A stretch of DNA of 61,080 bases from contig JAICYR010000002.1 of NCBI GenBank assembly GCA_025934135.1, positions 1 through 61,080 of the forward strand, written 5' to 3'. Position numbers and translations under genes: made by a program. Positions 1 to 61,080 of the stretch are shown here, piece after piece. Numbering within the stretch: the stretch's first letter is position 1; each line of letters begins with the position of its first letter. Below the pieces are notes generated by a model. The model searched no databases, was not told the origin of the DNA, and saw nothing but the letters and a program-made list of their open reading frames with translations. The DNA is from Acidobacteriaceae bacterium (lineage in GTDB: Bacteria; Acidobacteriota; Terriglobia; Terriglobales; Acidobacteriaceae).

Positions 1-32
1 AGGCTGTGACTCTACCACTGAGTTACTCCCGC
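1..32 (-). tRNA. tRNA-Gly, 5' part only
   Basis: Read on the minus strand this begins GCGGGAG, followed by a D-arm with AGTGGTAGAG, as in bacterial tRNA-Gly. The gene runs off the left edge before the anticodon, so the isoacceptor cannot be read. It is the last visible member of a tRNA operon; in many bacteria a tuf gene follows this arrangement, but that would be outside the window. Confidence 0.85.
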
Positions 33-58
33 CTGAAAGCTACCAGCTAAACGTCTGG

Positions 59-131
<73 letters not shown>

Positions 132-141
132 CCTCTAAAAA

Positions 142-342
142 CTACCGCCCCTCATCGGGAGGCTTTTCCTCATCGTATCGCGAACGGTCATGCGCGAGCG
201 CGATCCGAATTGCAAATCCTGCAAGCACAATCAGAACAACCAGGCGTATTTTCCCCGGTTCCAATGTGCTCCAAGCCAGACCCGCCACGAATGCCAGCCC
301 GACCAGCGCAATCACCTTGCGCTTTACGCCCGCGACCGCCAT
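142..342 (-). CDS. Small two-helix membrane protein within a tRNA operon
   Basis: This 66-residue ORF lies between tRNA-Tyr and tRNA-Thr in the same direction. After a basic start (MAVAGVKRKV) it has two hydrophobic stretches, roughly residues 10-25 and 33-50, separated by a short turn containing EPGK, and it ends in a charged tail rich in D, E, R and K. That pattern suggests a real hairpin membrane protein with a cytoplasmic tail. I recognise no family. If transcribed, it shares the tRNA precursor, so its mRNA would be released by tRNA processing. A chance ORF remains possible. Confidence 0.5.
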   Translation of the reverse strand: MAVAGVKRKVIALVGLAFVAGLAWSTLEPGKIRLVVLIVLAGFAIRIALAHDRSRYDEEKPPDEGR

Positions 343-372
343 CCGCGCCGTCCCGCCTTCCCAATCTTCTGG

Positions 373-457
373 TGCACAGGGGAGGATTCGAACCTCCGTA
401 GCTCCAAGGAGCGGCAGATTTACAGTCTGCTGCCATTAACCGCTCGGCCACCTGTGC
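373..457 (-). tRNA. tRNA-Tyr (anticodon GTA)
   Basis: This is a class II tRNA of about 85 nt. On the minus strand the acceptor GCACAGG pairs with CCTGTGC, the anticodon loop gives GTA, and a long variable arm (GCTCCTTGGAGC) precedes the T-arm GGTTCGAATCC. CCA is encoded at 370-372. Confidence 0.95.
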
Positions 458-651
458 ACTTCCGCCGGGAGCTTCCACGCTCCCGCTTTCAAAACTCTTC
501 GCCGCCTTGCTCCGCCCAGTCTCCCGCATTCCAGAGCCGCACTCCTCTGGAGCCGCACTCCGGTTCAATTTCTCTGCGTTGTCGAGGGATTTTTCGCTCC
601 GAAGCCGGCCCGGCAAACCCTGCTTGCATCCTGCTTTGTCTGTGTAGTTGG

Positions 652-724
<73 letters not shown>

Positions 725-1001
725 CCAAAACAGGCCTAATACCTAAACCTGTTCCGGACACACGAAGGCATTCGCAAACAGGGGGGTACAGAATGAAATT
801 TTAGCATGGGGCCAGAGGCGGAGCAAACGCGCTATACACAGTGTTTTTCCACCTCCCGCTGCCGCCGTCCGGCTCACGGAAAGCGCACCGCGCCAGCCCG
901 CGCTGAAAGTCGCTTCCGCGCATCTGAATGATTGCCCATTTGATATTCGGTTTGTTCGTGGAGCAATCTTGTAAACAAGAGAAATTCGGAGGTATATGCA
1001 G

Positions 1002-1484
1002 ATGTCCCAGTCAGCACCAAGCGGTAACGACATGACTCAAAACGATCCCGCCGGCAAACAGGCGCCCGGCCACGCGGCCGGCCATTCAGCGGATGACGGC
1101 AACATGGTCGACAAGCTCCTCCAATTCGACCTTGAACAGGAGATCGCCGCCGCGGAGCAGAAAAAGCCGTGGCCATCGGGGATTCACGCCAAGACCCTCG
1201 TCAAAAAGCCTGACCTCCGCGTTGTGCTGATCCTCGCCGCACCGGGCGGAAAAATGGACCAGCACCATGCTGACGGCACGATTTCCGTTCAAGTGCTCAA
1301 AGGCCGAATCCAGTTCAGCACATCGGGAGAAAGCCACAGCCTCCGCGCTGGGAACTTCCTGACTTTGGCAGCATCCATCAAGCACGATGTGGAGGCACAG
1401 GAGGACTCGGCATTTCTGCTGACGATTGGCTGGCCCAAGGGTGAAGACCTGGAGTCCATGCCGCATCGCGGCTACGGTTCCTGA
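1002..1484 (+). CDS. Cupin-domain protein
   Basis: This is a protein of about 160 residues with a disordered N-terminus and a single small beta-barrel cupin from about residue 55 on. The first cupin motif is visible as PGGKMDQHHADG with the typical G-x-x-x-x-x-H-H pattern, then VLKGRIQF, and a second half motif around SLRAGNFLTL. The function of such stand-alone cupins (metal-bound sensor, enzyme or storage) cannot be told from sequence. I prefer the ATG at 1002 to the one at 996, because the CGGAGG at 987-992 is about nine bases from 1002 and only three from 996. A short interrupted palindrome, CTTGTAAACAAG, lies upstream at 968-979. Confidence 0.85.
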   Translation: MSQSAPSGNDMTQNDPAGKQAPGHAAGHSADDGNMVDKLLQFDLEQEIAAAEQKKPWPSGIHAKTLVKKPDLRVVLILAAPGGKMDQHHADGTISVQVLKGRIQFSTSGESHSLRAGNFLTLAASIKHDVEAQEDSAFLLTIGWPKGEDLESMPHRGYGS

Positions 1485-1579
1485 CGGAACTGCGGCTCCT
1501 GAGCGCTTTCCCTCTCGCGGCAACTCGGTCAACCAGCCTGCCCATCCCAATGAGGAGAAGGCAGGAGGAAATTTCCTGA

Positions 1580-1849
1580 ATGACTGAACACGATAAAACT
1601 CCGAGAACAACGCGCAACGAAAACGAAGGCGGCCGGGAATTTGGACATGTCCATTCGCCCAGCCAGACCCAACTCGCAAGCCAGAATCGAGGACTCGCGG
1701 ACGATTCGATGCGGGATGATTCGCGGCGGAAAACTCCGCCGGGCCAGCGCGAAGCCAGCGCCATGAACCGCAGGGGGAATGGCACGCAACAGAGCAGCCC
1801 ACCCGGCAAAACGGTGCGGGACAAGCGGCAGCATAAGCGTGCCGCCTGA
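1580..1849 (+). CDS. Small very hydrophilic protein
   Basis: This 89-residue ORF is rich in R, N, Q, S, D and G and has no hydrophobic segment, so it is probably disordered. An AGGAGGAA ribosome site lies about nine bases before the ATG and a good terminator follows the stop. These two signals are the main reason to accept it. No family is recognised. It follows the cupin gene by about 95 bases and could share its transcript. Confidence 0.5.
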   Translation: MTEHDKTPRTTRNENEGGREFGHVHSPSQTQLASQNRGLADDSMRDDSRRKTPPGQREASAMNRRGNGTQQSSPPGKTVRDKRQHKRAA

Positions 1850-1866
1850 CGCCCAATGGTCCCACA

Positions 1867-1898
1867 GAAAAAGGTCGCCATTCACAGCGGCCTTTTTC
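1867..1898 (+). terminator. Intrinsic terminator after the small ORF
   Basis: GAAAAAGGTCGC and GCGGCCTTTTTC form a 12-bp stem with one G-U pair and an eight-base loop. The stem closes on a T-run, so it can work on either strand. Confidence 0.75.
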
Positions 1899-1981
1899 TA
1901 TGCCACGTGAAGCCCCACGCTGACGCCTGGCATGTAGAAAGCATCTAAAACATTGCTCTCCAGTTGACTTGGAGAAAGCTT

Positions 1982-3019
1982 ATGAAGAAGACCGCCTCAG
2001 CATTTCCTGCCCTGCCGGCGCTGGTGCTCGGTATTCTGGTGATCGGCGCAACCGGATGTCACAGCAATCCGCCCCAGAACAGCGACCAATCACAAAACGC
2101 CGCCGCCACTCAGGCCGCCGATGAAAGCCAGGATCCGGCGGAGCAGGCTAACTTGGCACCCGCGGTTGAGACCACGCCTCCACCTTCCTCGAACCAACAG
2201 TACGCTTACAATGCGCCCGAATCCGACGAGCAAGCGGAGTACGCGCCCGGGCCGCCCCCGCCCCTGCCGGATTATGAACAGCCCGAAGCGCCAGATCCCA
2301 ATTACATCTGGGCACCCGGCTATTGGCACTACGCGAATACCGGCTACTACTGGGTCCCGGGAGCATGGGTGATGGCACCCTATGTCGGCGCGCTTTGGAC
2401 CCCCGGCTACTGGGGTATTTACAACGGCCGATACCTGTGGCACCACGGCTACTGGGGACCGCATGTTGGCTTCTATGGCGGCATCAATTACGGACACGGC
2501 TATACAGGCGTGGGCTATGTCGGCGGATATTGGGACAACGGCTCTTTCCGCTACAACACCGCCGTTACACAAGTGAATCCGGAGGTTATCCACAGTACTT
2601 ATTCGCATCGCGTAAGAGTGGTGCAGAATCCCCGCGTGAGCTACAACGGCGGACGCGGTGGCTTGGCCGCACGCCCTCTGACTGCGGAGAGGGTCGCCTC
2701 TCACGAGCGCCACACCGGTCCGCTCCCCTCCCAACAACAGCATCGGCAGCGGGCCAGCCAAAACCGGGAGCAGTGGGCAAGCCAGAACCACGGACATCCT
2801 AAAACCGCGGCCGCTTCGCAGCCACTGAATGCGGGTCGACAGAAGCCGGACTCGATGCCGCCAGCAGTCCACGAGCAGGTGCAGCGCGAGCGGCAGGGGC
2901 ACGCGCCGGAGGCGGCATCACGTTCCACGCATCCCGACAGCCGTCAGCCCCAGCGAAACAATCAGCGTCCGCAACGCCGCGAACAGCCGAACAGAACGGA
3001 CCAGAACCCACGCCCGTGA
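1982..3019 (+). CDS. Lipoprotein with WxxGxW repeats
   Basis: This is a surface or periplasmic lipoprotein of about 345 residues. It starts MKKTASAFP, followed by a hydrophobic core and a lipobox-like GATGC near residue 26, so signal peptidase II processing is likely. A Pro/Glu/Gln-rich linker leads to aromatic repeats such as YIWAPGYW, YYWVPGAW and ALWTPGYW, the pattern seen in YXWGXW/BcpO-related proteins, whose role is not known. The C-terminal third is rich in Q, R and H and probably disordered. The track begins at a TTG at 1964, but GGAG eight bases before the ATG at 1982 and the signal peptide favour 1982. Confidence 0.8.
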   Translation: MKKTASAFPALPALVLGILVIGATGCHSNPPQNSDQSQNAAATQAADESQDPAEQANLAPAVETTPPPSSNQQYAYNAPESDEQAEYAPGPPPPLPDYEQPEAPDPNYIWAPGYWHYANTGYYWVPGAWVMAPYVGALWTPGYWGIYNGRYLWHHGYWGPHVGFYGGINYGHGYTGVGYVGGYWDNGSFRYNTAVTQVNPEVIHSTYSHRVRVVQNPRVSYNGGRGGLAARPLTAERVASHERHTGPLPSQQQHRQRASQNREQWASQNHGHPKTAAASQPLNAGRQKPDSMPPAVHEQVQRERQGHAPEAASRSTHPDSRQPQRNNQRPQRREQPNRTDQNPRP

Positions 3020-3033
3020 TCACCAAAAGCACA

Positions 3034-3064
3034 AGAGGGAGAACGCAGTCAGCGCTCTCCCTCT
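3034..3064 (+). terminator. Intrinsic terminator after the lipoprotein gene
   Basis: AGAGGGAGA and TCTCCCTCT form a perfect 9-bp stem with a 13-base loop, 15 bases after the stop codon. It is followed by a moderately T-rich stretch. Confidence 0.65.
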
Positions 3065-3102
3065 TCAATCTCATTGGTTCCGATGGTCGATTCTGAAAAT
3101 GG

Positions 3103-3176
3103 TCGGGACGGGCAGATTTGAACTGCCGACCCCTCGCACCCCAAGCGAGTGCTCTACCAGGCTGAGCCACGTCCCG
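3103..3176 (-). tRNA. tRNA-Pro (anticodon GGG)
   Basis: On the minus strand the acceptor CGGGACG pairs with CGTCCCG, the anticodon stem CTCGC/GCGAG encloses TTGGGGT (GGG), and the T-arm has AGTTCAAATC. CCA is encoded at 3100-3102. Confidence 0.95.
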
Positions 3177-3237
3177 ACGACCAGGGTCACTGAGCTAGTT
3201 TACATGAAATGGCGAGCCGTCCGCCGCGCAAGTTCCA

Positions 3238-3510
3238 CTACTTGCTGGGCGGAACATACTCCTTGGGCAGCACCATGCCGTCTCCAAAAAAGAACCGCTG
3301 CATCTGCTCGGCCAGGAACTCCTGCGCCTGCGGGGTCCACGGTTGCAGCCGGTACTCGTTCAGCAGCATCTTCTGGTGTTCGGTCCAGTCGTGCCAAGCC
3401 TTCTTTGACACATTTTCATAAATCTTCCGGCCAAAATCGTTGTCGAACGGAGGCTCGTCCAAACCCTCCATCTCCTGCTTGTAACGCGAACATAATACGG
3501 TATGCGCCAT
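3238..3510 (-). CDS. yggX: YggX-family Fe(II)-trafficking / oxidative damage protection protein
   Basis: This 90-residue cytoplasmic protein matches the YggX family in length and motifs: an early cysteine in MAHTVLCSRY, then EPPF, the WHDWTEHQKMLLNEYRL helix, and FFFG near the C-terminus. Members of the family are linked to protection of iron-sulfur clusters and iron handling during oxidative stress. The gene is transcribed alone on the minus strand. Confidence 0.9.
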   Translation of the reverse strand: MAHTVLCSRYKQEMEGLDEPPFDNDFGRKIYENVSKKAWHDWTEHQKMLLNEYRLQPWTPQAQEFLAEQMQRFFFGDGMVLPKEYVPPSK

Positions 3511-3561
3511 TCGTCTCTCTCTTGGCTCTATTGTAATTTAACGGCGCGGACCGGCTCCGCT

Positions 3562-3996
3562 CTACCTCCTCCACAGTAGCTCAAGCACGCACTGCACCAG
3601 CGTAAAAATTGCGCTCATGGCCACGGCGAATCCCTTCGCCCTTTGAAAGCTCCGCTCATGCTGCTCCACACGGCCCTCAATGGCCGCAATGCGCCCCGAA
3701 TTTCCATCACCCAGCAGCGTGCTCATCTGGTTCTTCAGCACGGACAAGTCAAAGATCACCACGTCCTCAAAGTTCTTCATCCGGCAGTTCGTCGCCCTTC
3801 CCCTCTGCGACACTTCCTGCGCAAACGCCGGCACGCGGCCTACCGCCATGGAAGCGCGAAGATACCGCTGCAGCAGACTCTCCGTTCTCTTTCGGTAGAA
3901 AACAACGCCGTTTGTGCTCCCGGCCTCGGGTGTCGGCTGCGGCAACGCCTCCGCGGCCGTCGCCCAAACGTAGGGTAGGGTCAATGCCGCGCTCAT
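3562..3996 (-). CDS. YRKRTE-type protein with C-terminal membrane helix
   Basis: This 144-residue protein contains NGVVFYRKRTESLLQRYLRAS, then a conserved-looking KNFEDVVIFDLSV region. From memory, acidobacterial proteins of this type continue into a helical region resembling sigma factor region 4. Here that part is absent and is replaced by a short coiled segment (AIEGRVEQHERSFQRAKG) and a hydrophobic helix of about 18 residues ending in LLWRR. The start ATG overlaps the stop of the zinc-ribbon gene upstream by four bases, so the two are translationally coupled. The function is unknown. Confidence 0.7.
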   Translation of the reverse strand: MSAALTLPYVWATAAEALPQPTPEAGSTNGVVFYRKRTESLLQRYLRASMAVGRVPAFAQEVSQRGRATNCRMKNFEDVVIFDLSVLKNQMSTLLGDGNSGRIAAIEGRVEQHERSFQRAKGFAVAMSAIFTLVQCVLELLWRR

Positions 3997-4187
3997 CGCA
4001 CACCTCCCGTCTCTGCAACTGCAATCGAGTGCTTACGAGGACGGCCCGGTCTGCGTTTCGTTTCTCTCGAATGACCTCTCAGCCTCCTCTCGCACAAGCC
4101 ACAATAAACCTTGCTTTCTTCCTGGGTGCGAAACCATAACCCCCCGCACCCCTCGCAAATTTTCAGATATACGCGCGAATAAACCAT
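3993..4187 (-). CDS. Small zinc-ribbon protein with AT-hook-like motif
   Basis: This 64-residue protein has two Cys pairs, CEGC and CGLC, spaced as in a zinc ribbon. It then has a basic tail with RRPGRPRK, which looks like an AT-hook that binds the minor groove. The combination suggests a small DNA-binding protein. It is the first gene of a two-gene operon with a 4-base overlap, which supports it being real despite its size. Confidence 0.7.
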   Translation of the reverse strand: MVYSRVYLKICEGCGGLWFRTQEESKVYCGLCERRLRGHSRETKRRPGRPRKHSIAVAETGGVR

Positions 4188-4602
4188 GAATTCTCCAGGC
4201 GGATCTCACGCCCGCGGTCGTTTCTTTCTTCTCCGCGGGGCACTGCAAGGGTTTGCTGCGTGTTCTAATCACAGCCCACTCTTCGCATTGGTTAAAAGAA
4301 ATGGCGCGCGGATCCAGGACAGGAAATCAGTGCTTACAACGCCGACGGCTCGTTTTGCGCTCGCGCCTTGCTCGACGCAATGTGCAACAGCATCGAAATG
4401 CGATGTGAGCACCACATTCTGATTTGGATGATTAGACCTTTGGCGAAAGTGTTTCCGACTTTATTACTGGGTCTTGCGAACGTCAATCGCCGCATCGCGC
4501 CTGGCGCGATATCGACTTGCGGCTACTCTTTAGTCACACCCTGATGGCTGATAAACGCTACCGGCTTGCTTTGCAATCAGCAAACTTCTTAGTAGGGGTG
4601 TA
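4188..4602. other. Divergent intergenic region
   Basis: About 415 bases separate the zinc-ribbon gene (minus) from the HTH gene (plus). The right half is AT-richer and should contain both promoters. I see no convincing hexamer pair, terminator or RNA gene. The ORF at 4186-4422 has no coding character. Confidence 0.5.
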
Positions 4603-5331
4603 TTGCTTAAAGCCAAAATTCCACAGATGAATTTTTCCCAACTCCACGAGCGCCTTCGCGCGGAAATGGCTCGCCGCATTGACCGCGGCCAACTCACCGG
4701 TACGCTTCTCGCTCGTCAGACCGGACTCCAGCCCTCTCATCTTTCCAATTTCATCCGCCGCAAACGGCGCCTCAGTCTTCCGGCTCTCGACCGTGTACTC
4801 GCCGCTCAACTGCTCAGCCTCGAAGACCTCCTTCCAGACTCTCCCCGCACCGGCATCCAGTCCGGTTTTGACGATGCCTCCATCGTGCCGCTCGTCTCGC
4901 ATGAAACTGCTCTGCGATCTCCGGCCATCAACCAGCGCTCCGTCCTCGACCTCATCCATCTACCAGCAGGCTCGCTCGATCACCTTCGTCCCCGTCGCAC
5001 GCTCTCCCGGCGCGAATGGCAGCGTTTCCTCGCCGTTCGTCTCACTGCTGCGCAGGCCCGCCCCATGGATCCGCTCCTCGTTCCCGGCTCAATCGTCGTC
5101 ATCGACCGGCACTACAATTCCCTCGCCCCCAGCCATCCCGCGCGACCCAATATCTACGCCATTGATGTCAACAACGACCTTGTTTTTCGTTACGTAAGCT
5201 ATGAGGCCAATCGCCTCGTCCTGCGCCCCCGCTCTCTCGACTCCCGTGTCGAAGTGCTCCGGCTCGCCCCCGACGAACCGCCCTCCTCCTGCATCGTTGG
5301 CAGACTTTGCATCACCATCGCTGAACTATGA
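4603..5331 (+). CDS. HTH transcriptional regulator with S24/LexA-like C-terminal domain
   Basis: Residues about 10-70 form a lambda-repressor-like helix-turn-helix (LARQTGLQPSHLSNFIRRKR). Residues about 145-242 resemble the peptidase S24 fold of CI/LexA-type repressors: MDPLLVPGSIVVIDRHY followed by IYAIDVNNDLVFRYVSYEANRLVLRPRS. In that family this domain dimerises and can be self-cleaving. I cannot see a clear catalytic Ser-Lys pair, so it may only dimerise. The start is uncertain: the track uses TTG at 4603, with AGGGG shortly upstream, while the ATG at 4627 has no ribosome site. Confidence 0.75.
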   Translation: MLKAKIPQMNFSQLHERLRAEMARRIDRGQLTGTLLARQTGLQPSHLSNFIRRKRRLSLPALDRVLAAQLLSLEDLLPDSPRTGIQSGFDDASIVPLVSHETALRSPAINQRSVLDLIHLPAGSLDHLRPRRTLSRREWQRFLAVRLTAAQARPMDPLLVPGSIVVIDRHYNSLAPSHPARPNIYAIDVNNDLVFRYVSYEANRLVLRPRSLDSRVEVLRLAPDEPPSSCIVGRLCITIAEL

Positions 5332-5419
5332 ATTCAATTCTTCTGAATGTCGATCGCTAAACGCCCGGCCTATCCTTGCGGTAACATTCATCTGCGGCTG
5401 CTTCGCTCGGAAAGGCGCT

Positions 5420-6466
5420 ATGAAAATCAACGTCAAGGATCAATTCTCTGGCCTGCTGGCCCTCTGCTTCGCAATGTCCATGATCCTCTGCGGCGGCATG
5501 GCCGCTGCACAGAACGGCCCCTACCATGTCGAAACTCAATGGAAAATCGGCGGTGACACCGGCTGGGACTACCTCGCCATTGATCCCGCCAGCAAACTGC
5601 TCTACGTTACTCACGGCGACCACGTCCTGGTCATCGACACCGCTACAGGCAAGGTGAAAACTGACATCACCGGTCTCCAGGGGACTCACGGCGTCGCTTT
5701 CGACACCAGCGGTAAGTTCGGATACATCAGCGACGGCCGCGCCAATCAGGTCGTTGTCTTCGACCGCAAGACCGACGCCATCCTTCAGCGGATCCCCGCC
5801 GGCACCAATCCAGACGGCATCGTCTTCGAGCCCGTCACGCAGACCGTCTGGGCCTTCAATGGCCGCAGTAAAAACGCCACCGTCATCAGCGATAAGACCC
5901 ATCAGGTCGTCGCTACCGTGCAGCTTCCCGGCAAACCCGAATTCCCCGTCGCCGACGGCAAAGGCTCCGTCTACGACAACATCGAAGACCTCAGCGAAAT
6001 CGTCCATATTGACGCCCGCACTCACAAGGTCCTCGCCGCGTGGCCCATTGCTCCCTGCGAAGGCCCCTCCGGTCTCGCCATTGATAAGCAGCATCAGCGG
6101 CTGTTCGCCGTCTGCGATGGCAAAATGGCTGTCGTGAACGCCTCCACCGGAAAAATCGTTGCCACGCCCACCATCGGCAACGGCCCCGACGCCGCCCGCT
6201 TCGATCCCAAATACCAGCTCGCCTTCAGTTCAAATGGAGAAGGTACTCTGAGCGTCGTGCATCAGAATTCGCCGGATTCCTACTCCGTCATTCAAACCCT
6301 GCCCACCAAACGCAGCGCGCGCACCATGGCGCTGGATGAGTCAACAGGAAAAATCTATCTTTCCGCTGCTGAATTTGACCCTCGCCCTGCGGCAACCGCC
6401 CAGAACCCTCGTCCTCGCCCCAGCCGGGTACCCGGCAGCTTTGAAATCATCGTCGTCAGCCGATAA
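5420..6466 (+). CDS. Secreted YncE-like beta-propeller protein
   Basis: This 348-residue protein has a Sec signal peptide (residues 1-31, ending AAAQ). Repeated propeller blades follow, with patterns such as LLYVTHGDHVLVIDTATGKV, YISDGRANQVVVFDRKT and AVCDGKMAVVNASTGKI. This is the YVTN/YncE-type seven-blade propeller. The substrate or partner is unknown. The ATG at 5420 is chosen because AAAGG precedes it and it begins the signal peptide; the track start at 5201 is an artefact of an open frame. Confidence 0.85.
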   Translation: MKINVKDQFSGLLALCFAMSMILCGGMAAAQNGPYHVETQWKIGGDTGWDYLAIDPASKLLYVTHGDHVLVIDTATGKVKTDITGLQGTHGVAFDTSGKFGYISDGRANQVVVFDRKTDAILQRIPAGTNPDGIVFEPVTQTVWAFNGRSKNATVISDKTHQVVATVQLPGKPEFPVADGKGSVYDNIEDLSEIVHIDARTHKVLAAWPIAPCEGPSGLAIDKQHQRLFAVCDGKMAVVNASTGKIVATPTIGNGPDAARFDPKYQLAFSSNGEGTLSVVHQNSPDSYSVIQTLPTKRSARTMALDESTGKIYLSAAEFDPRPAATAQNPRPRPSRVPGSFEIIVVSR

Positions 6467-6498
6467 AAAAATGCCGCTCTCCCTTGTGGAGAGCGGCA
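6465..6498 (-). terminator. Intrinsic terminator for the TPR lipoprotein gene
   Basis: TGCCGCTCTCC and GGAGAGCGGCA form a perfect 11-bp stem with a five-base loop. On the minus strand it is followed by seven T residues. It lies between two convergent genes and abuts the stop codon of the propeller gene. Confidence 0.85.
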
Positions 6499-6517
6499 CT
6501 CCTCAGCCATCGCTGCG

Positions 6518-7528
6518 CTACTCCCGAGCGCTCCCATACACCGGAATCCCAGAGTGCATCTTGTACACCAGGTTCGCGGCCTGCGGCGCATACTCTGAAT
6601 CCGGATACTTCGTCTCCAACTGTTGCGCGAGCTTTTCCGCCTGCTCCCGGTCATCCTTGGCGTGCCGCGTGTTTCCGTCCGCCATCCACATGTCGCCGGC
6701 CGCCGCCAGCCGCCAAGCCGCCTTGTACAGCGCCTCCGGAGCGCGCGGTGAACCCGGATATTGTTCCGCGTATTTCGCGTAGTACTCCGACTCTTTCTCC
6801 GGACACTTCTCCGATCCCTGCCAATCGCCGCACAGCTTATTGTCGATTAGCTCATAGGCCGCATAATCCGCCCACTTCGTGTTCGGGAAATACTTCTCAA
6901 TGTCCTTCAATTCGTTGTCATCCGGAAGTTCCCGCAAATACGAAGCCTTCTCATGCGCCGAAGGCAGCGTCGATGCATCCGCCTTCTGCAACTGCCAGCG
7001 AATGTCCGCCGCCCGCCACATCGCCTCCGCTGTCAGCGAAGACTTGGGGAACATCTCCACCACCCGCATGTACAGGAGCCGCGCCTCAAGCGCTGCCTGC
7101 GGTGGCGGATGCGGCTCCGACGCGGCATCCTCTTTGCTCTCCGCCTCACCAAATAAAATCTTGTCCCCGTTCGGCGTATTCACATCAATCACGCCTTTGT
7201 TCAGCATCCATCCCGACAGCGGAACCACTTCCGAGCCGCCCCCCATGGTCGGAGCGCTCGCGTCCTGCTCGTGGCCGCTCACCTCATCAATGTTCGCGAA
7301 CACCCGCACCCAGTCACCGCTCCGCTCCACAATCACCATCTCGCGCCCCGGCAGAATCACAGAAACCCGCTGCGCCTGCTCGTTCGGCTGCACGTAGAGA
7401 TTGGCATCGCGTACCAGCGTCGCCCGCGGCCCATTCTTCGGGATCTGTTGCTCCGGCATCCGCTTCTGCGCCAGCGCAACCCCGCATGAGGCAATTAAGA
7501 ATATTAGAAAATAAGCTCGAATTCGCAT
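6518..7528 (-). CDS. SH3-like and tetratricopeptide lipoprotein
   Basis: This is an exported protein of about 336 residues. The preferred start gives MRIRAYFLIFLIASC, a short lipoprotein-type signal with the lipobox IASC. A bacterial SH3-like domain follows (about residues 30-85: DANLYVQPNEQAQRVSVI, GDWVRVF). Then come helical TPR units with the BamD/YbgF-like pattern YFPNTKWADYAAYELI and YPGSPRAPEALYKAAW. Such proteins often act as envelope scaffolds. The track start is 16 codons further upstream and lacks signal peptide logic. Confidence 0.75.
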   Translation of the reverse strand: MRIRAYFLIFLIASCGVALAQKRMPEQQIPKNGPRATLVRDANLYVQPNEQAQRVSVILPGREMVIVERSGDWVRVFANIDEVSGHEQDASAPTMGGGSEVVPLSGWMLNKGVIDVNTPNGDKILFGEAESKEDAASEPHPPPQAALEARLLYMRVVEMFPKSSLTAEAMWRAADIRWQLQKADASTLPSAHEKASYLRELPDDNELKDIEKYFPNTKWADYAAYELIDNKLCGDWQGSEKCPEKESEYYAKYAEQYPGSPRAPEALYKAAWRLAAAGDMWMADGNTRHAKDDREQAEKLAQQLETKYPDSEYAPQAANLVYKMHSGIPVYGSARE

Positions 7529-7598
7529 CGCAAAGATAAGACGCAAACAAAACCAAAAACGTCTCGCAGCCAGCATACCTTAAGGCCAACCGAGTTCT

Positions 7599-7650
7599 GG
7601 GTGCCCCATCCTTGCCGCCGCATCTTCATTCGTCTGAGCGGCAAGGGTGA
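7599..7650 (+). repeat. Palindromic repeat, family A (copy 1)
   Basis: It begins GGGTGCCCCATC and ends AAGGGTGA, with complementary arms CCTTGCCGC and GCGGCAAGG. It lies between the convergent-facing end of the dehydratase gene and the TPR lipoprotein gene. Compared with other copies, both arms have changed together, so the stem is kept. Confidence 0.8.
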
Positions 7651-7670
7651 GAAACCTCGGTCCTTGGCCC

Positions 7671-8612
7671 CTAGTAGTTCGCTCCGCTCATCACCGCCAC
7701 GGCCTTCCCATATGCCCCAAGCTCCGCCCCATGGAACATCACCGCCGCCGTCGTCACCGCCCCACTCGGCTCCGCCTTCACCCCGGCGGACTCAAGTACC
7801 CCCATGGCCTCCTGAATCTCACCCTCAGACACCGTAAGGATGTCGTCCACAAATGTCCGAATGCACTCGAAATTCAGTTCTCCCAGGCTCTGCGTCCGCA
7901 GCCCGTCGCAAATCGTGCGCGTCGTCTTTTCCGCCGGCCACGTCACCAGCCTGCCCGTCCGGAAGCTCTCCCGCGCATCGCCCGCCAACTCCGGCTCTAC
8001 GCCAATCACGCGCGCATTCGGATTCAGATACTTCACCGCCGCCGCCACCCCGCTCAGCAACCCTCCGCCGCTCACCGGAGCAAGCACTAGATCCACATCC
8101 GGCATGTCTTCCACTATCTCCAGCCCACACGTCCCCTGCCCGGCAATAATCGCGGCATCGTCATAAGGAGGCACAACCGCATACCCAAACTCCGCCGCCA
8201 ACTCCTCCGCTTTCTGCTTCCGCTCCGCGCTCGCCGGCCCCACCACAACAATCTCGGCGCCCAGCGCTTCCGTCGCCCTTCGCTTCTTCTCCGACGCATT
8301 CCCCGGCATCACCACCACTGCCTCCACCCCCAGCGCCCGCGCCGCATACGCCACCCCCTGCGCATGATTGCCGCTCGAATACGTAATCACACCGCGCCCC
8401 CGCTCCTCCGCCGGCAACTGCGCAATCTTGTTGTAGGCCCCGCGCAGCTTAAAGCTGCCCGTAGCCTGCAACCCCTCATTTTTGATAAAAATTTTGCCCG
8501 GCACTCCCGGTATCTCAACCCGCACCAAAGGAGTCCGCACCGCCACGCCGGAAAGCCGTTCCGCCGCCGCCCGAATCTCATTCAAAGTGACCGAGGAGTC
8601 CGTGATTGCCAT
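7671..8612 (-). CDS. Threonine/serine dehydratase (PLP enzyme)
   Basis: This 313-residue fold-type II PLP enzyme deaminates threonine or serine to a 2-oxo acid. The PLP lysine is in GSFKLRGAYNK (about residue 55), the Asn-containing SSGNHAQG loop is at about 80-87, and the glycine-rich phosphate loop is SGGGLLSG. It lacks a C-terminal ACT regulatory domain, so it resembles the short catabolic or racemase-like type rather than feedback-controlled IlvA. Serine racemase activity cannot be excluded. RNase J lies just upstream on the same strand, about 70 bases away. Confidence 0.88.
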   Translation of the reverse strand: MAITDSSVTLNEIRAAAERLSGVAVRTPLVRVEIPGVPGKIFIKNEGLQATGSFKLRGAYNKIAQLPAEERGRGVITYSSGNHAQGVAYAARALGVEAVVVMPGNASEKKRRATEALGAEIVVVGPASAERKQKAEELAAEFGYAVVPPYDDAAIIAGQGTCGLEIVEDMPDVDLVLAPVSGGGLLSGVAAAVKYLNPNARVIGVEPELAGDARESFRTGRLVTWPAEKTTRTICDGLRTQSLGELNFECIRTFVDDILTVSEGEIQEAMGVLESAGVKAEPSGAVTTAAVMFHGAELGAYGKAVAVMSGANY

Positions 8613-8683
8613 CTCAACCAGCCCCGCGCACGACCCGGGCTACCAGCTCAACGCTTCTTAGCTGCCCGCTTTTTAGCTACCCG

Positions 8684-10342
8684 CTATATCTCGAGAATCA
8701 CCGGCATAATCAGCGGACGCCGGCTCGAATTTTTCTGGATATACCGCTTCAAATCAATCCGGATTTTTTCCTTAATGACCCCGTAGTCGGCTTTCTCCTC
8801 CGCGCTTGACCCGTCCAGCGTCTTCGCCACCACTTGCCGCGCCGACTCGATCAATTCCTCGTCGGCTACGAATCCGCGCGTAAATACATCCGGTTGCCGC
8901 TCCACTTTGCCCGTCTGCTTGTTGATAGTCAGAATCGGCAGCACAATCCCGTCTTCCGACAAGTGCCTCCGGTCGCGGATCACCAGGTCCTCCACCACGT
9001 CCGCCGCCGAACCCGAATCGATGCACACACGCCCCGCCGTCACCTTGCCCGCCTTGCTCGCATTCGCGCGGTCCAGTTCCAACACGTCGCCGTTCTCGAT
9101 CACCAGCGCCAGGTCCACCACGCCCACGCTCTGCGCCAGTTCGGCATGTTTCCTCAAGTGACGGTAATCCCCATGCACCGGAATAAAAAACTTCGGCTTC
9201 AGCAAATTAATCATCAGCCGCTGCTCTTCCTGGCTCGCATGCCCGCTTACATGGATCAGTCCCGACGCGCCATCGTCATAAATCACTTGCGCGTCCCGCC
9301 GATACAAATGGTCGATCACCCGGTAAATGCTCTTCTCATTTCCCGGAATCACCCTCGAACTCAGCACCACCGTATCGCCCGGCAATATCCGTGCATGCTT
9401 GTGGTTGTCCACCGCCGCCCGGCTCAGCGCGCTCATCGGCTCGCCCTGTGTTCCACTGATCAGCACCATTACTTGTTCCGGAGCGTGGTCCGCAATCTGC
9501 CCCGGATGAATCAGCAGCCCCGGCGGAACATCCAGATAGCCCAGGTCCTGTGCCACCTCCGACGACTCCACCATCGAGCGCCCCACCACCGCGACCTTGC
9601 GTCCATGCGCCCGCGCCAGGTCCATCGCAATCCGTATCCGGTAAATGGACGACGAAAAGCAGCTAAAGAACAGCTTCTTCTTCGTGCGCGAAAAAAGCTC
9701 GTCCAGACGCGGCTTGACTGACCACTCGCTCGGCGTATACCCCGGCCTGTCCACATTGGTCGAGTCCTGCAGCAGCGCCAGCACGCCGCGCTTACCGTAC
9801 TCCGCGAACCGATGCAGATCAAACGCTTTCCCATCCGGCGGCGACAGGTCAATCTTGAAGTCGCCCGTATGTACAATCACGCCCACCGGAGTCTCAATGG
9901 CCAGCGCCACGCAGTCCACCAGGCTGTGCGTCACCCGAATCGGTTCAATCGTGAACGGCCCCAGCCCAAACTTCGCTCCCGGAACAATCTCAATCAGTTC
10001 CGAGTCATCCAGCATCTTGTGCTCTTCGAGCTTGTTTTCCACATATGCCAGCGTGAACTCCGTCCCATACACCGGAACATTCAGTTCAGACAGAATCCAC
10101 GGCAGCCCACCAATGTGGTCCTCATGCCCGTGCGTCAGAATAATCCCGCGCACGTGTTCTTTGTTCTCGATCAGGTAAGAAATGTCCGGGACAACAACAT
10201 CCACGCCCAGCAGTTCCGACTCTGGAAACATCAACCCGGCGTCGATCACAATAATGTCGTCGTGCCAGCGGACGGCCAGGCAATTCATGCCAAATTCGCC
10301 CAGCCCACCCAGCGGAATAATCTGTAATTTTGAGTCAGCCAT
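8684..10342 (-). CDS. rnj: Ribonuclease J
   Basis: This 552-residue metallo-beta-lactamase/beta-CASP nuclease functions in RNA decay and 5'-end maturation. HGHEDHIGG at residues 71-79 supplies metal ligands, VHTGDFKID gives the next motif, and the beta-CASP part includes SGTQGEP and HVSGHASQEE. The family-typical C-terminal domain ends in LIMPVILEI. Length and motif order match bacterial RNase J throughout. Confidence 0.96.
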   Translation of the reverse strand: MADSKLQIIPLGGLGEFGMNCLAVRWHDDIIVIDAGLMFPESELLGVDVVVPDISYLIENKEHVRGIILTHGHEDHIGGLPWILSELNVPVYGTEFTLAYVENKLEEHKMLDDSELIEIVPGAKFGLGPFTIEPIRVTHSLVDCVALAIETPVGVIVHTGDFKIDLSPPDGKAFDLHRFAEYGKRGVLALLQDSTNVDRPGYTPSEWSVKPRLDELFSRTKKKLFFSCFSSSIYRIRIAMDLARAHGRKVAVVGRSMVESSEVAQDLGYLDVPPGLLIHPGQIADHAPEQVMVLISGTQGEPMSALSRAAVDNHKHARILPGDTVVLSSRVIPGNEKSIYRVIDHLYRRDAQVIYDDGASGLIHVSGHASQEEQRLMINLLKPKFFIPVHGDYRHLRKHAELAQSVGVVDLALVIENGDVLELDRANASKAGKVTAGRVCIDSGSAADVVEDLVIRDRRHLSEDGIVLPILTINKQTGKVERQPDVFTRGFVADEELIESARQVVAKTLDGSSAEEKADYGVIKEKIRIDLKRYIQKNSSRRPLIMPVILEI

Positions 10343-10468
10343 CGAAACTACGATGCTATCAGGTGTACGGCCACCATCAAAGCCGATTAGCTCAAACTGC
10401 CGAAGGTTGCCCCAGTGTAGTCATATTTGCGTCCCTTCGCAGCGCCAGTACTGCGCATCAATCTATCT

Positions 10469-10876
10469 ATGGACAGAACGCATCGGCCCTGCTTTCTCGT
10501 TGTTGACCGCGAATACTCCGGCAGCATTTCGACCCGCAAACTTGTCATTGAAACCGCGAAGTTCAACGTTCTCACCGCCTACAGTGTCGCCGAGGCACTT
10601 ACCACTCTCAGGAGATTCCCCGCGGTCGATGGAATCGTGGTGGACGCCGAAATGCCGGAGATGCCCTGCCCCGACCTCGTCCGCTCTCTCAAGCATCTAG
10701 CGCCTTCCGTCCCCGTCATTATCGTCCACCGGCCACTCAGTGAGCCTTGCAACGGGGCCGAATATCAGCTCGACACTTTCGACCCCAAGCAGTTGCTCGG
10801 CCTGCTGCAAAGCCTCTGCCCCGAACAGGCGAAGGCTGTCGAAGAGCGGAACGAATCGTTGAAAGCACAGGAATAG
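10469..10876 (+). CDS. Stand-alone degenerate receiver-domain protein
   Basis: This is a single REC-like domain of about 135 residues. The acidic site FLVVDRE and the phospho-acceptor region GIVVDAEMPEM are present, so one Asp could be phosphorylated. The conserved Lys that normally follows is missing: the sequence there reads IIVHRPLSE. It may be a phosphate sink or a signalling adaptor. The ATG at 10469 begins the domain properly, whereas the track start at 10427 adds 14 residues without support. No kinase is adjacent. Confidence 0.7.
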   Translation: MDRTHRPCFLVVDREYSGSISTRKLVIETAKFNVLTAYSVAEALTTLRRFPAVDGIVVDAEMPEMPCPDLVRSLKHLAPSVPVIIVHRPLSEPCNGAEYQLDTFDPKQLLGLLQSLCPEQAKAVEERNESLKAQE

Positions 10877-10993
10877 TCTTGCCTCGTATTTTTTCGCTCC
10901 AGCCGCGAGTGGCTCATTCAGGCTATAATCCTCCTGCCTGGTCCCCGCCCGGCGCCGCGCCCTTCCACTCCACATCAGGGCGGAGGACACCCA

Positions 10994-12919
10994 ATGTGCG
11001 GAATTGCCGCGCTGTTTTCACGCCGTGATCCGGTTTCTGCCGCGACGATTGAGCGCGCCACGCGGAGCCTGCACCATCGCGGCCCAGATGGCCAGCGCCA
11101 CTGGATATCCCCGGACCGCCGCGTCGCACTGGGCCATGCGCGCCTCAGCATTATTGACCTCGCTACCGGCGACCAGCCCATCGCCAGTGAGGATGGACGC
11201 ACACACATCATCGTCAACGGCGAGCTCTACGGATATGAAGCCATCCAGCGCGAACTGGAAGCATCCGGCCACCATCTTCGCACCCGGTCCGACAGCGAAA
11301 TTGCCCTCCATCTGTACGAAGACCTTGGTCCCGAATGTCTTCACAAGCTGCGCGGCGAGTTCGCGTTCGTTCTCTGGGATGAAACCAACCGGACCCTTTT
11401 CGCCGCACGCGACCGCTTCGGAATCAAGCCCCTGTTTTACGCGATTCACAATGACACCCTTTATTTCGCTTCCGAGGTCAAGGCGCTCTTCGCTGCCGGC
11501 GTGCCCGCCCGCTGGGACGCCGAGTCCGTCTACCACTCCATCGAGGGCGGTAGCCACCAGTCGCGCACGCTCTACGACGGAGTCTTCCAGGTCCCGCCCG
11601 GCCACTATCTCATCGCCACCGGGAAGCACCTCCAGATTCACCAATACTGGGATTTCAACTATCCCGCCGCCGATCACGCCCCGCTTCGCTCGGACGCCGA
11701 TTACGCCGCCGAGGTTCGCCACGCGCTGGAAGAAGCTGTTCGCATACGCCTCCGCGCCGATGTGCCTGTCGGTTGCTATCTCAGCGGCGGACTCGACTCC
11801 TGTGCTGTCCTCGGCCTCGCCGCCAAACATCACGCCGATCCCATTCGCGCCTTCTCCCTCACCTTCGACCACCCTGACTACGACGAAGAGAAGCAGGCGA
11901 AGGAAATGGCTGCCAAAGCCAACGCGGAGTTCCACCCTATTCCCATCCGCCAGGATGACCTCGCCGACAACCTTCCCGGAGCAATCCTGCAGTCGGAAAC
12001 CTTCTGCATCAATGCTCATGGCGTAGCCAAGTACGTTCTCAGCCGCGCCGTCCACAATGCCGGATACAAGGTCGTGCTCACCGGCGAAGGTTCCGATGAG
12101 ATCCTCGCCGGATATCCCCACTTCCGCCGCGACATGCTGCTCTACAACCGCAACGGACAGGACCCAGCCCAAATAGCCGCGCTACTCAGCAACCTGGAAA
12201 AGCTCAACCCTGTGTCGCGCGGCCTGCTGATGCCCGACGGCGATGCCCGTCCGCTCGAAAACGTTCAGCGCGTGCTTGGCTTTATCCCGTCCTGGATTGA
12301 AACCTTCTCCGCGCGCGCCGCCAAAATGCAGACCCTGCTCGCGCCCGACTTCACCGCGGAATACGGTGGCCGTGAGAGCTACCAACCTCTATTCAGCGGC
12401 CTCGACATTCGCAAGCAGCTCACAGGCCGCGACCCTGTGCATCAATCCCTGTATCTCTGGGCAAAGACGCTGCTGCCCAACTACATCCTCACCGTCCTCG
12501 GCGACCGCATGGAGATGGCCCACTCCGTTGAAGGCCGTGTGCCCTTTCTAGACCACCACCTCGTCGAAGTCATCTGCTCCCAACCCGTAAGCCAGAAGAT
12601 CCACGGCACCACCGAAAAATACGTCCTCCGCGAAGCCACCCGCGACGTCATCACCGACACGGTCTACCGCCGCCAGAAGCACCCATTTGTCAGCCCGCCT
12701 GCAACGCTGAATCCCAAACAAAAGCTCAGCGCGTTCGTCAACGATACTCTGCGCGGATCGGCCCTGACAGCCATCCCTTTTTTCAATCAGAAAAATGTCG
12801 TCGGTTTGCTCGACCGGGTTGGCACAATGGACGAAGGCGCGCGCGTAGCTTACGACCAGGTCCTCATGCTCCTCGTCAGCGCCTGTACCCTGCAAACAGG
12901 ACTAAAGCTGGAAGCATAA
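10994..12919 (+). CDS. asnB: Glutamine-hydrolysing asparagine synthase
   Basis: This 641-residue enzyme converts aspartate to asparagine with glutamine and ATP. It starts MCGIAALF, so Cys2 is exposed as the N-terminal nucleophile. The Ntn glutaminase domain continues through HHRGPDGQ, GHARLSIID and the NGELYG motif. The synthetase domain has the ATP loop VGCYLSGGLDSCAV (about residue 260) and GEGSDEILAGY. Extended N-terminal glutaminase/synthetase proteins of this length also occur in exopolysaccharide or peptide clusters, but none is seen here. Confidence 0.93.
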   Translation: MCGIAALFSRRDPVSAATIERATRSLHHRGPDGQRHWISPDRRVALGHARLSIIDLATGDQPIASEDGRTHIIVNGELYGYEAIQRELEASGHHLRTRSDSEIALHLYEDLGPECLHKLRGEFAFVLWDETNRTLFAARDRFGIKPLFYAIHNDTLYFASEVKALFAAGVPARWDAESVYHSIEGGSHQSRTLYDGVFQVPPGHYLIATGKHLQIHQYWDFNYPAADHAPLRSDADYAAEVRHALEEAVRIRLRADVPVGCYLSGGLDSCAVLGLAAKHHADPIRAFSLTFDHPDYDEEKQAKEMAAKANAEFHPIPIRQDDLADNLPGAILQSETFCINAHGVAKYVLSRAVHNAGYKVVLTGEGSDEILAGYPHFRRDMLLYNRNGQDPAQIAALLSNLEKLNPVSRGLLMPDGDARPLENVQRVLGFIPSWIETFSARAAKMQTLLAPDFTAEYGGRESYQPLFSGLDIRKQLTGRDPVHQSLYLWAKTLLPNYILTVLGDRMEMAHSVEGRVPFLDHHLVEVICSQPVSQKIHGTTEKYVLREATRDVITDTVYRRQKHPFVSPPATLNPKQKLSAFVNDTLRGSALTAIPFFNQKNVVGLLDRVGTMDEGARVAYDQVLMLLVSACTLQTGLKLEA

Positions 12920-12991
12920 GTGCGAAGCGGGCGCCGGGTTGCTGCGCAGGAACTGCTACAATTTTGCGATCAATCGTGGAGACCCAATCGC

Positions 12992-13414
12992 ATGCGTAAC
13001 CAATCCATCGGTCTTCTTGTTCTCCGCATCCTTGTCGGCTGGGTCTTCATTTCAGAAGGCATTCAGAAGCTCTATTTCCCCGGAACCCTCGGCGTCGCCC
13101 GCTTCGCTAAAATCGGGATCCCCGACCCCGGCTTCTCCGCTCCCTTCGTTGGCGGCGTCGAGATCGTCTTCGGAGTGCTGGTTCTGCTCGGAATCTACAC
13201 CGTCTGGGCTTGCATCCCTCTGCTGGCCGTCATCTGCACCGCCATTGCTACCACCAAGATTCCCTACTTTATCCACCACGGTGCCTGGGCCGCCCTGCAC
13301 GAGAGCCGAACCGACATCTCGATGCTCCTCGGCCTCATCGCCATCCTCTTACTCGGCCCGGGACTGCTCTCCCTCGACGCCCGCCGCCGTCGCACGACTC
13401 AGCCCATCCGCTGA
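12992..13414 (+). CDS. DoxX-family membrane protein
   Basis: This protein of about 140 residues has four membrane helices. The N-terminal LRILVGWVFISEGIQKL motif and the GVEIVFGVLVLLGIYT helix are typical of DoxX/SURF4-like proteins, which are poorly understood and sometimes linked to thiol or respiratory stress. The ATG at 12992 is preferred because GGAGA lies nine bases upstream; the upstream 24 codons of the track ORF are not membrane-like. Confidence 0.8.
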   Translation: MRNQSIGLLVLRILVGWVFISEGIQKLYFPGTLGVARFAKIGIPDPGFSAPFVGGVEIVFGVLVLLGIYTVWACIPLLAVICTAIATTKIPYFIHHGAWAALHESRTDISMLLGLIAILLLGPGLLSLDARRRRTTQPIR

Positions 13415-13528
13415 CCCACCGCTCCTTTGAATAGAACCTGATCCACTCCTGGCCCCGCGACCAGCGGGAGCGCCTTAACGGATTGATCCAAAGAGGCGCG
13501 AAGCGCGTTCGCCTGGACGGCCAGTCCC

Positions 13529-14374
13529 CTAGCGCAGCAGTTCTTCCAGTGCCGAGCTCAACTCTGTCTTCTCGTCCCGGTACTTCACAATCACCGGAGT
13601 GTAAACACTCAACCCCCACTCCTCAGCCTTGCCCTTATGCACTGCCCGCGCTCCCGGAACCACCACCGCACCTTCCGGAATCACCAGCGGCTTTTCGCCC
13701 TCGGCGCGCAGCACTTCGCCTTTCACCACGTCATACACCGGAGTCCCCCGCGTCAGCACCGTTCCCGCCGCCAGCACCGCCCGCTTCCGCACGATAGTGC
13801 CCTCATACACGCCGCAGTTGCCGCCCACCAGCACATCATCTTCCAGAATCACCGGACTCGCATTCACCGGCTCCAGCACGCCACCCACCTGCGCCGCCGC
13901 GCTCAGGTGAACTCGCTTGCCAATCTGCGCGCAACTCCCCACCAACGCGTGCGAATCCACCATCGTGCCCTCGTCCACATACGCGCCCACGTTCACGTAC
14001 ATGGGAGGCATGCACACTACGCCCTTCGCCACATACGCCCCGGCCCGCACCGACGATCCGCCCGGAACCACCCGCACGCCCTCTTCCGCCGTGAACCGCC
14101 GCGCCGGATACGTGTGCTTGTCAACGAACGATAGTCCATCGCCCGACGTCGTCAGCGACCCCAGCCGAAACCCCAGCAGGATCCCCTGTTTCACCCACGC
14201 ATTCACCCGCCAACCCGTCGGCGAATCAGCGTCCGGTTCCGCCGCGCGAACCACGCCCTTTTCCAGCGCCTCGCGCAGGTTTTCAAATGCGACCATCGCG
14301 CCTGAGTCACCCACAACGGCCACACCGGACGCAAAATACTCCTCAATTTTCAGGGAAAGATCTTCTCGACTCAC
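13529..14374 (-). CDS. dapD: Tetrahydrodipicolinate N-succinyltransferase
   Basis: This 281-residue enzyme of the succinylase branch of lysine and diaminopimelate synthesis has a helical N-terminal part, then a left-handed beta helix of hexapeptide repeats (about residues 105-230) with [39 protein letters not shown] and [14 protein letters not shown]. This is the DapD signature. It supplies precursors for peptidoglycan as well as lysine. It is monocistronic here. Confidence 0.95.
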
Positions 14375-14586
14375 AACCGGAGTCTACCAGAGGCATTAGA
14401 TTGCTTCCGCAGTGCAGGCAGCGAGCCGATTCAGTCGAACTCACGCGCGTACATCCGTCGTGTCATCGGTCGGGCCACGGATACTGTAGCAGTGTGGAAG
14501 CGGAAGAGGGCTTTATCCTCTTTCGATTCCACACCCGCCCGTCCGGCAAGGACCGCCCGCCGCGCAGGCGCCGCCAGAGGCCAACC

Positions 14587-15489
14587 TCACTCGCGCCCCG
14601 CGGCCGTCCCCGCTCCAATCACCGCCATCGCCGGATCTTCCGGCAGCACTTCGAGCGAATAGCTCTGCATGGGGCTCATCTTCACCATCTGATACAACAA
14701 TTCCTTCAGCCGCGCCAGGTCCAGCCTGCCAATCTCGCGCCCTGTGAAGTAGAACCGCCCCGACCCTTCCAGATGAATCATCGAAGCGGTCGCCGCCGCC
14801 AGTGCCCTGTGCCACAGGTCTACGAAATTGGCGCAGCGACGGTCGCCTTTTCGCGCGTGCTCGAAAATTTCGTGCGGCTCCATGTCCATAAACCGCAGCC
14901 GCATCGCGCGATACCCCATGATTCCCTCCAGATGCCCCTTGCCGCCGCACCCGCAGTAGTTCTCTTTAGGATCGAGCGTCACCACCATATGGCCGCCCTC
15001 TAAAGGGCAGTCCGACGTGGGAAACTTTCCATATCCAATCCCGTTCCCAATCGTCCATACCCGAATCATCCGGTCCAGGTGCCCGCGCGTTGCCGCCAGT
15101 CCCGCCGCAACCGCGTCCGCGTCGTTCATCGCGCATACCGGATACTGGAGTCCCCGCTCCGCCAGCCCGCCGCGAATCGCCTCCTCTACCCTTGTGCCCT
15201 TCAGTTGCGGAAGATTCGGCGAGTCCTCCACCACTCCACTGCGAATCATCCCCGGCAGCGCCACGCCAACCGCCTGTACTCCCGAACCTTTCGGAGCCAG
15301 CGTCGCAATCTCGTCGCAAATCATCTCCCACAGCGAGTCCGCCGGAGTCTCCACCAGCGGCCCATTCTCTTCCGCATCCCCTTCCGGATGCTCGGGAAAC
15401 TGCCGCAGCTCGCCCGCGATCTTATGGTCCTCAATCAGTCCGGCCGCAATCCGGTCTGTCATCACTACGCCGACGGTCTTTGCCATCAC
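14587..15489 (-). CDS. ROK-family sugar kinase-like protein
   Basis: This 300-residue ROK-fold protein contains NDADAVAAGL, IGNGIGYG and the ROK zinc motif EGGHMVV...CGCGGKGHLE. The active-site Asp is in MNDAD. Family members phosphorylate glucose or other hexoses, or act as regulators, but there is no DNA-binding N-terminus here. The N-terminal phosphate loop (VVMTDRIAAGLI) is unusual compared with DIGGT in canonical glucokinases, so substrate and activity are uncertain. The gene follows sthA by only 15 bases on the same strand and is probably co-transcribed. Confidence 0.8.
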   Translation of the reverse strand: MMAKTVGVVMTDRIAAGLIEDHKIAGELRQFPEHPEGDAEENGPLVETPADSLWEMICDEIATLAPKGSGVQAVGVALPGMIRSGVVEDSPNLPQLKGTRVEEAIRGGLAERGLQYPVCAMNDADAVAAGLAATRGHLDRMIRVWTIGNGIGYGKFPTSDCPLEGGHMVVTLDPKENYCGCGGKGHLEGIMGYRAMRLRFMDMEPHEIFEHARKGDRRCANFVDLWHRALAAATASMIHLEGSGRFYFTGREIGRLDLARLKELLYQMVKMSPMQSYSLEVLPEDPAMAVIGAGTAAGRE

Positions 15490-15504
15490 ATCCCCCTCGC
15501 CGCT

Positions 15505-16902
15505 TCAGCTTTCAAACCGCGCCAGCCGGTTGATCCCGTTAAACGCCGCCGCCTTATAGCATTCCGCCAGCGTCGGATAGTTAAATACCGTGTTGATAAA
15601 GTAGTCCACCGCGCCGCCCAGCACCATCACCGCCTGGCCAATATGGACCAGCTCCGCCGCGCCTTCGCCAATAATATGCACGCCCAGAATCTTTCGCGTC
15701 TCGCGATGAAAAATCAGCTTCAGCCTTCCCGTCGTGTCGCCCCGAATCTGCCCCCGCGCAATTTCGCGGTAATAGGCCACGCCCACCTCATACGGAACAT
15801 CCTCTTCCGTCAACTGCTCTTCCGTCTTCCCAATAAACGAAATCTCAGGAATCGTATAAATCCCATACGGATAAAAACTCGGGTTCGACTGCACGCCCTC
15901 ATCACCAAAAGCGCGCTCCACCGCGACCCGCCCCTGCTCCATCGAAACCGAAGCCAGGCTCGGAAACCCAATCACATCTCCGACGGCGAAAATATGCGGA
16001 ACCTTTGTCCGAAAATCCTTGTCCACCGGAATCCGCCCGCGCGCATCAGCCTCAATCCCGGCCGCAGTCAGGTTCAACTCATCGATGTTCCCCTGCCGTC
16101 CCACCGCGTACAGCAGCGCGTCGCCGGAAATCCGCTTCTTGCTCTCCAGATTCGCCACCACCGTCCCATCAGCAAGCTCCTCCACGCTCTCCACTTCTTC
16201 ATGCAGACGCATTGTCACGCGGCTGTCCCGCAGGTGATAGCTCAGCGCCTCCACAATCTCCTGATCTGCAAACTCCAGCAGCCTGGGCCTCTTCTCCACC
16301 AGTGTTACCCTCACGCCCAGCGCCGCAAACATACATGTGTACTCCACGCCAATCACGCCGCCGCCCACCACAATCAGTGTCTTCGGTAGCGCCTGCAAGT
16401 CCAGAATCTGATCGCTATTAATAATGTTCCGCCCGTTGATCGGAACCTTTGGAGAACTCGCCGGCTTTGTACCCACCGCGATTACAATCTTCTCCGCCTC
16501 GAAGAGGCTTTCTCCGCCTGGCGCGCAGACCTTCAGGTGATGGTCATCCACAAAGGTCGCCACGCCCGTCACCACGTCCACGCCGTTGCGTGAAAGCTGC
16601 GCCTCCGTCACATCCACTTCCGTCTTGATCACGTGCTGCACACGAAAGGCAAGATCAGACATCGTGATCTTTTCCTTCACGCGATAATTCCTCCCGTAAC
16701 TCGAGCGGTAGTTGTAGCCCGAGAGATGCAGCACCGCTTCCCGCATCGTCTTGCTGGGAATTGTGCCCGTGTTGATGCACACTCCTCCCACCACGTTCCG
16801 CATCTCCACCAGGGCCACTTTCTTGCCCTTCTTCACCGCCGAAACCGCCGCCCGCTGCCCCGACGGCCCCGATCCAATCACCAGCAAATCGTATTGAGCC
16901 AT
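15505..16902 (-). CDS. sthA: Si-specific NAD(P)+ transhydrogenase
   Basis: This 465-residue soluble flavoprotein of the pyridine nucleotide-disulfide oxidoreductase family exchanges hydride between NADPH and NAD+. The FAD loop VIGSGPSGQRAA is at residues 8-19. The segment VGGVCINTGTIPSKTMREA shows the SthA hallmark: the first redox Cys is at residue 42, while the second is replaced by Thr. The second nucleotide loop is VVGGGVIGVEY. The C-terminal dimerisation domain ends in NYPTLAECYKAAAFNG. Confidence 0.95.
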   Translation of the reverse strand: MAQYDLLVIGSGPSGQRAAVSAVKKGKKVALVEMRNVVGGVCINTGTIPSKTMREAVLHLSGYNYRSSYGRNYRVKEKITMSDLAFRVQHVIKTEVDVTEAQLSRNGVDVVTGVATFVDDHHLKVCAPGGESLFEAEKIVIAVGTKPASSPKVPINGRNIINSDQILDLQALPKTLIVVGGGVIGVEYTCMFAALGVRVTLVEKRPRLLEFADQEIVEALSYHLRDSRVTMRLHEEVESVEELADGTVVANLESKKRISGDALLYAVGRQGNIDELNLTAAGIEADARGRIPVDKDFRTKVPHIFAVGDVIGFPSLASVSMEQGRVAVERAFGDEGVQSNPSFYPYGIYTIPEISFIGKTEEQLTEEDVPYEVGVAYYREIARGQIRGDTTGRLKLIFHRETRKILGVHIIGEGAAELVHIGQAVMVLGGAVDYFINTVFNYPTLAECYKAAAFNGINRLARFES

Positions 16903-17059
16903 ACTCTCCGAAAACTTCTACTCGTAGATGCCACCACGCGCTATCTTAACTCTAAGCGTTCACCGTCAAATGATCTCTCCGCACCCAATCAACACCCGAT
17001 TCCCAAAAACGAATGGACATCATCCTCCTAATCCCTCAACGCCCTAATCCCTAACTACG

Positions 17060-17758
17060 ATGCTCCTCTACGCCATCACCAACCGTCATCTGCTCCAACC
17101 CGACGATCCGGGTGCCCCATCCTTGGCGGCGGATGCAGAGCATTCGACAAGGGTGGGAACCGCCGCCCTCATCACTCTCGCCCGCCAATGGGCCGCCCGC
17201 AACATCGACTACATCCAGATTCGAGAAAAAGACCTCGACCTCCGCGAACTCACCCACGCCATCGTCTCCGCTGTCCGCGAAATCAACCAGACCACGAAGG
17301 TCCTCTTGAACGGCCCCGCCGCCAGCGCCCTCGCCGCCGGAGCCGACGGCGTCCACCTCCCCACTAACGCCGCTCCAAACGTCGCAGCCGAAGCCCGCGC
17401 CCTCTTTGCCCAATCCGGACGCGACGCCATTCTCAGTCACTCCTGCCACTCCATTCAGGAAGTCATGAGAATCCGCGAGGAATCGCAGCGCGACCCACAC
17501 GCCACCACCGCCAACACACTCATCCTCTACGCGCCGGTCTTTGAAAAAGTAATCGCCCCGCCGGCGCCCAATCAGCCAGCCGAAAAAGTCTGCGGACAGG
17601 GCCTCGACGCCCTCCGCGCCGCCGTTCACGCCGCCGGAAACATCCCCGTCCTCGCCCTCGGCGGCATCACGACCGAAAACGCCCCAACCTGCCTCGCCGC
17701 CGGTGCCTCCGGCATCGCCGCGATCCGCCTCTTTCTCAATTACGAGTGGCCAGTTTGA
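17060..17758 (+). CDS. thiE: Thiamine-phosphate synthase with an in-frame repeat insertion
   Basis: This 232-residue TIM-barrel enzyme joins HMP-PP and thiazole phosphate in thiamine synthesis. The motifs YAITNRHLL, DYIQIREKDLDLREL, VLLNGPAASALAAGADGVHLP, SHSCHS and VLALGGITTENA are in the right order. Between the first strand and helix, about residues 17-33 (PGAPSLAADAEHSTRVG) are encoded exactly by a copy of palindromic family A, which explains the extra length over the usual 210-215 residues. The reading frame and the catalytic motifs are intact, so the enzyme may still work. No other thi gene is nearby. Confidence 0.9.
   Translation: MLLYAITNRHLLQPDDPGAPSLAADAEHSTRVGTAALITLARQWAARNIDYIQIREKDLDLRELTHAIVSAVREINQTTKVLLNGPAASALAAGADGVHLPTNAAPNVAAEARALFAQSGRDAILSHSCHSIQEVMRIREESQRDPHATTANTLILYAPVFEKVIAPPAPNQPAEKVCGQGLDALRAAVHAAGNIPVLALGGITTENAPTCLAAGASGIAAIRLFLNYEWPV
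17110..17158 (+). repeat. Palindromic repeat, family A (copy 2), inside thiE
   Basis: GGGTGCCCCATCCTT at the start and AAGGGTGGGA at the end match the intergenic copies. The internal part (GGCGGCGGATGCAGAG...) has drifted and pairs only weakly, which would be expected once the sequence is read as protein. The reading frame is open through it. Confidence 0.8.
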
Positions 17759-17783
17759 CATCTGTTGTCATATTTGACAAAAT
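17755..17783 (+). promoter_or_regulatory. Promoter and possible operator of the HigBA-like operon
   Basis: TTGACA at 17755-17760 and CAAAAT at 17778-17783 are 17 bases apart. Between and over them lies a dyad, TGACA-TCTGT-TGTCA (17756-17770), followed by a third TTTGACA at 17773. A dyad between the two promoter boxes fits autorepression by the antitoxin. The promoter overlaps the stop codon of thiE. Confidence 0.5.
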
Positions 17784-17805
17784 ACCGTTTGGATGAGCCC
17801 AGCAC

Positions 17806-18153
17806 ATGACTCGACAAACTAGGCCAGTCTCATGGGTCAATGCTGCCCTCAAAGAGTTTCGGACATTTCCCGAAGACGCTCAGGCCATCTGCCTCACGGC
17901 GCTTACCATCGCCGCCGAAGGCGGTAAGTCTGACATCGCGAAGCCAATGCGGGGTCTGGGATCAGGCGTCTTTGAAATCGCATTGCCTAATAAGCGAGAT
18001 GCCTTTCGAGTCATCTATGCGCTGCAACTCGGCGAGGAAATTTGGGTGGTTCATGCTTTTCAGAAGAAATCAACTCAGGGCATCAAGACCCCCAAACGTG
18101 AAATCGAACTTATATCGGATCGCCTAAAGAGACTCAAGGAGACCTTGCGATGA
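17806..18153 (+). CDS. RelE/HigB-family toxin (Gp49-like)
   Basis: This 115-residue protein resembles the phage Gp49/HigB branch of the RelE superfamily: PMRGLGSGVFEIALPNKRDAFRVIYAL, then IWVVHAFQKKSTQGIKTP. In this family the fold cleaves mRNA at the ribosome, using basic residues around KKS. The downstream antitoxin start overlaps its stop by four bases. The toxin-first order is the HigBA arrangement. Confidence 0.88.
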   Translation: MTRQTRPVSWVNAALKEFRTFPEDAQAICLTALTIAAEGGKSDIAKPMRGLGSGVFEIALPNKRDAFRVIYALQLGEEIWVVHAFQKKSTQGIKTPKREIELISDRLKRLKETLR

Positions 18154-18449
18154 AAACCAAATCCTTCCCACTAACCCGCGGAAGTGGCAATGTATTCCGC
18201 GATCTCGAACATCCAAATGCCGACATCGAGCAATTCAAAGCCATTCTCGCCGCAGAAATCATCAAAGCTCTCGACCGCGAGCACCTCACCGTCCGCGCCG
18301 CTCACGACCGTACCGGAATCGCTGCGGCGGATTTCTCCCGCATCCGCAATGCCAATCTTGCGCGCTTTACCGTGGACCGACTCATGGCCATCCTCAACCG
18401 CCTCGGCTCGCGCGTGGAGGTAAAGGTCCGCGTCCGCCGTGCCGCCTGA
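18150..18449 (+). CDS. HigA-like helix-turn-helix antitoxin
   Basis: This 99-residue XRE-type protein has an N-terminal region with GNVFRDLEHPNAD, a form seen in antitoxins paired with Gp49-like toxins. A helix-turn-helix follows at about residues 45-80 (TVRAAHDRTGIAAADFSRIRNANLARF). The ATGA overlap with the toxin indicates coupled translation. It should neutralise the toxin and bind the upstream dyad. Confidence 0.87.
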   Translation: MKTKSFPLTRGSGNVFRDLEHPNADIEQFKAILAAEIIKALDREHLTVRAAHDRTGIAAADFSRIRNANLARFTVDRLMAILNRLGSRVEVKVRVRRAA

Positions 18450-18458
18450 CCCGTCGCC

Positions 18459-21400
18459 CTAAAAATACAGCCTGCACCCCACCTGGATCTTCCGGTCGTG
18501 ATACAGCCCCGTGCTGTTGCTGTTGATCGTCTCCCCAAACGCCGCTGTCGGACTCCCAATCAATTCCTTGTGCGTCTGCCCATCGGCGCCAATCACCGAC
18601 TGCGTCTTCAATCCGCTCTGGTAAACCATCGTGACGGTATTCGCGTAAGGATAGGCCCCGCTCTTGGACTGATTGCGCAGCCGGTATCCGATGTTCTGCA
18701 CCCGCGTCACATTTCGATGATTCAGCACATTCAGCGCCTCGGCAAAAAATTCCAACCCAATATGCTCTGTAATCGACGTTCGCTTCGACGCCCGAACATC
18801 CAGCCCCACCGCCCCCGGCGCGCGAAACGTGTTCCGCCCAATCAACGGAATCAAGTCTTCCCCACCCGAACCATTCAGCGTCGGCCCCAGCCCCGGAGCA
18901 GGCCGTGCGCCATCGGTAATCACGCCTCCCGGAGCGGTCACGTCCTTCAGGCAGTTCGACCCTCCGTCCGGCCCTCCCGCCGCCAGCCAGTCGTAATTGG
19001 AGCACAGCGGAGTCGGCACCGAGCCTTCCGTCCGCATCGTATACGGAAGCCCCGTCCTCCACTCACCCAAAGCGGACAGCGCATACCCATTCGCAATCCG
19101 TCCAAACCATCCATCAAACCTCCACGGCACATGCGCAATAACCGCCCCGGAAACCCGCTGCCGCAAATCGAAGGTCGACGTTCCGTGCTCCAGCCCCAAC
19201 TTGGCCGGATCATAAACCGTATTTACCTTCGCGAACGTCGCAGACGTCTGGTTATCGTCAAAGGCGTGCGACCAGGTGTAAGTCATATGCACCCCAATCC
19301 CACGCGACGCCCGCCTCGTGAAGCGAACAACCGCCCCCTGATAGCTGGAAGTCGCCTCGCTCAGAATGTCCGTAATTGGCCCATAATTCGGATTCAGCCT
19401 CTGGTAATAAAACGGCACCGTAAACCCATGCTGGATCGGCCCCAGATGCTCCGGGTTCGTTGAAAAATCCAGAACATAATTGATCGGCGCGACTGCGCTC
19501 AGATCAATATTCCGGTCCAGATACTGCGGCAGCTCGCGCCCCTCGGAAGCCATCAGCGTAATCGTGACCGAAGACCCGCGCCCAAGCCGCTGCTTCAGCG
19601 AAATCTCCGCCTGATGGATCTGCGGATTCTGAAAACGTCGGTCGAAATAAACAGCGTTGGGTCTTGACCGCAGTTGGTCCGCCGCATTCGGATCGGTGTA
19701 CGGAGTTTCATTCGCGGCAAACACATAAGGAAACTGCGGTGCCCCCGCATCCAGCGGTCGATAGAAATAGCTGCGCGCCGAGCGCGTCGATCCAGTCGAG
19801 GTCAGCGCATTGAACACCATCGCATTCGGCACCCGCGCGTAATAAAGTCCATACCCTCCGCGCAATATCGTGTGCCCTGAACCAAACACGTCCCACGCAA
19901 AGCCCACCCTCGGACCAAAGTTATTGCGGTCATGGGGCAGATACGCCGTCTGCGGAATGTCCGGATTCACCACCAGCTTATTCGTATCGGGCAGCCGCTC
20001 GTAGTCGTAGCGCACGCCCAGCGAGAGTGTCAGCCTCGGCCTCAATCGCCAGTCATCAGAAAAATATGCCGCATAGTCAGCCGTCTCAAACTTCCAAACC
20101 GAAGACCCCAGCGTCTGCCGAAACCACGAATAGCACGGATAATCCCCCACTCCCGTCGTCGTCCCATCGCAACGATCGGGCGCAAGCAGATCAGCCACAA
20201 AATTCGCCAGCGATGAATACGAATACTCCCCGCTCTGGTTCGCCACTCCGTTAATAGACTCGGTAATGTGGTTATAGTCGTATCCAAACCGAAATTCATG
20301 CGGCCCGTGGATCCAGCTAATCGCGTCCACAAACTGCTGCCGCGTCTCCAGCGGATACTGCGACTTCCCTTCCGACGACAGTGCCCCGATATTAAATCCC
20401 GCACCTGAGTCAATCGAAATCTCCGGGGAGCGCCCATACGAATTCGCCGCAAATGGCTTCTCAAAATCCGTCGGATCAGCCGACATCTGCGACAACAAGT
20501 CCCGGCTGTACTGGTAGCGCGCGTTCGACAACACAGCCGGAGCAAGAAAATACTCCAGTCGCCCCACAGCCGAGTTCTGCCGAACCCGGCTCACTCCAAA
20601 GCTCCCCATCCCGTCGGTGGCGCTCGCCCCACCCAGCACTCCATTCGGAGAGTCGCGCCGCATCAGGTTATATTCGCCGCTCAAATGGATCCGGTTGTTA
20701 TACCACCAGTCAATCTTCGGAAAAAGAATGATCTGCCGCGACGTCCGCGGCACCTCGCCCAGAACGCCCCCAAGCTGGTTCAGCACCGCCGTGTATGCGC
20801 ACGAAGCCCGCGCGTTCAGGCTTGCACCCTGGCAGCTCGTATAGATCGGATTGCTGCTGGTCGAAATCCGCGCCGCAAGCGTCTGGGTCGTCGCCGACGA
20901 CGGCGGCGCAAAAAATATCTCCGCCTCGGCCGCGCGCGCCACCGCCGGGTAATCGCGCCTGGAGTAATCCCCGGCGAAAAACCAGAACAGCTTGTCCCGC
21001 CGGATCGGTCCTCCGCCATCAATGCCAAACTGCAGCCTCCGGTCCAGCGCTTTATACGGCCGGTCAACATAGGTAATCGGCTGCCCATTCAGATACTGAA
21101 CAAGCGAGCCATCCGCCGTCGTTTTCGCCCCCGCTGGCTCGGCCTGCATCACGCGGGCATAGGCGTTCGCCGCCCCCCACGCGGCATTGCGCTCGCGAAA
21201 AGTCGCCGTCGCGTGCAGCCTGTTCCCGCCCGACCGCGTTACGGAATTGATGACGCCCCCCGCCGCTCCTCCAGACTCGGCGGAAAAGTTGGAACTGCTC
21301 ACCCGAAACTGGCTCACCGCCGCGCGCGCCGTCACATATCCGCCGCCCGTCACTCCACGCTCGCGCGCCCGGAACGCGACCGTGTTGTCCACCCCGTCCA

Positions 21401-21983
21401 ACCTGATTCCATTCATCGCTGGGCTGAGTCCGCGAAAACTCCTCGCCGACACGCCGGACTCATCTTCAGAAATCACAGGGGCCGATGCCGCCGCCAAATC
21501 AGCGAACGCCGACCAGTGTCCGTCCGTGCTGGGCAGCGCATCTATATAGGATTCGCCAACGTTGCTGCCGACGGCTGGCGTCAAATCCGATTCAGGAGAA
21601 TACGACGCCCGCCCCGGAGGCCCCGAAAAGAATGCCACTGTCATGCGCGGATCAAGAAATGTCGTTCGGCCAATTTCCACCATAATGTTGAAAGCGTGCC
21701 AAATCGCCGTTCCCGGAGCATTTACCCGCGCGGAATAAACTCCAGGCTCGACTTCGGCAAAACGGAAGTTCCCAGCAGCGTCGCTCAACGCTTGGACCTC
21801 GGCTCCCGTTTCTACGTCTTGCAGCGTCACCAGCGCCCGGAAGTGGTTTCCGGAAATCCCCGAAACCTGACCCGCAACCGACCCTCCCGTGCCCGACTGG
21901 GCACGAAGCTCAGCAAGTCCGCAAACAATGACGATGAACAGAAGGAGAACCTGGCCGGCGCGCGAAAACCGATGCGGATTCAT
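18459..21983 (-). CDS. Oar-like TonB-dependent receptor with carboxypeptidase-regulatory domain
   Basis: This is a 1174-residue outer-membrane protein. Its Sec signal peptide (about residues 1-29, ending LRAQ) is followed by a carboxypeptidase regulatory-like beta domain (residues 32-115: GSVAGQVSG, DAAGNFRFAEVEPGVYSARV). A plug-like region has SYIDALPSTDGHW and the long beta barrel ends in an aromatic residue (CRLYF), as required for insertion. This layout is the Oar type that is greatly expanded in Acidobacteriota, where substrates are mostly unknown. No TonB/ExbB genes are near. It ends only nine bases from the antitoxin gene, convergently. Confidence 0.88.
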   Translation of the reverse strand: MNPHRFSRAGQVLLLFIVIVCGLAELRAQSGTGGSVAGQVSGISGNHFRALVTLQDVETGAEVQALSDAAGNFRFAEVEPGVYSARVNAPGTAIWHAFNIMVEIGRTTFLDPRMTVAFFSGPPGRASYSPESDLTPAVGSNVGESYIDALPSTDGHWSAFADLAAASAPVISEDESGVSARSFRGLSPAMNGIRLDGVDNTVAFRARERGVTGGGYVTARAAVSQFRVSSSNFSAESGGAAGGVINSVTRSGGNRLHATATFRERNAAWGAANAYARVMQAEPAGAKTTADGSLVQYLNGQPITYVDRPYKALDRRLQFGIDGGGPIRRDKLFWFFAGDYSRRDYPAVARAAEAEIFFAPPSSATTQTLAARISTSSNPIYTSCQGASLNARASCAYTAVLNQLGGVLGEVPRTSRQIILFPKIDWWYNNRIHLSGEYNLMRRDSPNGVLGGASATDGMGSFGVSRVRQNSAVGRLEYFLAPAVLSNARYQYSRDLLSQMSADPTDFEKPFAANSYGRSPEISIDSGAGFNIGALSSEGKSQYPLETRQQFVDAISWIHGPHEFRFGYDYNHITESINGVANQSGEYSYSSLANFVADLLAPDRCDGTTTGVGDYPCYSWFRQTLGSSVWKFETADYAAYFSDDWRLRPRLTLSLGVRYDYERLPDTNKLVVNPDIPQTAYLPHDRNNFGPRVGFAWDVFGSGHTILRGGYGLYYARVPNAMVFNALTSTGSTRSARSYFYRPLDAGAPQFPYVFAANETPYTDPNAADQLRSRPNAVYFDRRFQNPQIHQAEISLKQRLGRGSSVTITLMASEGRELPQYLDRNIDLSAVAPINYVLDFSTNPEHLGPIQHGFTVPFYYQRLNPNYGPITDILSEATSSYQGAVVRFTRRASRGIGVHMTYTWSHAFDDNQTSATFAKVNTVYDPAKLGLEHGTSTFDLRQRVSGAVIAHVPWRFDGWFGRIANGYALSALGEWRTGLPYTMRTEGSVPTPLCSNYDWLAAGGPDGGSNCLKDVTAPGGVITDGARPAPGLGPTLNGSGGEDLIPLIGRNTFRAPGAVGLDVRASKRTSITEHIGLEFFAEALNVLNHRNVTRVQNIGYRLRNQSKSGAYPYANTVTMVYQSGLKTQSVIGADGQTHKELIGSPTAAFGETINSNSTGLYHDRKIQVGCRLYF

Positions 21984-22130
21984 GCAGGCCCTCCCCCCGT
22001 TGTGTTGTTTCGCGACAGCGGAAAGCAGGCGGGCAATCTGGCCCCCAACCTTGTTGGCGCCACGAAGCTTCAGCTAATCGCTTGATTTCGTGAGTGAAGA
22101 GTAACGTGATTCGATAGACTGAGGACAAGA

Positions 22131-23156
22131 ATGTTCATTGACGAAGCGAAAATCCGGGTAAAAGCAGGTGACGGAGGTAATGGGTGTATGGCCTTCCGTC
22201 GCGAAAAGTTTGTCCCTCGCGGCGGCCCCTCCGGCGGAGACGGCGGACGCGGCGGCGACATCATCATGGAGTCCTCCCAGCGCCACAACACCCTCATGTA
22301 CTTCCGCTACAACCCCGAACACAAGGGCGAGCGCGGCGAGCACGGAATGGGATCCAACTGCACTGGCCGCGAAGGCCACGACGTCGTCCTCAAAGTCCCA
22401 GTCGGCACGCAGCTTTACGACGCTGAAACCGGCGAGCTTGTACACGACTTCTCTCATCCCGACGAGCGCGTCGTCATCGCCAAAGCCGGGCGCGGCGGAC
22501 GCGGAAACCAGCACTTCGCCACTCCCACCCACCAGGCCCCGCGCGAATATGAACTCGGCAAGCCCGGCGAGGAGCGCGTCTACCGCCTGGAGCTAAAAGT
22601 TCTCGCCGACGTCGGCCTCGTCGGCTTTCCCAACGTCGGCAAATCCACTCTCATCTCACGCATCTCCGCGGCCAAGCCCAAGATCGCCGACTACCCCTTC
22701 ACCACGCTGCAGCCGAATCTCGGCGTGGTCTCCATCGGCGAGGCCCCTTATGAGGAAAGCTACGTCGTCGCCGACATCCCCGGCCTCATCGAAGGCGCGC
22801 ACACAGGCGCTGGACTCGGCGTACAGTTCCTGCGCCACATCGAGCGCACCCGCCTGCTCGCCCACCTCGTCGACGTATCCGACGCAAGCGCACGGCCCGA
22901 CCCCGTCGAGGACTTCAAAGTCATCCTCGGCGAACTGGAGAGCTTTGGCCACGGCCTCACAGACAAGCCCATGATCGTCATCGCTTCCAAAGCCGACGTC
23001 GCCAACCCCGAAAAACTCAAAAAACTCCGAGCCATGGCCAAGCGAAAGAAGTTGGACTTCTACGAAATCTCCGCCGTCACCGGCCTCGGCATTGACAAGC
23101 TGAAATATGCCATCGGTGCCCGTGTCCGCGAGTTGCGCGAAACCGCGGCTGCATGA
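22131..23156 (+). CDS. obg: GTPase Obg
   Basis: This 341-residue ribosome-associated GTPase acts in 50S assembly and stress control. The glycine-rich Obg domain is at residues 1-158 ([22 protein letters not shown]). The G domain follows, with GFPNVGKST at 165-173, switch I near FTTLQPN, DIPG and the SKAD-type specificity loop. It has no C-terminal extension, as in many non-firmicute Obg proteins. No rplU or rpmA precedes it, unlike the common arrangement. Confidence 0.96.
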
Positions 23157-23167
23157 AAAACCACAGT

Positions 23168-23214
23168 GGGTGCCCCATCCTTTCGCGCTTGCTTCATCGC
23201 GCGAAAGGGTGGGA
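23168..23214 (+). repeat. Palindromic repeat, family A (copy 3)
   Basis: GGGTGCCCCATCCTTTCGCGC pairs with GCGCGAAAGGGTGGGA around a short loop. It is one of the best-paired copies. It lies 11 bases after the obg stop and could act as a transcript end for the convergent genes. Confidence 0.85.
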
Positions 23215-23236
23215 ATTGAGGAAGAGAATCGAATGT

Positions 23237-23266
23237 GGGTGCCCCATGTCTCGCAGAGACATGGGA
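23237..23266 (+). repeat. Palindromic repeat, family A short form (copy 4)
   Basis: GGGTGCCCCATGTCTC-GCA-GAGACATGGGA is a perfect 10-bp hairpin with a three-base loop. The same 30-base sequence occurs at 32655-32684. It keeps the family A head but has a different stem. Confidence 0.85.
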
Positions 23267-23272
23267 GAAAAC

Positions 23273-24442
23273 TTACGCTTCTTGGACCTGAGTTAATTCT
23301 TTCCGGATTAACAGAAACAGAGGAACCAGCGCCACCGCGCTCGCCAGCGCATCCACCAGGAACAGCCCTCGCACGCCAAAGTGGCTGAAGCCCTGCCCAT
23401 CTGCCCACGTCATGTACACCACCGCCGCGTTGATCGCCGCCGTAAACAGCCCAAGCTGCGTGCTCGCCACCGCGCTCGTCCGCCCCACCAGTTGGAACGC
23501 CAGCGAATTGAACGCCGCGTACACCACGCCCGTCAGCGCATTGTAGATCAGCACACCGGCAATGTACGCCTCCAGCGTGTGCCCCGTCAGCGCCAGCGTC
23601 AGCGATACCACCACAATCCCCACCGCCGCGCCCAGATAAAGAAGTCCGCGATTCACATGGTTGGCCGCATATCCGCCCGCCAGAGCGCCTACTGACGTTG
23701 CTACCGCCGCGCCGGCGCCGGTAATCAACACCACCATGCTTTCGCTCACGTGGAAATTCTGTCCCAGCCCCGCGAACAAATTGATCCCAGCGCACGCGCC
23801 CACCGGTGCCAGAAACAGCGCGAACCCCACCAGGCTTGCCCGCTTCCGCGAGGCCGCCCACGTCGCCTTCAGCGTCTTCGTAAACACCTGCTTAAACTTG
23901 AACGCTGACCGCCGCGACGCCGGAAACACCACCGTCGGCAGCACGCCCAGCACAATGCACGCCGCCAGCCCCGCCCCGATCCACTCCATCCTCATATGCG
24001 GAGCCAGCGCCATCACCGCCATCGAACCCGCCGCGCCGCCGCCCAGGTTGGCCACGTTCGTCCATCCCGCAACCGACCCTCTCCGGTTGTCCGGCAGAAA
24101 TTCCGCCATCCATCCGTTCGCGGCATTCGCATACATCACCATGCCCAGTTCGGCCAACAGCAGCAACCCTGTTGCAAGCCCCAGCCGCCCCGGAGACAAC
24201 GCCCGCAGCGCCGCCGCCATGCACGCCGCTGACACCACGGCCAGAATCCAGCAGTAGGCCCGCCGCGTCAGCCCCGTATCCAGCACCGGACACAACAAAA
24301 ATCCCCAGAACGTGGGAGACATCACCACCGCGCTCGTCGAGGCCACCTGCCCCAGCGGAATCCCCTGCCGCGTCAATAGAAAAGGCAGCGCCGTGATCGT
24401 AAACCCAACCACCAGCCCGAATGGAAAAAGCGCCAGCCCCAC
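23273..24442 (-). CDS. MFS transporter (AmpG-like)
   Basis: This is an inner-membrane carrier of about 390 residues with roughly twelve hydrophobic helices, two of which flank a central basic loop (SRRSAFKFKQVFTKTLKATW). The GWTNVANLGGGAAG helix and overall layout resemble the AmpG/acetyl-CoA transporter branch, so muropeptide or similar uptake is possible but unproven. The track starts at GTG 24442. The open frame extends upstream and encodes PPAWIVG immediately before it, which reads like the true first residues of such carriers, but no ATG, GTG or TTG is available there. Confidence 0.75.
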   Translation of the reverse strand: MGLALFPFGLVVGFTITALPFLLTRQGIPLGQVASTSAVVMSPTFWGFLLCPVLDTGLTRRAYCWILAVVSAACMAAALRALSPGRLGLATGLLLLAELGMVMYANAANGWMAEFLPDNRRGSVAGWTNVANLGGGAAGSMAVMALAPHMRMEWIGAGLAACIVLGVLPTVVFPASRRSAFKFKQVFTKTLKATWAASRKRASLVGFALFLAPVGACAGINLFAGLGQNFHVSESMVVLITGAGAAVATSVGALAGGYAANHVNRGLLYLGAAVGIVVVSLTLALTGHTLEAYIAGVLIYNALTGVVYAAFNSLAFQLVGRTSAVASTQLGLFTAAINAAVVYMTWADGQGFSHFGVRGLFLVDALASAVALVPLFLLIRKELTQVQEA

Positions 24443-24594
24443 AATCCACGCGGGCGGAACGCGCGCGGGCGAGGCAGACGATGCCGAAGACCCAGGCAGA
24501 ACAACCGGTTCAGACAGACAACACTCCCGGGCGCAAAATCAACCCGCCTTCGATCCTCTCACAAGACAAAATCGGTGGCTCACTCAGGATATTG

Positions 24595-24634
24595 GGGTGG
24601 CCCATTCAAGCCCGGTTTTGGCTTGAGTGGGGGA
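24595..24634 (+). repeat. Palindromic repeat, family B (copy 1)
   Basis: GGGTGGCCCATTCAAGCC pairs with GGCTTGAGTGGGGGAC around a short loop containing GGTTTT. It lies upstream of the STAS gene and of the MFS gene. Confidence 0.8.
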
Positions 24635-24729
24635 CAAGCGAAACAAAAATTCACACCCCTCCCGCCATATTGATGTACGCTTGTAGGCCAGTTCCCTCTC
24701 CCAATCTCCGAGCATCAACCGGGGGAAGC

Positions 24730-25419
24730 ATGTCTCTTACCGTAACCTCACGTTATTGCGGGACCGTTTGCATCATCGACTGCGATGGCCGCATCATGGC
24801 CGGACACGAAGCGACCGTCCTGGAAGCGGCGCTCGAAGAGGCCGAGCAGGAATTCTCCCGCATTGTCCTGAACCTCGCCCGCGTCTCCCGCATGGACAGC
24901 ATGGGGCTGGGAATGATCGTGCGGCAAACCTACCGCGTCAGCACGCGCGGAGGCTCCATCCGCATCGCCGCCCCGCAGCCCTTCGTCTCTCACCTGCTCG
25001 GAATCACAAAACTCAACGAATTCCTCCGGAGCTACTCCACCGAAGATGAAGCCATCCAGTCATTCCTCGGCGCGTGCCCGCCGCCCGTCAAGGAGAAAAA
25101 GCCCGGCCCCACCCTGCTGGTTTTCGACCAGTCCTCTGACCTTTGCGCCTTCGTGCGAAGCGTGCTGTCCCAACACGGCTTTCACGTAAAAACCGTTTGC
25201 TCGCTCCGCGACGCCAGAATCCTGCTCTGCGCCGATCAGGTGGATTACTTACTCATCGGCCCGTGTAACCCGCAGCTCACGTCGCAAATGGTCTACAAAG
25301 AGCTGACCTCGCTCGCTCCCAAGGCCTCCGCTCTGCAGCTCGCCCCGGACTTCCACTCCCACGACGCCGCCCACGCCACCCAAACCCTCCTCCAAATGCT
25401 CGGAGTCGCCACCGCCTGA
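24730..25419 (+). CDS. STAS domain fused to a pseudo-receiver
   Basis: This is a 229-residue cytoplasmic signalling protein. Residues 1-110 form a STAS domain of the anti-sigma-factor-antagonist type. The phosphorylatable serine lies in RVSRMDSMGLGM, close to the canonical DSSGLG. Residues about 125-229 have the alternating pattern of a receiver domain (TLLVFDQSSDLCAFVRSVL), but the expected phospho-Asp position reads IGPCNP, so this half is probably inactive as a phospho-acceptor. The ATG at 24730 follows GGGGGAAG. The long upstream extension in the track passes through repeat B and is not real. Confidence 0.8.
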   Translation: MSLTVTSRYCGTVCIIDCDGRIMAGHEATVLEAALEEAEQEFSRIVLNLARVSRMDSMGLGMIVRQTYRVSTRGGSIRIAAPQPFVSHLLGITKLNEFLRSYSTEDEAIQSFLGACPPPVKEKKPGPTLLVFDQSSDLCAFVRSVLSQHGFHVKTVCSLRDARILLCADQVDYLLIGPCNPQLTSQMVYKELTSLAPKASALQLAPDFHSHDAAHATQTLLQMLGVATA

Positions 25420-25431
25420 AATTACGGTCGC

Positions 25432-26019
25432 CTAATCTTTGGTTGGGTTTTGCAGTCGAAGCTTGAGGTACTCCCCAACCAAAATGGCGCTGGGATAGAG
25501 GACCTGCTCTTCGGTTTGGGCATGCACAAGAAGCTTTTCCGCAAAAGCCGTGGCCTCGGGTTGGTTCTCTTCCCGGCCCGCCGTTTCCAGGTCCCGCGCG
25601 GCTGCTTCAATTGCCCGGTGCTCGACCAGCATCTCAGGCAACTGCGCCTTCAGATCATCGGAAAGCGCAATGGCCGGGCGCATGTCCTGCGTTACTTTTC
25701 CCTGAGACAGGGGACCCAACAGGCCGAGAGGAGGCAACGCATACTTCTCCTCCTTCTCAAAATGCGGTTGCAACTCCTTCTGGAGCTTCCGCGCCGCTGT
25801 GCCGGTTTTCCCTCCAGCTTGAGTTAACTTGGAAAGCTCCGCGCGCAATTCCTTGTGCTCGGCCTCAACAGCGGAAGGAACTTGCAACCAGTTCTGATTT
25901 TCCGACTTGGTCGAAGGAGCCTGTGATTGGGCCGCCGCACTTAATGCCAGAAAGGTTAGGGCCAGAAGGATGGTTGCGCGCGAAATGGCTGGCAAGGGCC
26001 GCCCGTGGACTGTTTTCAT
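25432..26019 (-). CDS. Secreted hemerythrin-like protein
   Basis: This 195-residue protein has a signal peptide (MKTVHGRPLP, hydrophobic core, cleavage near SAAAQ) and a four-helix hemerythrin-like domain with ligand-type residues in EAEHKELRAEL, PHFEKEEKYALPP, MLVEHRAIEA and HAQTEEQVLYP. A diiron centre in the periplasm for oxygen or nitric oxide sensing or storage is plausible. The ATG at 26019 is chosen because AGGAGC precedes it and it starts the signal peptide; the track start at 26157 runs through a repeat. Confidence 0.8.
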   Translation of the reverse strand: MKTVHGRPLPAISRATILLALTFLALSAAAQSQAPSTKSENQNWLQVPSAVEAEHKELRAELSKLTQAGGKTGTAARKLQKELQPHFEKEEKYALPPLGLLGPLSQGKVTQDMRPAIALSDDLKAQLPEMLVEHRAIEAAARDLETAGREENQPEATAFAEKLLVHAQTEEQVLYPSAILVGEYLKLRLQNPTKD

Positions 26020-26146
26020 TACGATGCTCCTTTCCTTTGAGCACCTCAGTCGGATGCGCCCCGCGGAGACCTCGTTGCAGCACTTTTGCTTGCATGGATA
26101 GGTGGCAGGTGGTCCTGATAACTCCGGTCGGGAACAACCGACGGTC

Positions 26147-26181
26147 GGCCCACACAACCCTGGGTCTTGGATTGTGTGGGG
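26147..26181 (+). repeat. Palindromic repeat, family B variant (copy 2)
   Basis: GGCCCACACAA and ATTGTGTGGGG pair around a short loop. The arms differ from the other B copies on both sides in a compensating way: TCAA/TTGA has become ACAA/TTGT. The element lies between the 3' end of the helicase gene and the hemerythrin gene. Confidence 0.7.
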
Positions 26182-26198
26182 AAAAGCTCTATCCGGTC

Positions 26199-27404
26199 TT
26201 ATGCCGTCTGCGCCACCTGGTTCGCACGCACCCGGAAGTGCTTCGTCGTGATCGCCAGCGTCTTCTCCATCTTGCGCAGCAATGTCCTCTCATCAGGAGC
26301 CGCGAACGTGGAAGCCACTCCCTTGGCCGAGTTGCGCCCCGTGCGCCCGATGCGATGCACAAAGTCCTCGGCCTCGCGAGGCATGTCGTAATTGACAACG
26401 TGGGCCACATGGGCCACATCGATCCCGCGCGCGGCCACATCTGTCGCCACAAGCACCCGATGCCCACCCTGAGCAAAGCTCTTCAGCGCGGCATTGCGCT
26501 GCGACTGCGAGCGGTCGCCATGGATCTGCGTGGCCGTGTGCCCCGAACGCTTCAGCCTGCGCGCCACGCGGTCCGCTCCATGTTTCGTGCGAACAAACAC
26601 CAGAAAGCTTCCCTTGCTCTGCCCCAGCAGGTGCTCGAGCAACTCCTGCTTTTTGTCAGTCGGGACCTCGAATGTCTGTAGCTCCACATTTTCGCAGGGC
26701 TTCAGCACCGACCCAATCTCAATGCGCGCCGGATTCCTCAAATAATCCCGCACTACTTCCTTGATCTGCTCACTCAGCGTTGCCGAGTAGCACATCGTTT
26801 GCCGCTCCTTGGGCAGCGCGGCGGCAATCCGCCGGATCGACGGCTTAAAGCCCATGTCCAGCATGCGGTCCACTTCGTCCAGCACCAGCATCTTCACGCC
26901 GCTCAGGTTCACCAACCTGCGCTCCAGATAATCCTCCAGCCGCCCCGGCGTCGCCACAATAATCCGCGCGCCGTTGCGGATCGCCTGCAACTGCGGCCCT
27001 TCGGCCATGCCGCCAACAACCAGCGCAATGGAATTGTAGTTGCCCGTCAGCTTGCGGTAGTGCTGCTCCACCTGCATCGCCAGCTCGCGCGTAGGCAGCA
27101 GAATCAGCGCCGAGCACCCCTTCGCCTTCGGCATCCGCTCAATCAGCGGAATCAAAAAGCTCAAAGTCTTGCCTGTGCCCGTCTGCGCCGTCGCCAACAC
27201 ATCGCGTCCTTCCAGTGCCGGAGGAATGGCCTGCGCCTGCACTGGCGTCGGAGTAATAAAGTTTGCCGCCGTAAGCTGCTTCTTCAGCCCGGCGGAAATA
27301 GAAAATTCAGAAAATTGGTTCACTTGGTCCTTGCGCCTGCGGTCGCGTTCATCCGCGTATCTCAAGATACGAGCCACCGCTGGCGTAGATAATTCCCTGC
27401 ACAC
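26199..27404 (-). CDS. DEAD-box RNA helicase (RhlE-like)
   Basis: This 401-residue helicase core has the Q motif (FITPTPVQAQAIP), AQTGTGKT, PTRELAMQ, TPGR, the Walker B box, SATL, ATDVAARGID and HRIGRTGR, all in order. The Walker B box reads DEVD instead of DEAD. There is no long basic C-terminal tail. A GTG at 27323 with AAGGA just upstream gives the usual start VNQFSEFSISAGL, so the first 27 residues of the track ORF may not be translated. About 245 bases of untranslated leader precede it, with a TATACT box near 27620 on the minus strand. Confidence 0.92.
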   Translation of the reverse strand: MCRELSTPAVARILRYADERDRRRKDQVNQFSEFSISAGLKKQLTAANFITPTPVQAQAIPPALEGRDVLATAQTGTGKTLSFLIPLIERMPKAKGCSALILLPTRELAMQVEQHYRKLTGNYNSIALVVGGMAEGPQLQAIRNGARIIVATPGRLEDYLERRLVNLSGVKMLVLDEVDRMLDMGFKPSIRRIAAALPKERQTMCYSATLSEQIKEVVRDYLRNPARIEIGSVLKPCENVELQTFEVPTDKKQELLEHLLGQSKGSFLVFVRTKHGADRVARRLKRSGHTATQIHGDRSQSQRNAALKSFAQGGHRVLVATDVAARGIDVAHVAHVVNYDMPREAEDFVHRIGRTGRNSAKGVASTFAAPDERTLLRKMEKTLAITTKHFRVRANQVAQTA

Positions 27405-27651
27405 TTAAGGCGCGGGAAAAGTACATTTCTTACGTAGGGAAGTTTTTGAGTTGCCTCAACTCTGCCGCACGCTGCGTCTTCGGTTGCCATGCAACCTGGC
27501 CGGATGAGTATCAATCGGGCCATTACGCTGAGGGGCTTGGGGGAAAATTCCTGACAGGCGGTCTTGCTGGATGAGGGCTAAGAGCTGCTCACAGTCCAAA
27601 CAACTGAGCGTGGATCAAGTATAGCATCCATCACTCAAAAAAGGGCTTATC

Positions 27652-28980
27652 ATGTTGCCCATGCCCGCGCGCCCCCTCTTTTCCATCCTCTTTTTCGCGG
27701 CCCTCCTGCCCCTTTCTCTTCTCGCTCAAGCTCCCGCGCCGCCCGCCATCATCCTCCACGCCGCGCATCTCCTCAACGTGGAAAAAGCCTCCCTCATCTC
27801 TCCCGGAGAAATCCTCATCAACGGCAACCACATCGCCGCCGTCGGAACCACCGTCCCGCATCCGCCCGGCGCTCGCGTCATCGACCTCGGCCCGCTCACC
27901 CTCATGCCCGGACTCATCGACGCGCATGTCCATCTCTTCCTCCACCCCGCGCCCGATGAAAACCTACAGACCGTGGACGAATCCGTCCCCGAGCGCACCA
28001 TCACCGCCACCCTTCAGGCACGCGCCGACCTCCTTGCCGGATTCACCGCCGAGCGCGACATGGGCACCGAAGGCGCAGGCTCCGCCGACACCGCCGTGCG
28101 CGACGCCATCAACTCCGGTGAGATCCCCGGCCCCCGCCTCCGCATCACCGGCAACGCCATCAGCATCACCGGAGGCCATGAGGACGCCCTCGGCTTCAAC
28201 CCCGCCCTGCACATTCCCGGCAACGCCACCTACGCCGACTCCACCGACCAGCTCATCCACGTCATCCGCACCCAAATCAAGCAAGGCGCGGACATGATCA
28301 AGATCTACCAGACCGGCCACGACCGCATGGTCAACGGAATGTTAGTCGCGCCCTACCAATACACTGAGGCCCAGCTCGCAGCCGCCGTCGCCGAAGCCCA
28401 CCGCCTCCGCACCGAGGTCGGAGTCCACTGCACCACCGAGCCCGCCGCGCTCTACGCCGCGCAGGCCGGAGTCGCCTCCATCGACCACGCCCTCTACCTC
28501 AGCGCCGAAACTGAAGCTCTGATGAAGCAGAAGCAGATCTTCGCCGTCCCCACCCTCACCATCTTCGAGTACTTTGCCGCCCACGCGCCCAACGCCGCCG
28601 CAGCCGCCCGCGAGCAAGCCTTCTTCGACTTCCACACCGCGCAGTTCCGCAAGCAGGTCGCCGCCGGAGTCCCCATGGCTGTCGGCTCCGACGTTGGCCC
28701 CTTCCCACATGGCACCCAGGCCCGCGAATTCGTCCTCATGAACAAATACGGAATGCCCGCCGCCGATGTCCTCCGCGCCGACCTCATCAACGGAGCGCGC
28801 CTTCTCATGTGGCCCGACCAGATCGGCCAGCTCAAGCCCGGCTTCTACGCCGATATCATCGCCATCGACGGAGACCCGCTCGCCGACATCTCCGCCGTCA
28901 CCCGCGTCAAATTCGTGATGAAGAACGGCGTCATCTACAAATCCCAAGACAAAATCCAACCTGAAGGAGCGCAGCCGTGA
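27652..28980 (+). CDS. Secreted amidohydrolase
   Basis: This 442-residue metal-dependent hydrolase of the imidazolonepropionase/prolidase-like branch is exported by a signal peptide ending LLAQ. The first metal site is GLIDAHVHLF (about residue 90). The bridging carbamylated Lys is probably in DMIKIYQTG, the next His lies in GVHCTTEP and SIDHALYL, and the last Asp is in VGSDVGPF. Substrates in this branch include dipeptides and N-acyl amino acids. Its last codon overlaps the start of the asparaginase-like gene, so the two form a coupled periplasmic pair. Confidence 0.87.
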   Translation: MLPMPARPLFSILFFAALLPLSLLAQAPAPPAIILHAAHLLNVEKASLISPGEILINGNHIAAVGTTVPHPPGARVIDLGPLTLMPGLIDAHVHLFLHPAPDENLQTVDESVPERTITATLQARADLLAGFTAERDMGTEGAGSADTAVRDAINSGEIPGPRLRITGNAISITGGHEDALGFNPALHIPGNATYADSTDQLIHVIRTQIKQGADMIKIYQTGHDRMVNGMLVAPYQYTEAQLAAAVAEAHRLRTEVGVHCTTEPAALYAAQAGVASIDHALYLSAETEALMKQKQIFAVPTLTIFEYFAAHAPNAAAAAREQAFFDFHTAQFRKQVAAGVPMAVGSDVGPFPHGTQAREFVLMNKYGMPAADVLRADLINGARLLMWPDQIGQLKPGFYADIIAIDGDPLADISAVTRVKFVMKNGVIYKSQDKIQPEGAQP

Positions 28981-30083
28981 AACGACTGGCCGTCCTGCTG
29001 GCCTGCATTCTCGTCCCGGTACTCACCATGCCCGCACAGAGCAAAGCCCAAACCCACAAGCCGCGCGCGTCCAGGCCCCACAAATGGGCCGTCGTCCTCC
29101 ACGGCGGAGCAGGCGTCATCGAGCGCTCCTCCATGTCTCCGCAAATTGAGAAGCAGTACCGCGACGGCCTTCGCCAGGCCATCACCGCCGCCGGGGCCGT
29201 CCTCGATAAAGGAGGCTCCTCCCTCGACGCCGTTCAGGCCGCCATCGAAATCCTCGAAGACAATCCCCTCTTCAACGCCGGCCGCGGAGCCGTCTTCGCC
29301 GCCAACGGAACCAACCAGATGGACGCCTCCATTATGGACGGAGCCACCATGAAGGCCGGGGCCGTCGCCGATGTCCAGCACACGCGCCACCCCATCGCCC
29401 TCGCCCGCGCCGTTATGGAGAAGACCCCCTTCGTCCTGCTCTCCGGCACCGGGGCCGACGCCTTCTCCGTCCACGCCGGACTCCAGCAGGAGCCGCGCAG
29501 CTACTTCTTCACCGAGTCGCGCTGGCAGGCCCTCATCAAAGAACTGAAGAAGGAAAACCTCCCCGTCCCGCCGCGTCCGCAGGGAGTCCCGCCCCCGCCC
29601 ACATCAGGCCGCGCCCGCGCCCAATTCGGCAACGGCTACATCGAGCTTCCCGACAACCATAATTACGGAACCGTGGGCGTGGTCGCCCTCGACCAGCACG
29701 GCAACGTCGCCGCCGGAACCTCCACCGGAGGACTCACCGCCAAGCGCTGGGACCGCATCGGAGACTCCCCCCTCATCGGAGCCGGAACCTACGCCTCCAA
29801 CCAATCCTGCGCCGTCTCCGGAACCGGCATCGGAGAATACTTCATCCGCTACACCGTCGCCCGCACCATCTGCGCCCTGGTGCAATACAAACACATGCGC
29901 CTGCAAGCCGCGGCGGATCAAGTTATCCAGAAACAACTCGCCCCCATCCACGGCGACGGCGGAGTCATCGCCATCACCCCCGACGGCCAACTCGCCTGGA
30001 GCTTCAACACCCCCGGCATGTTCCGCGCGAAGTTAAAACAAGGTGGCAAGGTGCAGATTGGGATTTATAAGAATGAGCCGTGA
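28977..30083 (+). CDS. Isoaspartyl peptidase / L-asparaginase, secreted
   Basis: This 368-residue Ntn hydrolase is made as a precursor that cuts itself before a Thr. The catalytic Thr is in NYGTVGVV, about residue 232, preceded by a low-complexity linker (PVPPRPQGVPPPPT). Other motifs are HGGAGVI, NAGRGAVF, GNVAAGTSTGG and SGTGIGEYF. It has a signal peptide (to about residue 24, SKAQ). It starts with a GTG overlapping the stop of the amidohydrolase (GTGA). Together the pair could process unusual or damaged peptides outside the cytoplasm. Confidence 0.92.
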   Translation: MKRLAVLLACILVPVLTMPAQSKAQTHKPRASRPHKWAVVLHGGAGVIERSSMSPQIEKQYRDGLRQAITAAGAVLDKGGSSLDAVQAAIEILEDNPLFNAGRGAVFAANGTNQMDASIMDGATMKAGAVADVQHTRHPIALARAVMEKTPFVLLSGTGADAFSVHAGLQQEPRSYFFTESRWQALIKELKKENLPVPPRPQGVPPPPTSGRARAQFGNGYIELPDNHNYGTVGVVALDQHGNVAAGTSTGGLTAKRWDRIGDSPLIGAGTYASNQSCAVSGTGIGEYFIRYTVARTICALVQYKHMRLQAAADQVIQKQLAPIHGDGGVIAITPDGQLAWSFNTPGMFRAKLKQGGKVQIGIYKNEP

Positions 30084-30217
30084 GGAGAAGCCCGTTTCGG
30101 GGGACCTATGCTCGTGCTCGAACCAGAAGCCTCTCTAGATGAGTGATTTGCCTGAATGGGCCAATCTAAAACCTCTGCGGTCGCTCTTGGAGGGCATTCA
30201 AATCGAACTTCGATCCT

Positions 30218-30925
30218 TCAAAGACCACAAATCGCCCTCGCGTGTTCCAAGTCCGTGGAAAGCTGCAGATTAACTGCGTTGAAGTCTGCCTCCAGAGTCG
30301 CCGGCATCTGACCTGGCGTACCGTAATCGTCCTTATTGGAAGTGACCAGCACCAACGGGCAAGCAAAACCATAAGCAGAGAGTTGCACCGCTACTTCAAG
30401 GCAATGCTCTAAGATCACGCAGTCGGCGACCGAGCCTCCGCGCTCAGCTGGAGCACGCCTGGCCATGATTCTCTGCATCGCCTTTTGAAAGCACAGGTCA
30501 TCTTGCTCGATTGAGGCTGATGTGTTCATAAGAGATAGAGCGAGCTGTTCTAGGCTTGCGCCGATATTGAATCCAGCCAAAGAAACATGACTGGGTCTGG
30601 ATGCGGGCGGAAGATTTTCGAGTACGTCATGAATCCGGCCAATCGCAGCATCGGTCTTGATAATGTGCCGACTGACTTCATTGCGAACCGTTGGAACATT
30701 ACGGTTCCATTCGTCGCGGACTTGTTGAATCTGGATTGGCCACACCCTGCGCGGAGTAGCCGCCGCCAGTGCGGCGATCGTTCGCGCCGCCGTAACGTTC
30801 TCGACTCGCATCCTCATTGTCGTGCGTAGCACGTCAAGAAGTGAGCAGGTGTCGAGAAATATGACAGGTGCCGGGTCCTGATTAATGGCCTGTACTGCCT
30901 GCGGTATGAGCATTGAACCAATCAC
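30218..30925 (-). CDS. PIN-like (DUF4935-type) domain protein
   Basis: This 235-residue protein carries PIN nuclease acidic positions: FLDTCSLLDVLR at about residues 23-34, ERGGSVADCVILEH near 165, and VTSNKDDYG near 195. The arrangement resembles the DUF4935 PIN-like group, putative RNases found in defence and toxin loci. The start overlaps the stop of the upstream gene by four bases. The GC content is visibly lower than in neighbouring genes, suggesting acquisition. Its target is unknown. Confidence 0.7.
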   Translation of the reverse strand: MIGSMLIPQAVQAINQDPAPVIFLDTCSLLDVLRTTMRMRVENVTAARTIAALAAATPRRVWPIQIQQVRDEWNRNVPTVRNEVSRHIIKTDAAIGRIHDVLENLPPASRPSHVSLAGFNIGASLEQLALSLMNTSASIEQDDLCFQKAMQRIMARRAPAERGGSVADCVILEHCLEVAVQLSAYGFACPLVLVTSNKDDYGTPGQMPATLEADFNAVNLQLSTDLEHARAICGL

Positions 30926-31560
30926 TGGTGGGAGTCGTAGCGATCAAGGAGCCCTCGAGCAAATTCATACTCAAGGCGGAGATCCGAAGTTATTTCATCG
31001 GACCAGCCATAAGATTCTGTCAGAAGGCGGCCGAGCATCGTTGTGTCTAGAACAGCACGATCCTTATGCGATGAGATGAGAAAGTCGTACCAACGCTCGC
31101 GATCCCTTGGATGAGCTGATCCGGTAGACTTATTCGCGGATAGCGAAAAGGATTCAAGAAGCTGTATTGTTCGATTTGAGAGTCCGAAGTGGCTCGCGTC
31201 AACATCGGCATCGGTAAGGAAACTCCGAAACCCCAATTCGGTTGCAGCCTGCTTTGTGGCGTGCTCGTAAAAATCGGCGACAATTCGGTTGTAAGCGTCA
31301 ATCCCCAAACGTGATGAATCGGTTGGGATGACGTTTGCAACCCATGCTGCCGAGCGCTCGGAATGATACGAGATCCACACCTCAGCGTTCGGTAACCCGT
31401 CGCGGGATGAGCAGGCGAAACAGAGATAGGATTCCCTGAGTTTTTTCTCTGCGCTTCGGTTTCTTTTCCACCCGGTGGGGAGGTGCGCTTCAATCGCCGC
31501 AGCAAGTTTGCTCAGTTGCTCGAGTTCGCACTCGACGAAGAGTTCGCGATGTATTTTCAT
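30922..31560 (-). CDS. Unrecognised partner of the PIN-like protein
   Basis: This is a 212-residue soluble protein without an assigned domain. Notable features are a compact N-terminal half with CFACSSRDG, a central NRIVADFYEHATKQAA helix, and a motif SANKSTGSAHPRDRERWYDFL that looks strongly constrained. The C-terminal EYEFARGLLDRYD is acidic and helical. A TATAAT box lies 43 bases before the ATG and GGAG eight bases before it. Translational coupling with the PIN gene suggests an antitoxin, immunity or cofactor role. This is inference only. Confidence 0.65.
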   Translation of the reverse strand: MKIHRELFVECELEQLSKLAAAIEAHLPTGWKRNRSAEKKLRESYLCFACSSRDGLPNAEVWISYHSERSAAWVANVIPTDSSRLGIDAYNRIVADFYEHATKQAATELGFRSFLTDADVDASHFGLSNRTIQLLESFSLSANKSTGSAHPRDRERWYDFLISSHKDRAVLDTTMLGRLLTESYGWSDEITSDLRLEYEFARGLLDRYDSHQ

Positions 31561-31602
31561 TCACAACTCCGTGATGGATCACTTGGTCTCGTGGTAATGG
31601 GA

Positions 31603-31608
31603 ATTATA
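31603..31608 (-). promoter_or_regulatory. Probable -10 box of the PIN-pair operon
   Basis: TATAAT on the minus strand, 43 bases before the ATG at 31560. The matching -35 region is weak (AAGTGC at a 17-base distance), so activation or an alternative sigma factor is possible. Confidence 0.4.
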
Positions 31609-31727
31609 GCGGTCTCCCGGTCCCAGCACTTTCCAAATCACAGATGAGCGTGCCGCCGGTCCCTCGCGATTGAAGCCCCGGGATGACATGGGCACCAGCA
31701 GGCCGGACTCGGATGCGACAGTTACTG

Positions 31728-31768
31728 GGGGTGCCCCATCCTTTCGCGCTCTTAGCGAAAGGGTGGGC
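31728..31768 (+). repeat. Palindromic repeat, family A (copy 5)
   Basis: GGGTGCCCCATCCTTTCGC pairs with GCGAAAGGGTGGG around a short loop. It lies about 10 bases before cassette E copy 1, in the gene-free stretch 31561-31896. Confidence 0.85.
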
Positions 31769-31778
31769 AAGGAAGCTT

Positions 31779-31897
31779 CGTATCATGGCATGGCTTCAGC
31801 CCATGCTGAAAAAATCAGCTCCGAAGGAGCGCACCTTGCTGCCGCAGGCCCGAGCGGAGTCGCAGACGAAGCGAGCCGCCCCCACGCCGCCAGCGGC
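31779..31897 (-). repeat. Repeat cassette E (copy 1), 3' of the antitoxin gene
   Basis: The 90 bases from 31808 match 32756-32847 with two substitutions and one indel, and a more diverged part extends to 31779. On the minus strand the cassette starts at the stop codon of the HTH gene and ends with GCTCC-TTCG-GAGC, then TGATTTTTTC, an intrinsic terminator with a UUCG loop. Confidence 0.8.
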
Positions 31898-32217
31898 TAC
31901 GCCACGATTTCCAGCCCCTTTTTCTCCACCAGAGACAAGAGCTTAAGCGAAGGCCCCTGTGGATGCTTCTCTCCCCGCTCCCATTTGCTCACCAGGCTCG
32001 GAGTCACGTTGAGGTACGCCGCAAAAACCGCCTGACTTGCCTTCTCCCTCGTACGCAGCGCACGAATCTTCCTGGGAGTCATCTTCTGGATAGGCGTGAG
32101 GCAAAGCGCGTCGAATTTCCGCATCGTCCTCTTGTCAATCCCACCCGCGCGGTGCAGATCGGAAGCCGTCTCATGAACAGCCGCGAGCGCCGCACTGCCA
32201 AACTTATTTCCACTCAT
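31897..32217 (-). CDS. NadS/HigA-like HTH antitoxin
   Basis: This 106-residue protein has a long N-terminal arm and an XRE helix-turn-helix at about residues 50-95 (LRTREKASQAVFAAYLNVTPSLVSKWERGEKHPQGPSLKLL). This form pairs with RelE-type toxins of the PF06296 kind. Its start overlaps the toxin stop by four bases. The stop codon lies at the edge of cassette E. Confidence 0.88.
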   Translation of the reverse strand: MSGNKFGSAALAAVHETASDLHRAGGIDKRTMRKFDALCLTPIQKMTPRKIRALRTREKASQAVFAAYLNVTPSLVSKWERGEKHPQGPSLKLLSLVEKKGLEIVA

Positions 32218-32615
32218 CTCCCGACCTCCTCCTGAACTCTGAAGAAAACTCCATCGTCGACAAACCTTGCCATCTCGGCCTCCGTGTGGCCAAGAACGAT
32301 GGCCGCCAACTCCCGGAACGCCACCAGGTCATTTGCCTTAATGTTCGCCAGGTCTTTCTTCTCGAATCCATAAACATAAACCGCCCGCTTGTTCCTCTTA
32401 AACAGAATGATCGAGCGCGAACCTCCCGACTTTCCCTGCCCGGCACGCGCAATGCGCTGCTTGATCACATCTCCACCCAAGTCCGCGTCGATTGATCCAT
32501 CGTTGGCAGGTTGAGCGGCCTTCCACAAGTCCGCATCCGTGATGCGGGCCTTTCTGGCAAAACGAGCAAACGCCTTGTTCTTGTAAACGAGGACTTCATC
32601 GGGACTTTCGCTCAC
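32214..32615 (-). CDS. RelE-family toxin (PF06296-like)
   Basis: This 133-residue protein contains KNKAFARFARKARITDADL, then GGDVIKQRIARAGQGKSGGSRSIIL and VYVYGFEKKDLANI, the pattern of the RelE/DUF1044 toxin group that occurs with NadS-type antitoxins. It starts with GTG at 32615 and an extended -10 box ends only seven bases upstream, so the mRNA is probably leaderless or nearly so. Antitoxin expression is then coupled through the overlap. Confidence 0.88.
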   Translation of the reverse strand: MSESPDEVLVYKNKAFARFARKARITDADLWKAAQPANDGSIDADLGGDVIKQRIARAGQGKSGGSRSIILFKRNKRAVYVYGFEKKDLANIKANDLVAFRELAAIVLGHTEAEMARFVDDGVFFRVQEEVGR

Positions 32616-32622
32616 TCAAGAA

Positions 32623-32631
32623 AGTATAGCA
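32623..32631 (-). promoter_or_regulatory. Extended -10 promoter of the RelE-type toxin operon
   Basis: TGCTATACT on the minus strand, seven bases upstream of the GTG start. No -35 box is evident, which is tolerated with an extended -10. The position implies initiation at or within a few bases of the start codon. Confidence 0.45.
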
Positions 32632-32654
32632 CCAAGTACCATAGAGACGGGTGC

Positions 32655-32684
32655 GGGTGCCCCATGTCTCGCAGAGACATGGGA
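32655..32684 (+). repeat. Palindromic repeat, family A short form (copy 6)
   Basis: It is identical to copy 4 at 23237 over 30 bases, with a perfect 10-bp hairpin CCCATGTCTC-GCA-GAGACATGGG. It lies just upstream of the toxin promoter. Confidence 0.85.
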
Positions 32685-32730
32685 TCCGTCCCTAAGCTCG
32701 TGGTGAACCTCTAACCGAGAAACTCAGAAC

Positions 32731-32847
32731 GTATCGGCATGCCTCCCGCCATTCCGAAAAAATCCGCTCCGAAGGAGCGTACCTTGCTGCCGCAGGCCCG
32801 AGCGGAGTCGCAGACGAAGCGAGCCGCCCCCTCACGCCGCCAGCGGC
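32731..32847 (-). repeat. Repeat cassette E (copy 2), 3' of the secreted-protein gene
   Basis: It nearly matches copy 1. On the minus strand it begins a few bases after the stop codon at 32852 and ends in the same UUCG hairpin GCTCC-TTCG-GAGC followed by GGATTTTTTC. It probably serves as that gene's terminator. Confidence 0.8.
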
Positions 32848-32851
32848 CTCA

Positions 32852-33898
32852 TCAAAAATGTGCAGCCTCGTCGCTCGCTGCCTCATCCCCCAGCGCCTTC
32901 CGCACATGCCCCGCCGAAATCCCTAGCGCGTGGACCGTCTTCCGATAGCTCTTCTCCAGCGCGTTGCCCGTTGAGTCTTGCGCCGTTGCAAGCGCCTTCG
33001 ATGTATGCGCGTCCCCGGTGGCCAGCGCGTCCGAGGTTTCCGCGCCGCCCTTCGCCAGCGCATCTTCCGTCGTGCTGCTCACTGCAATCACTCCCTGCGC
33101 CGGATGCCGCCCCGTATGGAACCACGCAATCTCCCCCGCCGGAAGCCCGTCCACGCGCGCCAGTGTCTCCGCCGGAAAATTCGACGTCTCCATCTTTTCC
33201 CTGAGCGGCCACCGCTTCGACGCCACAAACACCGACCCATTCATCGGATGCCCCACCTCGCCCAGGTTGATGATCGCCTGCACGCGCAGCGGAACCATCC
33301 GCTCGCACCGGTCCGCGCCGCACCCTTTTTCGCACATCGCCTGGTCAAAATACGACGCATGTTTCCCCGGCGAAATCCACACCACTGGCCCGCCATGCGC
33401 CGCACCCAGCGTCGACGCCCGCGCAATCTGGCTCACATCGCAGACAGTGTTTTCATGCGCCGCCGCATACCAGTACAACGCGGTCCACGCCCCTGCCGAC
33501 TCCCGCACCAGCGCCGACACATGCTCGGCATCCAGCGCATGTCCATGCCGCCCGCAGTCCGTACGCCACAAATGGTAGTAGTGGATCTCCACCTCGCGAC
33601 CAGCCGCACCCTTCTCCGGAAACACCTGTCCATAGATGGTCCCGTTCTGCGCCTGCACCGTCGGCCGCTTCACATCCGCCTTGAATTCGCTCGGCGCGTC
33701 CGAGCAGTCCCCCTGCCCCACCATGAACCTCGGCGTAAACTGCACCAGCAGCGCCTGCTCCAGAGCATCCGGCAGGCCGTCGCCATCCGAATCCGCCCGG
33801 ACCGCCCCCTGCGCCGCCACGGCATAAGAAGCGCACAGCAGAAAGATCAGACCGCACATCAACAGCCGCCGCACTAGCCGCGCCCCAATCGAATCCAT
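32852..33898 (-). CDS. Secreted protein with calcium-loop-like start and helical repeat tail
   Basis: This 348-residue protein has a signal peptide (LLMCGLIFLLCASYAVAAQ). Just after it comes a DSDGDGLPDALEQ segment resembling a thrombospondin type 3/EF-hand-like calcium loop. The middle has several cysteines (GQGDCSDAP, RTDCGRHGH, CEKGCGADRC) that probably form disulfides. From about residue 275 there are degenerate 11-12-residue units (TEDALAK..., TSDALAT..., TSKALAT..., TGNALEK...) likely to form an amphipathic helix. I recognise no function. Confidence 0.75.
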   Translation of the reverse strand: MDSIGARLVRRLLMCGLIFLLCASYAVAAQGAVRADSDGDGLPDALEQALLVQFTPRFMVGQGDCSDAPSEFKADVKRPTVQAQNGTIYGQVFPEKGAAGREVEIHYYHLWRTDCGRHGHALDAEHVSALVRESAGAWTALYWYAAAHENTVCDVSQIARASTLGAAHGGPVVWISPGKHASYFDQAMCEKGCGADRCERMVPLRVQAIINLGEVGHPMNGSVFVASKRWPLREKMETSNFPAETLARVDGLPAGEIAWFHTGRHPAQGVIAVSSTTEDALAKGGAETSDALATGDAHTSKALATAQDSTGNALEKSYRKTVHALGISAGHVRKALGDEAASDEAAHF

Positions 33899-33934
33899 TC
33901 GTCCCGCATCCTCCCGCAGTCCCTATTATCACGC

Positions 33935-33966
33935 CAGAAAAGGAAAGGCCCCGCCGAGACGGGGCC
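33935..33966 (-). terminator. Intrinsic terminator of nrdJ
   Basis: On the minus strand GGCCCCG-TCTCGG-CGGGGCC is followed by TTTCCTTTTCTG, about 25 bases after the nrdJ stop codon. Confidence 0.8.
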
Positions 33967-33991
33967 AATCGGGTCCATGCAGCGTTTGCTC

Positions 33992-36900
33992 TTAGCTGCA
34001 CCCGCTCGTCGAGCCACAGCTCATGCAGCGGTAGCAGCTTCCATTCCGCACCATGATAGCTCCGCACGTGTGGCAGCTTGGAGCATCGCCCATGTCGTAC
34101 ATCTCCTTCATGGCATCGGCTGCGTGAAACACCCCGCGGTCCTGCAAATGCAGCTCGCCTTCACTCGCGCCCGCCAGGTCGGAAATAATCCCGCCCTGCG
34201 GCGCCGCCGTAGCGCCCATCCCTCGCGTTGAAGCATGCTGCTCAGGCGCAATCGGCCCTTCGCTCGGAACCACTCCCGCCACCGGCACCGCTGCCCCCGC
34301 CGGAGCCAGTCCCACAAACAGCGACAACTGCTGCCCCGACAGGAACCGCAACTGGAGCCACCGGAAGATGTAGTCCATCACCGACTTCGCGTACCCAATC
34401 TGCTCGTTGCCCGTCCAGCCCGAAGGCTCAAATCGGCTGTGTGCGAATTTCTCGCACAGCACCCGCAGCGGAACCCCATGCTGAAGCGCCAGCGAAATTG
34501 CCGTCGCAAAGCTGTCCATCAGCCCCGCCACCGTCGAGCCTTCCTTCGCCATGCGGATAAAAATCTCGCCCGGCTGCCCATTCGGATACAGCCCGACCGT
34601 GATGTATCCCTCATGTCCGGCAATGCCGAACTTGTGCGTCAGCGACGGCCGCTCCTCCGGCAGCCTGTGTCGCACCGCCCGCGGAGGCGCCTTCAGGTCC
34701 TGCTCCTCCGTCAGGGCTGAATCCACGCCCAGCGATGCCAGCGCCGCCGTGAACGCGCTCGCCGCTCCACTCACGGATCGCGCCGTCACTTCGATCTTCT
34801 CCGCCAGCTTCGCTTCCAGCGTCTTCACATCGTCCGCCGGAGCCGCCTTGCCCGTCGCAATCGCGGCCAGCACGCGGTCCGCCGCCGCGTTCAGCGTCTC
34901 ATCGGCGCTCGCGCCCTTGATCGCCTTCGCCTTGTTCCCGTCGGAAACATTCAGCGGCTGCGCGCCCTTTGATCCATCGCGATAAATCGCCACGGCCTTC
35001 AGGCCCTGCCGCCACGACTCCAGGTAAGCCTCGGCAACGTCCTCCACCGAGCAGTCATGCGGCAGATTCACCGTCTTTGAAATCGCGCCCGACAAAAACG
35101 GCTGCGCCGCGGACATCATCTTGATGTGCCCCATGTAGTGGATCGACCGCGTGCCCTTCGACGGCTTGAACGAGCAGTCGAACACCGCCAGATGCTCCGG
35201 CTTGATTCCCGGCGCGCCTTCAATCGTTCCGGTGGCGTCAATGTAGCTCACAATCACGTCCACCTGCTTGTTGTTGTAGCCCAGCTTGAACAGCGCCGCC
35301 GGCACCGTGTTGTTCACAATCTTGATCATGCCGCCGCCGACCAGCTTCTTATACTTCACCAGCGCCAGATCCGGCTCAATGCCCGTCGTATCGCAATCCA
35401 TCATGAAGCCGATCGTCCCCGTCGGAGCCAGCACCGTCACCTGCGAATTGCGATACCCATGCTTCTCGCCGTGCGCCAGCGCCTTGTCCCAGCAGTCGCG
35501 GCTCGCTTCCAGCAACTCGTCAAACTGCGGCACAGCAAACGTCTTGTCGCCCGCCGTGCGCGACTTCCCAATGTTGTTCACCTCGGCCCTGTGCATCCGG
35601 ATCACATCCAGAAACGGCTCGCGGTTCACATAAAATCCCGGGCACGCGCCGCCGTTCCGCTCCGCGCTCGCTGTCAGCGGAGTGGCCGACCCAAGCGCCG
35701 GGCACTTCTCCGCAACCCGCGATGACTGCAAATACGCCTCGCCGCACATGATCGCCGTCAGCGTCGCCGCAAAGTCGCGCCCCGCGTCCGAGTCATACGG
35801 AAGCCCGAACGCCATCAGCAGCGCGCCCAGGTTTGCATACCCCAGCCCTAGCGGCCGGTAGTCATGCGAGTTCCGCGCAATCGACTCAGTCGGATACCCG
35901 GAGTTGTCCACCAGAATCTCCATCGCAGTAATCAGAATGTCGATGGCCGCCCGGTACGCCGCAATATCAAATGTGCCCGCCGGAGTTACAAACTTCAGCA
36001 GGTTGAAACTCGCCAGGTTGCACGCCGAGTTGTCCAGAAACATATATTCCGAGCACGGATTTGACGCATTGATCCGCGCCGTGTTCTTCGACGTATGCCA
36101 CCGATTAATGGTCGAGTCATACTGCATTCCCGGATCGCCGCACTGCCACGTAGCGTCCGCAATCTTGTGCATCAGGTCGCGCGCCTTGTAGGTCTTCACC
36201 GGAGTGCCGTCCTTCACCGTGCGCGTCGCAAACTCGCCGTCCTTCTCGAACGCGCGCATAAACTCGTCCGTCACCCGCACCGAGTTGTTCGCGTTCTGGA
36301 AGAAAATGCTCGAATACGCCTCGCTATCCGGCCCGGACGAGCCGTCATAGCCTTCGCGCATCAGCGCCCAGGCCTTCGCCTCCTCCTTCATCTTGCACTC
36401 GACAAAATCCACAATGTCCGGATGGTCCACATTCAGGATCACCATCTTCGCGGCGCGCCGCGTCTTCCCGCCCGACTTAATCACGCCCGCAAAAGCGTCA
36501 AATCCGCGCATAAAGCTCAGCGGCCCAGAAGCCGTACCGCCGCCCGAAAGCTGCTCCATCGACCCGCGCAGGCTCGAAAGGTTCGACCCCGTTCCCGACC
36601 CCCACTTGAACAACATCCCTTCCGTCTTCGCCAGCGTCAGAATCGAGTCCAGCGAGTCCTCCACGGCATTAATAAAGCACGCCGAGCACTGCGGCTTCCG
36701 ATAGCCCGCCACCGAAAACTCAATCGCGCAGGTGTGCTGGTTCCAGTGCCAGTTCTGCGCGTCCGAATTCGGCTCCAGCCGGTCGCACCCCACGTTGAAC
36801 CACACTGGAGAATTGAACGCCGCCTTCTGCGTCACCAGCAGATGCACCAGCTCGTCATGGAAAATCGCCGCGTCCTCCGGCGTCGAGAAATACCCACCCG

Positions 36901-37243
36901 CCAGGCCCCAGTCCCTAACCGTCTCCGCCACCCGTCCTACAAGCTGCCGCACGCCCGTCTCGCGCTCCGGCGTCCCCATCTGCCCATGCAGATACTTGCT
37001 GGCCACAATGTTGGTCGCCGTCATCGACCAGTCGACCGGAACCTCTACGTCCTTCTGCTCAAAAATCGTCTTGCCCGCGGCATCGGTGATCAGTGCCGTC
37101 CGGCGCTCCCACTGAACCTCGTCATAGGGAGAAACCTTGGACTTCGAGAAAAAACGGCTAAACCGCAGCGCGGACGCAGAGCCGCCTTCCCTGGCGGCAG
37201 TGGAGGTGGCGGTTACAACGGATTTGTGGGTGGCCTCAGCCAT
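33992..37243 (-). CDS. nrdJ: B12-dependent (class II) ribonucleotide reductase
   Basis: This 1083-residue adenosylcobalamin enzyme reduces ribonucleotides to deoxyribonucleotides. The N-terminal part has YDEVQWERRTALITD and the barrel begins with FNSPVWFNVG. The substrate and radical-site regions include NPCSEYMFLDNSACNLASFNL and CPGFYVNREP, and phosphate-binding APTGTIGFMM follows. The C-terminus ends in a zinc-ribbon-like tail, CHTCGAIMVRNGSCYRC, then redox-type cysteines CGSTSGCS. GGAGGAG lies nine bases before the ATG. A candidate NrdR site upstream suggests repression by NrdR. No nrdAB genes are seen here. Confidence 0.96.
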   Translation of the reverse strand: MAEATHKSVVTATSTAAREGGSASALRFSRFFSKSKVSPYDEVQWERRTALITDAAGKTIFEQKDVEVPVDWSMTATNIVASKYLHGQMGTPERETGVRQLVGRVAETVRDWGLAGGYFSTPEDAAIFHDELVHLLVTQKAAFNSPVWFNVGCDRLEPNSDAQNWHWNQHTCAIEFSVAGYRKPQCSACFINAVEDSLDSILTLAKTEGMLFKWGSGTGSNLSSLRGSMEQLSGGGTASGPLSFMRGFDAFAGVIKSGGKTRRAAKMVILNVDHPDIVDFVECKMKEEAKAWALMREGYDGSSGPDSEAYSSIFFQNANNSVRVTDEFMRAFEKDGEFATRTVKDGTPVKTYKARDLMHKIADATWQCGDPGMQYDSTINRWHTSKNTARINASNPCSEYMFLDNSACNLASFNLLKFVTPAGTFDIAAYRAAIDILITAMEILVDNSGYPTESIARNSHDYRPLGLGYANLGALLMAFGLPYDSDAGRDFAATLTAIMCGEAYLQSSRVAEKCPALGSATPLTASAERNGGACPGFYVNREPFLDVIRMHRAEVNNIGKSRTAGDKTFAVPQFDELLEASRDCWDKALAHGEKHGYRNSQVTVLAPTGTIGFMMDCDTTGIEPDLALVKYKKLVGGGMIKIVNNTVPAALFKLGYNNKQVDVIVSYIDATGTIEGAPGIKPEHLAVFDCSFKPSKGTRSIHYMGHIKMMSAAQPFLSGAISKTVNLPHDCSVEDVAEAYLESWRQGLKAVAIYRDGSKGAQPLNVSDGNKAKAIKGASADETLNAAADRVLAAIATGKAAPADDVKTLEAKLAEKIEVTARSVSGAASAFTAALASLGVDSALTEEQDLKAPPRAVRHRLPEERPSLTHKFGIAGHEGYITVGLYPNGQPGEIFIRMAKEGSTVAGLMDSFATAISLALQHGVPLRVLCEKFAHSRFEPSGWTGNEQIGYAKSVMDYIFRWLQLRFLSGQQLSLFVGLAPAGAAVPVAGVVPSEGPIAPEQHASTRGMGATAAPQGGIISDLAGASEGELHLQDRGVFHAADAMKEMYDMGDAPSCHTCGAIMVRNGSCYRCMSCGSTSGCS

Positions 37244-37446
37244 GGGAATGCTCCTCCGGGGGTAAAAAAATGGGGTACTGCTTGGACTCTTCTCATCAAG
37301 GCGGGCCGCGAAAAAGTTCGGCGGGCCCTACAATTCACGAACAACAAATGGTCAACGAGAAGATATCCAATCGGAGCTTTCTACCCCGTCGGAAACCGCC
37401 CATCTCATTGCCTGCGGCCAAAGCTCCTACAAGAGCCGCAGTTGGC

Positions 37447-37475
37447 AAAGTACCGCTGTTACTTGTGCATGTCAA
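37447..37475 (-). promoter_or_regulatory. Sigma-70-type promoter of nrdJ
   Basis: TTGACA (37475-37470) and TACTTT (37452-37447) are exactly 17 bases apart on the minus strand. Transcription would start near 37440, giving a leader of about 195 bases before the nrdJ ATG. Confidence 0.6.
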
Positions 37476-37482
37476 GCAAGAA

Positions 37483-37498
37483 CCACTACATCTTGTAT
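37483..37498 (-). promoter_or_regulatory. Candidate NrdR box upstream of nrdJ
   Basis: ATACAAGATGTAGTGG on the minus strand matches the recalled NrdR consensus ACACAATATATAGTGT at 12 of 16 positions and is a partial palindrome. It lies eight bases upstream of the -35 box. NrdR usually binds paired boxes; I do not see a clear second one. Confidence 0.5.
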
Positions 37499-37750
37499 TT
37501 TAGACGCAATCCGGTAATCCAGTGCCGCAAATTCAGGCATTCGCCTGTGGAGAACCCCCGGACCCCGCTCTGCTCGCGATCTAGGCGCTTCAAAGGTCAG
37601 TGCCAAGTTGGGCTTCGACGGATAATCCCTATTCCCTGATCCCTGATCCCTGCCTTTCCGACCCTACTCCCCACCCCCTTGCCCCACAAGACGCAGAACC
37701 ATTGCATCTTTTGTGGAAAGCTGTGGAACTCGTGGACAACCAGGACTGGA

Positions 37751-37846
37751 GGGTGGCCCACACCGGGGTCCCCACACCGGGGCCCCCGTGAACAGGTCTT
37801 CGTTCGTGGGGTGGACTCAAGCCTGGTTTTGGCTTGAATGGGGAAC
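37751..37846 (+). repeat. Family B repeat (copy 3) interrupted by element C
   Basis: GGGTGGCCCAC at the left and CTCAAGCCTGGTTTTGGCTTGAATGGGGAAC at the right are the two parts of a B element. They are separated by about 51 bases (37763-37813) that carry element C: CCGGGG..., AACAGGTCTTCGTTCG, TGGGGTGG. The C copy has a partial internal duplication of CCGGGGTCCCCACA. Confidence 0.75.
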
Positions 37847-37862
37847 AAACACTAAAACCTGC

Positions 37863-37949
37863 GGGTGCCCCATCCTTTCGCGCACCGGGGTCCCCGTGAA
37901 CAGGTCTTCGTTCACGGGGTGGTAGTCTTCATCGTGCGAAAGGGTGGGT
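37863..37949 (+). repeat. Family A repeat (copy 7) interrupted by element C
   Basis: GGGTGCCCCATCCTTTCGCGCA and TCATCGTGCGAAAGGGTGGG are the two arms of an A element. In its loop lies element C, 37885-37922. Element C is itself a hairpin: CCGGGGTCCCCGTGAAC pairs with GTTCACGGGGTGG around AGGTCTTC. Confidence 0.8.
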
Positions 37950-38025
37950 AGACCTGCGAGGCATCCAATTTTGTCAAGTGCCACCAGAGTCTAAGTGGCT
38001 GCAACAACGATATTTACCAGATGCA

Positions 38026-38103
38026 TATAATTTCGCTGAATTTGGTAAAATAGAACTTAGATGGAGATCGACAGAAGGCGCAGCCGCAAGCTGCGCCTTT
38101 CGT
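38026..38103 (+). ncRNA. Candidate small RNA unit (promoter box plus terminator)
   Basis: A TATAAT box at 38026-38031 is flanked by a perfect 7-bp inverted repeat, TTTACCA (38013-38019) and TGGTAAA (38043-38049). A strong hairpin follows, AAGGCGCAGC-CGCAA-GCTGCGCCTT (38075-38099), with a T-rich tail. No credible protein lies between. A transcript of about 60-65 nt would run from about 38038 to 38103. No clear -35 box is seen. Confidence 0.35.
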
Positions 38104-38127
38104 GTTCTTACTGGATTGACACTAACG

Positions 38128-38190
38128 ATGTCATCCTGAGCGAAGACGCTCGCGCAAGAGCGCGAACGTCGAAGTCGAAGGATCTGCGGT
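38128..38190 (+). repeat. Dispersed repeat D (GTCATCCTGAGCGAAG type)
   Basis: The sequence TCATCCTGAGCGAAGACG at the left and GTCGAAGGATCTGCGG at the right are a form I recall as common between genes in this phylum. A fragment with CCTGAGCGAAGGTCGAAGGG appears again near 38425-38450. Confidence 0.5.
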
Positions 38191-38226
38191 TCTGCCGAGG
38201 TGGAATCGCAACCCTAGGTATTTGGT

Positions 38227-38267
38227 GGGTGGCCCACTCAAGCCTGATTTTGGCTTGAGTGGGGGAC
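38227..38267 (+). repeat. Palindromic repeat, family B (copy 4)
   Basis: GGGTGGCCCACTCAAGCC pairs with GGCTTGAGTGGGGGAC around a short loop. It is an uninterrupted copy and shows what copy 3 looked like before element C. The rest of 38268-38658 contains no gene and no further clear signal. Confidence 0.85.
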
Positions 38268-38658
38268 AGCATTCTATAACTAAGTATTTGAAAAAGGCTG
38301 ACTTGCGCCCAACTCGTTGACCAGGGCTGACTTACGGCCGCCACCAGCCGCTAACTTAAACAAAAGAAAGGAAAACACGAGAATTTCGTCGAAAATCTCC
38401 GCATGGTGCGGGTGGCATACCCTGCCCTGAGCGAAGGTCGAAGGGTCTCGCTTTTGAGAAATGGGCCACGAGATCAATCAACGCCCATTCCTCCGGCCAG
38501 CCAGCCGAAGGTCAATCTAACTCATTGAAGCCAGAGAAGATTCTTACAAGTTCTCTGAAATCAATAAATTCCATGAAGGCTAATTTTCAGAAACCATATT
38601 AGAATCAATGAACTACAGTATCGACCATAAAAAAATTCGCCAAAAGCTGCCGCGACAT

Positions 38659-41600
38659 CTACACCTGATTGACATTGAACCCTCCCACCGCGATCCTCGG
38701 CTTCTCCCCTCGCGTATCGGCCTGGTTCAGTTCGACTGAAATGGTCTGCCGCTCCCCTGGCATCAGCGTCACATAGTTGTCGCTGTAGATGGTCGGCAAA
38801 ATCCGGTCGCCTGACTTCTCCCGCACCGCCTTCAGCCGGACCATCAGCGCTGGACCCGCGGACGTGTTCTCAAGCTCGGTCGTCAGCCGCCATACGCTGC
38901 CGTCCTGCTTGGCCGTGGTCGTGGCCTTCACCTGGGCCTTGTCCAGCTCCCGGATCGCACGGTAGTTCCCCTCCTCCAGCCCCCGCATATAGAGGTTGCT
39001 GGAGACGACGGCCCCCGCTCTGGTCAGCGTCAGCCGCAGGAAATGCACCGGCGTCAGCCCCTGCGGGTACTTCATCGGGATGCACGACTCCGTGCTGTCC
39101 TCCTTGCTGTCCACCGATGCGGTCTTGGACCACTTACTGGTTCCATCGAAGTTCAGCACCTCGACCTTGGCGGTCAGGCCGGAGACATCGCCGCCGCTGT
39201 AGTTCACCACCTCGATGGCGTCGGTCTCGCGGTTCCATTGGATATGGAGCGGCTCCGACCCCTTTTTGCACCCGAAGTAGGCCGCCGTCGGCTCGAAGTA
39301 GTAGTCGTAGGTCTGCCACACAAACGAGGGCCAGCACGGATGACTCATCCATAGCAGCACGCCCATCCGGTACTTGCTCTGCGCCTCGAAGATGGCGCGG
39401 TAGCCTTCATAGTTCAGGAACTGGGCCAGCGTCACCCACTCCTCGGCGTCCTTCGCGCCGCCGTAGTCGTTGTCGATCATCGACCGGAAGGTCCGCCCGC
39501 CCTGCGCCCCGTCTAGGCAGAAGTCGTGCAGGCCCCAGTCCAGCCCCTGCGGCCACATCGCCTGCTCCGGCATCATCCGCCGCACGCTCTCAATTGGCGG
39601 AATGTTCGGCATCCCGATCTCGCTGTGCAGCTTGCTGTCCGCCAACCGGAAGTAGAACACCGGCGGCAGCGCGTTATAAGGCCCGTGCCCGCTCACTGTG
39701 TCATCCGCCGAGCTGGGAATGTAGTGCATCTCCGCATCGAGCTCCGCAATCGCCTTGCGCAGACCGCTCTCCAGCCTCGGAGGCGGATAGCCCTCGTTCC
39801 GTCCGCAATACAGGCCCATCGAGGCATGGTTCCGAACCCGCAGGATCAGGTCGCGTGCATTGCGCAGGAACAGAGCGTCGTCATTGGGGTTCGGCCCGTC
39901 CCACGGATTGGCCAGCCAGAAGTCCTGCCACACCACAATCCCGTGCCGGTCGCAGGCTTCGTAGAAGGCCTCGTCGCCAATCTGACCCACCCAGTTCCGT
40001 ACCATCGTGAAGTTCATCTCGCGGTGGTATCGCGCCGCCGTATCGTACTCGCGCCCGCGGTAGCGCAGCATCGACTCGCTGAAGCCCCAGTTGCCGCCCT
40101 TCGCCACGAACCGCCGCCCGTTCACCCACATCCGCAGCTTCCCGCCATCTTCGGAATAGGTCCACCGCCGAAGCCCGGCCTTGAACCGCTTCGTGTCCGA
40201 CGACTTCTGGTGATGGGCCTCGAAGGAAAGCTCCGCGTCATACAGGTGCGGCTCGCCATAGCCGTTCGGCCACCACAACTTCGGGTTCTTAATTCGGAGT
40301 GCGGCGTGAGTGTTGGGATCGAGCTTCACGTGCTGCGTCGCCGAGCCTTGTAGCTCGACCTCCTGCTCGAACCGCACATCGCCCAACCGCCCGCGCAGCG
40401 TGCCCTTCACCGCGTGCGGCTCATGATTCACCAGGTCGACCTCCACCGTCACATCCGCCCGCGAGTTGTCGGGAAGCGGAAGGTTGGTCGAGACGAACGG
40501 GTTCTCCACCGTCACCGCGCCCGTCTTCGTCAGGTACACATCGCCCCAGATGCCGGTGTTTCGGCCGCGAATCGTCGGAATCCAGTCCCAGCCAATCGAG
40601 GCGTGGTACGTCGGGTTGTCCGCTCCCAGCGCGCCGCCGTTCTTTCCCGGAGCTTCGAAGGTCTTCTGCTTGCAGCTTCCCGGCGTATCGTTCTTCTCGA
40701 TCCTCACGGCCAGCGCATTCGGCTTACCCGACGCCACCTTGCCCGTCACATCGAAGCGCCCGCGCATGAAGCCGCCCTCAATGCGCCCCAGTTTCTCGCC
40801 ATTCAGGAAGACATCGGCCTTCCAGTTGATGCCGTCGAAGTTCAGCCAGACTGCCTCGCCGCTCTCCACCGCCGGAGCCTCAAACTCCGTCCGATACCAG
40901 AAGTCCGAGTAGAAATACGAGTCCGAGATATAAAGCTGGTTCTGCCCATAATTAGGGTCGGGAATCGCGCCCACATTCAGATACGAGCTCAGCACCGTTC
41001 CGGGAACCGTGGCCACAACCCAGCCATCGTCCTTATACCCGCTCTTCGCAACCGCCTCTCCCGGATCGGCGACAAAGTTCGACCGCTGCACCCGCCACGC
41101 GCCTCCGGCCAGCTTCAACTTTCCGTCCGCACTTGGACCCGCCGCCGGATGCGCCTTCGCCACCGGCCCGCCCTTCCCAAACACCTCAATCTCGCTCAGG
41201 ATGTAACCAGCCGGAGACGTGGGCCGCGTCATCAGCACCCGCACATACCGCGCCGTCGCGGGCTTCGCCAGCTTGATGTCATCCACCTGATCGGTTCCAT
41301 TGGAAAACGCCCGCACATCGCGCCAGTTCTGCGCGTCATCCGACGCCTGAACAATCCCCTCGGCAGCGCGAGCAATCCAGTGCAGCGTGACGCGGTCGAA
41401 GGAGCATCGCGCACCCAGGTCCACATAGACCCATTCCTCGCCCGACCCCGCGCTCATCCACGCGCTCGAAAACGAGTACGGTCCTCCAACCTGCACCCGC
41501 TCCTTGCCGCGATAAAAGGCCACTTCTCCCAGTTGCCAAATGGAGACGAAAGGCATCGCCTCAGGCAGGTTCGACGCCGCCAGATCGACCCTGTAGTAGC

Positions 41601-42306
41601 GGTTCCGGCACGGCTGGCTCAGAGCAATCGACGGGTTATAGAGGCTGGAGTGCCTCACAAAATCCGGAGGATACCCTGCTGGCGAGAGCGCTTTCGGCGC
41701 GCTCGCGCGACCCATCTCCTCCCATGTCCTCCCATCGTCCGAAACCGATATCTTGAAGCTCAGGTTCGCCGCCGGAAGTTCTTGCGGAACCGCGACCAAC
41801 ACCTCAACCCGATCAATCTCCGGAGCATCCCCGCCGCCCATGTAAATCTCCGCGAACGGGGTTTCCCCCATCAGCGGCTGCGTCGCCACAGGAAAGTGGT
41901 TGACGATGATCTCCCGCTCATTGATCGGAAGCTTCTCGAAGGGATTCACCGAAACCGCGATCCAGTTCGGCAGCTTCGTGTCCTTGATCCCATCCGTCAC
42001 CAGTTGCGCCGTCAGGTTGTAGTCGTAGCTGCTGGAGTGGTACGCCGGACGCAACAGCGCCAGATTCCGATACGTCGAGTTATCAATCTCCAGAGTGGGG
42101 CTGAAGTCTTCCGCCGGGTCGCCGGGATAAACCCCGATGCCGCGCGTGTAACCCGGCCCGGTGCTTGCACTTTCGCTGGCAACAGCCTCTTGGCGCAACG
42201 CCGTCGGCTTGCTCGCCGCCTCTGCCATGCCCGCAGCCGGAGGCAGCACCACGCCCGCCCCTGCAATGATTGTTGTCTTCAGAAAATCCCGTCTCGATGT
42301 TGACAT
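38659..42306 (-). CDS. TAT-exported GH2 glycosidase with discoidin-like domain
   Basis: This is a 1215-residue extracytoplasmic enzyme. A twin-arginine signal (STSRRDFLKT, then a hydrophobic stretch to about residue 31) precedes an F5/8 type C-like carbohydrate-binding region (about 260-385: WVYVDLGARCSFDRVTLHW). GH2 sugar-binding and immunoglobulin-like domains follow, then a TIM barrel from about 730. The catalytic acid is probably the Glu in CGRNEG (about residue 835) and the nucleophile the Glu in HSEIGMPN (about 895). The layout is closest to exo-beta-glucosaminidases and mannosidase-like GH2 enzymes. The precise substrate is unknown. Confidence 0.87.
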   Translation of the reverse strand: MSTSRRDFLKTTIIAGAGVVLPPAAGMAEAASKPTALRQEAVASESASTGPGYTRGIGVYPGDPAEDFSPTLEIDNSTYRNLALLRPAYHSSSYDYNLTAQLVTDGIKDTKLPNWIAVSVNPFEKLPINEREIIVNHFPVATQPLMGETPFAEIYMGGGDAPEIDRVEVLVAVPQELPAANLSFKISVSDDGRTWEEMGRASAPKALSPAGYPPDFVRHSSLYNPSIALSQPCRNRYYRVDLAASNLPEAMPFVSIWQLGEVAFYRGKERVQVGGPYSFSSAWMSAGSGEEWVYVDLGARCSFDRVTLHWIARAAEGIVQASDDAQNWRDVRAFSNGTDQVDDIKLAKPATARYVRVLMTRPTSPAGYILSEIEVFGKGGPVAKAHPAAGPSADGKLKLAGGAWRVQRSNFVADPGEAVAKSGYKDDGWVVATVPGTVLSSYLNVGAIPDPNYGQNQLYISDSYFYSDFWYRTEFEAPAVESGEAVWLNFDGINWKADVFLNGEKLGRIEGGFMRGRFDVTGKVASGKPNALAVRIEKNDTPGSCKQKTFEAPGKNGGALGADNPTYHASIGWDWIPTIRGRNTGIWGDVYLTKTGAVTVENPFVSTNLPLPDNSRADVTVEVDLVNHEPHAVKGTLRGRLGDVRFEQEVELQGSATQHVKLDPNTHAALRIKNPKLWWPNGYGEPHLYDAELSFEAHHQKSSDTKRFKAGLRRWTYSEDGGKLRMWVNGRRFVAKGGNWGFSESMLRYRGREYDTAARYHREMNFTMVRNWVGQIGDEAFYEACDRHGIVVWQDFWLANPWDGPNPNDDALFLRNARDLILRVRNHASMGLYCGRNEGYPPPRLESGLRKAIAELDAEMHYIPSSADDTVSGHGPYNALPPVFYFRLADSKLHSEIGMPNIPPIESVRRMMPEQAMWPQGLDWGLHDFCLDGAQGGRTFRSMIDNDYGGAKDAEEWVTLAQFLNYEGYRAIFEAQSKYRMGVLLWMSHPCWPSFVWQTYDYYFEPTAAYFGCKKGSEPLHIQWNRETDAIEVVNYSGGDVSGLTAKVEVLNFDGTSKWSKTASVDSKEDSTESCIPMKYPQGLTPVHFLRLTLTRAGAVVSSNLYMRGLEEGNYRAIRELDKAQVKATTTAKQDGSVWRLTTELENTSAGPALMVRLKAVREKSGDRILPTIYSDNYVTLMPGERQTISVELNQADTRGEKPRIAVGGFNVNQV

Positions 42307-42439
42307 CCTTGGCCCTCATCTCCGCTCCCGCGCCTCCTGCCCGCGCGAGTAAATTCATATAGCAAAGGACTTCTCCGCCCTTATACCAGTTCCTTCGCGC
42401 AATTCAAACTTTGGGATAGAATCAATCGAAGACGACGAA

Positions 42440-42462
42440 ACCCGGCGCGCCTAACGCCGGGT
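42440..42462 (-). terminator. Terminator-like hairpin after the alcohol dehydrogenase gene
   Basis: ACCCGGCG and CGCCGGGT form an 8-bp GC-rich stem with a seven-base loop, 43 bases after the stop codon at 42505. The tail on the minus strand (TTCGTCGTCTTCG) is only moderately T-rich. Confidence 0.55.
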
Positions 42463-42504
42463 CCGTCACTTGAGAAGAGAATTGTCGGGTTAACGCGCGT
42501 GCGA

Positions 42505-43698
42505 TCAGGCTGCAGCAGCTTCCGCCCAAGGATCAAGCACCACCTTCGTGCAATGGTCCTCTTTCTCGCGGAAGATGCGATAGCCTTCCGGCGCCTGAGT
42601 CAGAGGCAGACGGTGGCTGATCACAAAGGACGGATCGATCTCTCCTTTTTCAATACGTTCCAGCAGAGGCTTCATGTAGCGCATCATGTGCGTCTGGCCC
42701 GTCTTGAGCGTCAGCGACTTATTCATGAATGCGCCCAACGGCACCTTGTCGTCGAACCCGGCATAAACACCCGGAACCGAAACCGTGCCGCCTTTCCTGC
42801 ATGCCTGAATGCACTGCCGCAGCACTCCAATCCGGTCCTGCACCAGGCGGAGCTTCTGCTTGGCCGAATCATAGAAGTACTGCATTCCATGCCCCGACGC
42901 CTCCATCCCCACGGCATCCATGCACGCATCAGGACCCTTACTGCCGGTGATCTCGCGCAGGGCTTCCAGCACGTCCACATCGTCAAAGTTCAGCGTCTCC
43001 GCTCCGCCTTCACGCGCCATCTGGAGCCTTTCCGGCACATGGTCAATCGCAATCACGCGCCCTGCTCCCATCATGAAGGCGCTTCGAATCGCAAATTGCC
43101 CTATAGGACCGCAGCCCCAGATCGCGACCGTATCTCCGGGCTTAATATTGCAGTTCTCCGCCGCCATATAGCCCGTCGGGAATATATCGGACAGAAACAC
43201 CACCTGATCGTCCCGCAGCGATTCGGGGACCTTGATCGGCCCCACATCGGCAAATGGCACGCGCACGTATTGCGCTTGTCCGCCCGCATAGCCGCCCATC
43301 ATGTGGGTATATCCAAAAAGCCCTGACGGCGAGTGTCCCATCAGCTTTTCCACAAACCACGCGTTCGGGTTCGAGTTATCGCAGAGCGACCACAATTCCT
43401 CATGGCATGGCCCGCAGCCTCCGCACGCAATCGTAAACGGAACCACCACGCGATCTCCCGTTTTCAATTTGGCCGAATCCACTCCCGGCCCTGTCTCCAC
43501 AACTTCGCCCATGAACTCGTGGCCCAGAATGTCTCCCTGCGCCAGCGTCGGAACCAGCCCGTCATACAGGTGCAGATCCGATCCGCAAATGCACGTCGTG
43601 GTTACGCGAACAATGGCATCACGCGGGTTCAGGATCTTCGGCTCCGGAACCTCATGCACCTGCATGTCTTCTTTTCCCATCCAGCAAACGGCTTTCAT
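42505..43698 (-). CDS. Zinc-dependent alcohol/formaldehyde dehydrogenase-like protein
   Basis: This 397-residue medium-chain dehydrogenase has its catalytic zinc in [10 protein letters not shown] and GHEFMG, a structural zinc loop [15 protein letters not shown], and the NAD-binding Rossmann loop WGCGPIGQF. The insertion [24 protein letters not shown] is characteristic of the glutathione-independent formaldehyde dehydrogenase-like subgroup. The substrate is not certain. It lies 30 bases downstream of the SRPBCC gene on the same strand. Confidence 0.88.
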
Positions 43699-43727
43699 AG
43701 AAAACTCCTTTTCTGGTCCCCCCCCGC

Positions 43728-44501
43728 TCAGGCAATGCGGCGGATAGGTTCAACTTTCGCCGTTCTCTGCGGCTTGGGCATATTCGAGGTTTCGCGAAGC
43801 AATATATTTTGCAGGTGCCCATGAATGCCGCGCGGCCCGTGCGTCTGGCCCGCCGTCGTCGGAATCTCTCCGGTCTCCAGAAACGCCTTAAAGCGGCGAA
43901 GGTCCTCCCTCACCGTGAACTCCGGGTTTCTTCCCAGCATCGTCGTGAACGTCTTCCCTACCGCGCCGCCCGGCAGAAAATACTGCATTCTCAGCGTCGC
44001 AAGAATGCTGCCCTCATGTGGGCCTGGACGAAACTCAATCGCGCCTTCATTCGTCACCAGCGATCCCGGTAGCGACCGCCAGGAGATTCTTTCATTCTCT
44101 ACTTCTTCCACAATCTCCGCGTTCCAACTCAGGTGTACCCCGAGCGGCCCCGCTACCGTCCAATGGGATTGATGTTCCCTTCGCGTAACCGATTGCAGGT
44201 GCGGCATGAACCGAGGCAGGTTTTCAAAGTCCCGCCACAATTCATAGGCCCGCTCGCGCGAGCAGCGGATCACAAAGCTCGCGACCGCCGCATCGGGTTT
44301 GCCCTGCTCCGTCGCGGCTTTCTCGGCACTTCGCCTTATCGCCACTGCTCCGATTGCGCCAACTGCCGCAGTGGCGACGAGCTTTGGTTTTCCGCGGACG
44401 AGACTATATGCGCCCAGCGCTCCAGCCAGCAGCATCAACGGCATGCCGGCGTAGGTAGAAGCTGAACAACTGCGAGAGGATGTTTCACCAGGATTTTGCA
44501 C
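43728..44501 (-). CDS. Membrane-anchored SRPBCC (cyclase/dehydrase-like) protein
   Basis: This is a 257-residue protein. After a short N-terminus there are two hydrophobic stretches ([16 protein letters not shown] and [15 protein letters not shown]), then a START-like SRPBCC domain at about residues 75-210 ([41 protein letters not shown]). Proteins of this form bind hydrophobic ligands; many are stress-linked. Co-direction and 30-base spacing to the dehydrogenase gene suggest an operon. Confidence 0.78.
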
Positions 44502-44855
44502 GGGGAGCCAGCCTTTCCGATCAATCGAATGATGTTCGTTCAGGCGTTCGCGAAGAGGGATCGAGCTACTTCCTTGGATTCGCCCCCGGAGAATTACTGT
44601 TGCCTCGGGACCGAGATCAGCTGCTCAGGATACCGGCAGGTCCTGACACTGGATCGCGAAGACCACCACCTTTGCAAGCAGATGTTCTTCGTGATGACGG
44701 GCTTGAAAGTTCGCCTAGTTGTCCGAGTTGACCACTCGCTTCTACCCATTCATCCCCGACGTTGGCGGTTGCGTGTTCGCCTCCGCTTGACGCAGGGCAT
44801 GGTTATGCGTATAACTTCGACCTTGAACAGCATTTATCCCGGGGAAAATTCCTCC
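44502..44855 (+). other. Gene-free interval with the promoter of the TPR gene
   Basis: About 350 bases. The only clear signal is TTGACG (44787-44792) and TATAAC (44810-44815), 17 bases apart, about 40 bases before the TPR start. The 83-codon ORF at 44480-44731 has no ribosome site and looks non-coding. Confidence 0.5.
44787..44815 (+). promoter_or_regulatory. Sigma-70-type promoter of the TPR gene
   Basis: TTGACG, a 17-base spacer, then TATAAC, matching the consensus at five of six positions in each box. The predicted start near 44822 leaves a leader of about 35 bases. Confidence 0.6.
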
Positions 44856-45416
44856 ATGCCCGAAGCACGTCATGAAAGCGCCAAAATCAAAGCTTTGCGT
44901 ACGGTAACGGCCAGGAAAGCTCCGTCCGCGAAGCCCGCACTCCATCCCTCGTTCACGCAATATCAGAACGCCATGCAATTGTTGCAGGAGGGAAAATTCG
45001 AGAAGGCGCGCACTCTATTTGAAAAGCTTTGCAAAGACGGCGCTCCGGAACTGCTGGAGCGCTCGCGTACCTATCTCGCTATCTGCGAGCGCAATGGCAA
45101 GAAAAACGGCCTCGCCTTCAGCAGTCCCGAGGAGCAGTACGACTATGCCATCTCTCTGCTGAACACCGGCAATTACGAGGACGCGCGCGACCAGTTTGAA
45201 AGCCTGCTGAAAAACGGCATCCTGATTGATTATGCCCATTACGGTCTCGCCATCCTGAACAGCATCACTGGGCAGGCCGAGGAATGTCTCGACCATCTTC
45301 ATAAAGCGATCGAAATGAATCCGCAGAACCGCATTCAGGCACGCGGGGATACCGACTTCAACGACATGGCCGACGATCCGCGGTTCACAGAACTTCTCTA
45401 TCCGGAAGCCACTTGA
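44856..45416 (+). CDS. Tetratricopeptide-repeat protein
   Basis: This is a 186-residue soluble helical-repeat protein. TPR-type units are visible in YQNAMQLLQEGKFEKARTLFEKL, YDYAISLLNTGNYEDARDQFESLL and HYGLAILNSITGQAEECLDHLHKAI. It has no signal peptide. The ATG at 44856 is chosen because GGGGA lies about ten bases upstream and a good promoter lies 40 bases upstream; the track start at 44496 runs through that promoter. Partners are unknown. YvcK follows 43 bases later. Confidence 0.75.
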   Translation: MPEARHESAKIKALRTVTARKAPSAKPALHPSFTQYQNAMQLLQEGKFEKARTLFEKLCKDGAPELLERSRTYLAICERNGKKNGLAFSSPEEQYDYAISLLNTGNYEDARDQFESLLKNGILIDYAHYGLAILNSITGQAEECLDHLHKAIEMNPQNRIQARGDTDFNDMADDPRFTELLYPEAT

Positions 45417-45459
45417 TCTTGCGCCGGGGCCGCTCCGGCCCATCCCGATACACTGTCCT

Positions 45460-46515
45460 ATGGATCTCTCCGTGATTGCGAACCCGCCGTCGTCGCGCTC
45501 CATTGAACGAAGCGGACTCAGAGTCGTGGCTATCGGCGGCGGTACCGGGCTGTCGACGCTTCTACGTGGGCTCAAGCAGTATGCGCCTTCCGCGCTCGGC
45601 ACGGGCATCCCCGGAGACGCGCCCACCTCCATCAGCGATCTGGCCGCCGTTGTCACCGTAACCGATGACGGCGGATCGAGCGGACGGCTCAGGAAGAACT
45701 TCAATATGCTTCCCCCCGGCGACTTGCGCAATTGCATGGTCGCCCTCTCAGAAGACGAGCGCCTAATGTCGCGCCTCTTCCGGCATCGCTTTCAGGCCGG
45801 CGGCGAACTCGAAGGCCACAGCTTTGGCAATCTGTTTGTCGCGGCTCTAACCGAAATGACCGGAGACTTTGGCCACGCGCTCAAGCTGGCCGGTGAGGTC
45901 CTGGCCATGCGCGGACAAATTTATCCCGCCACCTATACAAACACGACTCTCGTTGCCCGCATGGCAAATGGCTCCGTCGTTCGCGGAGAGACCAACATTA
46001 CCGCCAGCAAGGAACAGGTCATAGAACTGAGCCTTGATCCCCCTGTTGTCGAGCCGCTTCCGGAAACACTGGCCGCCATCGCCGAGGCCGATTTGATCAC
46101 CCTTGGTCCCGGTTCGCTTTACACAAGCCTCATTACCAACCTCCTTGTTCAAGGGGTTCCCGAGGCCCTCGCTTCCGCCAAAGGCACGCGCGTCTACATC
46201 GCTAATCTCATGACCCAGGCGAATGAGAGCTTGCACCTCACCGCATCCGAACACATCGAGCGCATCTATGCGCACACGCAAAAACCCGTCTTCGACTACG
46301 CCCTACTCAACACCGCTCCCGTCTCCGAGTCGCTCCGCGAACGCTATGCCGTCCAGGGCGCGGAGACCATTCAGCCGGACATCGAGCGCATCGAGGCCAT
46401 GGGCATTCGCTGCATCACCGGCAATTTCGCCGCCGAAGGAGACGTCCTTCGTCACGATGCGGAGCGCGTCGCCCGCACCGTTCTCCAGATCGCCGCCTCC
46501 GGACCTGCCCAATGA
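45460..46515 (+). CDS. yvcK: YvcK/CofD-like protein
   Basis: This 351-residue cytoplasmic protein matches the YvcK (gluconeogenesis factor) family: VAIGGGTGLSTLLRGLK at about residues 23-39, TVTDDGGSSGRLR, GDLRNCMVAL, EGHSFGNLF, and LITLGPGSLYTSLI. In other bacteria YvcK binds UDP-sugars and links carbon status to cell wall synthesis and cell shape. The stop overlaps the start of the next gene by four bases. Confidence 0.93.
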   Translation: MDLSVIANPPSSRSIERSGLRVVAIGGGTGLSTLLRGLKQYAPSALGTGIPGDAPTSISDLAAVVTVTDDGGSSGRLRKNFNMLPPGDLRNCMVALSEDERLMSRLFRHRFQAGGELEGHSFGNLFVAALTEMTGDFGHALKLAGEVLAMRGQIYPATYTNTTLVARMANGSVVRGETNITASKEQVIELSLDPPVVEPLPETLAAIAEADLITLGPGSLYTSLITNLLVQGVPEALASAKGTRVYIANLMTQANESLHLTASEHIERIYAHTQKPVFDYALLNTAPVSESLRERYAVQGAETIQPDIERIEAMGIRCITGNFAAEGDVLRHDAERVARTVLQIAASGPAQ

Positions 46516-47471
46516 GAGTCGGGGTCTTCACGCCGCTACTGTCACAGCTTGCCCTGCCCGCAGTCCTCGAAAAGCTTCGCGGGTTGAAAATCGACACCAT
46601 AGAACTTGGCGCCGGCAATTACCCCGGCGACGCCCACTGCAAGCTCTCCATGCTCGACAATCCCTCCGCGCTGGCTGATTTCCGCCAGATACTTGCCGAC
46701 CACGGGGCCTCGATCAGCGCCCTGAGCTGTCACGGCAACCCATTACATCCCGATACCGCGCGCGCCCGCCACGATGCCGAGGTCAGCCGCAAAACCATTC
46801 TGCTCGCGGAAACACTCGGCGTCCCAACCGTGGTCGATTTTTCCGGATGCCCCGGCGACTCGCTCACGGCCAAAGCTCCCAATTGGATCACCTGCCCTTG
46901 GCCGCCTGACTATCTCGAAGTCCTTGAATGGCAGTGGAACGAAGTCGTCGCGCCTTATTGGATCGGGCACACCAAATTCGCCGCCGATCATGGCGTCAGA
47001 GTCGCCCTCGAAATGCACCCCGGCTTCGTCGTCTATAGCCCGGAAACGCTGCTCAAACTGCGCTCCATCGTCGGGCTAGCCGTCGGCTGCAACTTCGACC
47101 CCAGCCATCTCTTCTGGCAGAACATCGATCCCATCGCCGCGGTCCGCGTGCTTGGCGAAGCCATCTTCCACGTCCACGCCAAGGACACCCAGCTTTATCC
47201 GGCCAACCTGTCGCGTACCGGCGTCCTCGACACCAAACCCTACACCGACGAGCGCCATCGCGGCTGGATCTTCCGCACCTGCGGTTACGGTCACGGCGCG
47301 GAGTGGTGGAAGGAGTTCATTTCCACGCTGCGCATGTTCGGATACGACTCCGTCCTCTCCATCGAGCACGAAGACAGCCTGCTCTCTGCTGAAGAGGGAC
47401 TGACCAAAGCCGCCGCGTTTCTGAATGATCTCGTTGTCCGCGAGCAGCCCGACACAGCATGGTGGACCTGA
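46512..47471 (+). CDS. Sugar phosphate isomerase/epimerase-like TIM barrel
   Basis: This 319-residue xylose isomerase-like TIM barrel has candidate metal ligands in VALEMHPGF (Glu), CNFDPSHLFW (Asp and His), FHVHAKDTQ (His) and SIEHED (Glu). This layout fits keto-sugar epimerases or inosose-type enzymes. Coupled translation with yvcK (ATGA) is notable, because YvcK handles sugar nucleotides, but any functional link is inference. Confidence 0.85.
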   Translation: MRVGVFTPLLSQLALPAVLEKLRGLKIDTIELGAGNYPGDAHCKLSMLDNPSALADFRQILADHGASISALSCHGNPLHPDTARARHDAEVSRKTILLAETLGVPTVVDFSGCPGDSLTAKAPNWITCPWPPDYLEVLEWQWNEVVAPYWIGHTKFAADHGVRVALEMHPGFVVYSPETLLKLRSIVGLAVGCNFDPSHLFWQNIDPIAAVRVLGEAIFHVHAKDTQLYPANLSRTGVLDTKPYTDERHRGWIFRTCGYGHGAEWWKEFISTLRMFGYDSVLSIEHEDSLLSAEEGLTKAAAFLNDLVVREQPDTAWWT

Positions 47472-47479
47472 GCCGGGAA

Positions 47480-48994
47480 CTACTGCAAAGAATTCCCACT
47501 GCCGGTCCTTACAAAAATTACCGAAGCCTGGTCCGAATAGACCTTCTTCCAGTTCGGCATCAGCGGAAGCACATGCACAATTGGAGAGTCCTTCCCCAGC
47601 AGGCAGAAGCTGATGTGGTACTTGTCCAGAAGCTGATTCGGATTGGTCTGCAGCGTCGCCCACCCGCCGAATTCCTTTAGCACTCCGGTCCACTCAAAGA
47701 TATCGGCGCGCCCATCGATAAAGACCGGATGTTCCGGCAGCGCCCAGATCAGGTATCCGCCATAGCCATAATCATTCAGCATGTTGCCTGCAAGGTGGTG
47801 GGACTGAATATATTCCACCGCTTGAACTGGGCTTCCACTGCCGACTTCTTTCGCGAGGGCCCGGCGGTTTGGGAATCCCCAAAAAAGCGCCGCTGCAACC
47901 ACGCCGATGAAAATCACATTGGGCGCGATGCGGTCCTTGTCCGCGTCATATCGGTCCCAGAAGTCTGAGCAAAGCCGGGAAACAACCGGCGCGGCCAGTA
48001 TTCCGAATACAAATACCAGCCGGCGATGGTTCAGCGCCATCCATGTGCCCATGCCCAGCAGGACCAATTCATGGAGATAAAGCACCTGCGAGCGCCGGAG
48101 CAGCAGGACAAGAAAGATGAGAGCCAGAACACAAAGCAGTCCGATCCCGCGTCCATGATGCAACGGCAGCGGCTGCCACTCCTGCACGTAACTCAGGTTC
48201 ACGGGCTGGTGCAACATCGTGTCCAGCGGATACAAGACCTGACGCCAGCCCACAGGATTGAGAAACACCGCCCCGCTTGAAAGCGCCAGCGCGAGCATCA
48301 ACACGCGGCGGCGGCCGGAGTCCCACGGCACCGAAACCAGCGATCCTTTGCGAAAGCCAAAAAAGGAGCAGGCCAGGATTACGCCTAGGACGATCAACCC
48401 TAGGATGAAAGAACCATGGCAGTTCACCCAAACGGCAAACAGGGGCGGCAGACAGAGGAGCCATCGCGGGCTGCGCGACCAGCCGAGATACAGAACCAAT
48501 AGCTCCACTGCTAACAGGAAGTAGCCAATCATCTGCGGCCGTATCGACATGCCCGAAGTCGAGAAGAGCCAGAGCACAATCACACCCAGCAGCCCGATCT
48601 TGGAATTGCCGGAATACAAGCTGCTCAGCGCATAGCCCACAACGAAAAGCGCCGTGGCCAGCAGGAATATCCACAGCATCAGGCCGACATAGCCATCCAG
48701 CCTGTAGGCCGCATACATCGATAACTGCGACAGCCACTCCTGCGGCACCAACGGGTGATGCAAGGCGGTGAAGGAAAACAAATCAACTGTGGGAACAGCG
48801 TGCTTTGTCCAGATAACCTCTCCGGACTTAAGGTGCCACCACATGTCAGGATCATTCAGGCGTCCGCGCGCGCTCAATTCGGCCAGCACCGCGAGGGAGC
48901 ATCCGATTGCAACAGGAAATGAGAAGATACGCCGCAAAATGCGCTGAGGAGCGGAAGGCGCGCTGTTCCGCGCGGGAAGAGAAGCGGTGCTCAA
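47480..48994 (-). CDS. Polytopic membrane protein, GT-C-like
   Basis: This 504-residue protein has about ten membrane helices. The N-terminal loop LNDPDMWWHLKSGEVIW contains the acidic and aromatic residues typical of the first periplasmic loop in GT-C glycosyltransferase-like proteins. The C-terminal soluble part has GNMLNDYGYGGYLIW and VFIDGRADIF. A lipid-linked sugar transferase role is possible but not shown. Its start overlaps the end of the NtrC-type regulator by four bases, so they are co-translated. Confidence 0.75.
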   Translation of the reverse strand: MSTASLPARNSAPSAPQRILRRIFSFPVAIGCSLAVLAELSARGRLNDPDMWWHLKSGEVIWTKHAVPTVDLFSFTALHHPLVPQEWLSQLSMYAAYRLDGYVGLMLWIFLLATALFVVGYALSSLYSGNSKIGLLGVIVLWLFSTSGMSIRPQMIGYFLLAVELLVLYLGWSRSPRWLLCLPPLFAVWVNCHGSFILGLIVLGVILACSFFGFRKGSLVSVPWDSGRRRVLMLALALSSGAVFLNPVGWRQVLYPLDTMLHQPVNLSYVQEWQPLPLHHGRGIGLLCVLALIFLVLLLRRSQVLYLHELVLLGMGTWMALNHRRLVFVFGILAAPVVSRLCSDFWDRYDADKDRIAPNVIFIGVVAAALFWGFPNRRALAKEVGSGSPVQAVEYIQSHHLAGNMLNDYGYGGYLIWALPEHPVFIDGRADIFEWTGVLKEFGGWATLQTNPNQLLDKYHISFCLLGKDSPIVHVLPLMPNWKKVYSDQASVIFVRTGSGNSLQ

Positions 48995-50385
48995 GCGGTG
49001 CCTGCATCCATCGATTCTTGCGGCATGGTCGGGTCCTCATCCGCCTGGCGAATCAGGCGGTGCAGGTACGCGCGAGAGATATTCAGGCTGCGCGCGGCGA
49101 GTGTCTTGTTGCCGTTGTGTTCACGAACAGCCGCTTCCGCCAGCTTCACCTTGTAGTCGCGGAGCCGGCTCTCAAACGAGTTGGAGGGCTGAAAGTCGGC
49201 AATGCTCACCAGCGTCTCGTCCTGAATGTTTCCGGGAAGGTCTTCCTCGCTGATGGTTTTGCCGGAGGTGACAATGATAGCCCTCTGGATCACATTTTCC
49301 AGCTCCCGCACATTCCCCGGCCACGAATAGGCCTGGAGCAGGGCCATTGCCCCCGGCTCGAAATCATCCACCCGCTTTTGATAAATCTGCGTGTAATGCC
49401 GCAAAAAGTGCATCGCGATCTGCGGAATGTCTTCCACGCGCTCCCGCAGTGGCGGGGCCGTGATCTTCATCACGTTGATCCTGTAATACAAATCCAGACG
49501 GAACTTGCCCTGCGCCACCAGTTCACTCAGGTCCGCGTGCGTAGCGAAGATGAGCCGCGCCCGCAGCGGAATCAGCTTATTGCTTCCCAGGCGGCTGAAT
49601 TCGCGCTGTTGTAGAACGCGCAGCAACTTGACCTGCGTCGCTGGGCTCAACTCTCCAATTTCATCCAAAAATAGAGTGCCCTCGCCGGCCTGCTCCAGAT
49701 GGCCTTCGCGCGCCCCCACTGTCCCGGTAAACGCCCCCTTCTCGTGGCCAAACAGTTCCGCCTCGATCAGCGTCTCCGGAATCGCGCCGCAGCATACCGC
49801 GACAAATGGACGAAGAGAATGCGCGCCCAGATTATGAATCGCGCGGGCGATAAGCTCTTTTCCAGTCCCGCTCTCCCCGGCCACCAGGACCGAGGCGTTC
49901 AGACTTGCCACCCGCCGCACCAGATCGTAAACCTGAAGCATTTGCGGGTTGGAACCAATCATCTGGTCGCAGGAGTTGATCTCTTCAGCAGCATTGCGCA
50001 CGTCATCGTGGTCCTGTCGCAGCAGGCAACGCTCATGTACGCGCCGCATGATCGCCCTGAGTTCCCGTACCGATGGTGGCTTACGAAGATAGCTGTAGGC
50101 CCCCAGCCGCACAAGCTCTTCGGCGGTCCCGCGAAGCCCATCGTCGGCCATGACCACGCAGGAACCCTGTGATCCCACGATCCGCTTGCAGGCCGCGGTC
50201 CTTTCCTTCACCAAGGGATGATTTGAATCCAGATCGAGAACGACCACGTCCCACTCTCCCCTGGAGAGCTTTTTCGTGATCTCGTCCTCGCTCGGTTCAA
50301 GCTGCACCTGAAATTCATGCCCCAATGCGGAGGACAAGATTGGCAGCAGCTTCCGATCTTCCGAGTACAGCCCAATGCGTACCAT
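48991..50385 (-). CDS. Sigma-54-dependent response regulator (NtrC type)
   Basis: This is a 464-residue regulator. The receiver is at residues 1-125, with the acceptor probably Asp51 or Asp53 (VVVLDLDSN) and the Lys in YLRKPP. The AAA+ domain has VLVAGESGTGKELIARAIH, GTLFLDEIGEL and the sigma-54 contact loop, which reads GAFTGT rather than the usual GAFTGA. The C-terminal FIS-type helix-turn-helix is NKTLAARSLNISRAYLHRLI. Divergent to the Tad genes, it is a natural candidate for their activator, but I see no -24/-12 box nearby. Confidence 0.92.
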   Translation of the reverse strand: MVRIGLYSEDRKLLPILSSALGHEFQVQLEPSEDEITKKLSRGEWDVVVLDLDSNHPLVKERTAACKRIVGSQGSCVVMADDGLRGTAEELVRLGAYSYLRKPPSVRELRAIMRRVHERCLLRQDHDDVRNAAEEINSCDQMIGSNPQMLQVYDLVRRVASLNASVLVAGESGTGKELIARAIHNLGAHSLRPFVAVCCGAIPETLIEAELFGHEKGAFTGTVGAREGHLEQAGEGTLFLDEIGELSPATQVKLLRVLQQREFSRLGSNKLIPLRARLIFATHADLSELVAQGKFRLDLYYRINVMKITAPPLRERVEDIPQIAMHFLRHYTQIYQKRVDDFEPGAMALLQAYSWPGNVRELENVIQRAIIVTSGKTISEEDLPGNIQDETLVSIADFQPSNSFESRLRDYKVKLAEAAVREHNGNKTLAARSLNISRAYLHRLIRQADEDPTMPQESMDAGTA

Positions 50386-50972
50386 GTTCTGGCCTAATCT
50401 CCTTCATCCATGCTGAAAATCACCCTGAAGTTCTTGTTGCGGTCCGGGGACGGAGTCCTTCATTCAGGTCCAAAATGTTTCCAACACGGCGGAAGAGCGC
50501 CTGCTCGCCTTGGAAGCGAGATATGAACGGCTTCTTCTATGCAGGCAGCTAGTTATTGATAACTAAACAGCTTGCAAATGTCCAGAAAATTCTTCGCACC
50601 ACAGTATCCAAAATTGACCTTGCAAGTAACCTTTCGGGTACATTACTTCCGTTATTGCCATTGAAGTCCAAGCAATCACCCGCTCTTTATCGGCAAAGAC
50701 CCGTCAGCTCGCGAGGGAGTCCATCAGGGGAAGCATGGCGGGTGGCCCCGCGGGCACAGACGCCGCGGACGAGCGCGGCATTGACTGTCCCATGTTGAAT
50801 CAGGCACTCCACCTTAAAAGTGTGTATGATCTGCTTCTCCCCTGTTATATTTCCTGTAAACAGAGGTTGACATCCGTGGAACGGGTGCGCTGATAACACT
50901 TGAATTCCGGTACTCAATGGCCGGTAATATTGGATAGTTTGTTTTGCATTTATCCACAGCCTTTGACGTTGT
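50386..50972 (+). other. Long regulatory interval before the Tad locus
   Basis: About 590 bases. The left 250 are AT-richer. At 50738-50779 two GC-rich hairpins stand in series, GCGGG-TGGC-CCCGC and GCCGCG-GACGAG-CGCGGC, preceded by CTCGCGAG. I do not recognise them as any riboswitch class. A possible promoter, TTGACA then 18 bases then TGATAA, lies at 50867-50896. No Flp pilin gene is present here. Confidence 0.4.
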
Positions 50973-50984
50973 ATGGGGGTCCGC

Positions 50985-51515
50985 ATGCGCTCTTCGATAA
51001 CATTGTGGCCAATTGTTGCCCTGGTAGCGGTGGCCACTTTTACCGACCTGCGGAGCCGGCGTATCCCGAATTGGCTGGTGCTTCCCTTTCTCGCGGCGGG
51101 GATCGCGGTATCCACCTGGCTCCATGGCTGGAGCGGGCTCGGACAAAGTCTTCTCGGAATGGCACTCGGAGGGCTATTATTTGGCATCCTCGCGGTGATG
51201 GGCGGGATGGGAGGGGGAGACGTAAAGTTATGCGCCGCTGTAGGCGCTTGGATATGGTGGCATCAGACACTTCTCGCCCTAGTTCTAACGGGGATTACCG
51301 GAGGCATTATGGCCCTTTGCTGGGCTGCCGCGGGAGGCTTTCTCGGCGATTTGTTTCGCGGCGCGGGGAGTTTGATATTCGATGCTGGCAAACGAGGACT
51401 AAGGCAAGACCCGGAAATGAATCTGGACAATCCGCTGGCGAGGAAAATGCCGTATGCTCCGGCCATCGCCATCGGAACACTCATATCATTTTTGGCCCAA
51501 TATCCAGCAAGATGA
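50985..51515 (+). CDS. cpaA: Prepilin peptidase CpaA/TadV
   Basis: This inner-membrane aspartyl protease of about 176 residues removes the leader from Flp and TadE-type pseudopilins. The two catalytic Asp residues lie in TFTDLRSRRIPNW and MGGGDVKLC, the GxGD-type signature. It has the short A24 form without a methylase domain. The ATG at 50985 is preferred to the one at 50973 since a GGGGG run lies six bases before it. Confidence 0.92.
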   Translation: MRSSITLWPIVALVAVATFTDLRSRRIPNWLVLPFLAAGIAVSTWLHGWSGLGQSLLGMALGGLLFGILAVMGGMGGGDVKLCAAVGAWIWWHQTLLALVLTGITGGIMALCWAAAGGFLGDLFRGAGSLIFDAGKRGLRQDPEMNLDNPLARKMPYAPAIAIGTLISFLAQYPAR

Positions 51516-51584
51516 GTGAGAATAGAGGAGCCATCGGCAACTTTGGTGGCAAAGATGCAAGGACCACGGAGTAACCAGTTTGTA

Positions 51585-52784
51585 ATGTCTGTCTACACAC
51601 AAGATACCGACACCCTCGGCGCCAATCTCCTGACCGTCGCCCTCATTGGCCCCGACGAATCGCGTCGTCGCGACCTGGCTGTGGCGATCGCCGGGCCACA
51701 GGCGACTGTCGCCCAGGAGTTCCGCGAATATCCAGGACTGGACGATGTGCCGCAGATAGTGGAAGCGGGTTATCAGGTCGTTATTATTGAATTGGACAGC
51801 AATCCCGAACAGGCGCTTGATCTGGTCGAGCACATCGGCGCCCACAGCAACGTTACCGTAATGGTCTACTCCGCCCGCGCCGACTCGGACCTGTTGGTCC
51901 GCTGTATGCGAGCGGGCGCTCGCGAATTCCTCACCGCGCCCTTCTTGCAGAGCACTATCGCCGAAGCCATGGTTCGGGCTTCGGTGCGCCGTCCCGCGAT
52001 CAAGACTTCCAAGCAGGCCCTCGGGAGACTGTTGGTCTTCACCGGGGCCAAGGGCGGCTCCGGAGTCACCACCATTGCCACTAATTTCGCCGTCGCGCTG
52101 GCCCACGAGTCGGAGCAGAAGGTACTGCTGATCGACCTTGATCTTCCCTTGGGCGCCGCCGCGCTCGACCTCGGTATCACCGCGCCATTTTCCACCGTCG
52201 ACGCTCTCCAGAATGCCAACAGGCTCGATTCCAACTTCCTCTCCCGCCTTCTTGTCAAGCATGACTCGGGCCTTTCCGTGCTGGCCGCTCCGGACAAATA
52301 TGCCTCCGTTTCAATTCCTGTCGAGGCCCTCGAAAAGCTGCTGACCTCGGCGCGCCAGGATTTTACTTATGTGATCGTCGATGCAGGATCCGCCACGGGC
52401 GCGGTCTATAACCTGCTGGTTGACTCCGCCACGCTCATCTATTTGATTGCGCAGGTCAGCATTTCCGAGCTAAGGAATTCCAATCGCCTCATTTCAGAGT
52501 TCTTTGGTTCCAGGGCCACAAAGCTCCAGATTGTTCTGAACCGTTTCACCCCCCGGTCTTTGGTCATTGATGAAGAAAGCATTACAAAAGCGCTCACCCT
52601 GCCTCCCACCTGGAAAGTCCCCAGCGACTATCCCGTGGTCCGGCAGGCACAGAACAGCGCAACACCGTTCGCATTAGGCGACTCGCCCATAGCTAGCGTC
52701 ATTCGACAAATGGCCAGGACAGCGTGCGGCCTTACCGCCGTCCCGGAAAAGAAAAAGCGGTTCGGCCTGGGGCTATTTGGTTAA
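51585..52784 (+). CDS. cpaE: CpaE/TadZ-type localisation ATPase
   Basis: This protein of about 399 residues has an N-terminal receiver-like domain without an obvious phospho-site (VVIIELDSN, TVMVYSARADSDLL), then a MinD/ParA-like ATPase with a deviant Walker A, FTGAKGGSGVTTIATN, and DLDLPLGAAALDLGI. Such proteins place the Tad machine at a pole or focus. The start is uncertain: GTG 51516, ATG 51555 and ATG 51585 are possible. The last best fits the domain and has a distant GGAG. Confidence 0.9.
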   Translation: MSVYTQDTDTLGANLLTVALIGPDESRRRDLAVAIAGPQATVAQEFREYPGLDDVPQIVEAGYQVVIIELDSNPEQALDLVEHIGAHSNVTVMVYSARADSDLLVRCMRAGAREFLTAPFLQSTIAEAMVRASVRRPAIKTSKQALGRLLVFTGAKGGSGVTTIATNFAVALAHESEQKVLLIDLDLPLGAAALDLGITAPFSTVDALQNANRLDSNFLSRLLVKHDSGLSVLAAPDKYASVSIPVEALEKLLTSARQDFTYVIVDAGSATGAVYNLLVDSATLIYLIAQVSISELRNSNRLISEFFGSRATKLQIVLNRFTPRSLVIDEESITKALTLPPTWKVPSDYPVVRQAQNSATPFALGDSPIASVIRQMARTACGLTAVPEKKKRFGLGLFG

Positions 52785-52832
52785 CGGACTGAAGCCCAAT
52801 CCGTTCACAACGATAAATAGGGATAGAAGAGC

Positions 52833-54113
<1,281 letters not shown>

Positions 54114-54135
54114 GAGACAGGGAATCGAGGTCGGC

Positions 54136-55110
54136 ATGTTACTAGTCATTGTGCTCGTCTTTCTTGGAGTATTCGCCGTGGCTGCGCTGTTGCTCGTCGC
54201 GAGCGGCACCGGGGCCTCGCAGCAGACCAAGCGGACCCTCACCGTGCTTGACGCGGCCCTCAGCGCCGAAAAGCAGGGGGTCGCCTCTGACCCTGTCGTC
54301 GATGTCCGCAAGAAAGAACTTCTCAGCGCTGTTCCCCTGCTGAACCGCTTCCTGCTCAAAATGGAGATGGCGCCCCGCCTGCGCCACCTGCTGTATCAGG
54401 CCAACGTGAAATGGACAGCCGGCGGACTGATCCTGATGTCCCTGGCCGCCTTCGTCATTCCTTTCTATCTTGTTTACCTGAAGACGGACCATCTCCTTCT
54501 CGCCTTCATCATCGGCCTTTTTCTCGGGCTGTGCCCCTTCGGATATGTGCTCTTTAAGCGAAGGCGCCGCTTTAATCAATTTGAAAAGTTGCTGCCTGAG
54601 GCCCTCGACCTGATGGTGAATGCTATGCGCGCGGGCCACAGCCTCAACTCGTCGCTCGATCTAGTGGCCCATGAAATTGACGACCCTATCGGGACCGAGT
54701 TCCGCATCTGCTTCGAAGAACAGAATTATGGCCTGGAATTATCAACGGCCATGTACAATCTCATTTCCCGTGTTCCCCTCCACGACATGAAAATGATCGT
54801 CACCGCCATCCTCATTCAGAAGGAAAGCGGCGGCAATCTCGCCGAGGTTCTCGATAAGGTGGCGTACGTAATCCGCGAGCGCTTCCAGCTCAGACGGCAA
54901 GTCCGCACCCATACCGCCCAGGGACGCATGACCGGCTGGGTCCTCACTATGCTTCCCGTTATCCTGGGGTTCCTGCTCTATCTCATCAACCCCAAGGACA
55001 TGAGCCTTCTTTGGACAAGCGCCGCTGGCATCAAGCTCCTTTACGCCGCGGGTGTCATGACTATCATCGGCGGCTTGATCATTCGCAAGATCGTCAATAT
55101 GGAAGTTTAG
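54136..55110 (+). CDS. tadB: Tad inner-membrane platform protein TadB
   Basis: This 324-residue GspF-like platform protein has an N-terminal membrane helix (LLVIVLVFLGVFAVAALLLV), a central pair of helices, and the T2SSF cytoplasmic domain with LLPEALDLMVNAMRAGHSLNSSLDLVA and ILIQKESGGNLAEVLDKVAYVIRER. Two C-terminal helices follow. It lies 22 bases after cpaF and nine before tadC. Confidence 0.92.
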   Translation: MLLVIVLVFLGVFAVAALLLVASGTGASQQTKRTLTVLDAALSAEKQGVASDPVVDVRKKELLSAVPLLNRFLLKMEMAPRLRHLLYQANVKWTAGGLILMSLAAFVIPFYLVYLKTDHLLLAFIIGLFLGLCPFGYVLFKRRRRFNQFEKLLPEALDLMVNAMRAGHSLNSSLDLVAHEIDDPIGTEFRICFEEQNYGLELSTAMYNLISRVPLHDMKMIVTAILIQKESGGNLAEVLDKVAYVIRERFQLRRQVRTHTAQGRMTGWVLTMLPVILGFLLYLINPKDMSLLWTSAAGIKLLYAAGVMTIIGGLIIRKIVNMEV

Positions 55111-55119
55111 GGGTAGGTT

Positions 55120-56031
55120 ATGGGAGTCGCAATCTTCGCGTTTATCGTATTCTTCCTGTTGATCGCCAGCGCCGGCCTGATCCTCTTCTACCGCGAGGCC
55201 ATGCTGCAGCGGATCGCCGCCGTCACTTCCCCACGTGTCAAATCCGGCCCCAGGGGCCTGGGCGGCACCATTCATCAGACGGGCCTTTCGCTCACGACCA
55301 TCGTCGAGCAGTTCGAGCGCGTCATGCCGAAGAACGAGCGCGACATCTCCTCATCTCGCCAGAAGCTCATCCGCGCCGGCTACCGCAATGAATCCACGCT
55401 CAAGGTGTTTCAGGGGTCCAAAGTTTTCGTCCCTGTTGTGCTCTGCATCGTTGTCCTGGTCACAGGACTGGGACGCAATAGTCCGTTTTTGTTCTATGCC
55501 ATGGCTGTGGGGATCGGGTATTTGGCGCCCGATATCTGGCTCCGCCGCCAAATCTCCCAGCGCCAGAAAAAAATTCGCAGGGCACTTCCCGATGTCCTCG
55601 ATCTGCTGGTCATCTGCGTCGAAGCCGGGCTAAGTCTTGATCAGGCCGTCATCCGCACCTCGCAGGAATTGCGAGTGGCCCAGCCAGAGTTGTGCGATGA
55701 ACTCGGCGTCGTTGTCCTTGAGCAGGCCGCGGGGCGCCCTCGCACTGATGCTTGGAAAAGCCTTGCCGATCGTACAGATGTGGACAGCATCCGCAATCTC
55801 GTCTCCATCCTCGTCCAGGCGGAAAAGTTCGGAACCAGTGTCGGCAGGACGCTCCGCATCCACTCCGATACGCTCCGAACCGAACGCCGCCAAAAGGTCG
55901 AGGAGCAGGCGGCGAAGACCACCGTCAAACTGGTTTTCCCTCTGGTTCTATTTATTTTTCCTTCGATCTTTGTTGTTACCTTGGGTCCAGCAATGATCAA
56001 AATGTCGGAATTTTTCAAAAATTTTCACTAA
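55120..56031 (+). CDS. tadC: Tad inner-membrane platform protein TadC
   Basis: This is the 303-residue partner of TadB in the GspF-like platform. It has an N-terminal helix, then membrane segments near residue 105, a T2SSF domain (IRRALPDVLDLLVICVEAGLSLDQAVIR, ILVQAEKFGTSVGRTLRIHSD) and a C-terminal helix LVFPLVLFIFPSIFVVTLGP. A GGGGTAGG site precedes the ATG. Confidence 0.92.
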   Translation: MGVAIFAFIVFFLLIASAGLILFYREAMLQRIAAVTSPRVKSGPRGLGGTIHQTGLSLTTIVEQFERVMPKNERDISSSRQKLIRAGYRNESTLKVFQGSKVFVPVVLCIVVLVTGLGRNSPFLFYAMAVGIGYLAPDIWLRRQISQRQKKIRRALPDVLDLLVICVEAGLSLDQAVIRTSQELRVAQPELCDELGVVVLEQAAGRPRTDAWKSLADRTDVDSIRNLVSILVQAEKFGTSVGRTLRIHSDTLRTERRQKVEEQAAKTTVKLVFPLVLFIFPSIFVVTLGPAMIKMSEFFKNFH

Positions 56032-56046
56032 GAAAGGAGAGCTGTC

Positions 56047-56142
56047 ATGGCCGATCCAACAGTCATCCGGGTTATCGCCGCAGTCGTCGCTGTCGTCCTG
56101 CTGGTCATCTTGATCCAGCGTCGCCGCAAAAGAGCAAATTAA
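56047..56142 (+). CDS. 31-residue single-helix membrane protein
   Basis: This ORF is too short for the supplied track. It encodes MADPTVIRVIAAVV, then a hydrophobic stretch to ILIQ, and ends RRRKRAN: one membrane helix with a strongly basic cytoplasmic tail. AAGGAGAG lies six bases before the ATG and the gene is 15 bases after tadC in the same direction. These features support translation. It may be a small accessory of the Tad platform, but no family is recognised. Confidence 0.65.
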   Translation: MADPTVIRVIAAVVAVVLLVILIQRRRKRAN

Positions 56143-56529
56143 CCTCCCATGGGGGGTCCGCGGCAATCTGCAATTTGCCGCATGCGGAACCTCCGAGAAA
56201 TCGGGCGCGCAATTGGCTCCCCCGCCGGGAAATCAAACCTGCCTGGTTCGCTCCTGAAAGCTCTGCTCCCGGGACGGAACGTTGTGTTCGTTTTCGTCTA
56301 TTCTGGAACGGGGCTTTCGATTTCGAAACCTGGGCCAAAACGTCTTGAAAGGATATGCGCCTAAAGTCGCGTCTACAGGGACAGGGATTCCGTACTCGAA
56401 GAGGTGTGGCGGTCAGGGCGGTCTCATTTTTGTCTCCTGAGTCACTATCAAAGTGGTTTTCCGCTGGAAAAGTCGTCCTGTATCGCCCTTGAAACCGCTA
56501 TGGCAATTGTGAAACCGCTCTAGACCGCC
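56143..56529 (+). other. Gene-free interval downstream of the tad core
   Basis: About 390 bases. An imperfect hairpin with GGTCCGC-GGCAA and TTGCC-GCAT-GCGGAACC lies at 56155-56193 but has no T-run. GAAACCGCT occurs twice near 56490-56520. Nothing else stands out. Confidence 0.35.
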
Positions 56530-56952
56530 ATGGAGAAACAAACCTACTGCGTCTACAATCAGACCCGCGAGTGCTTCCTCTGCCTGGGCGTCACTCCCGC
56601 GGACACTACGTTCTCGCGCCTCAAGGGCTTGATCGGGAAACTCAAACTCAAGCTCGATGAGGGCCTTTGGGTCGTTCCCTCGCAGGGCATTCATACTCTC
56701 GGGGTGCTCTTCCCTCTCGACCTCATCTATCTGGACGAAACCCTGAAGGTCATCCATGCCATCGAACACTTCCCCAGATTCCGCATCGCCCCCCTTAGAA
56801 TTCAGGCGGCCAGCGTCCTCGAACTGCCAACCCACACCATATACTCGTCACAAACTCAGACAGGCGATCAACTGATTATCTGCGCGGTTGATGAAATTGA
56901 ATCACGCCTGAAACATGGGTCGTTTGCACAAATCAAGGACCAGGTAATTTAG
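56530..56952 (+). CDS. DUF192-family protein
   Basis: This is a 140-residue small beta-rich protein. The DUF192 signature is visible in LKGLIGKLKLKLDEGLWVVPS, GIHTLGVLFPLDLIYLDETLKV and IAPLRIQAASVLELP. Most family members are exported lipoproteins, but this one has no signal peptide. DUF192 genes often occur near TadE/TadG genes, as here. Its role is unknown. There is no clear ribosome site before the ATG. Confidence 0.85.
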   Translation: MEKQTYCVYNQTRECFLCLGVTPADTTFSRLKGLIGKLKLKLDEGLWVVPSQGIHTLGVLFPLDLIYLDETLKVIHAIEHFPRFRIAPLRIQAASVLELPTHTIYSSQTQTGDQLIICAVDEIESRLKHGSFAQIKDQVI

Positions 56953-57002
56953 CCGATAACCTGCCTGTGCCAGGACGAACTTTAATCCGGGAAAATGAGA
57001 CA

Positions 57003-57521
57003 ATGGTTCCGAATGATCGGCATTCCCGGCCAGACGTTCCTTCCCCGGCCTCTGCGACGCTCCGCCTGTCCTGGACAGAGCCAGTCCACGCTCTGCATCA
57101 GGCCGCGCAAGGTACGAAGATGAAGGATTGGCTCAAATCTCTGTTGCTCCCCGATCAGCGAAAGGCGTCGCGCAAGAAGACGCCGCCGCTGGTCGCATAT
57201 TTCTGGGACGGCGGCCGCCCCGTGGCCCATAATGTTCGCGACATCAGTTCCACGGGCTTTTATCTCACCACTGAGGAACGCTGGCTCCTCGGCACCCTCG
57301 TCATGATTACCCTCCAGAGGACGAAGACCGAGGCGGACAGGCCCGACTGCTCTGTCATCGTCATGGCCAAAGTCGTTCACCACGGCGACGACGGCGTTGG
57401 ATTTACCTTTCTGCCCGTGGACAGTGCCACCCCCGGCCAGCGGCCCCGCCCGGGCTTCCATGCCGCAGACCGCAAGACCCTTGAGCGCTTTCTACAGCGT
57501 CTCGCCTCTGACCGCAGCTGA
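57003..57521 (+). CDS. PilZ-like domain protein
   Basis: This is a protein of about 172 residues. From about residue 40 it resembles a PilZ domain: an RKASRKK stretch that could supply the arginines for cyclic di-GMP, then RDISSTGFYLTTEERWLLGTLVMITLQ, which fits the D/N-x-S-x-x-G motif. Cyclic di-GMP control of the adjacent pilus is plausible. The start may instead be the GTG at 56967; neither has a strong ribosome site. Confidence 0.72.
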   Translation: MVPNDRHSRPDVPSPASATLRLSWTEPVHALHQAAQGTKMKDWLKSLLLPDQRKASRKKTPPLVAYFWDGGRPVAHNVRDISSTGFYLTTEERWLLGTLVMITLQRTKTEADRPDCSVIVMAKVVHHGDDGVGFTFLPVDSATPGQRPRPGFHAADRKTLERFLQRLASDRS

Positions 57522-57604
57522 CCCCTCTGTGGACCATCCCTGTCCTCCCTCAAAAAATGTCTTGATTTGCGTCACTTCTTGGCGGATACTTATCGCCAGT
57601 CTCC

Positions 57605-57657
57605 GGTAATAAGAATTTGGGTCCCTTTGGTAATACTCGGAAGTCCCTTCCGGTAAT
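57605..57657 (+). repeat. Three spaced GGTAAT repeats before tadG1
   Basis: GGTAAT occurs at 57605, 57629 and 57652, with wider similarity (GTCTCCGGTAAT, GTCCCTTTGGTAAT, GTCCCTTCCGGTAAT). The 24- and 23-base spacing is about two helical turns. The last copy adjoins the ribosome site of the next gene. Confidence 0.5.
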
Positions 57658-57669
57658 GGAGAGGCGCCA

Positions 57670-58944
57670 ATGAGAAAGCTTGGCAATGAAAGCGGACAAA
57701 CCCTGGTCTTTGTCGCGCTGGGAATATCCCTGATGCTCGGTTTTGCGGCCCTCGCAACTGACATCGGGATCATGCTCCGCGAACAGAACCTTGCCCAGCA
57801 CGCGGCTGACAGCGCCGCCATCGCCGGCGCCACGAGATTGCATTATGCATCCTCCGTTGTAACCGCCGCCGCACTTTACGATGCTTCGCTGAATGGCTTC
57901 ACCAACGGCACCAACGGTGTCACCGTGACTGTCATTGATTCGCCCTCCGCCAGTGACAGTGGGAATGCCGCCTTCACGGGGCCAAATTTCGTTAAGGTGA
58001 CCATCTCCGAGGACACCCCCGGCTTCTTCATGAGAGCCTTTAACCGCACCTCCATGGCGGTAAGCGCCAGTGCTGTGGCCACCAATTCAGCCCGAAGCAC
58101 TGTGTGCTTTTACATATTGGATCCGGTCGATCCTTATTCCATGCAACTCCAGGGGTCTTTTTACGTGAACGCGCCGAGTTGCAGCTTCCAGATTAACTCG
58201 AGCAGCGGCGATGCCCTGCACTTTAATGGAACCAACGGCCATCTCACAGCGCAAGCCGTCGATGTTGTTGGCGGAGCCAGCGGCCAAACCGGGGACAGCA
58301 CCCCGACCCCCACCTTGGGTGTCACCCCGCTAGACGATCCTTTAGCGTGGGAAGCTCCCCCCTCTGGTTACACTTGCAGCGGCACCGCCGGCACCACATA
58401 CACCATCGCTGGCGCCTCCGCCACTAACCAACTCACCATCGGCCCCACCGATGGAGGAACCGTCTGCTACAACGGAAACGTGACCCTGAGCAATGTCATT
58501 CTGAATCCCGGAACCTACGTGTTTCCGAATGGGAATGTCTCGCTCGGGGGCAAAGTAGACGGAAACGGCGTCACGCTTTTCCTCGGCCAGGGCGATCTCT
58601 CCGCCACCACCAATTCAGTCCTGAACCTCACCGCGCCGGGAAGCGGCGACTACAGCGGACTCCTGATCTTCAACGACTCTCCATTGGCTTCCCCGCTACA
58701 CTTGGTCAACCTCGAACCTGGCAATGCCACTGGATATCTAGAGGGAATTATCTATGCACCGTTTTCGCAGTTGTATATCCACGACAGCGGCGGGGATACC
58801 AGCGGCGGCAATACGCTGACGTTCAATGTTGATTTTGTCGTTTATCAGTTCAGTGATCAGACCGGCGTTCTCACCATTACACCCTATAACCCGACCGTCG
58901 CTTCGTTTTCCTTCCCTCTTACTTCCGTAACATTGGTTGAGTAA
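57670..58944 (+). CDS. TadG-like protein (paralogue 1)
   Basis: This is a 424-residue exported protein anchored by one N-terminal helix. The first 45 residues (ESGQTLVFVALGISLMLGFAALATDIG) form the TadE/TadG pseudopilin-like segment. A long polar region rich in T, S, N and G follows, with a passenger-like part GLLIFNDSP, YLEGIIYAP and YIHDSGGD likely to be beta-rich. GGAGAGG precedes the ATG. The second half is shared with the next gene, indicating duplication. Confidence 0.82.
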   Translation: MRKLGNESGQTLVFVALGISLMLGFAALATDIGIMLREQNLAQHAADSAAIAGATRLHYASSVVTAAALYDASLNGFTNGTNGVTVTVIDSPSASDSGNAAFTGPNFVKVTISEDTPGFFMRAFNRTSMAVSASAVATNSARSTVCFYILDPVDPYSMQLQGSFYVNAPSCSFQINSSSGDALHFNGTNGHLTAQAVDVVGGASGQTGDSTPTPTLGVTPLDDPLAWEAPPSGYTCSGTAGTTYTIAGASATNQLTIGPTDGGTVCYNGNVTLSNVILNPGTYVFPNGNVSLGGKVDGNGVTLFLGQGDLSATTNSVLNLTAPGSGDYSGLLIFNDSPLASPLHLVNLEPGNATGYLEGIIYAPFSQLYIHDSGGDTSGGNTLTFNVDFVVYQFSDQTGVLTITPYNPTVASFSFPLTSVTLVE

Positions 58945-58966
58945 CTAAATAGTTAAACAAGTTACG

Positions 58967-58995
58967 TTGACTCTCGCCTGACGATTCACTATCGT
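58967..58995 (+). promoter_or_regulatory. Promoter before the second TadG-like gene
   Basis: TTGACT, a 17-base spacer and TATCGT. A start near 59002 would give a leader of about 210 bases containing nested hairpins. Confidence 0.45.
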
Positions 58996-59010
58996 TAACT
59001 TTCTGTCGGC

Positions 59011-59094
59011 GTGCCGCCGCATCTAGGCATCTCTTCGCGGATGCCTTGCATCGTTCGTAGAGCGGCACAGATGGTATCCGGTCGACTCGACCGG
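59011..59094 (+). other. Nested hairpins and a 17-bp dyad in the tadG2 leader
   Basis: GTGCCGC (59011-59017) can pair with GCGGCAC (59062-59068), enclosing AGGCATC/GATGCCT (59025-59031 with 59040-59046). Just after lies a near-perfect dyad, CCGGTCGA-C-TCGACCGG (59078-59094). The first two look like an RNA structure, the last like a protein-binding operator. Confidence 0.45.
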
Positions 59095-59215
59095 TGCCTA
59101 GCCTATGCCGATAGTAAGGATGTTCGGCTTGTCCGGACTTCACTCCCCTAGTAGCAATTTGGCATTCAGCGTGCAGGGCCGGTTTCAGGCCCGTGCTGCG
59201 CAGGGAGAACTATAT

Positions 59216-60571
59216 ATGAGAAGATTTGGCGACGAAAGCGGTCAGACCCTGGTAATGGTGGCCCTGAGCATGGCGGTGCTGCTTGGCTTTGCGGCATTCG
59301 CAACGGACGTGGGCGTCATGCTCAACGCAAAGAGGCGGGTACAATCGGCGGCGGACAGCGCCGCGATTGCCGCCGCCTGGGGAGTCAGCCAGAATACGGG
59401 CGCCGTCGCTACTGGAACTGCGGCTGCCACCGCGAACGGCTACACCGCCGGGACCGACGCCAATGGGTACGCTACAACTGTGGACATCGAGCCGACTCCC
59501 ATTGATGGCCAATTCGCGGGCCAATCTGGTTATACGGAAGCAATCATCACCCAGCAGGTGCCGACCTTTTTCATGCACATGTTCGGTAGAGATTCCGCGA
59601 CAGTCGCCGCCAGGGCGGTCGCAACCGACAAAGGCTCCTCCCTAAACTGCCTCACGGCAACCAAAGCTACAGACACGACCATGATCTTTAAGGGATCATT
59701 CCACGTGACCGCCCCCGGATGCGCGGTATCGGTCCAGTCCAGCGATCCTGATGCCCTGCAATTTACAGGCGGCGCCGGCAGCCTAACCGCCGCTTCAGTT
59801 TCGGTCGTCGGTGGCGACGGCGGGCAGACTGGCGACAGCACTCCCGCGCCGACCACCGGGGCCGACTATAGCGGAGATCCACTAGCCGGGCAGTTGACCA
59901 CCCCCAGCTACGGTCCCAGCGGCACTACACCTTGCACCGACGTTAGCAGTACAGGCATAGGCACAACCGGTTCTCAAACTTATATTCCTAATCCCACAGG
60001 CACGGTGTGCTACAGCAGCACCGGGGACATCAATCTCACAAACGTGAACCTGGCCCCCGGCACCTACATTTTTAACAATCCCACCGGTACGCTGGTCCTG
60101 GGCGGAGCAATCAATGGCCCAACCACGTCTGGTTCGACTGACCCCAGTACTGCATCCATTGACCATTCCAGCGGAGCTGGAGTGACCCTCTATGTCCTCG
60201 GCGGCATGAATGAGACCGCCGGAACTGTACTGAACCTGTACGCGCCCGGAAGCGGCAGTTATAGCGGCATCCTGCTCTGGGGCGGGGGGACCTATGCCGG
60301 TACCTCGATTTGTCCAACCGGTACTGGCAATGCTGGGCCGGGAGTCATCCAGCTCAACCTGGGCAACTCGACCGGAAATTTTTACGGAATCATCTACGCG
60401 CCCACTTCCGACCTGGTGTTCCAGGACAGCGGCAGCGACAGCGCCGGGCCGGATATTACTACCAATATCGTTGTGGGCACCATGTGCGACCAAACGGCGG
60501 ATATCAATATAACCAGTTACACCCAGGCGAGCGGTAACGGACGTTTTCCAAGAATTTCTCTGGTCGAGTAA
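59216..60571 (+). CDS. TadG-like protein (paralogue 2)
   Basis: This is a 451-residue relative of the preceding protein. It shares the N-terminal helix (ESGQTLVMVALSMAVLLGFAAFATDVG), the block VVGGDGGQTGDSTPAPT, the APGSGSYSGILLW region and NFYGIIYAPTSDLVFQDSGSD, and the C-terminal LVE. The ATG at 59216 follows GGGAG by nine bases; the 37 upstream codons of the track ORF are in the leader. It has extra cysteines compared with paralogue 1. Confidence 0.82.
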   Translation: MRRFGDESGQTLVMVALSMAVLLGFAAFATDVGVMLNAKRRVQSAADSAAIAAAWGVSQNTGAVATGTAAATANGYTAGTDANGYATTVDIEPTPIDGQFAGQSGYTEAIITQQVPTFFMHMFGRDSATVAARAVATDKGSSLNCLTATKATDTTMIFKGSFHVTAPGCAVSVQSSDPDALQFTGGAGSLTAASVSVVGGDGGQTGDSTPAPTTGADYSGDPLAGQLTTPSYGPSGTTPCTDVSSTGIGTTGSQTYIPNPTGTVCYSSTGDINLTNVNLAPGTYIFNNPTGTLVLGGAINGPTTSGSTDPSTASIDHSSGAGVTLYVLGGMNETAGTVLNLYAPGSGSYSGILLWGGGTYAGTSICPTGTGNAGPGVIQLNLGNSTGNFYGIIYAPTSDLVFQDSGSDSAGPDITTNIVVGTMCDQTADINITSYTQASGNGRFPRISLVE

Positions 60572-60620
60572 CCGGTTAGGCCCTATAATGCCTCATGGCT
60601 GTTTAGAAAGGAGGGCGACC

Positions 60621-61080
60621 ATGAAGATCAGCACCCTGCGGAATGACCGCGGCAGCGCATTTGTGGAACTCGCTCTCGTACTGCCACTCCTGACCCTGGT
60701 GCTTATCGGGGCTGCAGAACTCGGACGCATGGCTTACTTCGCCATTGAGGTTTCAGACGCCGCCCGCGCCGGAGTTGCTTACGGCGCCCAAAGCGCAGCA
60801 ACCGCCCCAGACACCGCTAATATAGCAATCGCAGCAAGGGCCGCCGCGCCCGATCTCCCTTCCACCATGACCGTCACGTCAAACGACCCCTGCATATGCG
60901 AAAGCGTCACCACCAGCACCGGAACCGTTACGACCACCCCGATCCCGGTTAGTTCCTGTGGCGGCTCCTCGCTGCCAGCCACCCTGTGCCCTCCCAGCAC
61001 AACCGCCGGCACAACCAACTTTGTGGTCATCTACGTGCAGGTATCAACCTCTGCGACCGTAAGCACAATGTTCAATTATC
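60621..61080 (+). CDS. TadE-like pseudopilin, truncated by window edge
   Basis: The ORF is open to the end of the window, so the track omits it. It begins MKISTLRNDRGSAFVELALV, where the short basic leader, the Glu five residues after Gly and the long hydrophobic helix are typical of TadE pseudopilins processed by CpaA. AAAGGAGGG precedes the ATG. The visible part is 153 residues, with a Thr/Ser-rich region and several cysteines after the helix. Confidence 0.85.
   Translation, partial: MKISTLRNDRGSAFVELALVLPLLTLVLIGAAELGRMAYFAIEVSDAARAGVAYGAQSAATAPDTANIAIAARAAAPDLPSTMTVTSNDPCICESVTTSTGTVTTTPIPVSSCGGSSLPATLCPPSTTAGTTNFVVIYVQVSTSATVSTMFNY

Follow-up and report, generated by a model that had tools for sequence, protein, structure and literature searches.

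Family B palindromes of an Acidobacteriaceae genome as a probable REP family within a RAYT/REP system of Terriglobia

Palindromes in the window

The window analysed here, a stretch of 61,080 nucleotides from an Acidobacteriaceae bacterium (contig JAICYR010000002.1), carries several families of short palindromes in addition to its protein-coding genes (Table 1). The copy of family B at 24595 has an MFS transporter gene and a STAS-domain protein gene as neighbours, and the copy at 26147 has a hemerythrin-domain protein gene and a DEAD-box helicase gene. The copies at 37751 and 38227 both lie between a class II ribonucleotide reductase gene and a glycoside hydrolase family 2 gene.

A preliminary description of this DNA had placed B copies at 24595 and 38227; both positions are exact, and each copy forms a 12-bp stem. 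For the former, the palindrome stands, but its sequence reads CCCAT rather than the CCCAC given earlier, resulting in a T.G wobble in the stem. Likewise, the exchange to ACAA/TTGT with retention of the stem holds for the copy at 26147, with a true span of 26143-26184 and a head decayed to GGTCGG. The copy at 37751 is indeed interrupted, namely by another hairpin (family C, see below), and its end is GAATGGGGAAC, not GAGTGGGGGAC. As single-stranded DNA, the 12-bp stem is predicted to fold at -10.9 kcal/mol in the copy at 24595-24635 (z -3.7) and at -14.6 kcal/mol in the copy at 38227-38267 (z -6.1). The predicted B fold has a 12-bp stem and a 7-nt loop; a REP search filter (PMC6006769) takes stems of 7-20 bp and loops of 2-5 nt.

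Table 1. Coordinates of palindromes and hairpins in the window, with further loci of nested hairpin C
Feature	Position	Strand	Remarks
A-family REP copy	23168..23213	+	GGGTGCCCCATCCTTTCGCGC...GCGCGAAAGGGTGGG
REP, third stem type	23237..23265	+	CATGTCTCGCAGAGACATGGG
B-family REP copy	24595..24635	+	head GGGTGG 24595-24600, stem 24601-24612/24620-24631, tail GGAC
B-family copy, ACAA/TTGT variant	26143..26184	+	degenerate head GGTCGG; just 3' of DEAD-box helicase gene 26199-27404(-)
A-family REP copy	31729..31767	+	
REP, third stem type	32655..32683	+	as at 23237
Interrupted B copy, 5' part	37751..37761	+	GGGTGGCCCAC
Hairpin C inside B copy	37762..37814	+	CCGGGG...GAACAGGTCTTCGTTC...GGGGTGG; partial internal duplication
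Interrupted B copy, 3' part	37815..37846	+	ACTCAAGCC...GGCTTGAATGGGGAAC
A-family REP copy	37863..37948	+	loop filled by second C hairpin (about 37885-37922)
B-family REP copy	38227..38267	+	strict consensus
Nested C hairpins, further loci	L213, L218, L219, L224, L228-L231, L267, L274, L279		

Other repeats are present in the same stretch. An 83-bp direct repeat (31801-31883 and 32749-32831, 95% identical) lies near two ORFs, and part of it (CACCTTGCTGCCGCAGGC) recurs beside a C copy in genome G007 (L269). A dispersed repeat, TCATCCTGAGCG...CGAAGGATCTGCGG, is found at 38131-38190 and at about 38425-38455; at a further locus (L283), a C hairpin lies within a repeat similar to it.

Repetition, covariation and setting of family B

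The genome to which the window belongs (G000) is an assembly of 3.69 Mb in 300 contigs, 88% complete. The genome-wide search for more B copies suggested in the preliminary description returned 17 matches to a strict pattern and 27 to a looser one, against 0 for reversed-pattern controls; the refuting case named there, an absence of further copies, does not hold. The frame common to families A and B, GGGTGSCCCA...TGGG, gave 110 matches in this genome compared to 1 in the control. The looser B pattern is also present in the congeners G001 (23 matches) and G002 (7) and in a member of another genus, G012 (5); no copy was found in the genomes sampled from the sister family.

Compensating changes in the B stem, proposed earlier from the copies in the window, are a property of the family. 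In 84 distinct B copies from several genomes, the variable stem pair is T-A in 56, A-T in 20, G-C in 3, G-T in 1 and unpaired in 4. It is thus complementary in 80 of the 84 copies, while 47 are expected, and none of 20,000 permutations reaches 80. The stem pair adjoining CCCA is C-G in 43 of the same copies, T.G in 40 and T-A in one. T.G wobble pairs exist only on the head-first strand, suggesting it as the functional strand.

Some four bases upstream of GGTG, conservation of B copies sets in abruptly, and it fades past GGGG(A/G)A. Most copies carry GTGG directly before CCCA, a conserved 5' tetranucleotide of the kind that REPs carry 0-2 nt from their hairpin; that of family A is GTGC and falls outside the strict GTAG/GTGG motif. 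B copies lie within ORFs in 27-36% of cases, compared to 70-78% for random positions, using a crude ORF set. Family B is a short repeated hairpin of 40 bases with a mostly extragenic location, as expected of a REP element.

A stable, covarying hairpin with an extragenic bias might instead be a structured RNA signal (a terminator, an attenuator or an mRNA-stabilising element) selected at gene ends rather than mobile DNA, and REPs can acquire such roles. The sequence following the hairpin offers little to this explanation: the bases are rich in GAA and GAC, and no T-run was found downstream, which speaks against B being an intrinsic terminator. Furthermore, an Rfam search of the window returned tRNAs only.

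The arrangement of copies was assessed in the congener G002. Among the elements listed there (at least 74, in a listing that extends to 3.85 Mb), 18 adjacent pairs lie within 300 bp of each other, against 0.4 expected, and the inverted pairs among them are oriented head-out in 11 cases and the opposite way in one; two of the 11 are the pairs that flank RAYT genes. This head-out arrangement agrees with published REPINs (PMC3116915). In the window's own genome, the listed REP clusters appear mostly to be in the same orientation. The GC skew computed from twenty 8-kb samples of G002 was too noisy to read a replication-strand bias.

RAYT genes of relatives and stem lineages

In relatives, inverted B copies flank transposase genes. 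More specifically, in G002 (Acidobacteriaceae bacterium ZG23-2, CP085323.1) a Y1_Tnp gene occupies 1030250-1030576, with one B copy to each side, at 1030050(+) and 1030640(-). RAYT genes with inverted B copies on both sides were found in G002, G003, G012, G021 and G029 (loci L121, L112, L184, L185 and L123, the first in G002 and the last in G012) and in further Terriglobia records; RAYT genes in G005 and G006 (L108, L114) have inverted flanks with the A stem, and at many more RAYT loci the head GGTG[GC]CCC[AG] is combined with other stems. Five RAYT proteins were tested against the NCBIfam model NF047646 and scored 105-116 bits (cut-off 80). The best PDB match of the linked RAYTs is TnpA_REP (4er8, E 5e-17), and the proteins in our RAYT alignment (A1) are 40-60% identical, with an invariant H-x-H, WQ and the tyrosine motif Y-x-H-x-NP. 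At L123 in G012, a break splits the RAYT frame, and half of a B copy lies there (1473-1491). A second, distant RAYT group occurs in the same bacterial family (L110, L111, L113), flanked by a perfect palindrome, GTATCAGGGCACGGCTTCAGCCGTGCC, that is unrelated to the GGTG head.

The identity of the linked transposase also bears on the notion that B, being short, repeated, extragenic and palindromic, is a MITE mobilised by a DDE transposase through terminal inverted repeats and leaving target duplications. The linked enzyme is of the HUH/Y1 type, the head is absent from the other end of the element, and flank conservation stops without a visible duplication; we consider this explanation to be the most improbable of those weighed here. 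An origin as RNA signals, which would leave both the inverted copies flanking RAYT genes and the tie between stem and clade described below unexplained, is only marginally less improbable. We regard family B as very probably a REP family within a RAYT/REP system of Terriglobia, and as a new acidobacterial representative of an already known type of element.

Scanning of public genomes yielded 80 RAYT loci, all titled Acidobacteriota. At 26 of these, the members of an inverted pair bearing the head have 6 nt or more of stem in common, as counted by a simple script that undercounts pairs differing only at a C/T wobble. From the 80 loci, 58 RAYTs with a readable flank were placed on a stem-labelled tree with SH-aLRT support and no bootstrap. 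A single branch (SH-aLRT 92) separates the B-flanked RAYTs (11 of the 58) from the others, and the B stem changes once on this tree compared to 10.3 times in shuffles (0/500). A smaller tree, from a set gathered separately but partly overlapping, contains the same B clade (91/83), and one member of its B group, L117, has a right flank of type B. The head GGTG[GC]CCC[AG] is retained in every RAYT lineage, each with a stem of its own. Because the B-flanked RAYTs form one clade, and other RAYTs of the group share the head with stems of their own, including that of A, families A and B represent two lineages within a single RAYT/REP system. This supports the earlier proposal, made from their common head and tail, that they are two lineages of one element: both flank homologous RAYT genes as inverted pairs.

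In the window's genome, 88% complete and in 300 contigs, no match to PF01797 was found at E<=0.001 and none to NF047646 at E<=10; the A1 query gave one match, at E 6e-4. With no RAYT detected, the B copies look orphaned, and they appear to have been left behind after the loss, or the non-assembly, of their RAYT. Orphan REP classes following RAYT loss are known in Pseudomonas and Stenotrophomonas (PMC3686654). Within the REP reading, a variant in which the copies remain active in this genome, with the RAYT located in its unassembled part, is possible, if rather doubtful: the incomplete and fragmented assembly leaves room for it and congeners do carry RAYTs, but three queries found none. Congener sequences corresponding to the helicase locus yielded no B copy, and the one from G006 has an A copy. 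In the empty-site comparison for B, congener intergenic DNA was too diverged to align at base level, with gene identity of 72-77%.

We propose that B is a non-autonomous palindrome that served as the end, or substrate, of a RAYT (TnpA_REP). The element would be recognised as single-stranded DNA on its head-first strand (GGGTGG-hairpin-GGGAC), with the RAYT reading the fixed head GGTG[GC]CCC[AG] together with a lineage-specific stem. The HUH/tyrosine active site would then cut beside the hairpin, and copies would be moved into extragenic DNA, often as inverted pairs (REPINs). The TnpA_REP proteins of E. coli and Stenotrophomonas act on the head-first single strand alone, which they bind and cleave beside the hairpin via a tetranucleotide; this tetranucleotide can guide the cut (PMC8266576). 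By analogy, B would likewise be cut on its head-first strand, and GTGG would be its tetranucleotide. Coupled change of RAYT and stem may have led to the divergence of A and B.

A nested third hairpin and comparison with known systems

Hairpin C, which interrupts the B copy at 37751, belongs to a third hairpin family with the consensus (C)CGGGGYCCCC..GRAC-loop-GTYC..GGGGTGG and compensating changes. Two patterns found 24 copies in the window's genome, 16 of which lie inside A or B, all in the orientation of the host, in a count made by eye from printed contexts and unblinded. Two of the 24 (contigs C205 and C247; L221, L222) are in a nearly identical context, reflecting duplication or assembly redundancy. 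The nested copies occupy the loops of A, or a single position at the base of the B stem, between CCCAC and ACTCAAG; in two C copies within B, ACT is repeated on both sides. Two more C copies in A loops were found in G003.

Nesting could arise by separate insertion of C into hairpins, which the variety of A stems among the hosts favours, or by the spread of composites through recombination; a chimera with the 5' part of A, a C copy and the 3' part of B (C151:7242) fits recombination between C copies. A folding test of joined C flanks against random joins was mixed: in A-type hosts the junction is spanned by 11-19 pairs, but the z-scores are variable, and many C copies that are not nested look unremarkable. 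The nesting occurs in at least two species. That C is a mobile hairpin preferentially entering other hairpins is a tentative suggestion that falls somewhat short of being probable. If the nestings are separate insertions, the target would be single-stranded hairpins, and C would be a gene-less element targeting REPs. REP-targeting insertion sequences (PMC1525189) also lie inside REP palindromes; unlike them, C is about 37 nt long and without a gene.

The REPtrons of Pseudomonas and Stenotrophomonas (PMC3686654, PMC3116915) resemble the system described here in having short head-plus-hairpin repeats whose numerous stem classes share one head, inverted cognate copies around RAYT genes, inverted doublets, and orphan REPs in genomes without a RAYT. 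They differ in that here fixed CCC[AG]/[CT]GGG basal pairs come after the head GGTG[GC] and the stem is longer (12 bp for B), the hosts are Acidobacteriota, and the window's genome has no detected RAYT. The nearest solved homologue of the linked RAYTs, E. coli TnpA_REP (4er8; PMC8266576), shares the HUH motif, the single tyrosine and a 5' tetranucleotide beside the hairpin; GTAG and an obligatory bulge characterise the REPs of E. coli, whereas B has GTGG and a continuous stem (PMC8266576). The TIRYT/TIRtron group of Acidobacteria (PMC3733652) is found in the same phylum and comprises Y1 transposases with inverted-repeat flanks, some of them repeated in the genome. Compared by description only, its repeats are long terminal inverted repeats, several with GGGGWSAS, and self-complementary tracts occur in only some of them.

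The follow-up thus adds to the preliminary description the REP identity of the palindromes and their link to a transposase. In the nested C hairpins, the order of insertion can be read, and they may represent a hairpin-targeting element. More broadly, Acidobacteriota gain a well-documented RAYT/REP system in which a single head is combined with many stem families. Its natural pairs of RAYT and stem (A, B and about a dozen others) are suited to testing how a single-strand transposase reads a hairpin, and since the B stem is found on one RAYT clade across many Terriglobia, the residues that confer specificity can be sought by comparison with sister RAYTs.
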